From Owenia fusiformis (Eukaryota; Annelida; Polychaeta; Sabellida; Oweniidae), in NCBI GenBank assembly GCA_903813345.2, contig CAIIXF020000002.1, forward strand, positions 13,102,150 through 13,166,149: a stretch of DNA of 64,000 nt. Direction: 5' to 3'. Below are positions 1 to 64,000 of this stretch, piece after piece. The translations under genes were made by a program, and so were the position numbers. The notes beneath the pieces are model-generated. The model was not told the origin of the DNA and did not search any database. It saw only the letters and a program-made list of their open reading frames with translations. The stretch's first letter is position 1. Each line of letters begins with the position of its first letter.

Positions 1-832
1 CAACATTTAACAGTGCTGTTAATTTTCTAATATATTGTTGTTATGGAAAAGAGTTCCGTAAAGTTTTGAAGAGAATGATTTTATGTCAAGGAGGTAAAAC
101 TTCACACTCTGTAACATCCAAGACAATTCAAACTAACAATCATTGAAAAATATGTGTACCTATAGATAAAAGATATAGTCTCTGGATTATGTTATTATAA
201 AATACTGGATGAAAACAGTATATTTATTATTATTATTTTATTTATTTATTTATTCAGAACTACGCTTTACATGTATCACATGTAACTTCAAATGGGAATG
301 AAATACTGGATCAGGGTGCAACAGAAGTACTGGGCAAAGTACATGGACTCAATTAGTTTTAATGACAGCCATGTTTACTGATGGTATATGGGGAGAACAG
401 GATATGGTATACAAAGTGAAATTTGGTTATGGCATGCATCAAATAAGTTTCTTTCCTTTAGACATTATGAATAATGAATTGTCATTAATAAGGTTATCAA
501 TGTCATACACAGTTTGAAAACCTTTACATGTGTGTCAAAATAAAAAAATAATACCAACAATACTTAACATGTTTTAGCCCAGAAGTCAATGAATTGTAGA
601 TGAGATTAAACACAAGGATCTTGAATGACTTTGAATGAGGACTAGCATACAAGTGCATTAAACCACTCATAATTTTCCAAGTCATGTAGTTTAACTATTT
701 TCAAACATATCAAAAGATTTTGTACAATATAAATAGAAATGTAATTCAACCAGAAACATTTTTGAACTGAATAAGCACCTATGATACTACATGTATTTTT
801 AATTTTTCTTTCAATGGTCAACTTGAAATTGC
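1..832. other. Gene-free AT-rich stretch
   Basis: No exon with a convincing reading frame plus splice sites was seen on either strand. There is a short (TTTA/TTAT)n-rich run near 222-254. Nothing else is supported. Confidence 0.5.
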
Positions 833-841
833 TGACTGTTG

Positions 842-1146
842 CAAGGAGGATTGGCTCCCAGGATCGAAACTCGATATTTTCCAACAATGAAAACGTCGAA
901 ATGTCGTTATTTTCTGAAATTAAAACCGACTATAAATTCAAAATAAACAGTTCAAAAGATTCGAACCAATATCTCGATCATTTCTTGTGAGTTTTGGAAT
1001 TTTTCGTTTGGAAATAAGACCAAAATTCACGATTTAAATGTTGAAGTGAACAAAATGGCGGCTGTTTGAATTCGAATTTTGTATTACGACATACCCATAT
1101 ATGGGACAGAATATCGGTGGTGCACTCTGGGAGCCAATCCTCCTTG
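842..1146. mobile_element. MULE-like MITE with 9-bp target duplication
   Basis: A 305-bp element begins CAAGGAGGATTGGCTCCCAG and ends with the inverse, CTGGGAGCCAATCCTCCTTG. It is flanked on both sides by the same 9 bases TGACTGTTG (833-841 and 1147-1155). A 9-bp duplication is typical of Mutator-like elements; no transposase is present, so it is non-autonomous. A second copy lies at 6965-7337 and a lone end near 52258-52280. Confidence 0.85.
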
Positions 1147-1299
1147 TGACTGTTGCAAATAATAGAATATTGTATTCTATGCTGTGTTCTGATTGGTTAG
1201 AATATGTACAAATATGTTTGAATAATACAACATGAATTATTTTGTTTTAAAATGAAATGTCACCAGCTAATTGCTCGCAATATTATGAATCTTTTTTCA

Positions 1300-1560
1300 C
1301 CTGGAGAATGTCACTAAAGGTCAAATCTCAAATCTTTAGTCAGATTTGACATTCTGAAAACTTGTAAAAATTTGGTCAATTTGAAGCTTGAGAAGGTCAT
1401 TGAACGTCAATTCTCAAATCTATAGTGAGATTTGAGCTTTTGAGAACCTGCAGATGATTTTGAAAATAAATTGGTCAATTTGAAGCAGGTTGAAAAAATA
1501 GCATTTTGACCAAGAGAATGTCATTGAAGGTGAAATCTCGAATCTAAAGTCAGATTCCAC
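1300..1560. repeat. Degenerate ~130-bp tandem repeat, left part
   Basis: Units share the phrases 'aaggtcaaatctcaaatct', 'agatttgaacttctgagaac' and 'ttggtcaatttgaagc'. The same array resumes at 3095-3500, so the 1.5 kb between was probably inserted into it. Confidence 0.7.
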
Positions 1561-1562
1561 GG

Positions 1563-3093
1563 TTCTCACCAGGAAATTTTTAGACCCCGGATTTTTAGCG
1601 GTATTGTGACTACTTTTTTCGCGGTATCGCGACTACTTCTCCCCCGTGTGAGATCAGAGATATCCTATCCGTAGATCAACATACTTCTTAAGATTATCTT
1701 GCTATTTTAATCCCAATTTTTATTTCTAAAAGGTTTTACAGTGATCAAAAAATGACGAAATTTTGATCACCACTACGAGCGCTGATCACGATCGCACTGT
1801 ACGAAATAATGACTCCAGGTGCAGTATATCTATCTAATAATAATGTAACCACTGAACATCAATGTAGAAAGCTTGAGTCGTTTATTTGGAGAACTTGCAT
1901 GGCTGTACTTTTTCGTCCGCGCGATTGTAAAAATTGTATGCTTTTAATGTACTTTCCAGTTTGCTACATTTATAAAATATACGATTTGACATTTGATTTT
2001 TCATAGTCATATTTTCACCTTGGGACCACTTTTTTTCATTTATAAATGAATATAATTTGAATGTACATATTCAAAAACTAGGAACTCTAAATCGCAATCG
2101 TATCGTTTTAGGTTTTTAAAATACTGCTTTAGTTTTGAAATACGACTGTGTAAACACAAAGGTTGGACAATATTTACTGCGAGCGTCGTCTGATTTCACT
2201 TGAGAAAAGCATTGCCGAATGAGTAATGTTTACGCACCCACTGCTCAGTACACTTAGATCATAGAATTAAAAAATAAAAAACCTCCAAATCTTCATTTTA
2301 AAACTATTCAAAAATCCGTTCACATTAGGTTATTGAATTGTCCGTCTAAAGTTTACGCTATACACTGAACCGTTCAATCGTCAAAGGTTGATTTCTGACG
2401 GCAAGCGCAGTTCATTCCTCAATATTTAGACATGATAAAACATAAATTACAATAAAAGTATGGATGTGAAATTAATTATCGAAATACTTACATTTATACT
2501 GATTACTGTCATAAAATTATTTTCGAAATCCGCCCAGAAACAGTGGTGTAAAACGACATATCCTGCGACCAACCTTAACATGTCTGTTTGACGCAAAAAC
2601 TTTGCAATCGCAATAGTTTCAAGGTTATTTACAGAAAGATGACAGAAAAAAGTTGACACCATAGCAACTTAAAATTTAAATAAACATTAAGTAAGAGTCC
2701 CCCTAGTATCACCATTGAAAAAAATCAGGAAATTCTGATAATTTTAAGTATTTCTATTCTGTTCTCCAAGAAAACGTGTTTTTCAAGAAAACGTGTTTTT
2801 CAAAAAAACATAGATCAAGAGTGTATGGATTTTCTATTTAAAAGCGATTCCTGGGTACTTGATCAAAATAATGTCACTATTTGATCACTGTGTTCTGACT
2901 TCCTATTCCTTGTTTGTATCCAATTTTATGTATTTTCTCAAGAGTTTTACCATAAATAATGTGACAAAAATGTAAAATTAGACTCCTGAAAAAAAACTTT
3001 AGACTCCAGAAAAGCAATTAGACTCTGGAGCAAGAGGGTTTTAAGACATTAGACTCTGGAGGATCTCCGGAGTCTAAAAGTCTAGTGAGAGGT
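1563..3093. mobile_element. Probable insertion splitting a tandem array
   Basis: The segment interrupts the ~130-bp array. Its ends are imperfect inverted repeats (TCTCACCAGGAAATTTTTAG on the left; the inverse of the right end reads TCTCACTAGACTTTTAGACT), with GGT on both outer sides as a possible 3-bp duplication. Near 2447-2662 the minus strand has an open frame ending in a strong GTAAGT donor, but no recognisable protein and no downstream exon was found. The family is unknown. Confidence 0.45.
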
Positions 3094-3094
3094 G

Positions 3095-3500
3095 GATTTT
3101 GAAAATTTGGTCAATTTGAAGCAAGTTGAAAAAATACCTTTTGGACATTTTTATTTAACCTTGAGAAGGTCATCTAAAGTCAAATTTGAACTTTTGAGAA
3201 CTTGTAGCTGATTTTGAAAAAAACTGGTCAATTTGAAGCAAGTTGAAAAATATGACATTATGACCTTTTTTTACCTTAAGAAGGTCACGGACGGTGAATC
3301 TCAAATCTAAAGTCAGATTTGAACTTCTGAGAACTTGTAGATGATTTTGAAAAAACAATTGATCAATTTGAAACAAGTTGAAAAAAGGACCTTTTGACCT
3401 TTATTAACCTTTTTGGCCTTGAGAAGGTCAAATCTTAAATCTAAAGTCAGTTTTGAACTTTGGAAAACTGATAGATGATTTTGAAAAAAATTGAAGTCAG
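3095..3500. repeat. Degenerate ~130-bp tandem repeat, right part
   Basis: About three diverged units continue the array seen at 1300-1560. Each carries the 'loss of Phe-rich' AT-biased phrases 'ggtcaatttgaagcaagttg' and 'aaccttgagaaggtca'. No coding function. Confidence 0.7.
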
Positions 3501-3799
3501 TCTAAACAGTATTTGTTAAGTTATTGGAAGTTGAAATTTGTTACAGACACCAATCGCCAACCACCAGCTACCAACCACCACCCGCCGATCACCAACCGCC
3601 GTCACAAAAAACAAAGACCATAACAATGTGGTGACATAATAACTATTGACTATTATAACATTTTTGTTCATGTACAACAGTGAAAACGGAATATTGGTAA
3701 AATATGAAAAGGATACTTAAGACTGTTTTTTATTTTGTTCACAACCATTATATATTTAGTATATATTTAGTGAGCAATTCCGTGTTGTATGATCCATGA

Positions 3800-4776
3800 T
3801 TAAAGGAATATTCCTTGCCAAATCATCTCTCTCCTCATATGGTAGCTATAACCTTGCCATGTTTAGCAAAACACACAAAAATGTTTTGATATGGTCAAAT
3901 TTGATCACTTAGAAATGTGATGCTCAATTCCAGTAAGCTGCCATCTTTTAAAATTTCACACAGGAAGTGATGTCATCGACTCTCAACTTTGCATATAGCA
4001 TTAGGTGAGGAGCTATCAAGAATTACAAAACCAGCTAAATATTCTTTTTCAACTTTGTATCTTATTTAATCCTTCTGAAAATCTCTTCTTTTATTCTAAG
4101 TTGACAGGCCCTGAAAATATTTTTGCACAGAAAGTAATGAACACTTGTCTAGAAGTGATATTGTGCTAATTTCCTATACTGTTATGGGCAAGGTAAGAGG
4201 AGGGAAAGCCCCAGAGTTTAAAGATGACAGACATAGTTACCTCTCTTGCTTACCACCTTCGTTCGTTCGAATTTTCATCGGCTAGTTATCAAATACTACA
4301 CTTCGATGGGATGTTTTAATTGATATAGGCATAATCTGTACACCTTTCTTTATCTTGATGTGAAATGAGAAGCTATGATATTGGTTAACACGCCAGAAAT
4401 GAACATAATATTATTCGTAGCGTATTTCGAAAAATTTAAAACCGCCATTGATGACGTTATTTGTTTTTCGACTTTTGACCAATCAGCGACGATGTCATCT
4501 CAATTCAGATTTACATTATAAGCGTATGTCATCTTTGAACCCTGGTGTTTCTCCCCCTCTGGGGCAAGGTTATAGAAGTTGAGAGTTGATGACATCACTT
4601 CCTGCAAGAAATCTTAAAAGATGGCAGCTCACTGGAAATAAGCACTAGATTTTTAAATGATCAATATTGACCATATTAAAACATTTTCCCATGTTTTGCT
4701 AAATGTGGAAATTATATATATATGATTATAGCTACCATATCAAGAGAGAAAGGGTCTGGCAAGGAATATTCCTTAA
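3800..4776. mobile_element. Foldback element with TTAA ends
   Basis: The two ends are long inverted copies (about 3800-4000 against 4570-4776), and further inverted segments occur inside (4190-4230 against 4530-4575). Terminal motif AGGAATATTCCTTGCC is bounded by TTAA at each end (3800-3803, 4773-4776). TTAA is the piggyBac target, so this may be a piggyBac-type MITE; that assignment is an inference. No coding capacity. Confidence 0.7.
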
Positions 4777-4994
4777 AGTATTTAACATTGGAAGACAAAC
4801 CAAACCAAGAGACCCCTCTATGGGGCATTGTGTCAGTTTGTACATTTCTAAAAAATGTTTGGCATTTCCACCTTGTTGGATTATTTGGGGCTATTTCTGG
4901 TAAAAAACACCTGCACCATTTTTAAGTGCTGTTTGATTATTTCCGGACTGCTTCTGGTGTCTAATAGGCCTGCTTTCAAGTGAGTCAGAAATAA

Positions 4995-5277
4995 CCCTGG
5001 TGATCAGCTCGATTATACTGGTTACCGTAACGGTTACGTATCAATAGTGAGGTATTAAATTGACAATTATGTTGTGTAGTGAACTATTTGTTCGCAAACA
5101 TGTATATTTTCTTAAACATGTGATACTGATACACGTTTGTGATAAAAAATGTTGTGGGAATTCTGCCTACAACGCTTGAAAAGGGGAAAAAAGAAAAATC
5201 ATAACTTCGAGGTTCCAACATTTTGTTACTGAAATGAAACGTTTTGGAAACCAGCATAATCAAGTGGATCACCAGTG
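4995..5277. mobile_element. MITE of the CACTGGTGATC family, diverged copy
   Basis: It ends in GTGGATCACCAGTG and begins CCCTGGTGATCAGCTCGATT. Internal sequence matches the near-perfect palindrome at 10957-11493 (for example 'atgatactgatgcacgttg' and 'attctgcctacaacgcg' related phrases). Non-coding. Confidence 0.75.
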
Positions 5278-5520
5278 TAAATTCATTTGAAATATACAGG
5301 GAAAGTGTTACAGGAATGACTAGAGCTAAACACTTCAGGTAAGGGTTGTATATGCAAATATGGCCATCTTGATCTTCTTAATTTATATTGATTGTCCTAA
5401 CTTTTTTCCTATTAGTTTACCCCAAATCAGAGCCAGAAAAGGGCATATAGAAGGACCAGAATTTCTGATCATATTTCATTTGCATGAGATATCTTGGAAT
5501 AGACGATACAGTAGACTCAC

Positions 5521-5634
5521 AATAATTGTTTGGTTTGGCTGATGTCCTTGTGCTTCCTGCTGCTGGTTTTGTTCATTCTGCTGTTCCTCTGGCTGCTGTT
5601 GATTGTCATCTGTATCAGCCATGATGTCCTTTGC
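5521..5634 (-). CDS. First coding exon of an unrecognised Gln/Glu-rich protein (partial gene)
   Basis: Minus-strand exon: a TTTTAG acceptor precedes 5634, a start codon lies at 5622, and a consensus GTGAGT donor follows 5521. It encodes 34 residues in phase 0, beginning MADTDDNQQQPEEQQNEQ and ending QPNQTII. The acidic/glutamine-rich composition would suit the disordered N-terminus of a nuclear protein, but no family is recognised. The upstream acceptor implies a 5' UTR exon to the right. Continuing exons should lie to the left; none could be identified before position 1, so the gene may leave the window. Confidence 0.55.
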
Positions 5635-5726
5635 CTAAAAACATGAATACATGAAAATTGTACATGCTTTTTTGGGTAAGCTGGTTTTAACATGATGAGT
5701 ATCAGTTTGATGTTAATTTTGAACAC

Positions 5727-6285
5727 TAAAGAATTGTGAGAGTGAGAATTGTGATTGTGAGAGTCAGCTTGAACTCTTTTAAGTTTGAACTCTAAAGAAC
5801 ATTGTGAGAGACAACTTGAACTCTTTTAAGTTTGAACTCTAAAGAACATTGTGAGAGTCAACTTGAACTCTTTTAAGTTTGAACTCTAAAGAACATTGTG
5901 AGAGTCAACTTGAACTCTTTTAAGTTTGAACTCTAAAAAAAATAGTGAGAGTCAGCTTGAACTCTTTTAAGTTTGAACTCTAAACATCATTGTGAGAGTC
6001 AACTTGAACTCTTTTAAGTTTGAACTCTAAAGAACATTGTGAGAGTCAACTTGAACTCTTTTAAATTTGAACTCTAAAGAACATTGTGAGAGTCAACTTG
6101 AACTCTTAAGTTTGAACTCTAAAGAACATTGTGAGAGTCAACTTGAACTCTTTTAAGTTTGAACTCTAAAGAACATTGTGAGAGTCAACTTGAACTCTTT
6201 TAAGTTTGAACACTAAAGAACATTGTGAGAGTCAAATTAAGTTTAAACTCTAAAGAACATTGTGAGAGTTAACTCTAGAGTTTGA
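5727..6285. repeat. 47-bp satellite, about 11 units
   Basis: Tandem units of 47 bp contain the phrases 'aactcttttaagtttgaac' and 'attgtgagagtcaacttg'. Adjacent copies are almost identical, indicating recent expansion or homogenisation; the edges are more diverged. It lies just upstream of the minus-strand exon ending at 5634. Confidence 0.9.
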
Positions 6286-6499
6286 TCTCTTAAAACATTG
6301 GAATGAAGTTTTGACCTATTATTGTGTAGATACAAAGGAAATTAGCAGAAAATTTTAAACCTAAAGGTAGCGTTTCAGTGAAAAATGCTTTTAAAATAAA
6401 GTTAAACCTCAAAACAGGCTTGTAAGGGGGGAAACACTTTTTTTGAAGGGACATACTTTTTAAAAAAATTGCTTCCTTTGGACTCACAAATTTTCAAAC

Positions 6500-6870
6500 C
6501 TAATGCAAGCTCAGGCTGAGCCATTAGGGCCAGCTACTACAGCTGAGCTGTAGTAGCACATGATTGGTATCCAGGGTCTTTACACCATCCCCCAAAGGAT
6601 GACGCCTATTTTCACCCAGGCCAGGATTACACATGGGTGAATCCTACATCTAACACCAATGTAACAACCCGAGGGCGAGGACACCTCTTGGGAGCCAGAT
6701 ACAGACATGAAAGGAAGTGTGCTAAAAATACGTCAAGCGGGAACTAAATCCTGAACATTCCGCTTCAAAATCTGATGGTGACCTATAATGGCTACAATGT
6801 AGTCACAACAGCTGATCTCAAGTAGCTTACCTTCTTCCAACTTGCTATCCAGGGTCATTATAGTGCTGAT
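6500..6870. repeat. Possible SINE-like unit with inverted-repeat head
   Basis: A less AT-rich segment unlike its surroundings, starting with the hairpin 'gctactacagctgagctgtagtagc' region (6534-6558) and containing a repeated phrase 'atccagggtc' near both ends (about 6570 and 6848). It is unlike the neighbouring MITEs. No pol III box pair was convincing, so the assignment is tentative. Confidence 0.25.
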
Positions 6871-6964
6871 ATATAATAATTAAGGGTGCGTTTTACATGT
6901 CGTTACAGATGTGAATACATCATTCAGTTTCCTTATTTTCGTGGTTAGGTCTTTTTAAATCTAG

Positions 6965-7337
6965 CAAGGAGGATTAGATCCTAGAATACAATATCAATAT
7001 TTTCCAACAATGAATCTAATCTTCAATGAAGGATGTTGTGATAACAAAATTCAAAATCAACTGGCCAACCATTTTTTCACTTCAGAGTTTCGGTCTTATT
7101 TACGAACAAAAAATATCAAAACTCACAAGAAGTGAATTGAATATTAGATCAAATGATTTGGATTGCTATCATGAATTTACACTTAGTTATTGCCATGATT
7201 AGATTCTACCACATCATCTTCATTATCATTTCTGCTGGAATATTGTCATTCTCAAATTGAAATATACAATTAGCACTTCCGCATTACTTGGAGATTAAAA
7301 AATATTGAGTTGAAACCCTGGGTTCCAATCCTACTTG
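6965..7337. mobile_element. MULE-like MITE, second copy
   Basis: Begins CAAGGAGGATTAGATCCTAG and ends with the diverged inverse, matching the element at 842-1146. Flanking 9-mers TAAATCTAG (6956-6964) and TAAGTCTAG (7338-7346) agree at 8 of 9 positions, supporting the 9-bp duplication. Confidence 0.8.
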
Positions 7338-7346
7338 TAAGTCTAG

Positions 7347-8617
7347 AGTACATTCATTTTCACATGCCAATAGAACATGTATGGAATAAAATCCAATAAA
7401 AATAACTTCTATTATCGCCCACGGCAGAATTTTCTGGAATTATTATCGACTTCTCTAAAGTAATTCAATCCACTGCAACTGTTGTAGATGATCAATGTGA
7501 TAATCTTTATTTATTCCAAGCATTAAACGAGCATTCATAGTTGGGACTTACCTAGAATTTCTGGAATTATTCGGAAAAGTGATCGCTTTTATTTTTTGGA
7601 TTTTTATCCTTGCTCTGCGAGATTTCTGGGCGATAGCTCTACTGCACTATTTCACGTATTCTCAGATTGAGACAATTCACGGCACTACACTGTGCTTGCA
7701 TATCAAAACAGTTATTGTGGGAATCGATATAAATATATCAGTATCAATTGCAAAACAATTTAATATTTAACACAAATTTTGTTATCTTATTCTAAAATTG
7801 AATGACCAAATGTCACTGAAAGCAACTGATCGCATGAACAGTAACATTGCTCATAATGTACATGTACATGTCATTTGTATATTTTTGTAGCTCACAAATG
7901 ATGTATTATCATTGATGTCATATTTCATGTTCATTGTGGTTGTATACAGATGCTATTTTATAGATTTTACGATATCAGTCCTATTCTCCTGAAATATATC
8001 ATTTAATTTCATCAACTAAATGGATATCAATGATATTGTCTCTTTTGATACACGGTCTAAGGTTCATTATTGAACATTGGCAGAAAAGCTGAAATTTTGG
8101 TGAAATGAAATGGCCACCTAGGATATTGCAAACAATTTCAAATGGTTATACATGTATTATAATTATATCTCGAACCATGACTATTTCCTGACTATGAAGA
8201 CAGGTATATATTTTAGAGGCCTATATCATTTTACAATGTTTAATGCATAGTCACAAATAGCTTTGAGACATGTTTTACTTCTAAAAAAGTAAACTGCTGC
8301 TGGGAATTCAAAGATATTGAATTCGGATGACCAAAATGAGCTGAAATCAATAGATAGCATGAGTTTTCTATATGGAAAATAACATGGGGAACATTAAACT
8401 CATTTTTCATCTCAAAAATTAATTGATGCATCTAAATTAAATAAAATAAATAATACTTATGCATAAACATTGTAGAGAGATTCCCTTTTTGGTGAAAATG
8501 AGGTCATTGTCATTGAAAAAGTATGTCAATGGGTTGATTGCACCCAACCCTCAAATTGACTTAGGCTAATTATCATTGTATCAATACATCTTTTCTTTGA
8601 GATCATGAATAGATCGA
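7347..8617. other. Gene-free stretch
   Basis: No exon or clear repeat was recognised. Open frames here are short and lack splice sites or family resemblance. Confidence 0.4.
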
Positions 8618-8619
8618 TA

Positions 8620-9333
8620 CAGGGCGTTCAATAAGTATTGATAATTTTGCTATAACTTTTTGTTCTGTTTACTTCTTCATGGAACTTTCACAACATAAGG
8701 TATATATATCTGACTTTAACCAATAAAAAATTCAAGTCGATTGAATTACTAAGGTAACCAGTGTCATGGATATGTGGGGCAAAGTTCTGACGTCACTTTG
8801 GACGAAATTTTGAGTATTGAAAGCAGTATCATGTAATACTCTTGGGATATTCAGTGCAGTTACAAATAATCCATTCCAGAGTCACTTCAAGATCCATTTT
8901 CATTATTCGAGTCTCTAGCCGATAAAGTGGCCTTAGAAGAAGGTAACATTTTCACTTCATCAGGTGCTCAAAAGAGGCACCCTCAGCGTCAATACAAAGT
9001 TGCTGTCTGGGAACCCACTCGTGGTACACATTTTTGAAGACATCTTTGAAGTGTGTGGCGAGGGAGGTGGTCACTGCAGACATCAGCTGATTGAGATTCT
9101 GGTGTGATATTCCTCTCAGATCTCTTTTCACTGGGGCGAATACAGCAAAATCAAGTGGGAGATTATCTGGGGAATACCCTGCGTTGGCCAATGCTTCCAT
9201 ACCAAGCTCTGTTATTGTATTTTCGACAATAGAGGATCTGCGAGCAGGCCATTATCCTGGTGGAACCTATAGGTCGATATTGCTTGGCAGGACAGCCTTT
9301 CTATCAGCCGTTTTGTTTCAATGGGGTATATGA
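8620..9333 (-). mobile_element. Mariner-like transposon relic
   Basis: The left end CAGGGCGTTCAATAAGTATT follows a TA dinucleotide (8618-8619), as expected for Tc1/mariner. On the minus strand, 9200-8952 encodes a mariner transposase C-terminus with the hallmark YSPDNLPLDFAVFAPVKRDL (usual form YSPDLxPxDFxxFxxLK, containing the third catalytic Asp). Just upstream (about 9270-9200) an HQDN-like motif is found in another frame, so the copy is frameshifted. The right terminal repeat was not found; the copy is truncated. Confidence 0.7.
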
Positions 9334-9703
9334 CATGATCATACTCCTTTGATAATTAATAATGTACTATACATATTGTGATGTCATAGGTCGTTGTTAG
9401 ATAATACATATAATTCAAACTGACAACATCAAGAGTTGACCATATGAGCAGTTTTTATTAATCAAAGTGTTTATTTGACGTATGACAATAATTTATCATG
9501 TAAACCCTTAAGGTTGCCCCGCGTATCCGTGACAAGGGTTACTATAGTAACCATAACTTTGTCAATACCAAGTAGGTTGTCCGGAAATTTGGATAGGATA
9601 AGGTCAGATGTGTGCTCCTTAGGTTGTGCAAGTTTTAAAAAGAAAAAAGCAAGATAACAGAAGTTATTATAAAATTAGCAATACTTATTTAACTTATTTA
9701 ACC

Positions 9704-9840
9704 TATTACCGACGCGCATTGTTAGCTTACCACAAAAGTTTTCATGGGTGAGTTGTGAATTTAAGACGAAAAAGTACAATAATGACGCACAACTAATATA
9801 AAAAAAATGCACGTATTCAAGTACGAGTAAAAGGTATGCT
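9704..9840. repeat. Direct repeat, copy 1
   Basis: About 135 bp beginning 'acctattaccgacgcgcatt' are repeated at 10011-10240. This copy lacks an internal ~115-bp block present in the second copy. Confidence 0.7.
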
Positions 9841-10010
9841 ATTCTCATGATCAGAAAATAGTTATAAACCAAGATATTATGTAACTATCTGAAATTGTTT
9901 GCGATAAACTTCATGTCTTTTTTCTAAAAAAAATATGAAAAGGATGTTCAGAAAAATTAAAAAATACCTTGACTGGTTGGAGTCCGCACATTATATCGAA
10001 AGTCCGAACC

Positions 10011-10240
10011 TATTACCGACGCGCATTGTTAGCTTACCACAAAGTTTTCATGGGTGAGTTGTAACGTAGGCTATACATCTGCTTAATTGTAACCTTTAAG
10101 AGAAAAGGGGATTTTTAGACTCGCCAAAGAGAAGCTGACGCCTGGAAGCCGCAAACGACTCAACCAATTTAAGACGAAAAAGTAAAATAATGACGCACAA
10201 CTAATATCAAAGAAAATGCACGTATTCAAGTACGAGAATA
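10011..10240. repeat. Direct repeat, copy 2
   Basis: Same sequence as 9704-9840 with an extra internal block (about 10063-10170). The pair is likely a segmental or element duplication with an indel. Confidence 0.7.
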
Positions 10241-10329
10241 ATACCAAAATTCAAAACTACGCAAATCAATATATGTTGGAACACCTATGTTTGTCATTAT
10301 CTAAGAAATACAGTATATATATGTATATA

Positions 10330-10954
10330 CAGTGCGTATAAAAAAAACGCAACAGATTGTTATCTTGGAAAAGCACAAAACCAGTGATAACAGTATTGGG
10401 GCATAGGGGCTATTGGAAGAAGGTGTTACAGGTATGGCATAGACAGTAAAGTGTTCATACTCATACTCTTGCAAGAATACATCCTACACCCCTCCAAATT
10501 GCCACCACTTCCTTTCACATAAAGATGCGCTCATCTGTCCACGTCATGCATGGTTCAGCCCTGAATCATTTGTGGGTTTAAGCAAAGAAAAGCAGCCCAT
10601 GAGCAAATCTTTCTCGAGGTTTTGTAATATCTGGTGGAGGAATTGTAAGCACAGATGCTCCTGAGATAGCTCCAAAAGAAAAAGTCACAACAATTCAAGT
10701 CAGGGGAACTTCCATTGGCACTCAGCCCTTGCACTGACTTTTTCAATATCTAAAACTTGGTGCAGAGCCGATTTTGACCCACTGTGCAAATGAAAGGATT
10801 TCTCACCCAACCATTACCACATGTGAATGAATGACATATCATTGTAAAGAGGAGAGACATGGCTTTATGGTACATTTAAATGAAATTGATGTAGTCATCA
10901 CTAGTTTTGTGATTTTACGAGATAACTACTTGTTGCGTTTTTTTATACGCCCTG
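10330..10954 (-). mobile_element. Tc1/mariner relic with TA duplication
   Basis: Terminal inverted repeats: CAGTGCGTATAAAAAAAACG on the left and CGTTTTTTTATACGCCCTG on the right, each flanked by TA. The minus strand around 10746-10555 retains a transposase-like SPDLNCCDFFFWSYLRS motif, matching the SPDLxPxDFFxWGYLKS signature of IS630-Tc1-mariner transposases that move by cut-and-paste at TA. At about 625 bp it is internally deleted. Confidence 0.75.
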
Positions 10955-10956
10955 TA

Positions 10957-11493
10957 CACTGGTGATCCACTCGATTACGCTGGTTACCAAAACGGTTCGT
11001 TTTGGTAACAAAATGTCGGAACATCCGGAAGGTACGATTTTTCTCGTTTCCTTATTTTACACGTTGTAGGCAGAATTCCCACGACATTTTTTAACACAAA
11101 CGTGTATCAGTATCATAAGTTAAAGAAAGTGTACATATTTGCGAACAAATAGTTCAGAAGACAACAGAATCGTCGATTTACTTCCTCATTTAAGTTACAT
11201 AAACGGTTTGGGTTAAAAGTGCAGATCTTAACTGTTTTTCGAAAAACCGTTTCTGTAACTTAAGTGAGGAAGTAAATCGACGATTCTGTTGTCCTCTGAG
11301 CTATTTTTTAGCAAACATGTACATTTTCTAAAACATATGATACTGATGCACGTTGTGAGAAAAAACGTCGTGGGGATTCTGCCTACAACGCGTGAAATAA
11401 GGAAAAAAGAAAAATCGTGCCTTCGACGTTCCGACATTTTGTTACCAAAACGGTTCGTTTTGGTAACCAGCGTAATCGAGTGGATCACCAGTG
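10957..11493. mobile_element. Near-perfect 537-bp palindromic MITE
   Basis: Begins CACTGGTGATCCACTCGATT and ends with its inverse. The two halves are almost exact inverted copies meeting near 11225. Flanking CTGTA on both sides (10952-10956, 11494-11498) is a 5-bp target duplication, and the left copy is the tip of the mariner relic at 10330-10954, so it inserted there later. A diverged relative is at 4995-5277. Confidence 0.9.
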
Positions 11494-11544
11494 CTGTATA
11501 TACTATCTAATTCCAAAAATGCTCAGCTGATTGTTGACTTAATA

Positions 11545-11700
11545 ATTTTGTATAACTTTGTAAATTCTGAAGAAACGTATCAATTTTTTGTTAAATAAAG
11601 TTAGAAAATTCAATTGCCTACCTAATTTATCATCAATTTTCGACCTATTGTGATAGAGGAAAGAATTAAGAAAATTTGGAGGTATTGGAAATAAAGTCAA
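11545..11700. repeat. Dispersed repeat shared with 16755-16995
   Basis: Shared phrases include 'gaagaaacgtatcaa', 'tttttgttaaataaag' and 'atttatcatcaatttt'. The second copy lies inside the SPATA4 intron element. Confidence 0.6.
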
Positions 11701-13300
11701 GTTACGTTTCCATTAATAGTATACAGTGGCACATTGCCTTTAGTCCTACCCATCAGCTTTATGACGTGCATCTTTACAACGGGAATTTCAAGTTTTTGTC
11801 AGTGTAGACATAAAAAGTTGCTGTCCTCATACTCGTGCAGTTTTTGATATTTTTGATATTTTCATTGAAACTCGCAAGAAAACGGTGCTTTGAATCGAGC
11901 TCTCTACTCTTTCAAAACGTCATGTATAATCAAGACAGTTGAACTATTTATTTTTTGTCGTGAAAATATTATTTTTTTAGTTTATTTTTATTTTACAACT
12001 TTTTGGGAAAAAATGTAACAAATTTTTATTTCTCGTCATATTTATCCGATATTTTGTCATCATGAAATTCGAGATTCCTTGTAATGATTATTTTGAAATC
12101 AAATGTAATGCATTGAGTTGGTTAGATGATGAAATATTATCGCGAACTGACAACATTACGTACAGATTTATGATTTGAAATAGCTAGCCACACATACATG
12201 TACAGCACACAAAATCGAATAAAATGTTCAGGGTCTGGGAAATTAAGTGTTACGCAAAGGAATATTTTAGCAGGCTAACATTACGCACAGCTTTTGTTAT
12301 GATATGAAATAGACTAAATAGCTATGTACTATTGGAAAGCTTAGCTCGTCTTCTACAGCCTGTTTTGTCCCAGAATTGAATAAATCATTCAGGGTCTGAG
12401 AAATTAAACGACACGCAATTACCTTAAATAAATAAGTGACATATTTTCGCAGACTAACATTATGTACTAATTATAATTTCTTAGTGCCTGAATTTTGGAG
12501 AACTACCTCAGTACCCGAAGCATGCTTATCTGCTTGATTAGCCTGGATGCTCGACTTGGGCTTTGATTTTAGTGTGTTTGCAGTTTTAAGTTTCCCTTCC
12601 GTGATGATGCCTATACTATACTAGTATCCTGTCGCTATTTCTTGTCTAATCTTCCTAAAATGTGGATGATTTTCAACAATACTTACTATGAATATTATTC
12701 TACTCTTATCATACACCTTCCATTAGAAGCCTTTTTACATCACAAAATATGGTGTCGGTATAGTTTTCGGTACGACGCGCATCCGTATATCGGCGCGTCG
12801 CTATAATTCTTTTTTATTGTAAAATGTTCATCCACAATCATCCATATATATGACTGCACTGATCTATTTATTGTCCTCATAACCATGGGATTGTTTGCCA
12901 AATAACGGGGAGAATAATTACTCAAAATTAACAATACTGTATTGTTAATGGAAACTAAAAACTGTTTTTACATAGAAATAGGCTATAATTTATTTTATTT
13001 CGTACAAATGTATGATCACAGTACATGTATGTTTTTTTTGTATTTTTACAATCACTGTAGGATTTTTATGATATATTGTTAGTCCCATATTTGGATTCAT
13101 AACATCTATGTACATATATAGGCTTTGATAGCATGGCTATACAATTCATCATATATTTTAAGTAAGAATCAGAAGAGTCAGATCAAATTTCTAAAAATTG
13201 AAAATGATGTTTAGACTATTTTCGTCTCAAACACCAATCTGTGTAGTATCTATTTCCTAACAATCCAAAAAGTTATACTCAAGGAATATACAGTTCAGAG
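11701..13300. other. Gene-free stretch with diverged direct repeats
   Basis: Between 12100 and 12470 a unit with 'gaataaaatgttcagggtct' and 'cagactaacattatg'-type phrases occurs two to three times. No exon was recognised. A short perfect palindrome sits at 13331-13352. Confidence 0.4.
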
Positions 13301-13707
13301 ATTTTACATTTAGAGTTTTTTATTTTTCTATAAATGTGGATATCCACATTTATTATCTGAAACAATCAACTTGTAAATACTCAGCCCAATTTGATGAGAA
13401 ACCATTGCTTTTCAAAGACTAGATAGAACATTTTGATCTGTTACTTGCAATGTTGGTGAGTTCTCTCAAACTCTTTTTCTACCTCAAAATAAGAAGCCTC
13501 AAATCCATGGTGGAATCTTTATTTGGTACCAGAGCCATGTTACTTTATGTCAATGCATTTGGATCAACCATGTCCCTTGTCTCTTTTACAATTTGTTCTG
13601 GTGATGGGGGGGGGGGTGTTTGGATAGACTCCTCATCATAAAATTACTTATCCATGCCATGGGCAACCAGCTTAGGCAACTGTATTCAAAGCCAATTGTA
13701 AAGTTTA

Positions 13708-16700
13708 TCACGCCTGTAGGGGTTGTCTCATGTCTTTTGGTCTATTTAATTGTTGAACATTAATTTCTTTAAATTGCACAGTACTTTCCCTGGTTGGGCT
13801 ATTAATACCTGGAAATAAAAAAAATAAAGAAGTTTTAATTATATGATATATTGGAATGCGACCTTTAATATTGATTATGTAAACTTCATCTTTGGTAAAA
13901 CTCAACAAAATTGGATATGAAATCTCATTTGAATTCTGTGATGACCAGAATTAGAAGCATGACCTTTTACTTATATGATTCATAACAATGGTTCTTTCAA
14001 TTGACCTTTATTCTGCTGACTGTCATTTGTACTACATGTTTCAATCTAAATGAAAATACATTGCTTACTTTTTGGTGTTTTCATTCCATTCTTGGGTGTC
14101 TTGTTTCCCAGGCTGCTGCTTGTGTATGAAGGTTCAGGGGGTGGGGGGATTCTAGTGGCAAGCTCCCCGAGGGTAGGCTTGATGTTAAATCTTTCAGGGG
14201 CCTCCATTCTCTCATGTCGTCTGTTCTCTATATGATCATTTATTATATGTTGAGACTGTAAAGGAAAAGATAATTGATGTACATGTACATATTTCTTTAA
14301 GGTACACACTTTAAGTTTGGTCATTCACCAATTTTGCACAAGATCTGACGATCTATTGCCTGTTTAAATCTCCATCAATAGCCAGCAATCTGCCAATATA
14401 AAAAACATTGTAAATAAACAAAGTTAAAAAAATACAAAATTAAACCAATTCTATTTAATATTTATCAATTTTGTGAGCAGTCAATGATGTTAAAGGTGCA
14501 CATTTTGATCTATTTTAATCACGATGTTTACTGGAACAATTCCTTTCATGAAAGCTTTTCTGCAGGGTGTCCACAAAAAAGTATACCCAACTTAAAAGCC
14601 AGGATACCAGATTTCTGAGCAATTTTCAAAAAATTCAAAGGTAGCAGTATAAGGGCTACTTTGTCTTCCATCAAATGGTACCTAGATCATTATGTGACTG
14701 TCGTGGATGACTAAGAAATTATGACCATTATGAGAGGTGGTAAAATCAGCACTGTGCCAAGTTAGCATTCAAGCGAATGACATAGTGAATGTTTTTTTTG
14801 TGTTCAAAACATTATTAATGTTCAAATTCAAACTTGTGCCATGTTCTTTGCTTTGAAGTTGGGTATACTTTTTGAGGCCTATGGTACATTGCTTTCAGGC
14901 TTTATAATATTATAATACAAAAAACTCCTGTTACAGATATTTCTTCAAACTTTCTAATCAAACCCAAATAACAACTGCAAATATATAAAACAAAAAAACT
15001 ATGTGTACCTGTACTTGGCCTAGTAATAAACAAATCGTTACATACTGTATACGCCTTGTTAATTGACATTGTATAGATTCAAAGAAAATGAAAACGCCTT
15101 ACTTTTTGTTGGCTCAGTATAATGCTGCCATCAGCCATTATTTCTGTAGTTTTGAGATTATTCTTTACTGCCTGGGAAGCTGTTGACCTTGCATGCATAG
15201 GAAGCTTAGCCTGGTAAGCTCTGTCTGTGAAATCTATCTCATGCTCTGGATTCATTTTCTTAACCCTATTATAAATTATTAATTGCAAATTTTACAAAGA
15301 TTGCAAAAGATCAAAATATTGAACATGAATATACATGTAAACCTGCAAATTGTAAATCATATGTTGACTGAATAAAATCAATCTTTCATGTTATTGTAAA
15401 GAAGCCAAACAGATAATGTATTATTCGCGGTAGTATCTCTTCGGGACGTATCGAAACCACTCCGACCCGAAAAACCGTTAATTTGAATTTAAAACCTACC
15501 CCAGTGTTTGAAAATCAAGGATTGTGAGTCTCACACTTCACCGTTTTTCTTCATACTTGTTCCGTACAAAGCTTCACAGAAATACCTTTCAGTCGATACA
15601 TTGTTTTCGTGTACAAAGTACCTCGTTTTAGCGGCGTTTTAGTCCCCAGCTGTGAGATAAAGCAAATTTTCATAACTTTCAACTGTAAGTCAAGTTATCT
15701 CGCCAGTCTTTTACCCATTCTCGCCCATAATTTCAGAATGGACTCCCATTACAACCTTCCATCGCTACGTCTTGATTTTTGGGCATCAAACGCAGCAGTT
15801 TCTAAATCATCCACACATCTCTTCAAATTTGACCAATACGTCCCGTCATCTTCCACTACGCCCCGCCGAGTCTATCACTATACACGTAGAGTTGCATTCT
15901 AAAACAATTTGTCCATCGATGTGTCCGTTTGTAGGTTGCCATTGTCGATTCTAAATACCAATCGGATTGTGTTTTAAGATTTACCCATTCTTGTCCATTT
16001 TCAATATACCTATAATAGGGTGGTCCAAAATCTCCCTAAAATTTAGATTTCCCGATATTGCAATATAAAGATTTTAATTACTGAACAATTGAAAATATTT
16101 TTAAGAAACGTTTAAAGTGCCCTATCCTTGAAAAAATGTTAAAATGCGAAAGGATGGGTGATGTCAATTATATTATTTTCAGCATAACGTTAGAAACATG
16201 TATCATTTTATATGGTACACGTTTCACAATGTAATCCAATGGAATCATACAGAAGAAAGGTTGACAAACAACAGTTAAAATCTTTATATTACATTATCAG
16301 ACCAAGTCAGTAAATGTTGTTTATATACCAATTAGTGTTGTATGATGATGCATTCTTTATATGAATCTAGAAACGTTTTTGTGCCAATATTGCTCAATTT
16401 TGATAACATCTCCGTTATTTTGAAATTAAGCGTGGCAACGTTTCCCGATGGATTTAGCTAAAAAAAAGTGGTGCCTGTAGGGTTATTGAAAATCATACAT
16501 GATGAAGAAGAAATACATATTCCTGAAATACAACAGTTTAATTTTGAGTTATAAACCATTTATGAAAACGGCATATTTGTCAAAATTACCAAAAACTTCA
16601 AGTGAGACGCGTGGCAAAATTTCCCAGGGGTCTAGAGTGGAAATATTTGTACCAAGAGTCAATTTGTAACTAGAATCTATCACATGACATGTGATGTCAT

Positions 16701-19014
16701 GATTTTCATGATGACAGATTTTTGGAAACTTTTGCAGATTTGGACAACCCTAACCTATAACTTTGTTGAACCTGAAGAAACGTATCAACTTTTTGTTAAA
16801 TAAAGATAGCAAATTCAGCTGTCTACTGTACCTAACTTGTACTTTTTGCTAGTACTCAGATTGATGGATATTCTGTCGTATGACATGCGACAAACATAAC
16901 AATTCTCATGGATTTACATGGGAATGTCGATTTTCAAAAATTCATCTGATTTATCATCAATTTCCGATCTATTGTAATTGAGGAATAACATCAAGAAAAT
17001 TACACAACGATGAACAAAATGTTTTAGAATACAACTCCACGTTTGTAGTCATAGACTCGGCGGGGCGTAGTGGAAGGTGACGGGACGTATTAGTCAAATT
17101 TGAAGAGATGTGTGGATGATTTAGAAACTGCTGCGTTTGATGCCCAAAAATCAAAACGTAGCGATGGAAGGTTGTAATGGGAGTCCATTCTGAAATTATG
17201 AGCGAGAATGGGTAAAAGACTGGCGAGATAACTTGACTGACAGTTGAAAGTTATGAAAATTTGCTTTATCTCGCAGCTGGGGACCAAAACGCCGCTAAAA
17301 CGAGGTACTTTGTACACGAAAACAATGTATCGACTGAAAGGTATTTCTGTGAAGCTTTGTACGGAACAAATTTGAAGAAAAACGGTGAAGTGTGAGACTC
17401 ACAATCCTTGATTTTCAAACACTGGGGTAGGTTTTAAATTCAAATTAACGGTTTTTCGGGACGGAGTGGTTTCGATACGTCCCGAAGAGATACTACCGCG
17501 TGTGCATACAAAGATATAAATCTACATTCTGCACTAATTCAGTGCAGCTTTGCACCATATTAAAAGTAGGATAAAAGAATACACATTTAATCTAAATAAT
17601 CTTTAATTATAGAGATGTTAGTTCACAAATATTTGAACTCACTCTCTGTTTGTCAATATATTGTATATTCTTTCCACAAGAAGTTGGGCAGCTCCTTCCT
17701 TGCAGTGAATCGTTCCCTCAAGAAGTTCTTCTTCAATATCAAGTTTGTGTCTTTTGATGAACTGAAAATAAATAAACAATACACTTAGGCTACACACAAA
17801 TACATTATTCATGTAATACTCAGGGGGTTATCCAGCTTTCAGTTAAGGGGAGGGGGGTGCAATCACCAAAAATTTTTTTGTTTGTTTTAGTCAGGGGGTG
17901 CGATTGTGGCATAAACAAGCCAAAAATAAGATTTATTTTGAATTTTACAAAAACTTCCTTCAAAATTGAGCTAGAATAAGAAGCATTTTAAAGGTATTTT
18001 TCTTCTATCTCATGGTTTTATTTTTATTTGTTATGTTCACAAACTCAAAGCTGAAGAGTGTTGTTGGATTCATGAATTGCTTATAGATATTTCAATTGAA
18101 TGAACTTACAATTTTAAGCAAGGACCAATTCCTCTGTTTAGAATCTAATGATGTCCCGTTGTTATATGAGTGCATCTGGATTTCTTGAGGATAATACCAG
18201 GAAAATATCTCAGCAACTAAATATCCATTTGTTAGATCCCTAAAATTTAAATATTTTTTAATATTCATAAGGTATATAATCCTTTTCTGAACTAAAACAT
18301 GATGTAATGATAATTTAAGATTTACATGTATCTAAAAAATGAAATACATGGTTCAGCTTTGTTCTTGTTTATCTAGAAAGCCAATTAAATGGTTCAGTTT
18401 AATCCCAGGGGTCAGTCACATCAGTGTCTGATACCTGCCCTGGTCATATATTAAAGAAAGTGTAGCTTAATGGGTCCAGGAGACTGGGCATGTACATGTA
18501 AGTCATGGCTGTGATGCCATATATGCAATGTTGATGTGAAAGAGTCAGTCGGCTCCGTAGCTGAAGTGGTATAGGGCACCTGACATGTAATTGAGAGGTT
18601 GTGGGTGCATTTCCAACCAGGTTGGAGTGTCTTTTTCACATCAGACCTTAGCATAGGGTTTGATCCGTATGTTTTCGGATTAACTAATTTTCCACGTACA
18701 TGGAGGAATAGACTATGCACAGAATTCAAGCCTAGTCGCGGGTCACAAGATATGTCACTGACATTGTCAGATAAGAAGTAAGGCCATGTGACTAGGTTTA
18801 ATTTGTTTAACTGAACACTCACATGAAAAATAGGCCTAAATAAATGATTGTTTTTCAGTGATTTCACTTGAGTTTTGACAGTCAATGGTGAATGATGATT
18901 GAATGGGAATTCCTTTCTAATTAAGACATATACGTACCATTTTGGAGTTTTAACTTGCCACGTGAGATCCAAACTCTGTATCCAACGTGTAACTTCCCTT
19001 GGTAAACCAGACAT
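13708..19014 (-). CDS. SPATA4: SPATA4 orthologue, complete, six exons
   Basis: Exons (minus): 19014-18938, 18239-18110, 17761-17643, 15265-15103, 14255-14069, 13808-13708. All introns are GT-AG and phases join without a break, giving 258 residues. The start MSGLPREVTRWIQSLDL followed by DLTNGYLVAEIFSWYYP is the CH-like (DUF1042) domain of SPATA4. Later conserved blocks are DFTDRAYQAKLPMHARSTAS (exon 4) and RMEAPERFNIKPTLGEL (exon 5); the tail is Pro/Lys-rich. Human SPATA4 is about 305 residues, so this one is somewhat short. SPATA4 is testis-expressed in vertebrates, and CH-domain relatives bind microtubules of cilia and flagella; a ciliary role here is inference. Introns contain a SINE, a Tc1-type MITE and a 2.1-kb foldback element. 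A possible polyadenylation signal lies at 13349-13354. Confidence 0.93.
14565..14883. mobile_element. Small Tc1/mariner-type MITE in SPATA4 intron 4
   Basis: The left end GCAGGGTGTCCACAAAAAAG plus 'tatacccaactt' is mirrored at the right by 'aagttgggtatactttttga'. About 320 bp, no coding capacity. The outermost right bases are diverged. Confidence 0.6.
15426..17500. mobile_element. 2.1-kb foldback element in SPATA4 intron 3
   Basis: Begins CGCGGTAGTATCTCTTCGGG and ends with its inverse. The inverted arms are about 490 bp (15426-15920 and 17006-17500) and highly similar. Each arm contains an open frame starting MYKVPRFSGVLVPSC (97 residues at 15609-15902 on the plus strand; 75 residues at 17317-17090 on the minus strand). 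The ~1.1-kb centre shares a segment with 11545-11700. No transposase was recognised; the family is unknown. Confidence 0.85.
18551..18780 (+). mobile_element. tRNA-derived SINE in SPATA4 intron 1
   Basis: The head resembles a tRNA gene: GTAGCTGAAGTGGTATAGGG matches an A box and, about 40 bases on, GGTTGTGGGTGCATTTCC matches a degenerate B box. It continues into a non-tRNA body. Because the acceptor stem does not pair and the B box is degraded, this is a SINE rather than a functional tRNA. Confidence 0.6.
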
Positions 19015-19325
19015 TTTGGCAGAGTCGATTAGAGTAGCTAAATATTTTGAAAATTAATTCACATTTGTTGACTGTTTCCTAACAACAGACTATGAATAGT
19101 TTTCAGAAATCTGATTGGCTTACACTCTAGATGAACAATTTATATTTGGCACGTCATGTGAATTTTCTCTACTTCCGGCTAACATTTCGGAAAATGATTT
19201 TTTCTAGTTTTTAGTTCATTTTAACGTTTAAAGTACTAAGGTAAGTATTTTATACACTCTTTGAAATAATTTCCCCGCATGGTGGGTGGATCTTATTCAT
19301 TTCCGTCCTCATCTACATACTGTAT

Positions 19326-21354
19326 ACTCTGTTAAGCATGATAAAAGGCAAGAAGTTTAGTTAGAAATAAAAGAGTTATCTAATGAATGGGACCCTTACA
19401 TGGCTCCTAAAAGGTAGAAGACACTAAATGGTGTAACACTATAAGCTGAATTTTGTCCACATAGAGCATGTGCACAATACTAAAGACATGTAAAATTGAA
19501 CTGTCAAAATAATAGAAATTACTCACCAGCTCGCCTCTACCGGAAGTTATGATACGTTATGGTGTAACTACGGTAATTAATTTTAAAATATTGAAAAAAT
19601 CAACAACATTCAATTTCTAGGGTGTACAACCATTTTCGATCGAATTTGCCGATATAATAACAATATTTTTTAGTTCCCCTAGGCTATATATAAACTTCAT
19701 CAATACACAGTATATTCAACATAGGTTTTGCTTCTCGATTTTTAAATATCACTATGCAAAGACAGGGACTCATTTTAGGTAAAATCATTGCTTCACCAAT
19801 GAAAATTAAAGGGAACGTTAGCTCACAAAATAAATCAATCTATTACAATGTTAAGTATATGATTTGAAAGATTGTCTGGATTATATGTGTGATCGATTGA
19901 TGCATAAACAAACATATTCATTTCAACTTGCAGACCTCCATTCTGGCTCGTGTATAGGCCTAAGACGCCATATTGCCTTATGTATTGTACTGCCCATGCG
20001 TGCATACTTAATGTGTGACGTCACATCGACAGAGATCAGCGATCAAGTTTGACTAAAAAATTAAAAGATCCACACTTAACAGCACAAAAATGATATCAAT
20101 GATCGCCTATTTCATATCAAATAAGTGTAGGATGTAAGGTTTAACATTTTTCATGTTATTTAGTATTTACAGAAGCAGAGCTTGTAAAGAAACCAAGTTT
20201 TAAATTCCGATTTTGACTGTTGACAAATATAAAGAAAAGAGAGAAAGAGGCGACTTGTTAGAAACAATGACATGAAATTGTGAATAAAAAAGATATTATT
20301 GTGGGTTTTATTTTTAAGAGTTCATCAAATACACTCATGTGTATTAATTTAAATATGTATTGTAATACCTCTCAGCTCTACCAAGGATTATAAAAACTGA
20401 TCGAAATGGCTTCGTTTTTAAAGTATAAAAGACACTACCCTACCCGGAAGTAGTATAACATGTATATTGTAAACTGTAAATCACATGAATTGGCTGATGC
20501 AATCAGGATGTGACTAGTACAAAGTAACTATGATGCAATCAGGATATGACTTGTGCAAAATAATTGGCTTCACCTAGAATTCGCTCTTTGCTCTTTAGCA
20601 TAACATGAAGACATGTTTTGTGTTTAAGCAGCTAGATTCAAATACAAACTAAATGAATAAAACATAAACCAACCATCATTTGTTCCAATCATGGCGATTT
20701 TTCAAGGAAATATGTGTAACTGAATGTAAATCAACAGCGGAGCTCTTCAATTATGAGGTGAGAAAAATGTAAAAATAAAAACAAAAATAAATCTCACAGA
20801 ATAGAGCTATTTATACGATTCTAAGTACATTTTAAGTGCTCCATACATTAATGTAAGTATAAAAGCCATAAACCTCAACTGGGAAGCACTTTCCAACTAT
20901 TTTTACGGCTTGAATTGTAAGAAAATGGCACTTATCTCAAAAATGGAAATTTGAAAGCTCAATTTATTGTGAAGATGAAGTTTATATATATCTGTATATG
21001 GGGGTGCGAATATATAGTCATAGCATGGGCTAATTCGCTTAAAAATGGCGATATATACCTCAGAACTTGTATTTTGTGATTTTTTCAATATTTTAAAATT
21101 AATTACCGTAGTTACACCATAACGTATCATAACTTCCGGAAGAGGCGAGCTGGTAAGTATATTTCAGTTCTTTTGACAGTTCAATTTTACATGTCTTAAG
21201 TATTGTGCACATGTTCTATGTGGACAAAATTCAGCTTATAGTGTTACACCATTTAGTGTCTTCTACCTTTTAGGAGCCATGTAAGGGTCCCATTCATTAG
21301 ATAACTCTTTTATTTCTAACTAAACTTCTTGCCTTTTATCATGCTTAACAGAGT
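19326..21354. mobile_element. 2.0-kb foldback element
   Basis: Inverted arms of about 277 bp (19326-19602 and 21078-21354) begin ACTCTGTTAAGCATGATAAA. The 1.5-kb centre has no recognised coding sequence. No clear target duplication was found, so the exact ends are approximate. Confidence 0.8.
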
Positions 21355-21411
21355 GTAGTATACAAGATATTCCCAAGCTTGATTTTTTCCCCGGATTTTT
21401 TCGTACTCGGC

Positions 21412-22138
21412 CTAAGTTCTTCGCCAGCTAAATGTCACTGGACTTTTTTGCAAAAAACCTTCCAAAAAGTAACAGTCGCATTTATTCACATTGTCGTACT
21501 TACAAAATGATCCACCGCCTAACTTATGCACCATCGAACTCTGTAATATTGTACACGTAACTGTTAATTACCGTATATTCCCATAGAAAACTGGGCTTGC
21601 TTTTCAACATTTCAAGCGAAAATTCTCTACGGAGCTTTTGTTTTTCTGACGTAATTTCTTCTAAGAGATCGGTGACGTGATAGGTTCAGTTCATCTTATT
21701 TCGAAAGGGGTGTCATCTATTTAGAATATTTATTTTCATCTTGTCCAGTCCTATATACAACCTGCCCTTATCCTTTTTGTTTGTAAAACCACGTAGTAAT
21801 GTTGAAATTATGGAATAGATTCTCTGAGAGTGGCGACATGTCTGCATCTCTACCATCTTGCGTTTGACACCCCTCGTTTTGGGCGAGTCCAAGTAAACCG
21901 CACATCCGGGTGATTAGAAAATATACATTTTTCAAGATAATTCAAGCGGTGAGACAGATTACTCTGGTCAAACTGAGTTTTTGACAAAAATTTATGAAAG
22001 AATCAATAAAAGGTTAGTGATATACATTAGGCGGATGCCAAAAATTAAACATGGCGCCAATTTGAAACTTCAGAATGCCTTCTGTGATTCAAAATCACAA
22101 AAAAAGTCGAGTGACATTTTAGCTGGCGAAGAACTTAG
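21412..22138. mobile_element. MITE with CTAAGTTCTTCGCCAGCT ends
   Basis: About 40-bp terminal inverted repeats starting CTAAGTTCTTCGCCAGCTAA and containing 'aatgtcactggactttttt'. A related copy lies at 51484-51997. Non-coding, about 730 bp. Confidence 0.75.
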
Positions 22139-23158
22139 ACTATATCCTCTAGTCTGAAATTTTTTTGAAATTTGGAATGAAAATATTCAGACTTTAGCCC
22201 ACATACTGATGTATACCATGGGCTTTCAAATAGAAGGGTAGGCAACTTCCCATATTTCAGACATAAACATTGCCTTTGGGTTTTCAAAATTGGAGAATGT
22301 ACACATTCCAAGAAAATCTTTTTTTGTACTTTTTATGTATGATTAAAGAAATAACTCGAAAATAAAAACATGATTAACTTCATACATAATACATGATAAT
22401 CTAATAAAAAATGGAATTCATCATAATTATGACAATACACAAAGTGAAAATTCTCCCACAAATTATGTTTTTATTGGAATGTGTTCTTGAATAATTACCC
22501 ACAGTGCAATACTTGAAAGAGAACCTCTTATTTTTATTGGTCTTTTTTGTTTACTTTTACATGAGATTGAATATATTTAATGCTTTAATATTGAAAATTG
22601 ATTTATATTCTAAATTATACTAAAACATATATATTTGATATCTAATACTTTATGAAATATTACCATAAAAGGGAAGCATGGCATTGCTCATTTTTGAAAG
22701 TCTAATGCTTATTACACAGAGTTGCATACCCTTCTAATTGAAAATCCATGTGTATACTAACAATCTCACAATAAAATAATCAATTATGATGATTTAGGTA
22801 TTTCCTGAGAATTCAGTCTATTGATCATGATGTCCCTCCTGTGGGAAAAAACAGGAAATTTCCTGCACACCATTATCAATTCAAGGAAACTTCACTTCCA
22901 AAAAATAAGCATATTAACAATTCAATTAAGTAGTAAGGTACAAATGCTATAAAAAGTAACACATCATATTGTTAAATGGAAATAAAGCTAGTAAGTTAGT
23001 AACAAATATGCAAATTAATTTACCCAATCGGCCATTTTGAATGGCACTTCCTATGTAAACAAATAATTCTCAATCCCAAATTTTAACATAGGTGGGCTAT
23101 AGTCTGAATATTTTCATTCCAAATTTCAAAAAAATATCAGGCTAGAGGATATAGTCTA
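22136..23158. mobile_element. MITE with TAGACTATATCCTCTAG ends
   Basis: About 80-bp inverted repeats (22136-22225 and 23080-23158). It abuts and slightly overlaps the preceding element. A fragment of the same family is at 54068-54220. Non-coding, 1.0 kb. Confidence 0.8.
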
Positions 23159-23588
23159 GGAATTACCCCCACAAAGTCTATGTGTTAAATAAATAGATGT
23201 CACTAATTAATGATTTAAATTTGGGGTTCTTGATATGCAGGGGTGACAGGATCCAGTATCATCAGTTCAGGGTATCATATAATGATATTGCATCAATCTA
23301 ACAATTAAAACAATTAAATCTAAGTTTAGTGTTTGGAATAACCCCTATGTTAGTGTTCGGATTTACCCCCCAAAAAGACTCCTGTTCGGAATTACCCCCC
23401 TCAAATATTTTGTAGTAAAAATGGTATAACCCAGATTTTTTTTACAATTTTTCGTAATTTTTTTCTGCATATGCATTCTACAGTGGATAATACACATAAT
23501 ATATATGGAATCATAGCATAGATGTGCAGTACAGCCAAGCTAACTACATTTTTTGATGGGGGTGTTTAGAAATAGCGACTCTATATAT

Positions 23589-24876
23589 CTAGAGTCTATT
23601 TCGTGGTCTGACTGCGTCGGCAGAACTTGAAAAATAAGATTTACCTGAAGAAGGCTAGAAGACACATTTCAATGAAACGCTATCACCTTTGTCGCGTCAA
23701 CTATAGAGCAATTAGCACAATATCCAAGAGGTAAATTATGGACTGTGAAAATGAATGATTTCCTAGTAAGTTCAGGAAGTTCCTCAATACGATAAATTAC
23801 CAAACATTTGAAAAAATTGAATGTTTGTTTGTTGATTTTATAATACATGCTTGTATTCTTCTATACTTTGGTCTAAATTATAAAGCTAACAAACAGATCC
23901 TACTGTATTAATAGACTAATACAGCAGATGACCCATTCATACTTTCCATGCAGCATTTCATTCAGACCAATAGTTCAACTGTAGATCATGCAGTTCCTTC
24001 TATCTTAGAACAGGCCATCCTCTTCTGCCCTGTCCTAAACCCATCTGCAAAAGACCGCAAAACTTTCTTTTCTAATATTTTAATTATTTTTTTCATCAGA
24101 CATGGTTTGATGACATGTCACAAAATTAAAGTTCAAGGTCAATACATTATTTCGTGATAGGGGCAACGCCGTCCCAGAAGTAAATACGAGGAAAATGGAA
24201 AAGTCCAAAAAGCATTAACACAAAGGAGTGGTATCGATATGGTGAACTTTTTGAACATTCGTTTCTCTTAAACCAGTCATAAAAATCTAAAGAACACATT
24301 GTCAATTTAATGGTCATCTTTTGAATGGTAACAATATTATTTGAAAAATATATATTTACTTTCATCTATATTGTTTTAGAAAACACATTATTTTTTGAAT
24401 ACTATTTTAAAATCAACCAAAAATTCCTTTGTATAATATTAAGAGGTCTAAAACATGTTGTATAATGCTATTTTGTTCCAACAAGGTTTGGAAAGACATT
24501 TTATTTCATTCTCAAGAATTGGTAGAAAGGAGCAAAAACAATTGCACTGAAAAAAACAAAAAATGTTAACAAAAACAGTGATATAAAATATTTCTAGATA
24601 ATTTTCGCATTTAATTGTTGTCAATCAGTCAACATTACATAAAATACCATGTTTTTTACAGAATGTTTTCAATAATTAAGAGAAAAATATTGTTGAATTC
24701 AGTTCACCATATCGATACATATCCTTTCAATCAAGTACTGTGCAAAACAAAGCTGATATGGTTTCATTGAAATTTGTGTCCTTAAACCTCTAGAGAGTAT
24801 GTAAGACTCCTAATCTTCAGGTAAATCTTATTTTTCAAGTTCTACCGACGCAGTCAGGCCACGGAATAGACTCTAG
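23589..24876. mobile_element. MITE with CTAGAGTCTATTTCGTGG ends
   Basis: Inverted ends of about 100 bp: CTAGAGTCTATTTCGTGGTC on the left and the inverse on the right, both followed inward by 'gaacttgaaaaataagattt'. The interior carries a second inverted pair ('caccatatcgatac' against 'gtatcgatatggtg'). No transposase was seen. Confidence 0.8.
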
Positions 24877-25720
24877 CAATAGCCTCACTACTGAACAAGG
24901 GGAAATGGTCATATCATCACTCTGGTACTCTGGAAAGCTACTGACAATTTCAAAAATAATAACTTCAACTTATTTTGAGGGTATGAAATGAAAGATTAGC
25001 CTTTCTTCTAAAATTTCAATTGTGTTTGACATTTCTCGATCTCCAAACGCAGATTTCTATATGGTTAAAATAGTGATTTTAAAAAAATCAAACAGGTACA
25101 TTTCTAAAAATTTCTTCTCTGCATGTAGCATACAATGACACAATCTATCTCACAGCACAATATCTACAGCGACCACTGAAAGCTAACCTAATGGAACACT
25201 CCGCAATAATACATGTAGTCATCATTGATCATCTGAACAAGGTAGAAAAAAGCAACTAAACGAAAGATCAAAACACCAACAGAACATCACTTAACTAAAA
25301 CAATAAGAATATTTTATAGTGAACCATGCTTGAGATGCTGCCATGAGTGGATGTGCTCTGTGTTCTTGAATGCAAGATCAAGTCTCGGTCTCCTTAAACA
25401 GCTTTACGAATTTGTTACGAAAGTCTTGCGTTAATGAAGATATTTCACAGGAAGTCAGTAATTGTTCACTATACTCTGATATATAGTCATCCCACACAAT
25501 AATATGGTAAATCTGCAACCAAAGTCTATTTTATAACGGTTCTACACAAGCATATCCAGATCGGTTACCCATTTTACCGTTTCATTGTTGTTTCTCTTTA
25601 CTAGCAGGCATTTCCTATCATCTCAAAATTAACCCAAAACTATATCACAATGCATTATTTCTTGTTTCAAAGATCATGTTCTCTTGTCAGTTCCAAACTT
25701 AAGAACATCAGACTAACAAC
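24877..25720. other. Gene-free stretch
   Basis: Nothing recognised on either strand. Confidence 0.4.
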
Positions 25721-25726
25721 TACAGT

Positions 25727-25930
25727 AGAACCTGCTAAGTGGAACACCTCTATAAGTGGAACACCTCGCAAGTGGAACGCTTTTTCAAAGTCCTGTTTTA
25801 AAAACCCATTGACTTAATGTTAATTGAACCTCTGTAAGTGGAACACCTCCAAACTTGAACAGTGAACACCCCATATTGAAAAATTAACCTGTTAAGTGGA
25901 ACAGCCAATTTTCCATAAATTTCAATATTG
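25727..25930. mobile_element. Pogo/Tigger-like MITE fragment
   Basis: The start CAGTAGAACCTGCTAAGTGG follows TA and is followed by several 'aagtggaacacctc' phrases, the terminal-repeat signature of pogo/Tigger elements. No matching right end was found. Confidence 0.5.
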
Positions 25931-26170
25931 ATACTTATGTAAAAAGAATTAACCTCCTACAGTGATATCTGGGTATGAAAACGGGTAATAACGTGATAAT
26001 TGGCAAATTAGGATTAACATATAGCAAATTGGATTAACCTCCTGTAGAGATCAACACGTGATGCTACCACTAATTAATTTGATAATTAGCAAATTAGGAT
26101 TTTATAAGATTATCATTCATCAAATTGGATTAACCTCCTGTAGAGATAGACATGTGATGCTACCTCTAAT
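25930..26170. repeat. ~70-bp direct repeats
   Basis: Two to three diverged units share 'gattaacctcctgtagagat', 'tgatgctacc' and 'taattaat'. Non-coding, upstream of GEMIN8. Confidence 0.6.
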
Positions 26171-26912
26171 TAATACCCCTTGCTGTTTGTTTCAGAGTTG
26201 ATAAGTAAGATTAAGAATGTCAGTTAAAAACACTGAATTATTAGCAGTAGGAACAAGTCTTTAAAACTTGATTGCCAAACCTTTGTGCCTGAGACTGGCA
26301 GAATGAGGAGGATTAAGAATGTCAGAAAACATTTTTGGCAGAATGAGGAGGGTTACGAGTGTCAGACTAACAACTACAATGTACTGTTAAAAAATATGAA
26401 TCCTTTACCAGGATGCTATTGGTCAGCTCTCTGGCTAGCTAACTAATCTTGAAATTTAATTGGCTAAGACTTTAGAGACCTACACATGTAGAATGATGCT
26501 CTATAGTGCTGCCTCGTCTTAACATGTTAACTCAAATATTTCCCAATGAAATATAATACAAAAGATTAAAGTAGAATATAAAAGACATGATGAAATAAAA
26601 AGTAATGAGCCAGGATCATTACACTTGCCTAGATCTATTATCTTATGGTGAAATGGTCCTAATCATCGCATGGTCCTAATTATCGCTTGATTGTCCTAAA
26701 TAGCTACAATTTCCATCCGCCTCTTTAGAAACCTGCTGCTAATGAAACCCCTGACCTATGTTTCTATTTTTCCATATATTGTTGTTATATGGTTATGGTA
26801 ATACATTTGGTTGCTAATTTTTTAAATTCAAATTACTCAATAGAATTATGAACTAAAATTTACTTTCCTGATGTTTGCCTTGCTATTTATTATACACATA
26901 TTTATTTTTCAG

Positions 26913-29654
26913 ATGATGAATGAATTGACACCTACTGAGAATGCATCACCATCCCTGGATTCTGATGAACTCATGGGAACAGAAACTGAGACAGATGGTA
27001 ATGAAAGTCAGAAAGACATTGACTCTCGATCCAAAATAAAAAATAAACCATCCAAAGCTAGTGCCATATCAGAACAATATAAAAACATGAAAAGTTTACC
27101 TGGTAAACTCCTTGTTGATTTTAATAGTTTCGATGGAGTTTGGTATCATCACCCTGTGTTCAAAAAATATTGGGAACAATATCACATGTGCATGGAATGG
27201 CAGAAAAAACATGCAGAAACATACAACAATATCATTAAAAAGCAATGGTCTGATTGGATGGCACAGACGAGTCAAGTGTCAAAGTCATACACGCAAGTCT
27301 ATAGAAATGCTGTACCTCAAACAAACAACAAAACATTGGGAGAGAATAATAAGAGGACACAACGTAGGAAAAGAAAAGGAAAAAAGAAGAGAAGACGTAA
27401 AGAAGAAATGAGCCCCGTGGCTAGTAGTTCCATGGTAGATAGTAGTGATTATGAATATGACACAGAAGAACAAATTTATGAAATCACAGAAGAATTGAAA
27501 TCATTTTTTGAGACTACAAAGCTTCATAAAGAATCAAGAAGTAAGGTTATAGTTCTTTTATGATTTATACATAGTTAACACACCAATTACATTTACTAAA
27601 TTGAAATGATTTCTGAATAACTCAGATGCGAGTTGGTATAAACCAGTTTCACCACCAGGTGGCTCGTTCGGGTCAGATAACATGGCGGGTATAGTAGAAA
27701 GTTCCCTTTAACTTAAATATTCATCTGTTTTAGTGGTTCAATTTTCATACCACCCTTATGTATCTAATATTTATGCAAATTGAAATATATCCAGTAAAAG
27801 AAAATGTTATACGTCCAATACAAGAAACAGATATTTCACTTTTTGTGACTTTATAACATTGGGTCTATGGGGAATCTACCCGAACTAGAATCACATTTTC
27901 CAAAAAAATTTAATTTTCAAAGTTGAAAAACAATTTTTGAATCCGTATTTCTAGATGTACTTTTACATGTAGCTTTTAAATATGACATCAGTTTGACTGA
28001 ATTTTGAATATTTAACGAAGTAAATCGATATTATTTCTACTCGCATCGAGTCTATTTACTCACTGTAGTGTTTTTCAAAAGTTATTATCCTACAGAACAA
28101 AGTTTGATAAGGGATATTACATGACTCTCTCTAGTTTCTGGGAAATTATTAGGATGTGGTGTGGTGATCATACACAGGACACTGTCACACGAGCAACATG
28201 TGAGCTTGGTGAATGTGCGAGGCAAGTGACCCAAAGACATGGAGAAGGTGTTTTTGATGGGGTCATCTCTCGAGGAAAATTTTGAAACACATTACATATA
28301 TGGTGTATTCTTACTTCTTAGCATTTATTTGAACATGAAAATGATAAATGCATCGTCTCTAACTTGAGCACATCCATCATCTTTGTATTTTCTGCTGGTC
28401 TCACAGTGCAAGTGCTAGGGCACCACTTATCAACTTTTGTTTCCAAAATGTTGCTCATCGTTCTATTTTTATTTTGGTTTAAGTTCACCAGTTATTATTT
28501 TAAGACTCTATGTGGTAATTACTTTTGTGTACTTTTGGGATATAGAGAACCCATCTATCTATTTATACAGGCAGTAACTTAAATATCCGTTGACAGATTT
28601 GATTCAAATTGTATACATGTTGATGTCTTATGGGCATAATATAAGGGCACTGATCAAGAAAAAATCTCAAGATGGCCACTGAATTCTTTGTCACCATGTC
28701 CATGTAAAATGGTATTTGTGATTACAGTACTTTGATTCAGTTCAGAATTTATAGGCTAATGCCTTAAAGGACCACTGTTCCAGAAGTTTGAGTAGGAATA
28801 TTGAGAAGTGGTTCACGATTAATAGGGGTGATAACTGTAATACCAGTGAACAGATTTGGTTTGAATTTTAGAGGATGATGTCATCTTGGCAATGGCATTC
28901 ATTGGTATGAACATTAAAGTTATTAGATGGGGAGCAGTGATCATGTCATGAATGTACATACATGTATTGACAAATGGAGAATGAGTTATCTAGCTGGTGA
29001 CTTGGACCATTTACACAACTTACATAGCATGCATATAGCTTGTAGACTGATGCCATGATTAATACAATTACAAATGTATTTATTGCAGGGAAAGAAAAGG
29101 CTGCAATGAGGAAATCTGAAAAGGAAGAACCAAATGAATATGTTAACATAGAAAAAGGTAAACTCATTTGTTAAACTGCCTTTGGAATTTCATGCTGCTT
29201 TGGTTTTCATTTTGTTCTAAGCCTATTCATATTATTTAGGTGAGGCTGAAAATCCCAATGTTAAACCAATTAAAATGGGGAAAACTTGTTCCCTCATGAA
29301 ATGCATTGTACATGTATTAAATACATTTTACTTTATTATACAATTTTCACTCCTTCCAGTTGAAGACCTTAACATCTAATCAACTGTCTAGTGCATTTTT
29401 AGATATGTTTTAAATGTAAACTTGAGGAAAATCTACTTTCAGCAACAATGAAATCTCAACATGCCACAACTTCAGCACCCACAGAAAGACCTGGAGCAAG
29501 ACGTACCTCTGAAATGCGACAACTTTACGGGAAGAGTGCAGCAATGATTCATGGGATGGAAACAGCCATCCAACTGACATATGATAGAAACTGTGATATA
29601 GTTCAGCCAAAACTTTGGCCAAACATGCCATTAAATATAAGTTTCTCAACTTAA
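26913..29654 (+). CDS. GEMIN8: GEMIN8 orthologue, three coding exons
   Basis: Coding exons 26913-27540, 29089-29157 and 29443-29654 join in phase (302 residues). The start MMNELTPTEN follows a TTTCAG acceptor at 26912, so a 5' UTR exon lies upstream. Diagnostic GEMIN8 blocks are VWYHHPVFKKYWEQYHMCM (residues 76-94), YEITEELKSFFETTKLHKES (189-208) and, in the last exon, APTERPGARRTSEMRQLYGK, ending with a P.LWP.MPL block. A Lys/Arg-rich run at 148-164 could be a nuclear signal. GEMIN8 bridges SMN, GEMIN6/7 and UNRIP in the SMN complex that loads Sm rings on snRNAs in the cytoplasm and concentrates in Cajal bodies. Human GEMIN8 is about 242 residues; the extra length is in the N-terminal tail and basic middle. 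A MITE lies in the first coding intron. Transcript end is marked by AATAAA at 29689. Confidence 0.93.
27622..28052 (-). mobile_element. 430-bp MITE of the GATGCGAGTAG family, GEMIN8 intron
   Basis: Ends in the short inverted repeat GATGCGAGT/ACTCGCATC. It is an inverted relative of copies at 57780-58212 and, shortened, 57213-57480 in IGHMBP2. Shared internal phrases include 'gaaatatcttttcttgt' and 'gatgaatattca'. Confidence 0.75.
28580..28930. repeat. Dispersed 'fusion' repeat, copy in GEMIN8 intron
   Basis: Contains 'cagatttgattcaaatt', 'tatgttgatgtc'- and 'aatatggccactcaattc'-type phrases also found at 30420-30800, about 57440-57560 and 62800-63060. The family is not recognised; units seem internally repetitive (~100 bp). 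Confidence 0.55.
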
Positions 29655-29688
29655 TGTAGGATTCAGTTTTGGCTATTTTAAATGTTTC

Positions 29689-29694
29689 AATAAA
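29689..29694 (+). terminator. GEMIN8 polyadenylation signal
   Basis: AATAAA 35 bases after the stop codon, followed by a GT-rich stretch ('ctgtgtgtcttgttagtgtc') typical of a downstream element. Confidence 0.75.
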
Positions 29695-29876
29695 AATTGT
29701 AACATATATCACTGTGTGTCTTGTTAGTGTCCCAATGCAATTATATTTTTTACATTCTGTGAAAGTTTCATGAACAAAATATTGAACATTCAATGTTGCA
29801 TAAACCTATAAAACAACCTGATATTTTTGGTGCTGAATTAACATTTGTATGAATAGATACATGTATATGGCAAAGT

Positions 29877-30082
29877 CAGGCCCGTAGCCAGGATTTGCCA
29901 AGGGGGGGTTCAATTTTCAAAAATTTCCAGGGGGGGTTCACATTTGACAATTTTGGCCCAAATTAGGCTTAAATCACTTGAGAAGTGCTCAAAATGGTCA
30001 AAAACTGCATGATTTTGAAAGAATTTTTGGCCAGGTGGGGGGTTCGCCTGAACCCTGCGAACCCCCCCTAGCTACGGGCATG
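29877..30082. mobile_element. 206-bp MITE with CAGGCCCGTAGCCAGGA ends
   Basis: Ends CAGGCCCGTAGCCAGGA and the inverse of CATGCCCGTAGCTAGG, flanked by AAAGT on both sides (29872-29876, 30083-30087). G-rich runs flank an AT-rich centre. The ends resemble those of hAT-like MITEs found widely in animals, though the duplication visible is 5 bp rather than 8. Confidence 0.75.
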
Positions 30083-30419
30083 AAAGTCTACCTTCCATTT
30101 TGTAATACAGTGTTAATGGCATATCTCATAGGATCTAAATTCTCTTGATAAAAATTTTGAAATGTCCAAATCCCCATTGAACTGTGCAAACACTTTTGAT
30201 GAGTGACTGTCAAACTTAATATCATATTTAAGCTCTCCATTGGTGTATTATCTAAGTCCAAGTATATACTAGCATATAGTATTTCAGCCACAATAACCCT
30301 TTCAATACTATGATTACTGACATTGAATAGTACAGTCAAGCTAGTCTTAGTAAACCTAGGTCTTAATTTAAATATTTCCAAATTTTCATTCAGTGGGATA
30401 TGTTCAGATTATAGCAGTT

Positions 30420-30800
30420 GTTATCCCAATTAACGGAGTTTGAGGATATAGAGAAGCTGTCCGTTCGTGTGTCTGTGCCATAACTCCATAATACCGATAG
30501 ATAGATTTTATACAAATTTTATAGGATGCCGTATGCTTGAGAAAACTTTTTCAATATGGCCACTCAATTCAAAATGGCCACCATTTTTAATAAAAATGTA
30601 ATCTTTGATAACTCAAATACAAGTGAACAGATTCGGTCCAAATTTTATATGCTGATGCCTGAGGGACGAAAGAATTTCAAATACCAATGAATGGATTTGG
30701 TTCATTTAAATGCTGATGCCTAGGGACAAAGTAGATCTGTTCGAGAAATTTTTTTCAATATGGCGACTAATATTCAAAATAACCACCATCAGATATCTGT
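30420..30800. repeat. Dispersed repeat, second copy
   Basis: Units with 'aatatggccactcaattca', 'aaaatggccaccattttt' and 'tttatatgctgatgcc'. Same family as 28580-28930 and 62800-63060. Confidence 0.6.
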
Positions 30801-32880
30801 GATAATAAATGTTTAATTGCTGTCAGATGACCCATCTACGCACGCTCAGTCTTCATTGCGTTCATCGACCGGCGGGAGTCGAGTGAACAAATGACCAAGA
30901 TGACCAAGAATATTTCTTCATCACTCATGGAGTTGTTCGTTTGTCTCAGTACAACATTTGAATATGGCACCACCCATTGGATGGTGGTACCAACGCAAGC
31001 TTTTCTCTAAACTAATTAGAGTATGTCATTATTATTAATTGATCAGTCAAGTGACGGAATTTTAAGAATATTCCTTTATCACTCATTTAGAGTTATTCCT
31101 TGTTTGTCTTGGTCTACAATTTTTGGGATATTGTGTATATATTGTCCGCACACATTAACCACGTGGAATATACGTTTACCTGAGATTTCTCATGTGCATT
31201 TTATTAATTTAAACAGTGAGCACATTATATGGGAAAATGTTTATTAATAGTACATGAATGCTATGCACTTAATTGATGGATTAGTCGAAATCACTTGTAC
31301 TTATTTCTTTAACATTGATATAATAATACCACGGTTTAATCTTTTATTTCTTTCATCCAATTTCAATAAATCGATTTTAGAGGTTCTACCCAAGTGTAAA
31401 AAGTCGAGCCATTGTCAAGTCTATTTTGTAACATATCTCTAAAGTATGAATGAACTGTCCTGACTGTACATCTGTACAATTTAAAGCATTTACTTCACTG
31501 GCCTCATATGTATGAAGAAATACTCGCTATTTCCATATTATTCCCCATATTTTACATTTTAAGGTACGTCCACTTTATTTTATCCAAGAGTGATCTGATC
31601 ACACTTTGAAAAGTCAATTGAACATTTTAGAATATCCCCAGAAGGAGGGTCAAGTTAACTTACAACTATACTATTAGGACAACCTACCAACTAGCCTGAC
31701 GGCAAATCCAACAACACTTCAAATGGTTTGTTTGGCAATTTGTTGACAAGTAGAAAAAAGCAAATATGACTTCCATTGAAAGAATATTTGTGAATGTGAA
31801 ATGAAATGTAAAGAAAATGAGTAGAGCATTTGACATTTCTGTAGTGAATGTTTAGCTTAGTTACCGATACATTCATCTAAGCTGAGGAGAACGGACATAT
31901 AAAAAGATGTAGCAATAACAAAAACATCTTAGGTTAAGGACTACAAGATACATTCTTAGAGGTAAGATATTGATAGATGACGGATTATATATATTATTGT
32001 ATGATATTGTAATTTGATTAATTAAAGTTCCAGTACTAGCATATTACCCCAAGATAGTGTTTTTGCTATGGAAGAAAACTATAAATTTTAACTCGTAATT
32101 TATATGGACATTTCTGTTTATATACAAGATAGATGGAGATGGTTTTGACTGGCTAGTAACATGATAGATGTAAAAGTATACAGACATATCACAGATCATG
32201 GGGTCAACGTTGGTCTAGGATTAACTGATTAATACTGTAATAATCCGCTAATCCAATTGATCGTTGATATAAGTATAGAGATCAATGCGTCTTACATGTC
32301 ATGAAGTACATGTATGTAGTCTTGCATGAATATTCAGTAAGTTTCCCATCTACAATTCAATGATCTTGGAGTACAAAATGCTCCATAAGAAAACCATTTT
32401 AATAGTCCCATTATATGTTTCCTTTTAAACTATTAAAACTACTAGAAGTTTTGATCACAATGAATAGAAAGGGATCTTTTGACTACATAAAACTAAAAAT
32501 AGTCTGGTTTCGAGCTGCTTAGATTTATTAAACCTGCACATTGCTCCAAAACGCAATATGTTGACATCTATTGTTTTTACATTTTCAACCTCTAATATAA
32601 AGTTTATGTAAAAAAAAGAAGAGAATTCTACCACTAGACCACCGTGTTATTATGCATGGAGAGGTAATTAAACGCTACTTATTTTGAATGCTATGATTCG
32701 GAAGTGACGTCACGTTCTTCATTTAGAAACCTTTCCAAAATCATATCGCTGGCGCCAATCGAAGCAATTTCAATGAAAAATCTTTGAAATGACACATTTA
32801 TCGTAAGTATTTCTACACAAGATTTGCCCCATTTGTTCATCATTCACTATAATCTTTCATTGAGCTCAAAATGATAAAGT
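30801..32880. other. Gene-free stretch
   Basis: No exon, tRNA or clear element recognised. Short open frames here lack splice-site support. Confidence 0.4.
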
Positions 32881-32886
32881 TCACCA

Positions 32887-33117
32887 GTAGTTACAGAAAC
32901 GAGAGTTCTGACGCACCTTTAACATTGAGTCCTATGGGGAGGGACACGATTTTTCATATTACCCTCCCTAACATGGGCTCCAATGGGGAGGGACATCTAT
33001 GAGCCTCCCTGAGCTCGGGAGGCACATACGGGGACCCCACCCCTCCCCCCTCGGCGTGGTGGCGTGTACATATTTCGGGAATCTCGGGCCCTAAGGTAAC
33101 GGACGCCCTACCCCACG
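32887..33117. repeat. Left terminal inverted repeat of the Polinton relic
   Basis: About 230 bp, inverted at 35879-36116. It contains a G/C-rich run near 33030-33055 and phrases such as 'ggacacgatttttcat'. Confidence 0.9.
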
Positions 33118-33561
33118 TTTGTACGTTTACTGTAAGGATACTATTCGAATTCCCGCCAAAAACAATAAATCGATAAACCAGTACGCGTTGTAAATGTCAC
33201 TGCCTTATTTATAAAGTGCGGCCCAGGCGGATTATCGATTACCTATCAACCAGGCGTTTCGTACTCGCGAGGTCTTATCGTTTTAAGGTCATCCAGCTGT
33301 CAGTTTACGAAACAAATTACTCTGGACTGTACTTTAAAGTGCGGACCTAGCTCGATTATCGATTATCAATCAACCATCCATCAACTTTAATTAGTGTAAC
33401 GTCCTTCATCGATTTAAGATCATACCGTTTAATGGATGTTACATTTGGTTGGGATAAATATTTATTTGCTAATTCGTCAACACACTTCTTTTCAAAATAC
33501 ATCAACTATAATACATATTTACATTATAACATTCAAAATTCTTCATTGAATCATACACAAA

Positions 33562-34081
33562 TTACAAAGGTATTAAATCGGAATCTTTAACCCACGAATC
33601 AAACTTTTTTGGCCAATATTGCCAACGCACTAAATGTTCCCGTTGCCCTCGTCTAGTTCGTGTTTTCAAGATTTTTTCTACTTTCCAAATATCATCTTCA
33701 TTCGCTTGTACTCTTTGAAGCTCCGATTGGTAAAAAGTACCCTTAATGTCTTCATTTTGAAAATCATTTAAACGATATAATGGGAGGCCCTGCCTAATAA
33801 AACGTTTCGTTACTTTAAAAATTTCCCCTGTCCAATGTTGGTCGTATTCTCTACTAAAAACATGTCTCGACTGGGTAATTCTTACCAGAGCTCCAATGGG
33901 GAATTTTAACGATAGTTGATTTAGGATAATACATCCGCCACCAAATAACCAATTCATCGTCTTTAGATACATTTTTAGGAGCCATTTTTATACCCCTATG
34001 CCAAGTGGCGTTATAACTCTTCACAAAGTTTTGTAAATTGTCTATAAATCTATGGTTCTGTTTGTACGTGATATACCTCAT
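33562..34081 (-). pseudogene. Polinton integrase relic (3' part, chromodomain)
   Basis: Shows the end of an integrase core (YNATWHRGIKMAPKNVS type) followed by the region 'WTGEIFKVTK...FYQSELQRV' and a C-terminal chromodomain (VEKILKTRTRRG ... LVRWQYWPKKFDSWV), the layout of Polinton c-integrases. Such integrases join the linear element to chromosomal DNA. This copy is incomplete and broken. Confidence 0.8.
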
Positions 34082-34085
34082 TATT

Positions 34086-35162
34086 TTAGTCTTTACACCA
34101 CTTTTTTATATGCCTCTGTAAGTCGTGAATGCTATCAAATACTAAACCACAGTCATCACAGGATACCATGCTGTCTTCTCGAAATTCACGTTCCATGTAA
34201 GGGTAGTTCTTAACATCACTACTATTTATAAATGTTGTCGTCGGATAGTCAACTTCTGAAATACCCTGTCTTTCAAGTAAGTGTTTTGAATCATTCATTG
34301 GTTCCTTGAAGTTGCGGGAATCGTGATGACTTTCAAATTCAACTTCACTTTTAGTAAAGGCATTTGGTTTCAATCTGCTGTGCTCCGAAGTTTCTTGCTT
34401 CAGATCAAGAAGCAGGTAACCATAGGGTCGACTAGTTGCGTTGGTATATGCTCTGACCAACTTGTTTCCATTTCCGGGGTACATCTGCCTCGATAAGAAT
34501 GCCACCTGTTGGCGATCTCTCGGGTTATTAAACAGTATCATATAGTGAGAGTTTAAGCTCATCGATCTATTCATTTTTCCTTGATGATACATATTCTGGA
34601 GTAGGCATATCACAGACAGATTTCGATGGTGACTGCCTTTGCTATAGAGATCACATATCCGTTGATCATTTGTTGCCTCATTCATAAGATCATCGAGAAG
34701 TATCAAAGTAGGAACTGAAGTGTCAAGGTATCTTGAATCATCAATATCCTCTGGTATTCCCTTCACAAATTCCAAATGTGGGTATTTTCTTAGCTCTTCG
34801 TAGGCAGGCTGCCATTGACCATAACACCAGATGATTCTTCTAGGAATTGGGGATATATACCGTTCAACATTTTTGATCAAGTGCTTCATAAGCCAGGTCT
34901 TCCCCGACGATGTTGGTCCGGCTGAAAATACAACAAAAAAAATTTTTTTTTTAATAAATTGACATGCTCTCTTTCTATATTTAGAAACCTATCAGACTTT
35001 TAATTTCAACATGTCCATGCCTATACCTGCTATCATAGTAAACGGATGTTTCAGCATAACATCAGACTGATGCATTTTTTCTCCATGAAACTTATTCATA
35101 TGCCTTGATAGGTTATCACCTCTCGTAAAATTCACACTACACTCAGAACAATTGAAAGACAT
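34086..35162 (-). pseudogene. Polinton packaging-ATPase relic with C2H2 finger motifs
   Basis: A region of the A32/FtsK-like packaging ATPase: a Walker A type PTSSGKTW near 34895-34920 and a Walker B type LILLDDLMNE near 34690-34720, both of the Polinton/adintovirus kind. A C2H2-like finger (CDDCGLVFDSIHDLQRHIKK) sits at the end by 34090-34160, and another (CSECSVNFTRGDNLSRHMNK) lies in a separate piece at about 35095-35160. In the family the ATPase packages element DNA. Treated here as a fossil. Confidence 0.75.
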
Positions 35163-35335
35163 GTTGTCTGTTCAAGATCTATCAGTAAAATGACTCAAAA
35201 CATGGACAACTTAAAATATATAAGAATATTCTAATGTGCAGTATTGTGATTGGTTCAAAATGTGTCAATTAAGATCAATTGTAAACATAAACAGGCATTT
35301 ATGACATTATAAACTATTGAATATTAAAGTAAAGG

Positions 35336-35660
35336 GAGGGGAGGAGGTTTGGAAGATGGAGAAGAGACAGGAGGAGGTTGGGTGGAAGTAGGAGGAGGTA
35401 TGAGGTAAGGAGGAGGTAGGGAGGAGGTGGGAGGAGGTAAGGAAGAGGTTTGAGGAGGTAAGGAGGAGGTAATGATGAGGTAGGGAGGAGGTGGGAGGAG
35501 GTAAGGAGGAAGCGGGAGGAGGTAGAGAGGAGGTGGGAGAAGGTAAGGAAGAGGTGGGAAGAGGTAAGGAGGATATAGGGAGGAGGTAATGATGAGGTAG
35601 GGAGGAGGCGGGGGGAGGTAAGGAGGAGGTAAGGAGGAAGTGGGAGGAGGTAGGGAAAAG
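35336..35660. repeat. GGAGGAGGT minisatellite inside the Polinton relic
   Basis: A purine-rich tract of irregular 'gaggaggtaaggaggaggt' units, about 325 bp, just inside the right arm. Confidence 0.85.
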
Positions 35661-35714
35661 ATGGCTAACTTCCGTTTTAAAACCTACCTAGGCCGACTAA
35701 AAGATGCCTCACTT

Positions 35715-35875
35715 CCGCTATGATGTCACCCTCTTGCCCAGACAGATGCAAAATGGCTGACTTCCTGCTAGAAAGCTTCAAAATGGCCGACTTCCGGTTA
35801 AATGGCTGACTTCCGGGCTGACTTCCGGTCAAAATGGCTGACTTCCTGTCAAAATGGCTAACTTCCGGAACGTAT
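35715..35875. repeat. ~20-bp tandem repeats inside the Polinton relic
   Basis: Seven or so units of 'aaaatggctgacttccggtc' type between the purine tract and the right arm. Confidence 0.8.
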
Positions 35876-35878
35876 AGT

Positions 35879-36116
35879 CGTGGGGTAGGGCGTCCGTTAC
35901 TCTTAGGGCCCGAGATTCCCGAAATATGTACACGCCACCACGCCGAGGGGGGGGGGGAGGGGTGGGGTCCCCGTATGTGCCTCCCGAGCTCAGGGAGGCT
36001 CACAGATGTCCCTCCCCATTGGAGCCCATGTTAGGGAGGGTACTATGAAAAATCGTGTCCCTCCCCATAGGACTCCATGTTAAAGGTGCGTCAGAACTCT
36101 CGTTTCTATAACTACT
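35879..36116. repeat. Right terminal inverted repeat of the Polinton relic
   Basis: Inverse of 32887-33117, with a longer G run near 35946-35960. Confidence 0.9.
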
Positions 36117-36122
36117 TTCACC

Positions 36123-36628
36123 CCCGAAACAACCCAAGATTGCGTTTCGGGGCAAAGTCCAGCTTTAAATTTTATTGTAAAATCCATGCACCATCTTTAT
36201 CACATGATAATATTTGGGTATCCACTATTATAGTTATTCCCTACTTACACTTTGAAGTATCCCAATTTAATTTTCATAATGGAGACATACAGTGTATAGT
36301 GTTTCTAATTAGTTATTTCTGTTTTGCGCAAATGAACGAATTTACAAAGGAACTTATCTCCGGCCCGTGTGGAGTTTAACCCGTCTTTTGAAAAACTTCT
36401 ATGCAGATTCGCATCATAAACCCGCTTTCAGATTACACCATAATCCCACATTTGGAAACAATTCTTAAATGCATGATGGTCATTGAGTTTTTATGTCACC
36501 ACCAGAAGTATTGACATACTAATTAAATCTTATAGTTGTATTGCTAAAGTCTCCAACTTTAGGACGGTATTCGGCGTCAACAATTTGCGTTCGACGTCTG
36601 TGACAATTCGCAATATACATTGTAACTT
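36123..36628. other. Gene-free stretch
   Basis: Nothing recognised; open frames are short and unsupported. Confidence 0.35.
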
Positions 36629-36769
36629 ATGCCTGGGTCACATTTGCTGCGATTTATCGGCCGGCGCCCGGCCGATTGAGTATTTTGTTCAAAATTGAAT
36701 ACATTTCAGAACAAAATATTCAATCGGCCGGCCGCCGTCGTGAAAATCGGAAAAATGTGACCAAGGCAT
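36629..36769. mobile_element. Compact GC-rich hairpin MITE
   Basis: ATGCCTGGGTCACATTTGCT ... and its inverse form a 141-bp hairpin with ~60-bp arms and a ~15-bp loop. The arms contain CGGCCGGC-rich sequence, unusual in this AT-rich window. No target duplication is obvious. Confidence 0.75.
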
Positions 36770-37010
36770 CACAAGGTGGTGACAGCTTGTCGTGTTGTAC
36801 CCTGCGTGCAGAGTCTAGTTAAAGACGAAGCTCTCTTTTAAGAGGTGAAGTCAAACGAATGCAAAGGGTAGTCGTGTTGGGCCTTGTCTAAGACTTACAT
36901 CATGCTGGGGGTTTCCAAAAAATGAGTTTAGGCATTGCGTTGTTGGTCCTCACTAATGAAGAGGCTAATCAAGCCCTCGGCTAAGTTGATAAAGACAAAG
37001 TATTTCGAAA

Positions 37011-37418
37011 GGACGATTCTCGGTTTGGAGAACAGTCTCCTGGGCTAATAATTTTTTTCATGAAAAATATAGAAATATTACCCAAATTAGATTATGAATA
37101 TTCAAAAGAGGACATTTAAATCTACAAGATGTAAAAATAGCAAATTGGTCTGAAGCAGGGATAACGCTCAATTAGACAGATTCAATAAAATACAAGTCTC
37201 GATTTGGGGAAAGAAGTTCATCAGTGTACTGCGCTGATATTTTTTGCGAAAAATCTAGAAATATTACCCAAATTGAATTATGACTATTTAAAAGAAGACA
37301 TTCAAATCTATATTATGAAAAAAGTCAAATTTGTCCGAAGCAGGGATAATGCTCATTTAGATCAGAGCCCATGTTTAGATTGATGAACTTCGTTCTCCAA
37401 ACCGAGAATCGTCCTTTG
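37011..37418. mobile_element. 408-bp MITE with perfect 26-bp ends and internal duplication
   Basis: Perfect inverted ends AAAGGACGATTCTCGGTTTG... at 37011-37036 and 37393-37418. Between them a ~185-bp unit occurs twice in tandem (starting about 37014 and 37198; shared phrases 'agaaatattacccaaatt' and 'gaagcagggataa'). Confidence 0.75.
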
Positions 37419-37998
37419 GGCTTACAGTGAAGACATGCTAACTCATTTAGAAACTCAATTGGGCGGAATTTTAACAAAGAAAGATACTCTAAAAATGCAA
37501 GATAACTAATGGCCACTAATGGTTTGAAAAGAAATAACTCTGCACATGTCCTCATTCTGTACATGACCACTGCTTTACTAGAAGGTGAATAGATTTGTAC
37601 ATAAAATAATTACGACCAAAAATTAACGAATACAAAAAAAACATGAACTTTTTTACTAAAAATGCTTCTTAAATGATTATGGATTAATTTATGCAACACA
37701 AAGAGTGTTTGTCACTAGAAATTCTCTAGAGTCCAAACTTCCATCCGTTTAATACATGTAACCGATAATTATCTTGATTAATGCAGAATAACATTTAGTT
37801 ATGCCCTTATAGAGCAGGACAGTTATTCCATGTGGTAGTAAATTATTAGTTCGAATTGAATTCATGGCACATATTTAAAGTATTGACCCATAAATGATGC
37901 CTACTTTTTCCAGATATCAAGATAACAGAACTGAGACTTTTTGAATGATACACAAACTGGACTAATTGCCCGAAGAGAATTCAAAATACCGACATAAG

Positions 37999-38637
37999 AT
38001 GCAGGTCCCGATTATAAAGAAGGAGAGCATGACAAGCTTCCATAAGAAATACTTTGAGCTGGAAGACCTAAAACGAGATGTCAGTAAACAGTTGTCACGC
38101 ATGAACACACTGAAGCACAGATACATTGAATGGTTTGAGTCGAAACACAGGCGCTTCCTGGAGGCTGTCATGACGGTCCAAGTAACAGTTCCCTTCGGGG
38201 ATGTCCCAGTTCAAATAAACACAATATCGCATTTTAGAAAGCTGTATCAATACGGGCTGAAATTCAAACGAGGATTTCATGTGGATTTTACCACGCTTGA
38301 TCAGTTCTTGAAATTCTGGGATCAGTTCTGTCTTCTTAAACGAGATTTGGATAATATCGTGTACACGAGAACTAGACGTTTTGTTGCAAGCATCACGAGA
38401 CTGAGACAACCAGAAATGTATGAGGAAATTGAACGATTGCATGCATTCCTGAATATGGAGTTTTCCGAGGATCATAATTTTCGGGAAACCCACAACGAAA
38501 GAGAAAACTTGTTCACTTATAAGCTTTCGATGTGCGACCAGAGATTTCTGGGGCTCGTAGGATATATGCCCCATCTTGCAGACTATTGTACAAAGCTCTG
38601 TTTTTATGTTGGTAAATTATACGTTGAGAAAGAATAA
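37999..38637 (+). CDS. Intronless 212-residue ORF, function unknown
   Basis: ATG at 37999, stop at 38635-38637; an in-frame stop at 37963 rules out a much longer N-terminus in this reading. It begins MQVPIIKKESMTSFHKKYFE and ends CTKLCFYVGKLYVEKE. It is rich in Lys, Arg, Glu, Phe and Leu, with predicted helical heptad-like stretches (residues about 15-50 and 110-150), no signal peptide or membrane segment. No family is recognised. A good acceptor (tttttccag, ending 37914) upstream suggests a spliced 5' UTR. The stop codon overlaps AATAAA at 38633, with a second AATAAA at 38710. Length, composition and flanking signals make a real gene plausible, but an unrecognised element-derived ORF is possible. 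Confidence 0.55.
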   Translation: MQVPIIKKESMTSFHKKYFELEDLKRDVSKQLSRMNTLKHRYIEWFESKHRRFLEAVMTVQVTVPFGDVPVQINTISHFRKLYQYGLKFKRGFHVDFTTLDQFLKFWDQFCLLKRDLDNIVYTRTRRFVASITRLRQPEMYEEIERLHAFLNMEFSEDHNFRETHNERENLFTYKLSMCDQRFLGLVGYMPHLADYCTKLCFYVGKLYVEKE

Positions 38638-38638
38638 A
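38633..38638 (+). terminator. Polyadenylation signal overlapping a stop codon
   Basis: AATAAA whose TAA is the stop codon of the 37999-38637 ORF. A second AATAAA at 38710-38715 would give an ordinary 3' UTR. Confidence 0.4.
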
Positions 38639-38899
38639 ACTCGGATCAAATCTCGAAGATTATCATTGGCATTATTAGTTCTATGGATGTACATCAACTC
38701 AAGTTTCAAAATAAAAGACATTTACATTTTCACGTGGTCCCCAATCAACCGTGCTCAATGGCCTCCAAGTCACAATCGCCGGATGAAGTTTTCACCGCAG
38801 TCCAGCGTCAAAATCGAAATCGCCCCCTGCGCTTTTAATGTCTAGTTTGACAAGGAATTATTTAAGGGAGATGTCGGGTAGCTTAAACACAATTTGGGC

Positions 38900-39170
38900 A
38901 CTTATTCATGGTGGTTAAACATGTTATTCATGGTGGAACATTCGTGTAACAAGAATATATGTTATTCATGGTGGAACATTCGTGTAACGAGAATACATGT
39001 TATTCATGGTGAAGCTTCGGGGTAACGAGAATACATGTTATTCATGGTGAAGCTTCGGGGTAACGAGAATACATGTTATTCATGGTGAAGCTTCCGGGTA
39101 ACGAGAATACATGTTATTCATGGTGAAGCTTCCGGGTAACGAGAATACATGTTATTCATGGTGGAGCTAC
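38900..39170. repeat. 38-bp minisatellite, about 7 units
   Basis: Units of 'gttattcatggtgaagcttc' followed by 'gggtaacgagaatacat'. Middle units are nearly identical. Confidence 0.9.
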
Positions 39171-40780
39171 CGTGTGTGTGGGGATGGGATGAAATTAGTT
39201 TTGATGGATCTGCCGGGTAGCAAAGACATTTTTAATTTTACATGGGATCATTGAATGGCGGAGATGGCAGAGGCGAGAGAAACATGAATACAGCTATTAA
39301 TGTTGAAACTACACGTATCTATGTCTACTTCATGAGTTCACTCCTTTATAATTTATGATAAGAAAAACACAAGACAATTATATTAAAATAAATTGCATAA
39401 GCCATCTATTTGCAGCTTCGAACATTATTAGAATACAAAACGGTTGAATATTATAAAAAGCAGCACATTCGATTTCTACTATGTTTATTTCCTACTCACG
39501 CCCGGTGATCGTACAAAATGGATGGAGGGGGAGTAAGCGATTTCTGCAAGGAAACTCAACAAATTTGGAAGATTTATTTTTTCAAGAGAAAATTCACAAC
39601 TGAATTTCCAAATGAATAGGCGCAGTGCATGGCAAAGGTCTAGTATTCTTTTTGAACTGATACGCTTCTAAGATATGAGATCTTTTAAAAAGACGCATCA
39701 TAACCAACGTGCAAAAATAAATGTTTTTGCTATAAATCAATCAATCATGCGTTATACAAAAAAATAATCGAAATAAATTAATATTGGATAAAGGGGGGGG
39801 GGGGTGGATGGAGGTGGCCTTTTTTAATAGATCGCATATCTTAGAACCGTATCAGTTCAAAAAATACGAGAAGACATTACATATTTTGCAGATGCCAATT
39901 TAAACGTGCTAGCAAACTTGCAATCCTTATCCTTAATTTTAGCAATAGTTTGTGAAGACGAGTAAGCAGACTAAAGAAAACATATATTTGAGCAAAAGAG
40001 AATATTTACGTATGTTTTGGAGTTCATTTGAAATAATCAATCTTACTTTCTTTGTTTAAAGAAGAGTAGAATTAAAGCCTCTAACTATTGAAAGCATTTA
40101 TCACCTAACGAGCAGATATGCAGATTTTACAACAGGGTGTCCCAAAAGCAACAGGACTTGTGGTGTTAATACTTTCGTTAATACTACATTGATCGTGTTA
40201 ATTTTTTTCACAGAATGCTGAGAATGTATTTTCATGAATTGTGACTACATGTAGATATGCAACGTTTAAATCGTATTCACGAAACATGTTTGAGTCATGG
40301 TACATGGTAACATGACATCGCAATATTCAGAATAACATATATTGACACAGAGGAGTGTTGGAGTCTTTTGACATTGTGTGTGTCCAATTTGTTTATATGA
40401 AAGCAAATAACCAAGACTTAAAGGGGCAACAAGGTCTGTAGAGAGAAAATTCAATTTTTTACTTTTTCTGAGATATCAGGGCAACATTTGGCATCTTCTT
40501 TGACATACTTTTTTTCTTAAAATATATGGATAAACTATCAATTTCCGCATTAAGAAGTGTAAAAACTGTAAATTCAGTTCAAAGCTTCTATAAAGGGGGT
40601 CCAACATATAGATTTTTAAGATCCATCACGTTTTAAGAGGAATATCAGCTGAAATAATGTTCATCCAGGAGGTTTCTTTGGAGAATATAAAAATCTATTT
40701 TTTGAGAAAATACACAGTTGGGTGCGGGAAACCGGCCCTTCTCCAAACTGTATAATTTTGGTCAAAATACTTAGAAGTAC
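39171..40780. other. Gene-free stretch
   Basis: Contains a long G run near 39795-39808 and, at about 40133, a lone mariner-type end (CAGGGTGTCCCAAAAGCAAC). No gene recognised. Confidence 0.4.
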
Positions 40781-40782
40781 AT

Positions 40783-41596
40783 TATCACGCCGCAGTACCC
40801 AAAACTGCGTGTACATTATGAACGCAATTTGTAACACTGACAAACTGCGCGCATATCAACATTGCATCATACAAGTGTTTTCAAACGTCATTTTAAGACA
40901 TTAAATAGTTCATACGCCCATTCCAGGGGCGGATCTGGGAACCAATAAGGGGAGGGGGGGGGCTCAAATTTCAGGTTAGTGAAAAAACTTTCGGGCCCTA
41001 AAACCCCAAATTGGGCCCAAATTTTGAAATTTTGAGGCCCATTTTCATTAAGATTTGGCCTCAGGCCTGAAAAGGCCAAGTAATGACCAAAAGGCCCACT
41101 TATTGAGGCCTTAAGGCCTTTTTTGGTCCAATATTCTTTGGGACCCAATTTTTTTTTCTGGGCCCACCCAAGGGGTCATCGGTTTTTCGATTACCGACAC
41201 ATAAGTTAAGATGTCGCATTTTTCACAGAAATAGAAAATACTATATTACTTAAACTATATGCAGCAATCCTGTATCTTTCAGTATACGCGAACACAAGGG
41301 CTAAATAAACTTCAAGTTACAACAAACAGATAAATCAAAAAAAGGGAAAGCTCCTTGGGAACCTTATATTGAGTTAACTAGCTGGTTTACACCAGGAAAA
41401 AATCGAGGGCTACTTGTTAAGTAAGCTAGTCTCCACATAATGGAAATGTCTGATAAACAAAACTATTCATGTATTTCCAGAACTTTTCATCCTTATGGGA
41501 GTCGTGTACTCCCCGTCTGCCATTTTTAAATAGGCGCGCAGTTTGTCAGGGTTTCAAACTGCGTGCATAGTATGGATACTGCATCGTGATTATGGT
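40783..41596. mobile_element. Element of the GGCGCGCAGTTTG family, with a nested MITE
   Basis: Left end 'tatcacgccgcagtaccc' and right end 'ggatactgcatcgtgatta' are imperfect inverted repeats; internal 'aaactgcgtg' and 'ggcgcgcagtttg' motifs and the phrase 'gggagtcgtgt' match the better copy at 52497-53757. A second element (40924-41180) is inserted in it. Confidence 0.6.
40924..41180. mobile_element. MITE with CAGGGGCGGATCTGG end
   Basis: Starts CAGGGGCGGATCTGGGAACC, a terminal sequence typical of hAT-like MITEs. Inverse-orientation relative of 49496-49768, sharing 'ggcccaaattttgaaat' and 'aggccttaaggcctttt'. The right end is diverged or lost. Confidence 0.65.
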
Positions 41597-41938
41597 ATAG
41601 CTTTGATCAAAATAGGTGCAGAACTAATCGATGAAGTCGGTTTTCGGACACCCTGAATGTGTATATTGCCTTATTTATACTTAAAAGTGATACATACCGA
41701 AAACGCTACCATTTTAAAGTACGCCTAGTATGTAGGCCTAGTGTTAGAAGAATTTTAATAAGCGATTTTGGCTTGAATACAATACTTAGTAAATCATATT
41801 GCAATATGATTGATAGCCCTTTACACAGAAGCTATTCTTCGGGCCAAAGACATTTTTTGGTAAATCTCAATATGCATATTAGAATCCATTAACTTTCCAT
41901 TGGTACGTGGATCGCTGCTCGTGAGATAATGACAGATT

Positions 41939-41944
41939 TTTATT
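41939..41944 (-). terminator. Candidate polyadenylation signal of the ZP gene
   Basis: AATAAA on the minus strand about 105 bases beyond the stop codon at 42048. Confidence 0.5.
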
Positions 41945-42047
41945 TTTCTACATGCTGATTCAAGTCTAAAGCAAGTAAAAGCGTTCTCTCTAATTGTATT
42001 TATGTTTGTCAAGTTCACGGTCGTATTCCTTTGGGGATTCCGTTAGT

Positions 42048-45000
42048 CTAATGTCGTGCTCCTCTGTTATCATAAACATGGTCAACATGTACGTCTTTCT
42101 CAAATCTCTGCCTGCCTTTAAATGTGGCGAATATGGCGACACCTATTGCAGCTACCAGAAGAATGATCAAAATGACAACAACCACAAGGAATTCTAAACT
42201 CTGTAGGCACGATACTGTACTCGAGCTAGACGGTGTTCCATTATTGGCCACAGGGGCATACCCCTCTATAAATAGACAATAAATTGTGTTCATTTTCAGC
42301 AAATCAAACTAAAATCCTCTAAACATTTAGATATGCAGTAAAAGCCTTCTATATTTGGTTATATAATATCTTACCGGTACTCATTTTTAAAGTATGATTT
42401 AAGCTATACTGTATAACAACATGGAATAAAATCTGACTTGACAATCATGATTTGTTGTTTTGGTGTAGTTGCAGTATAAAGATTTTATCGCGAAGTTACT
42501 TATGTTTGGCACACTCACCGAATGGGTCGATGTTGTTTGTGGAGCTGGCTTCATTGATGACTCTGTAGCCAACTCGGACTTTTTTCTCCAATGAGCTGTT
42601 GGCGATGGCTGTAGTGTTAGTTGCTCTTCTTTTCCTTTTCGAACATGTCGTCTGAAAATATTTGCATACAATATTTCGTTGTTGGTTGCAATCGTAACGA
42701 GCTGTATTTTTGCAAACTGTTTAACGACTAGTGGAAATGAAACTCCAGCAGCTGGAAAGGGATAGGGATACAAGGAAAGAGTGATAGGAATACAAGGAAA
42801 AGAGAAGCGAGCAATGAATGGATAGAAATGCACGATCAAACATATGTATCTATTGATACATGGAGCTGCCGGTTGGTCTGGAAATGACATGCCGTCATTA
42901 TAAACTTTATAGTTGTAATGAGCACTTCAAGATGCTACTTGGAGAACTATTGGAATGCAACTGTACAGTCATTAACATGGATAGGATAGTTTCTAAATAG
43001 CAGAAAAATCAATGAAATCTCGTGCTACCATCTTTTATTCAGCTTTTAACTCTGGCTAGAGCTCCATTCACTTACATGCTAAAATCTTGGAAAAGTGGCT
43101 TAATTTCATGATTTATCAAAGTGTGTTTGTTGAATCTGTATAAAACTTGAATGATATACCACATGATGACCCTGTTTATGAACATGTTGTGATTAAACAT
43201 GCTAATGTTGATTGACATACAAATAATCCACGGTTTTAAAGAATTTTAGCATTGCATCTATGGACATTTGGCCCAACTTTTTTTAAATTGTCATAGAAAA
43301 TTATTCAAATTACATAACTGTGTAAATCAAAGCTATTTTAGGAGAAAACATTCCACTGAATTCAAATATACCATTTAAAAGAAGGTAATGTTACTAATGT
43401 AGCCTAAGTCATTAGAGGTCTAATCTGCAAGTCTCTTAAAATCTCACGAAAAACGAGATTTAGCGAGATTTCAAAAGCTATATGGAAACTATACTGGAGC
43501 GCCTGAGTTGCTACTGCCGGGTGAAATTGGCCGCTGGCAAGCGTTCTCAATGTTGTATTAACGTATTGGATTTGGGTTGGGTATTTTACAATATGTAGTT
43601 CTCAGCATACAGTTGATGATACGATGTATAGGATTTCTAGGTAAAAACTTATATTCCACAGAAAACGGCAGTACCAAGGGAAATAAAATACTCACCACAT
43701 CACATTTTGTAGCGAGGTCTCCCGCCGTGCAAAACTCGTATGTGCACTCGAAGTAGAGCGTGTCGATATTGGGAAAATGGAACGATCTCATGGTCGTATC
43801 TGTTTCCACAATGTAATCTGTAGCAGATGTGGAACCAACTAATTTGGCTGTAGTATCGAAGAGTCCACCACTTGCGATATCCAACCATCCGCATCTATAC
43901 AGTATCAAAGAACGCAAATAATGAACAGAACAAGTATGGATAACACAATAATCGTGGGATAAAAACATTTACTGTATGCAGTATTTCATTAAAGAAAAAA
44001 TTTCTAGAAATTTTTTTGATGACTAGTTACGCGGTATACATGATGTTACTTACCCGTCTGTATCTGTGATTGTGATGCCTTGGTTAGTGGAGAGTGGAGA
44101 TATGCTTGGGTAGGCAATACAACGTCCAACAGTAATTCCCTTAAAGGCTATAGCAGATAGATGGGATTGGATATATTACTCTTCTAATAGCATTGTTACT
44201 GTAGCGAGTATGTGGAACATTTTAGTTGATGCTTTTTTATAAAATTAGTATTTGGAGAGCAAAAACAGCAAATGGAGACGGTTATCTTTGGGAGAATAGT
44301 TTTATATCCAGTGCTAAATGTACAGGGTGTTCAAAAAAACGAACCCCAAAGAAATCGCGATATCTTGGAAAATACTAATCCAATTATGTTCATATTTTCA
44401 GGAAAGAAAGAAGAGACTGTGTATGTATAGCCCCTGTTGTTATTTAGTTGAAAAACATGATGTCTTGGACACTTGCTCAAAAGACAGTTGTACTAGCAAA
44501 ATACGAAAAGCGCGAATGGAAATTAACTATATCTTGGAAAATACTAATTCAATTATGTTTATTTTTTCAGGAAAAGAAAGAAGAGACTGTGTATGTATAT
44601 CTCCTGTTATCAGTAAGTTGTAAAACATGATGCCTTGGACACCTGCTCAAATGACAGTTGTACTAGGAAAATATGAAAAAGCAGTCAGAGGTGACTGCTA
44701 CAGCAATAAAACCAAATAACTTTCTAAGCATGGTGTTTTGGCACTTCAGATTTGGCACAAATTATCCTCATTCAATGTGTGGTGAATTTGTGGAGTTTCA
44801 TCAAAATCACTCCAGGGACTTTATAGTCATGTAAATGGTCAAAATGCCTTCTTAAGTATCCCTGAACCAGGGCATTTGACTTCGATTTGAAAGCATTTCA
44901 ACCATGACAGTGAAGTCCCTGAAGTGATTTTGATTTCACTCTAGAGATTTATCATACAATGAATGAAGATGGTTTGTGCCAAATTTGAAGAGCCAAAACA

Positions 45001-48000
45001 CTATGGATAGGAAGTTATTTATTTTTTTGCGGTTCCAGTCACCCCTGACTGCGTTTTTCGCATTTTGCTAGTACAACTGTCTTTTGAGCAGGTGTCCAAG
45101 GCATCATATTTTACAACTAACCATTGACAGGAGCTATACATACACAGTCTCTTCTTTATTTTCTGAAAATATGAACATAATTGAACCAGTATTTTTCAAG
45201 ATATAGCAATTTCTTTGGGTTGCGTTTTTTGAACACCCTGTACTTGTAGTCACTTGTATATTCAAAGAGAATGTATTCAATAAACTACCTCTACTGTTGT
45301 CCGTCATAGTGAGCCTCAGTTTGATATCCGGATAGGTTTGTAGATTCAGAACGGCGCCGTTGGCAAGCACAGTTTCGCCGCCTCCAGTTGCCACGCCCAC
45401 TACTTCAAGAGTCACGGTAGCTTGAGTCAATGTACTCGTCCCAGGTAACAGACTCCTTGAATAATTCAAGTGGTAGAAAGAGATAGAATTGCAAGATTTA
45501 ATGTTCTCGAAATCACGACAATTAAATGTGTCTCTTCCTATTCCTTAACATCTGAAAAGGTTTATGACATGGGAAAATGTGTTTTCTTAATTTATGATAT
45601 CAAAACAGTATAACTGTAGCCCAAATAAATACCTCCCCAGATTTTTTTTATTGTGGTCCATTTTCACTACTACAGTATCTTCTTGCTGCGTAGAATGAAT
45701 TGTCTGGGCAACTTGCCAAAATGACGACAGGCGAACTTGATTATCAGTTCAGTCGTTTTAAAAGATTTAACACACGCTATGAAAAAAGCTACTGCACGTC
45801 TAAAAATTGCAACTTACGTTGACGCAGACGTCAAAGTGAACGAAACTGTGTTAGTAATGGTAGCAAAGTCACACGCATTGTCCGTCACATCAAATTGGTA
45901 ATCTTGTGACGTTTGAATGAACGCTCCTTCCTGGGTAATGACCCGAACTGTGTACACCTCTCCCTGCAAGCATATTTGAATTTGAACCGAGTAGTCAAAA
46001 TATCATGTTAACTGTAATGTCCGAAACTGTTATAAATCGTTAATACTTGTACTGTATGTAATGGTAGTCCCCCGGACCGCGTTCCCTATATTTAGATATC
46101 TTCTGGTTGTGAATCCTAATGATTATGGTCTCAATAACATGAATAAGGAATGTCCTTCCCAACTCTTTATATTTAATAAGACCATGGACTATATGTATCA
46201 CCAATGGACTTATTTTCCTTCCAGTCCGGGACTCCCATTAGTAGACTCCCATTCCATTTATACCCAGGAAAACCTCGGAGACTAAAAACGTTTACACCGG
46301 CGCAGCGTCTGTTCCCACAATCGATCAACCATTTATTCATAAACTTTATCATGAAAAACTGAATCTTGCAGATTTGTTGAATTTTCTAGCAGACACAGAC
46401 TTCTCCTCTCCAACCATTTACCGATTGCCAGGCGTGATTATCCAAATTGGTTTATACATATTGGTATATATTGGTTGGTATGGGAACATATTGCAAATTG
46501 AGATTTGACAGATTGGTATCCGAGGGGTCAGGCTAGGACTCCGCCAAAGTTTGTATACAGTGAATCCCGAGGGTGGAGGTTCGGATTTTTTCTGGTTCAT
46601 GAATGTTCATACTTACGACGTTCGTCATTCCACATTTTGCGTAATCAGCCGAAGCAACTCCGCTTGTCACGTCAAAGGTATACTCCCAGAAAGCACCTAA
46701 AGTATATCATATTAGAAAATTAGGATGACATCTAATATGCCCCATACAAGTAAAATAAAAAAGTTATTTGGCTGATCCTGGTCCATCCGCAAACTACTAT
46801 CTAGTATTAAGTTTCTCACATTCTATATAAGCGTACATGTCCTAAGCTGATGTCTCCTTTTGTTGGGATGGGGTCTTATGCTTTTGGGATCTCATGCTTT
46901 ATTTTAATAGACCCAACTGCACTAAAATGGCGAGTGAATAACAAGAACTCACCACCCCCCGCATCTTTCACAAAATCACAAGTTCCTTTCATTCCATCGG
47001 CGTAAACAGAGTTCAAGGGGGTGCCAGCTGCTTCATCAAGTCTCACATATATTTGCTTCTCCCCGAGATTCGTAATGGAGCATGAGAATTGGACTGAAAT
47101 CGAATAATGAAAATAAAAGTAGAGATATGCCTCTGAGAGTAGTAAAGTATTGAATATTGCGGTACATGCAGACTACCCATTCAGATTGCGTCGGGAAACA
47201 ATACATGCCATCTCAAATAGTTTTCTTCGTCTTCAATGCCCTCTCAAATATTTATTCAAAGACTAGTCAGGAAAAATAAACCAAACACTAATAATTTACA
47301 ACATTTTTCATTTTAGAACATACTTTTGCATACCTTTATATAATTAAAACTACTTTGAGAATTTTATTCAATAGATCGGAAGATGTTATTACATTCACTA
47401 TATACCATCCTTCATTCAAATCAGGTCTTCATTTATTCCTCAATTTTTATGGAAAGAAGTGAAATACCCTTGGACCAAGGATGCTATTTACTTCTATAAC
47501 ATTCCAAGATAACACGGAAAATCGCAATTTTATTATATATTTGGAATTTCAAATTTTGAGAATTATACTGAAATAACGTGACCGAGCAATGACTTGATAA
47601 ATGTTTTGGGAAAATTGAAAAGATTTTCCTCATTCCATAATCTATTTTCTGTGACATAATTCTAGAAACATAGGAGACTATACACGAAATATACAAAAAA
47701 CTTACTAAACGGAGTTGCTTGACCAGCGGCATTCTACAAAAGTAAATTGAGAATTTTGTGTTTAAAACAAACTTACTTGCTGGAGTCTGGCCAACCACCA
47801 TCTACAAGAAAACAACACGAACAGATAGACGAACAAACAAATAAACGAACGAACGAACAAACGAACGAACGTAGAACATGATTGACGAGACAAGATAACA
47901 AACATTTAACTACAGAAAATAAATAATCAAAAATATATGTCCAGTTATACCTTTTATTGAAAAAAATAAACAAGTTTTAGTACAGATAACGGATATTTTA

Positions 48001-48145
48001 TCATTTTAATGTATAAATGGTGTCAAAGTGTTTTTGAGTCTTATGCTGCCATTTGTGTTTTACCCCATTGTTTAATAAATGACGCATCTGTCTGTAATCT
48101 CACCTTCACCATTCCTATTACCAATAACAGGGCAATCAACTTCAT
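42048..48145 (-). CDS. ZP-domain type I membrane protein with mutually exclusive exon 2
   Basis: Exons (minus): 48145-48104; then either 47801-47777 or 47733-47706; 47093-46953; 46696-46617; 45963-45818; 45455-45289; 44147-44054; 43894-43696; 42651-42519; 42265-42048. All are GT-AG and in phase, giving 414 or 415 residues. Exon 1 encodes a signal peptide (MKLIALLLVIGMVK). The ZP-N half has four or more Cys (QFSCSITN, GTCDF, KCGM, NACDF). The ZP-C half has GRCIAYPS, GCGWLD and the closing FECTYEFC...KCDVTTC cluster. A furin-type KRKRR site (303-307) and a single membrane segment (about 368-391, VVVVILIILLVAAIGVAIF) with a ~23-residue cytoplasmic tail follow, as in polymerising ZP proteins. Likely role: extracellular filament or coat protein released by furin cleavage (family knowledge). 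Egg coat, gut or sensory matrix cannot be told apart. Confidence 0.88.
44323..45240. mobile_element. Tc1/mariner-type foldback MITE in a ZP gene intron
   Basis: Ends CAGGGTGTTCAAAAAAACGA and its inverse, flanked by TA on both sides (44321-44322, 45241-45242). Arms of more than 100 bp; a ~175-bp terminal segment is duplicated on the left (44334 and 44512). Inner inverted segments also pair. 918 bp, no transposase. Confidence 0.85.
47706..47733 (-). CDS. ZP gene alternative microexon 2b (28 nt)
   Basis: TTGTAG acceptor, GTAAGT donor; encodes NAAGQATPF plus one base. Same entry and exit phase as 2a, and similar in sequence (..GQ.TP.), so the pair looks like a tandem exon duplication. Confidence 0.75.
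47777..47801 (-). CDS. ZP gene alternative microexon 2a (25 nt)
   Basis: TTGTAG acceptor, GTAAGT donor; encodes MVVGQTPA plus one base. Enters in phase 0 and leaves in phase 1. Only 43 nt separate its donor from the acceptor of microexon 2b. Confidence 0.75.
47823..47868. repeat. (CGAA)n microsatellite
   Basis: An imperfect CGAA/CAAA tetranucleotide run, located only ~20 bases upstream (on the gene strand) of microexon 2a. Confidence 0.85.
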
Positions 48146-48149
48146 TTTC

Positions 48150-49490
48150 AGAATTTTCTCCGCTTCTGTTCTGAAATATATTTCAACATCATCTCCAAAT
48201 TAATCATATTGACCAAAGATGCACCTGTTCATTTAGAACTTGTGCTGACTGAATATGGAATTTAGCTGTCTAGATAAAATGATAAGTATAAATTCCAGAA
48301 TTTCCTCACATTCGATGATTTTAATATTAATCGCTAATATGCTCACCAGTCCAGTTGATGCGTTCCCAACTTACCCCAGTTATAGTGATTAATATAAAAG
48401 TCAATTTAATTTATATAGGCGCAATTGCAAGGGTTTTTGCTCGTTTATTTGGTTAGGAATCTCGAATTGATGTCCCTTCATCCAATCGGAAAGTTTAGTT
48501 AATCGTGCAGTTTCTCTTTTGCGTCTGAGTCTGTCTAATGAATAATATGATCATAATAATGAATATTGGTATTTGTGTCGTGCTTCAAATTGACATACAT
48601 TTACCGAAATAGGTGACATCCGAAAATACGCAACACAAATCCAAGGGGCTATTTCGATTGGGAAATAACGTAAAAATATGACAAATAACACTTTGATCAG
48701 AGAGGCAACGATCACAGTATAATATTTGAGTATTTCGTAAAATGTTTCATTTTTTTAAAAAATGGCGAAATGTATCTAAGAAAGCTAGATGATGACTAGA
48801 TAAATAGTTTTCAAGATATTTTTGAAAATTCTGAAGTTCTTCATGAACGAATGAAGTGATTTTGATTTTATGTCCAACTCAATGCCTGTTTGTAAAACAT
48901 ATGTGAGTTCAGTGCTTTAATCGTTTTCACACATTGTAACATTTTAGATTTTATTCAAAACAAAACAGATTTCAACAAGAATGCAGATTATTTGAAATAC
49001 TGTGTTCTGATTGGCTGAAATTTGATATATCAGGCCTTGCTATGTGTGTATTATTTTTCAACTCATGTCTAGTTTTATTGGCATAAGCATTTTCTTTTTT
49101 CTAATTAACAAATGTTAAAGCTCTTATCTTTCAGCGCTCAACTTTTAAATCAACAAATTTCTGAGGATTATTTGCTGAATTTTTAAACCCAGAAAGAAAG
49201 ACTTTGGTTTGGTTTCGTTTCGAATTCGTTTATACAGGGATCGATTTAAATATGATTACTAATAATGAAATATAAGACTTAAGGTGTCAGTCTGCGTTAC
49301 TGATACTAAAGGCCTTGTGTAAAGTTTGCTACCGAGAATTTACAAATCAAAATCCGTAGCAATTTGAAATTATATAAAACTTTGGCAAAATTCGGTAACC
49401 ACTGCATCCTTGACATTAAACGCAGCAGCTTTAGAACACTCAAATCTACATTGTCCATTTAGATATATCGCTAGAGAAATATTATTGATA
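48150..49490. other. Gene-free stretch upstream of the ZP gene
   Basis: Probably contains the ZP promoter, but no defined motif stands out. Nothing else recognised. Confidence 0.35.
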
Positions 49491-49495
49491 CACGC

Positions 49496-49768
49496 ACTGG
49501 CGGATCTGGGGCTGGGGGCTGGGGGCCCGCCCCCTGCCTTGTGTTGGCCCAGAAAAAAAATTTGGCTCAAAAAAATTTTGGGCCAAGGCCTTTTTGGTCA
49601 TTACTGGGCCTTTTAAGGCCTTAGTTTTTAATTTCAGGCCAAATTTTGAAGAAAATAGGCCTCAAGATTTCAAAATTTGGGCCCACTTTGGGGTTTTAGG
49701 GGCCCAGAAGTTTTTATCTCTGACCTGAAATTTGCCCCCCCCCTCATTGGTTCCCAGATCCGCCCCTG
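49496..49768. mobile_element. MITE with (CAGGGGCGGATCTGG) ends
   Basis: Left CTGGCGGATCTGGGGCTGG, right CCAGATCCGCCCCTG. Inverse relative of 40924-41180; 'ggcctttt' rich interior. hAT-like by its ends; the target duplication is not clear. Confidence 0.7.
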
Positions 49769-49769
49769 A

Positions 49770-51483
49770 TACGTATACCTCAGTACAGTACCCGATTGTG
49801 TTATATTGCTGATTTGTTCCTTGGGAAGAAATCAGAATTGTTTGGCACTAAAATGCGTCAATTTTAGCAGCATTTTAGCAGCTCTTTCATTTTGGATTAT
49901 AATAAATAGTGACCAAAATGTCGCCATGTGAGTGATATATATATTGCAATGAAATGGTTTGGTCCTCCCTGTAGAAATGGAATTAGGGACTACAATGTCA
50001 TCGTCCCATTGATCCAGTATGGATGTTTTGCTTTTGATGCACCATGTCAATCCACTTCAAGGTCAATGCTAAATTAATAGTTTAACGTGTCTTGATTCAA
50101 GGTAACTAAAGAAACCTGTGCATTATATTCTGAGGTGGCAATGAGGTTGAACTTTTAAAATATTGCTACAACGACCATCTCATGATACAAATCAGAATAA
50201 GGTTGGCCTAATGAGACATCATTATTCTGCAGGAATACTGTATAAGATATTTAGATATACTTTAGAGAAATGAACTGAGCCAATCTGCTACTGTAGTGAA
50301 TTCTATAAACGGGCAAATAACGCCTCGAATCATTAATTGACGTTTTGTGGTTTTTAAAGGTGGAATTTATTACTAAAACATGTTTAAAATATTTGAATTG
50401 TAAAACCAATTTAATCTGTTCGTGATATTCATTGGCCTCTGGGCCGCAAACTTAATCAGACAAAATATATTATTTAGAGTAACGGGTTTGAGTTGAATCA
50501 ACTCTCTATTAAAACATTTGTTTAAATCTAATTAAAAGATTTGTCATCATACATTAACGAGGTAAAGTTGGACGTAATTAACGATGGGGACGTAAATCGG
50601 TGGTGATGTAAAGCCCGATGTGTAGTCTAGTAAAAGGGGTCTTGGAAAAGAATATTTTGCAAAATATACCATATTTTGGGGCATCATCGGCGAGCCAACT
50701 AACATCTGGGCGGCACAGCGCCTCACGGGGCAAACTTCTACTGAACGTTTTGATATCTGCAGCTTTTAACTTTTATAATGCAGAAAAACATGAACACCTT
50801 TCAGAGCAATTAAATTTACATATTTGGAATGTGCTGAGTGGGGTTTAGCCCCGGGGGTCTAGCTAGCCTATTAGGGATATGCCTTTCAGTCTTCAGTGCT
50901 CGATTGAAACAAAAGATAATATGGCACGGGTGTTGATAATGTATTAATGATAAGGGTTCTACTAAACAGAGACATGTGTACTAAGATACAACTAGATCAT
51001 CCCAGGGGTTTCACTCTGGATATCTCTTAATACCTATGTGCCGCGCCAAAGACCCCCTTTTTGAGCATTTTTTCAATGTCAATTTCCTCTCAAGATTGAA
51101 AGTTTCCATGTAAACTTGCTCTAAGACTTTTAAGAGAGTAAATTTCCTGATATAATATTGGTAGGCCTATATATTATAAAATCCCCTTTTTGGCCTGTTA
51201 TTCACCTAAGTGCACTGAACGGATTGAGCTGTTATTTTCCAATTCTCGCAGTGCAGAAATTTCGAAAAAAAATCAAAAGATTTCTTATGTAGAATATTTA
51301 ATATTATAGTCTATTTATTACCATATGCCCATGAACATCCATACGTAAGTACTATGTGAAACAATTTTATAAAATCTGATGTATTGACATCGTAGTTATA
51401 TCAACTTCAGATTAGAATAACTTAATTTAGAAATTAGAACTTTTGTAAGAGGGTGATAATAGATCTAAAGTGGTGAAAATAAA
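49770..51483. other. Gene-free stretch
   Basis: No exon or clear element found. Confidence 0.4.
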
Positions 51484-51997
51484 TAAGATTTTCTCCATCT
51501 GAAATGTCACTCGACTTTTTTTGTGATTATGAGTCAAAGAAAGCATTCTTGAGTTTCAAATTGACTTCTGTGGTAACTTGAAACCATCTTCTAATTTATT
51601 CCACTTACCTTTTATTGTTTCTCCAAATATATTCTTTGAAAATCTGATTTTAAGGGTGTTAATCAGGGTAATTCTGTGCCATTTTATCAAAAATCTTGTT
51701 GCTATCTAGAAACGAGCAATCGTGATCTTGTTGTTACCTAGGAACGAGCAACTGTGATGTCACGTCACACTCATGTTAATTCTGGAATCACATGGCAGCC
51801 ATTTTGGAAATTTCAAAAAAGTTCCCAATTAAAAAGGCTAAATGCTGTTTACAAATTGGAAACTATGGCAGAATCAACTGAAATAATTAGGATATGGTTT
51901 CAAAATTATGCACATGACAATATATGACTACTAAATGCAGGCAGGGACTTTTAATTGCCAAAAAGTCGAGTGACATTTTAGATGGAGAAAATCTTAA
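51484..51997. mobile_element. MITE related to 21412-22138
   Basis: Ends 'gattttctccatctgaaatg' and inverse, with the shared 'tgtcactcgactttttt' segment. About 510 bp, non-coding. Confidence 0.7.
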
Positions 51998-52257
51998 TGA
52001 CTAACACTATGAAAAAGACATTCTGTCACATATGTCATAAATTTTTACCTCAGTGAATTGAGTGCTATATTTTTTCATCCCGGAATGTACAAATATAGTG
52101 GAATTTGTTTCCATAATGAAAAAAGAACTTAAAACTTTGAAGTGATATTTACATGTTATGCCGACTCTTCAAATGTTGAGGTGATTATGGAGCCTGATTA
52201 CGTCAAAATGCCGTTCCGCCATTTTGAAACCTGTACGAGTAAATAAGGCTGATGTTG

Positions 52258-52280
52258 CATTCTGGGAGTCAATTCTCCTT
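52258..52280. repeat. Lone end of the MULE-like MITE family
   Basis: 'ctgggagtcaattctccttg' matches the right end of 842-1146; no left end found nearby. Confidence 0.5.
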
Positions 52281-52496
52281 GGATCACAAACATGGTGATT
52301 CATGAAAACATTCATTCGATTTGGTAGGAATTTATCAATCATTTGTAGGTATGAAGCGTTGGATTCATTTATTCTGCTACTTAGAGTGAACGGGAATTAT
52401 TTTCTTCCTCTTGGGAGAGTTTGAGACATGAAACTTAGAATTGTGACAACTTTTGATGGTTGAGGTTTATTAATGTCTCCGACTGTAGGCCTATAG

Positions 52497-53757
52497 TCAC
52501 GGTGCCCATGTCAAGCTGCGCGCCTACTTAGGCGCGCAGTTTGTTTCGATCACAAACTGCGTGCCTAACAACATTGCATCATTTAAGTTGGAGTCTGTAT
52601 TTTGAAACGTAATTTAAAGACATTTATCCTGCATTGTTTTCTTGTTCAATGCGTTCATTCTGTGGCGAATGTACGAATCTTGCAAATACTTGCAAAAACT
52701 ATGTGCAAATGAATCTAAGTTTTAAAACATAAGCAGATTAATGGCATTTTCGTCAATGATTCAACGGGAATTTATACGTAAATCGATCTAGCACTTTAAA
52801 CATAAATGACAAATACTTTAGACTCGTTTTTTTTATTTAATTCCTTACGCATTTATCATGTATAATTCAAAATATTTCGAGATAAAACAGATAATCAGGA
52901 GATTAAAAAGAAATAAACCACAAACTGCGCGCCTATTTTAGCCAGAAATTACAAACTGTGCTCATACACTATTAAAACTACATATTATCATTGGAATTTC
53001 TACAGAGGCACGAGTAGGTGTTTTTCATATAGCTTTGTAAATTTTGTTTTATCGTCAGATTTTATGAGATTTTCATATTGAAAGTCAAAATGTAATAGAA
53101 GTGACAATTAAGTTGGGAACGAAAGAATCTTTTATTTTCAGATCACCATCTTGGTGGATGGACTGTCATAGTGTTTCAATTATGGGGTTCTACTATTAGA
53201 CACATATGTGCCTTACATATGGCGCTTACGTTTTCTAATAATACAAAACAAGCTTGGATAGGCAAGTTTGGAAATATTAGGCACGCAGTTTGGGAAATAC
53301 ATGTGAATATAGGCGCGCAGTTTGACAAGAAAAAATGTTTAAATCACGTTTATGGCGTATTATCGTTTTGAACACAAACTATGCTGCTTTAATCAGATGG
53401 AGTGATCCTATATATTCTAGCATACACAGACACAATGGCTGAATAAACGGCAAATGACGATAAAAAGACATAGATATAACTTTACACTGTAAATTTTGAA
53501 CACAGAAGTTACTTAAGACCCTTATATTGAGATTACTAGGTTTACATCGGGAAAAACATTGAGTACTATGAGTAAATTAAGTTCATCTTCACAGAATGGC
53601 ACTATCTTTAGAACGAGACTAACCTTGTATTTTTCGTATTTTGGCTCCTTTTGGGAGTCGTGTCCCCCCTGTCTTCCATTTTGAAATATGCGCGCAGTTT
53701 GTCAGAGTTTCAAACTGCGTGCCTAGTAGGCACGCTGCTTGACATGGGCATCGTGAT
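52497..53757. mobile_element. 1.26-kb element with GGCGCGCAGTTTG motifs
   Basis: Ends: TCACGGTGCCCATGTCAAGC on the left and GACATGGGCATCGTGA on the right, followed inward by paired GCGCGCCTA/TAGGCACGC segments. The motif GGCGCGCAGTTTG or its inverse recurs at least five times inside. TAG flanks both ends (possible 3-bp duplication). A partial relative is at 40783-41596. Confidence 0.7.
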
Positions 53758-54990
53758 AGTGCTGATACAAAATAATAAAGGGTGAGTTTTCAAAATAAAC
53801 AGAGTGCTCCATGAAAAGTGCTCCAACACAAACTCCATGAAATGAAACAAAATCACTAGAAAAAAAACATGGCACACATTGTGCACATGCGCATTAAAGT
53901 TTAAGCCAATCAGATTATTTGATTATTTTGCCCACATGAATTATTTGCTTCTGAGCACTTACCATTAAAAGCTAACCACAATAAACAAACCTGGCGGAGA
54001 TTACCCTTACTTCATTTTTGCGAAATTTCAGCTAATGCTCGTGACGAATGCAATATGCATACGCTGGTAGACTATATCCTCTAAGTCTTGAATTTTTTGA
54101 AATTTGAAATGAAAATATTCAGACTATAGCCCACATATGTTAAAATCTGGGATTGAAAAATATTTGTTAACATAGGAAGTGCCATTCAAAATAGCTAAAT
54201 TAATTTGCATATTTCTGTCGATAAAGACTACTGATAATACTAGCAATGTCATTGTTTGTAACTTATGTGAACTATTGACATTCTCCTTTCTGGCAACCCC
54301 TAAAGAACTTTTCCTACTATCTTGCTTAATCTCAATCAACTCATCTAGATATTAGGAGACAAATTATGAATGTTAATCTAGACAAAACAAGGACAATATA
54401 CATTGTTCTTGAATTACTGTCGAACAGACATTTGGATTTGAATTAATAAACGTTTGTTTACTAAGTTAACCTGCATGCACCTTTCATTAAAATGCAATTC
54501 CAAGTTGTTCTGAGGTAGCTAGTGATATATTAAGCTATAATGGGAAAATATACAATGTTGAACAAATGGGGGAATATTGTGTACAAATACTCACGATAAA
54601 AGTGTCACTACGAGGATTGTCCCTACTATTGCTCTTGATCACACTGGCACAGGAATACTTTCCTTACAGTACAGTGTGTCACTCAGGACAGCATTATTTT
54701 GCATTCAGAGTGAAAAAAAAGAATTAAGACTTAAGTAGTACTATCTTAGTTACCGTATGTACATGTAGATGAAGGACGTCATATCTGAAGTATTTTGTAA
54801 TCTGCTTACATATGAGAGATCATCCTGGTTCTCCAGAGTATAAATGATATTTGTAGGTAACCTTAGAGGGAGTAATTCATTAAGCTATTAAATTGATACA
54901 AATTACAAACTTAAACAGGCAATGTGCCTCAATTAAAAAAGCCAAGTTACCACTTTGAAAGGTTGTGTGTTCACTTTAATTTTTCATTTA
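53758..54990. other. Gene-free stretch before IGHMBP2
   Basis: Includes a fragment (54068-54220) of the TAGACTATATCCTCTAG element. The IGHMBP2 promoter and any 5' UTR exon should lie near its right end. Confidence 0.4.
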
Positions 54991-55046
54991 TTCCTTCAGG
55001 TTTGGTTTCACTGATACGCATCTGTGATTCTCACACTTGGTTTGAG

Positions 55047-58000
55047 ATGATGTACAATGATATTGAGAGCTATGTTGCAAAGTCACTAGAATTACTGCAA
55101 GAGGAGAGACAGGCAGAAATTGATGAAACAAGGTAAAGTATAACATACACTGTGTGTCCTTTGTCAAGGACAACGACTAAGAGAACGATTTTTGAAAAAG
55201 TGAAAAATAAGAGAATAAAATATGAGAACTACCATGTGTATAGGATTCCAATATTGGGATGACCAATTTTTAAGCAGAAGTTGGAAAGTTATAGTATATG
55301 TATCATGATATCAGACATGATATTCGATCAAAAGTTAATTTGATGGCCATGGACAACTGAGAAAATACAAATCCATAGGATAAATATCTTTTTCTCAGGC
55401 TACCATTTTACATGCTGTGCTCCCTTGTGGAGATGGTTGATAGCCAATGATAAAAAAACATATAATAAAATATCCTTTATGTACTGAACTTATTTTTTGC
55501 GCCAAATTCCAAACTATTTCTCTTTGTAGATCCCTGCAAGAGAATGTCTCAGCCAGGGAGCTTGAGAAACAAGGGGTATGTTTGTCAAGGATGACAGTGA
55601 AGAACCAACATACAGGATTATATGGAAGGAGGGTAGCAGAGTTTGAGGCTTACCCCATTGGCAGATCTATGCCTTCTCACTATCTAACCCCAGGTTTGTT
55701 TACAAGCTACTACTATATCTTTTCTGAATTTTAGTAGAGGTACCCTGATTTTTTGGTAAATCTTTTTTCGTTGTTAAAAAGAATATGCCCAACTCGGTAG
55801 TGACAATTGTCATGTTAATTCCTTGTGTGTCAGTTTGTTTGTCATATAGCTTCTTTAACATTATTGAGACCAGCATTAGGATGTGACTAGTAGTTTAAAA
55901 GAATGTGCCCAACTCGGTAGTGACATGTCATGTTAATTCCTTGTGTGTCAGTTTGTTTGTCATATAGCTTCTTTAACATTATTGAGACCAGCATTAGGAT
56001 GTGACTAGTAGTTTAAAAGAATGTGCCCAACTCCGTAGTGACATGTCATGTTAATTCCTTGTGTGTCAGTTTGTTTGTCATATAGCTTCTTTAACATTAT
56101 TGAGACCAGCATTAGGATGTGACTGATGAATAATTATTCAATTTTTAGGAGATATAGTTGGAGTAAAGGAGAGCACTGGGAGTATGGAGCAGATTGCTTC
56201 TGGGGTTGTGTCTAAGTTCTCAGTGAATTCCATTAGCATTGCATTTGACTCTGAGGCACTGGAGCTCAATGATGTCACATATACCCTGGTGAAACTTGCA
56301 AATGATATCACATACAAGCGATTAAGAAGGTACATCTAGCTATATTAGAACTCTGTAGTAATCTATGGATCCATGGACTTTCAAAAGAAAGCCCATGATG
56401 GAATTCACTGAAAAAATGCACTTGGAGGAAATATGTTTCATGACATTATCCGCTAATTATCCATTATCCATTAACTTTACTAACTATATATAACCATGGG
56501 CTTTGAAAAGATAAAACAGATATATGAATTATTAAATACTTGTTGTTTTTTTGTTAAGGGGTTTGGAAAAATTGAATAAGTACAGGAGTGGTCCTGCCTT
56601 AGGTATGATGGATGTGATGTTCAACAGTAGAGCACCCTCTAGTCCCACAACATTAGCTAAAGGTGGATAGGTTTGCTTTTTATATACATATTAACTGGCA
56701 TTTCTGTAGCAGTCTGGCACACCAAAGTAGTGCATTGATAAGACACGTCATATAGTCCAATATTTGATGATTAAAAAATTTCAACTTTTATTTGAAAAAT
56801 GGCAGGAAAAATTTTGTTTTCAAAAATAACTTTTAAAGTCAGTAATGACTTTAAAAGTAATGAATGATAAAAACAGATAATGATAAAAATTTCTTTCATA
56901 GCCTGCTAGAGTATATTTATCTTTAACTACTCTATTTTCAGAATTAATTTATCAAAATGAAGGTCTCAATGAGAACCAACGTAAATCTGTTGAATTTGCA
57001 CTGTGTGCACCAGAAGTTGCAATCATACATGGACCTCCAGGCACGGGGAAAACAACTACAGTGGTTGAAATAATACAACAAGCCTTAAAGCAAAAGCTAA
57101 AGGTATTACAAAACTATTACTTTTGCCTTCAAAAAATCTCTAGTTAAGCACTGGCAATACATGTTTGTCAAATCAAGATTTTGGTTTGTGGATATTTTAT
57201 GGGTTGATCAGGAATAGACTAGATGCAAGTAGAAACAATCTTGAAATTGTGAATTCTAGGATAGGGAGATTCCCCCCGATTAATATAAAATCACAAAAAG
57301 TGAAATATCTTTTCTTGTATTAGGCAGATAATATTTTCTTAACTGGATATATTTTCATTTGTATAATTATCAGACACATACGATATCAAATTTGATCCAC
57401 TTAAACTGATGAATATTCATTCTGCCACCCGAATAAGCCACCTTGTGGTGAAACTGGTAATTACTTACATCTGGATTAACTTTCAAGTCAAGCATATGGC
57501 CAACGAATTCAAAAAGGTCACCATTGTTCATGGAAAAAGTAATTTTTGATAACTTCAATACCCATTCTGATACTCATAGCATCTTTCTGTTTCACCTGAA
57601 ATGGGGCTGAGAAAAAATGAGATGTCATGGTTTATCATGATGTTCAATACCAGTTTTTGGATTTTGTTTAGTTTGTTGGGATTTGCTATTGTGGGGAGTG
57701 TTAGTTCATTGCCCATATATGCTGTGGCATGTAGTCTCCTTTGTCAGTGTAGGATGCCTTTCTGTATACTGTAGAGTAATATCCTCGATGCGAGTAGAAA
57801 TAATCTTGATTTACGTCATTAAAAATTCACAATTCAGTCAAACTCAGATGTCATATTTGGAATCTACATGTAAAATTACATCTAGAAATGTGGTTTTGCA
57901 AAGAGATTATCAACTATGAAAATTTATTTTTCTTTGAAAATGTGACTTCTGGGTCGGGGAGATTCCCCATAGACCCCATGTTGTAAAACCACAAAAAGCG

Positions 58001-61000
58001 AAATATCTTTTCTTGTGTTAGGCAGATAATATTTTCTCTTACTGGACATATTTTAATTTGTATAACTATCTCATACATAAGGGTAATATGAAAAGTGAAC
58101 CACTAAAACTGATGAATATTCAAGTTTAAAGGAATTTTGTAATACCCTGCCATGTTATTTCCCCCGAATCAGCCACCTGGTGGCGAAACTACCTACTCGC
58201 ATCTGAGTAATTGTATTTGTGGGAATTATTTTATATGTATTGAAAATTTGAATGGAAAGGAGCCCTAAATTTTGTTGAAAGGTAAAGGAAATCCACTTTG
58301 CATTTAATTCATGATTTATGGAATGTTTGGTACACAGCATGAAATAAATTATTGGCTAAGCTGTATTGTTCAATTTTGTGACACTTTGATCATTTCATAA
58401 ATACATGCACCAAGTAAGCAATTGGTACTATTTGATTTATGGGGTGATATTTTGGAAAGGGTGATTTTGATCCCTTTGAGGATAATTGGAGAAATTTGAG
58501 TTTAAAACTAAGCCAAATAAAACCTAAGACCACAACTATGTTTCACCTCTGACATATGATTATCTTTTGATCCCAGGGGATTTGCCACTAATTTGAGGAA
58601 TTGATTGAATTTCATAGAAATAGAAAGTACTTTAAGCCATGAACTAATAACTTTATGTTGTGACTGTTAGCTTAAAGAAATATCACTTCCCAAATAAGTA
58701 GAACTAGGGATTTAAGAGGACATTGGTATCAGTTATTTTGCTAATATTGATGTCATTGAATACAAGGTCAAACACGATGGATTTTTATTCTGAATTACTT
58801 TAGCCTGCACATTTAATTAATTTATTGATTGTAAAAATAAATATTGATTCAACTGATTTCTGTCTTTTTATTGAATCTGAAAATTATTGGCCTCTGTTTA
58901 GAAATACCTCAAATTGAAGCAGAAAATTAAGATTCGACAGGGTGAATTTACATTCATGGATGTCCCATAACCTTAAATGTCAAAGTTAGACTTCCATAGA
59001 CATAGTTACCACTTTATACAGTATAGTATGTATTTCTGCTGGGCGATTAGTGTATTTATCATTTTTTCAGATTTTGGCATGTGCCCCTTCAAACATCGCA
59101 GTTGATAATTTACTAGAGAGACTCACCATGCGAAAGGTCAAGGTCGTCAGGTTAGGTCATCCTGCAAGATTATTACCGTCGATTCAACAACATTCATTAG
59201 ATGCTATACTGTCATCAAGTCATATGACCCAACTTGTACATGATGTCAGGAAGGATATTGACATGACTCTGGTTTGTTAACTTTATGTTTTGTCAAGTGT
59301 CTATTTATTCTATAGTTATAAGGTCCTACATATACATTGTTATTTCTTGCTAAAGAATGAGCAAATTGCCTAATTTTCTGCCTCATATCTTTATTAATTA
59401 TCATTTATGAGCAAAACCACATAGATCCCTCATTGAGAGTGCCCAGAGTGAGTTTTTATTATGCACTGATACACAGATATAAAAGCACACACTACAACCT
59501 ATTAAATGAGTTTTTATTATGCACTGATACACAGACATACAAGCACACACTACAACCTATTAAATGAGTTTTTATTATGCACTGATACACAGACATACAA
59601 GCACACACTACAACCTATTAAATGAGTTTTTTTCTTTTCAGAGTAAAATGAAAAAAAGAGCCAACAAGGGGGAAAAGCAACATCTACGTGAGGATTTGAA
59701 ACATTACAGGAAGGAACTGAGGGAACGTGAAAATGCTGCTACCAAAGATATCCTGTCACGAGCTGAGGTTGTTATGGCAACACTGACATCTGCTACAGAT
59801 GATGGACCCCTTAGACACCTACCAGATGGTCACTTTGATCTGGTTGTTATTGATGAATGCTCCCAGGTAGAAAAACCTTTCAATATTATATATACATGTA
59901 CTTATACTGTATAATATTATATTATATATATTTATATGAAATACATTTAAATGTTGTCATGATTATAATTTGTGTCAGAGACAATCATTTTTTTATAAGA
60001 AAGAAATAATGTTGCAGTCAGCAATCACAAAATCTTTTCTGAAAAGTGTAATTTCTATACCCATTGTAGTGTACAGAGGCAGCATGCTGGTTGGCATTGT
60101 TACATGGCAAGAGATGTGTCCTTGCTGGGGACCACCAGCAACTTCCACCTACCATTATTAGTTCAAAGTGAGTTCGGAATGTGTAGCCTACATTTTTATG
60201 CTAATTTAGAAGAGCTTATAAACACTTAGGTACATGTCATTTTGTTCAAACAAGGGTTGGCTAGATGTTTTTATTTCATTCCAAAGAATTTGTAGCAAGA
60301 ACGAAAACAGTGTCAGTATTACATTGTGACAGATTCATGAATTGGAAGTTGCTGATTTCTAACTTAATGTTCCTATCCTTCCCCCTGCTCATTCCACTTC
60401 ACCGAACCCCTCTCTCCTTCCTCTCCCCCTCTGATCTATATAGTAATGCCCTCATGACTTGATGTGAAACATATCCACAGATGAGTATTTGTTGTCTATA
60501 GTTTGTACAATAAGTTTACTTTGGAATGACCTTTATCACCAGTGATCAACTGTAAGACATGATGTCCTTGTTTCAGCATGACTGAACTTACAGTAGAAGA
60601 ATATGGTAAGAAGTTTTTTGTTTTGCTGATTTTGTCACCTTTTGAATTATCTAAACAATTACTCTATGTATAACCATATTTTGAATACGCTCTACATATG
60701 GATCAAATATAGTTTAATTTGAAGGATAAAGGTGAGAAAATTGAGAAAACAAAATCATTATCAACCAGAAGTCCAGCCATGCTGAAATGAAGACATCATA
60801 TCTTCGTTTCCATTTGATCCCCAGTGTATGAAGTATCACCCCCCTGAACTACTTTTAAACCTAATCTCCTTATAGATGAGTGATGAATGAATGATTTTAT
60901 TTTGTTAAGTGGGATTCGATACTCTCTGGAGTAGTGGTGTCAATTAACTGCTTGAGCATTAACCGGTTAACCGGGTGTTTTTACCGGTTAAAGTCGGTTA

Positions 61001-63761
61001 ACCGGCGGGAAATTTGAACTGATAATTTCAAATGAAATCTTCATCTTCGATCTTGAAAGTTGGAAAATGATATATCGGCGTTTATTTTTTACGTTCGTCA
61101 AGCTTTACTCTATTCTATTCATACACTACCTGACTGCGGTACCTCTAAATAACTTACCACACTGGTTTATCATTGGAATCTCCACGAACGCACCATAACA
61201 ACGAGAATTGCAGCTGATTAGTGTTTATTTTAATTTTAATTTTCTCACTACCAAAGCGAGGCTTTGACCTTTGACATTTTGGCGACGTTGATAGACAACA
61301 ATAATAACAAAACTGATGAATTAAAAAATGCAAAAAATGTTTACATGTTTGTAAGGAATTATCTGGCCTATGAGTTGATTACACATGGCTGACACTTGAA
61401 AAACAAACAGATTAACATGCAAAGTAAGCAATGTGGCAGGGATTAAAGTTGCTGATTGGATGTTTGTAAGGAGTTATCGGACCTATCACATGTATGAGTA
61501 GCTCACATGAAACTGACGCTTGAAAAACAAACAGATTAATATGCGAAGTAAGCGCGGGAAAGCAATGTGGCAGGGATTAAAGTTGCTGATTGGATGTTTG
61601 TAAGGAGTTACCGGACTTGACATGTATGAGTAGCTTACGTGAAACTGACACTTTAAAACCAAACAGATTAGCATGCAATATACGCGCGGGGAATAACAGA
61701 ATTATACACGGTCAACTAACCACCCATAAAAACACAGACCGGTCAAGGCATTATCGGCGGTTAACCGGTTAACCGGTTAATACTTGACACCTCTACTCTG
61801 GAGTCATTCAATAAAAATGTTTTCTTTCTTGGGATTTATTTGCTAAATGATCTTGCTAACTTTTTATTTCCATGTATCCATGCAGGGCTGCCAAGGATGG
61901 TCTTGAGGTGACATTAATGGAGCGGCTATTAGAGATGTATGGAGACACCATCATGAATATGCTGACTGTACAGTACAGAATGAACCACAAAATCATGGAC
62001 TGGTCCTCCAAGGCATTGTACAAAGGCAAACTAGTGGCCCATGACAGTGTCAGTAAACATCTGTTAAGGTGACTATATAAAAGAAGTGTGTATTTTCAAT
62101 GTACCTGCTTGTTTATTGATAGATGTGCAAATGTCTAGGTCTTTTCCTAATCCCAAAACAACTTTTGTGTATTTTTTTCGATTTGAAGGAAGTGTAGGAA
62201 GGTTTGCATCTAGACTATCAGACTAAACACAAACCTGTGGCCCACAATATTCTTAAAAGACAGATGGTCCGGGAGGCCACATTGACTAGTACATATATGT
62301 AATGTGGTTTAAAATTGAACTTTATTTTGGCCAAGCACTAAATTTTAAAATGACTGTAACTTTTTCACATTTGAGAGTTGAACCATGATACTTGGCAAAT
62401 CAATATAACTTTGGATAAGCTTTAAAATGATAAATGACACATACTATGACGACACTGGTATATGTCTGCCTGGGGGGGGGCATACTTTCGGGACACCCTG
62501 TATATCATAAAAATAATATTACATTTCATGCATTTACCTGACATATATTTGCTATAGAGATCTGCCAGATATGGAGGATAATGAAGACACATGTACTCCC
62601 CTTCTACTGATAGACACTGTAGGATGCCATATGTATGAACTGGAGGCCAGTGAAGAGGCCTCTAAAGCTAACACAGGTATTCACTGACCTGCTTCATAGT
62701 CTCCATTGTAGTCTTTATATCTTGATCCACTGTCACCATAGTATGTTGAGACAATATCTTTTTATCATGTTCAGGCCATACCCGCTATTGCCTTCAAAAT
62801 GGCCATATTTTTCATAAGAAACGTAATTTTTGATAATTAGATACCATTAATAGGACTTGGTCCAAATTTTATGAGGCTAATGTCCAATCTGCAAGACATC
62901 TGCATCTGCTCGAGAAGGAATTCTGAACATGACAGCTCAATTTAAAATGGCCACCATTTTTTATGTAAAAGATTTAATCTTGAACGACTCAAATACTATT
63001 CTAGTTGACAGATTTTGTTCAAATTTTATATGCTGTTGCCCTGGAGACATAGCCATTTGAGTAGTACAGTACCCGTGGGACTCTTTATTTAAAGTTCATG
63101 TATTTAGTGTGCACATCGTGGAATGTAAATCTCATTTTATACAGGTGAAGTCGACTTAGTCCAAGTGCATGTTGAATGTCTCATAGCAAGTGGATTAAAG
63201 CCCCAAGATATTGCAGTCATTTCCCCATACAACCTCCAGGTGGAGCTACTGAGGTTGCGTTTATCTCAGAGGTACCATAAGCTTGAGATCAAATCTGTGG
63301 ATGGCTTCCAAGGTCGAGAAAAAGAGGCGGTTATAATATCTCTGGTCAGATCCAATGACAAAGGTAAAAAAAACTTTCTCAGTTAATGCTTTTTTAAGTA
63401 AATTATTATTTTTTATCAATGAATAAAGTGCCTGGTGTTAAGTCTTTCTTTAGATTTGAACTATTTTCCAAGATACTGTACTTTTCATTTTAAACCATGA
63501 ACTTTATATAAAATACAGTCAATACAGGTTAAGTAATTTCTGGACATATATATACATAATATATATATTTTTGGAATTTTTCAGGGGAAGTTGGATTCCT
63601 GGCTGAAAAACGTCGAATCAATGTTGCAATAACGAGAGCAAGGCGCCATCTAGCATTGATTTGTGACAGTGAGACTGTGGGACATGATGAATTTCTAGCA
63701 TCTTTAGTGGAATACATGAATGAACATGGTGATATTAGGACACCATATCATTATACAGAAG
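55047..63761 (+). CDS. IGHMBP2: IGHMBP2 (SMUBP-2) helicase, 12 exons, 3' end outside window
   Basis: Exons 55047-55132, 55530-55693, 56149-56329, 56559-56662, 56942-57102, 59071-59271, 59642-59866, 60070-60167, 61886-62068, 62558-62676, 63145-63363, 63585-63761, all GT-AG and phase-consistent (639 residues so far). Start [20 protein letters not shown] matches the family N-terminus; the TTCAG acceptor at 54999 implies an upstream UTR exon. Superfamily 1B helicase motifs: GPPGTGKT at 209-216, DECSQ 370-374, GDHQQLPPT 394-402, QYRM 436-439, [11 protein letters not shown] 558-568, NVAITRAR 593-600. The N-terminal beta-barrel spans roughly residues 30-130. IGHMBP2 is an ATP-dependent 5'-3' RNA/DNA helicase linked to ribosomes and tRNA; human mutations cause SMARD1. 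The last donor at 63762 leads out of the window, where the R3H and AN1 zinc-finger parts are expected. Confidence 0.96.
55781..56124. repeat. Three ~118-bp tandem units in IGHMBP2 intron 2
   Basis: Units start at 55781, 55901 and 56019 with 'gaatgtgcccaactcggtag'. Nearly identical, so recent. The array ends close to the exon 3 acceptor (56148). Confidence 0.9.
57213..57480 (+). mobile_element. MITE of the GATGCGAGTAG family, shortened copy
   Basis: Lies in IGHMBP2 intron 5; starts 'gatgcaagtagaaacaatct' and ends 'acttacatctgga'. It lacks part of the interior of the 57780-58212 copy. Confidence 0.7.
57780..58212 (+). mobile_element. MITE of the GATGCGAGTAG family, fuller copy
   Basis: Ends GATGCGAGTAG and CTACTCGCATC. 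Same family as 27622-28052 and 57213-57480; located in IGHMBP2 intron 5. Confidence 0.75.
59448..59632. repeat. 59-bp tandem repeat abutting IGHMBP2 exon 7
   Basis: Three full units plus a part of 'tgagtttttattatgcactg' and 'caagcacacactacaacc'. The last partial unit merges into the polypyrimidine tract of the exon 7 acceptor (59641). Confidence 0.9.
60932..61795. mobile_element. hAT-type MITE in IGHMBP2 intron 8
   Basis: Ends TAGTGGTGTCAATTAACTGC and the inverse of TAGAGGTGTCAAGTATTAAC, with AACCGGTTAACCGG runs inside each end. Perfect 8-bp target duplication CTCTGGAG (60924-60931, 61796-61803), as for hAT elements. A ~130-bp block containing 'gcaatgtggcagggattaaa' is duplicated internally. 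864 bp, no transposase. Confidence 0.88.
62490..62504. repeat. Lone mariner-type end
   Basis: 'cgggacaccctgta' is the right end of a Tc1/mariner-type MITE. No matching left end was found in intron 9. Confidence 0.4.
62800..63060. repeat. Dispersed repeat in IGHMBP2 intron 10
   Basis: Shares 'caatttaaaatggccacca', 'ttgttcaaattttatatgctg' type phrases with 28580-28930 and 30420-30800. Confidence 0.6.
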
Positions 63762-64000
63762 GTAGGGATGTACAGAGATGAATATAAGATACACAATGGG
63801 CTAAATACACTCAAGGAGCTAACAACAAATCAGGAATTGGATCAACTATGACTGTTTGATGGTCACAGATTCCCACAAATGAGTGATATATATGTAGATC
63901 TCATACTTGAGTGTGTTTGGGGTAGATATCAACCAGGAATATATATCATATCTGAGGAGCGGGCAGGATATATTGTATATGTCCCGCTCCAGGCAAAACG

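Follow-up and report, generated by a model that had tools for sequence, protein, structure and literature searches.

Two very small exons, A and B, stand side by side in a ZP-type gene, which would encode a surface-coat protein, of the 64,000-nt stretch of Owenia fusiformis DNA analysed here (the window). They sit 43 nt apart, after the signal-peptide exon and ahead of the first ZP-N exon, and each fits the same two neighbours by phase: exon 1 ends in phase 0, and the exon that begins at 47093 is entered in phase 1. This arrangement raises an obvious question: What use can a gene make of two adjacent exons that fit the same slot? The reading that we consider probable, though well short of certain, is that an old microexon of this gene family was duplicated in tandem, and that both copies are intact and serve as mutually exclusive alternatives with nearly equivalent products.

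A ZP-type gene with two microexons

The gene lies on the minus strand between 48145 and 42048 (Table 1). It has ten coding exons of 42, 25 or 28, 141, 80, 146, 167, 94, 199, 133 and 218 nt, introns of 159 to 1141 nt (in the model with microexon A), and a protein of 414 aa with A or 415 aa with B; in this model the acceptors at 45455 and 44147 were picked so that the frame stays open. A ZP-module protein is expected to have a signal peptide, four ZP-N cysteines, ZP-C cysteines, a basic cleavage site and a transmembrane helix, and all of these features can be read in the product. The signal peptide is followed by four cysteines in the N-terminal half and by six further on, before KRKRR, and the C-terminal side has one cysteine near a hydrophobic transmembrane helix and then a short cytoplasmic tail. 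The Pfam profile PF00100 (ZP-C) gives a weak match to residues 188-297 (E = 0.0017; 18.9 bits, with a curated cut-off of 24.6), and no solved structure matched the protein up to E = 1. The gene, which an earlier note on this DNA had called a ZP gene, reads as ZP-type on the basis of its architecture together with this weak Pfam match.

Table 1. Features of the ZP-type gene, in window positions
Feature	Position	Strand	Basis and remarks
Exon 1: start codon and the greater part of the signal peptide (MKLIALLLVIGMVK)	48104-48145	-	Sequence; phase-0 end, donor GTGAGA
Short tandem repeat (TTCG-like in minus-strand reading), immediately upstream of A's acceptor	47817-47871		Tandem Repeats Finder; direct repeats D1, D6
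Microexon A, 25 nt, MVVGQTPA + 1 nt	47777-47801	-	Phase 0 to 1; TTGTAG acceptor, GTAAGT donor
43-nt spacer, donor of A to exon B	47734-47776	-	Sequence
Microexon B, 28 nt, NAAGQATPF + 1 nt	47706-47733	-	Phase 0 to 1; TTGTAG acceptor, GTAAGT donor
First ZP-N exon	46953-47093	-	Gene model and similar paralogue exons; phase 1 in, phase 1 out
ZP-N exon	46617-46696	-	Gene model
ZP-N exon	45818-45963	-	Gene model
Linker / ZP-C exon	45289-45455	-	Acceptor ending AAG, picked to keep the frame
ZP-C exon	44054-44147	-	Acceptor picked to keep the frame; Pfam stretch
ZP-C exon	43696-43894	-	Gene model and Pfam
Exon with furin-like site KRKRR	42519-42651	-	Gene model
Last coding exon: transmembrane helix, short cytoplasmic tail, stop codon	42048-42265	-	Gene model and paralogue matches

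Microexon A reads ATG GTG GTT GGC CAG ACT CCA GCA A, and microexon B reads AAT GCC GCT GGT CAA GCA ACT CCG TTT A. The earlier note had given the coordinates, lengths, splice signals and phases of both, the 43 nt that separate the donor of A from exon B, and the frame shift expected of using both or neither. The sequence bears out each of these points exactly: the frame is open across the ten-exon model with A only or B only, while joining A to B, or skipping both, leads to early in-frame stops. The layout of the gene suggests that a messenger RNA should take exactly one microexon.

To judge how often such a pair could arise by accident, we scanned for units in which a pyrimidine-rich YAG acceptor, an open exon (16-45 nt, length 3n+1) and a GTAAGT donor follow one another. 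The two strands of the 64 kb together contain three such strong units, and A and B account for two of them (a broader donor list gives 5 units on the plus and 8 on the minus strand of the window). First-order Markov (Markov-1) sequence yields 0.175 strong units per 64-kb strand, and 2.56 Mb of it contained no pair of them closer than 120 nt. Because such units are rare and the Markov-1 sequence gives no close pair, the A/B pair is not a product of chance. A loose scan of the 1010-nt intron for a third microexon found A and B and nothing else.

Other parts of the window hold features of a different kind. Neighbouring reading frames at 33562-34988 (minus strand), with a chromodomain (PF00385), a weak sub-cut-off match to an A32-type ATPase and a weak C2H2 finger, are presumably part of a Polinton/Maverick-like mobile element. 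A reading frame at 26844-27563 (plus strand) matches GEMIN8, an snRNP-assembly factor (PF15348, E = 3.1e-14), and one at 59564-59914 (plus strand) matches an AAA_11 helicase (PF13086, E = 4.5e-14), which we take to be IGHMBP2-like.

Probable duplication of a family microexon

The two peptides have G-Q-(A)-T-P in common, and their codons for G, Q and P differ solely at silent third positions (three changes). When the DNA of A and B was compared by shuffling, the likeness gave p = 0.03 for the exon, p = 0.04 for the 15-nt acceptor and p = 0.0015 for the 15-nt donor region; the flanks beyond, taken 28 nt outward, were no more alike than their shuffles (p = 0.35 upstream and 0.65 downstream). A repeat finder reports a 24-nt direct repeat (75% identity, 71-nt spacing) that covers the 3' ends and donors of both microexons. 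The likeness of the donors and acceptors is partly functional, and for this reason the case is good rather than conclusive: A and B are likely tandem duplicates. The earlier note had proposed exon duplication from the similar peptides, and the common core and the 24-nt repeat uphold that proposal, if modestly, given the p value for the exon DNA alone.

The relatives of the gene indicate what may have been duplicated. The full window protein has 21 matches in its own genome, 8 of them in the window gene itself, and relatives of the first ZP-N exon occur at six loci (L029, L032, L033, L036, L040 and L041). L029 is nearly identical to L032 and L040 to L041, with one member of each pair on C2 and the other on the small contig C124, so that these six loci are probably four genes. 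A microexon with the phases of A and B is present at five of the six, and at three (L036, L040 and L041) a counterpart of exon 1 can also be read. At L040 and L041 a 28-nt microexon that encodes GAFGQATAT (phase 0 to 1) stands between the phase-0 exon MKIIFVLAAIQLLQIK and the ZP-N exon; at L036 a microexon that encodes IVFSQTPQP, likewise of 28 nt, comes after the phase-0 exon MRRLVAEILCIFIR. The unit of L029 and L032 is 22 nt long (VTTGAAE or VTTGVAS) and shares the phases of A and B, and no convincing signal-peptide exon for it was found upstream of L029 (L042 and L029 searched together) or in the flank of L032. At L033 the signal peptide and cleavage site lie in a single exon that ends in phase 1, and the phase-1 border is retained. 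The regions L043, L044 and L045 are without a readable 5' end of a close paralogue.

Because the paralogues have a single microexon with equal phases in the same place, a phase-0 to phase-1 microexon that ends the signal peptide is, as read from the gene sequences, an old architecture of this ZP family, a point that is new relative to the earlier note. The paralogue scan, which took in the six loci but not the 5' ends of the ZP-C matches (11 rows), found no second microexon of the family pattern, and among the loci scanned the window gene alone has two. The other units that it returned do not fit the pattern: NLQTF (L040 and L041), MFVLVL and TPQP, the latter a sub-unit of IVFSQTPQP (L036), HKDFPI, LHSMLLK and KCDWGVR (L042 with L029), a 37-nt unit (L032) and TGETTRY (L033). 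Judged from the scanned paralogues of this one genome, with their single microexon, the A/B pair could be recent or private. We propose that an ancestral microexon carrying the end of the signal peptide, the signal-peptidase site and the initial residues of the mature protein would have been duplicated in tandem in the window gene.

Does the gene need both copies? One might be used constitutively while the other persists as a duplicate that is silent or seldom used despite its intact appearance. The paralogues get by with one microexon, and the two products look nearly equivalent, which would make the loss of one cheap. However, the flanks of A and B no longer align, yet both copies keep their acceptor, GTAAGT donor, phase, frame and cleavage core; this argues against an unused copy, which would be expected to decay. 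We give constitutive use of a single copy a minor but appreciable chance.

The paralogue loci also offer an observation on the assembly. Near-identical copies of two ZP paralogues of C2 (C2:18093860-18117947) occur on the opposite strand at C124:397728-416557, comprising L029, L032, L040 and L041, and are perhaps a second haplotype that the assembly retains. L029 and L032 differ in their 22-nt unit, while the ZP-N exon next to it is almost identical. The 38 forkhead matches of this genome lie on C1, C3, C4, C5, C6, C8, C9, C10 and C11, with none on C2, C7 or C12. If the long contigs are chromosomes 1-12 sorted as text, these are exactly the chromosomes (1, 2, 3, 5, 6, 7, 8, 11 and 12) to which the accessible part of PMC9539403 assigns the forkhead genes of Owenia fusiformis, and the window would belong to chromosome 10. 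A tunicate origin was considered and dropped: besides the forkhead placement, a search for GH6 gave no match, a weak negative since its controls gave none either. A search for COX1 found nothing.

Spacing and proposed mutual exclusion

The preferred reading, mutually exclusive use of two intact copies, calls for something that keeps A and B apart. The 43-nt gap would bar the spliceosome from joining A to B, with U1 on the donor of A and U2 at the branch region of B clashing, and transcripts with both microexons or neither would be frameshifted and removed by nonsense-mediated decay.

We compared the gap with introns estimated from 64 of 92 myosin-head matches, the remainder being 12 tandem copies and 16 matches with no neighbour. 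The 35 myosin exon pairs, one of which skips an exon (leaving 34 separate introns), give estimates from about 126 nt up; for a genome this is a small sample, and it consists mostly of estimates. The smallest intron of the window ZP gene is 159 nt. Next to sampled myosin introns of about 126 nt and more, an intron of 43 nt would be exceptional in this genome. The suggestion in the earlier note that 43 nt is probably too short for an intron stands in so far as the gap is far below the sampled introns, but the limit is not absolute: the accessible part of one study reports that human introns of 43 nt are spliced, with G-rich enhancers, and that some animals splice very short introns (PMC4463651). 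The gap between A and B has no runs of G. It contains one match to yTNAy, with its A 33 nt past the donor and 9 nt short of the acceptor. As this match is the only one, the branch site of microexon B may be a poor one or may lie further upstream, within exon A.

These sizes also bear on a different use of the pair. Since joint use and skipping each yield early stops, the gene might be turned down by poison splicing, in which A and B are joined or skipped to produce frameshifted transcripts. The intron between A and B, however, would be about one third of the smallest other intron estimated here, and no stretch of about 43 nt is hidden in the 64 myosin matches, where the greatest excess of DNA over the profile is 12 nt. 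We consider poison splicing improbable.

Pairing of the RNA between a docking site and selectors was considered as an exclusion device and rejected: the inverted repeats of the 1.2-kb region around the microexons (8 pairs, e.g. 20 nt at 75% and 16 nt at 88%) are short and scattered, with no docking site and a selector for each exon. The intron downstream of the microexons contains a dispersed repeat (window positions ~47394-47491), found in at least 39 other places at 85-91% identity with 40 of 450 candidates scored.

Predicted products and known systems

What would the choice between A and B change in the protein? Exon 1 with A gives MKLIALLLVIGMVK-MVVG/QTPA, and with B it gives MKLIALLLVIGMVK-NAAG/QATPF (the slash marks the predicted cut). 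Cleavage sites were judged by the -3,-1 rule rather than by a trained signal-peptide predictor; a cut between G18 and Q19 is permitted with either microexon, further positions pass too, and the rule permits a cut before Q or EQ in the paralogues L041, L036 and L033. The cleavage-core pattern [GSA]Q(A)T[PA], which was chosen post hoc, has a chance of ~4e-5 per random open 8-codon stretch of matching composition. Each microexon likely encodes the predicted end of the signal peptide, the likely cut, and four or five residues at the start of the mature protein.

The earlier note had placed the swapped residues right after the signal peptide, which fits the last four or five of them, while the first four or so belong to its predicted end. 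It had also suggested that the swap could alter either cleavage or the mature N-terminus. Both versions permit the same cut, and the predicted mature ends differ only in four or five residues. Both versions are likely secreted and cut at one common residue, a narrower effect than had been proposed. Cut before the same glutamine, the two predicted mature proteins would start with Gln and differ only just before IQFSC, with ends QTPA-IQFSC or QATPF-IQFSC, and exchanging A for B would be a small change directly before the first ZP-N strand. The ATG that immediately follows the acceptor of A, in frame with the remainder, might instead make A a first exon that starts a leaderless intracellular ZP protein, but a full acceptor precedes A, and its peptide fits the family cleavage-site pattern, sensible only behind a signal-peptide exon, which leaves this start highly improbable.

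A more ambitious version of mutually exclusive use can also be put forward. Regulated switching between A and B might adjust how the signal peptide of a ZP polymer subunit is processed and what its mature N-terminus is (e.g. in an egg versus an epithelial or larval coat), with unusually small mutually exclusive exons kept apart by the 43-nt spacing alone, and with the TTCG repeat at the first acceptor perhaps tuning the ratio if it varies between individuals. We regard this as doubtful.

In alpha-tropomyosin, exons 2 and 3 exclude each other through a donor too near the next branch point, as was shown experimentally; the same spacing principle is proposed here for A and B, whereas the alpha-tropomyosin exons are of ordinary size. 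Schistosome micro-exon genes, in the accessible accounts of them, resemble the window gene in having very small exons and in coding for secreted proteins that bear a signal peptide. Their microexons are mostly multiples of three in length, with many per gene, whereas the window has one asymmetric pair in a ZP-type gene.

Frame-shifting lengths occur in 60% of human clusters of mutually exclusive exons according to the accessible part of a 2017 survey, which counts a distance below 50 nt from donor to branch point as steric interference (9% of human clusters) and finds all of its structurally analysed mutually exclusive exons embedded in the fold, unlike microexons (PMC5740500). Mutually exclusive exons that arose by tandem duplication, as described in the accessible parts of PMC5740500 and PMC9741552, are like A and B in being adjacent, similar and frame-shifting if used jointly; A and B differ from them in their 25 and 28 nt, in encoding a signal-peptide end, and in that their exclusion is a candidate one, predicted from the DNA. 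The accessible literature on mutually exclusive microexons, signal-peptide exons, the annelid ZP domain and Owenia microexons contained no earlier report of the pair. Mutually exclusive exons are known chiefly for exchanging part of a folded domain, while the choice between A and B would exchange the signal-peptidase site together with the residues that open the mature protein. If both microexons are used, the locus would be a compact natural test of spacing alone as a means of exclusion and of signal-peptide ends tuned by splicing, and the paralogues, with their single microexon, supply a ready comparison.

Tandem alternative exons are also on record in an annelid: the Mhc gene of Capitella has several clusters of them, in tandem as in the window gene, with longer exons that lie within the motor domain (accessible part of PMC3912159). 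In the present genome, locus L060 (C9:37986009-37994334, minus strand) contains 12 tandem matches to positions ~25-81 of the myosin head profile (QTYSGLFCVVINPY and so on), with a broken extra copy near 37991222; downstream of this array, the parts of the head that come next are each matched once. We take the repeated stretch to correspond to Drosophila Mhc exon 3 (cluster-1). For cluster-1 the accessible part of PMC3912159 names two exons in Neoptera and none in Capitella. Locus L060 looks like part of a myosin heavy chain gene in which alternative exons form a 12-fold cluster.
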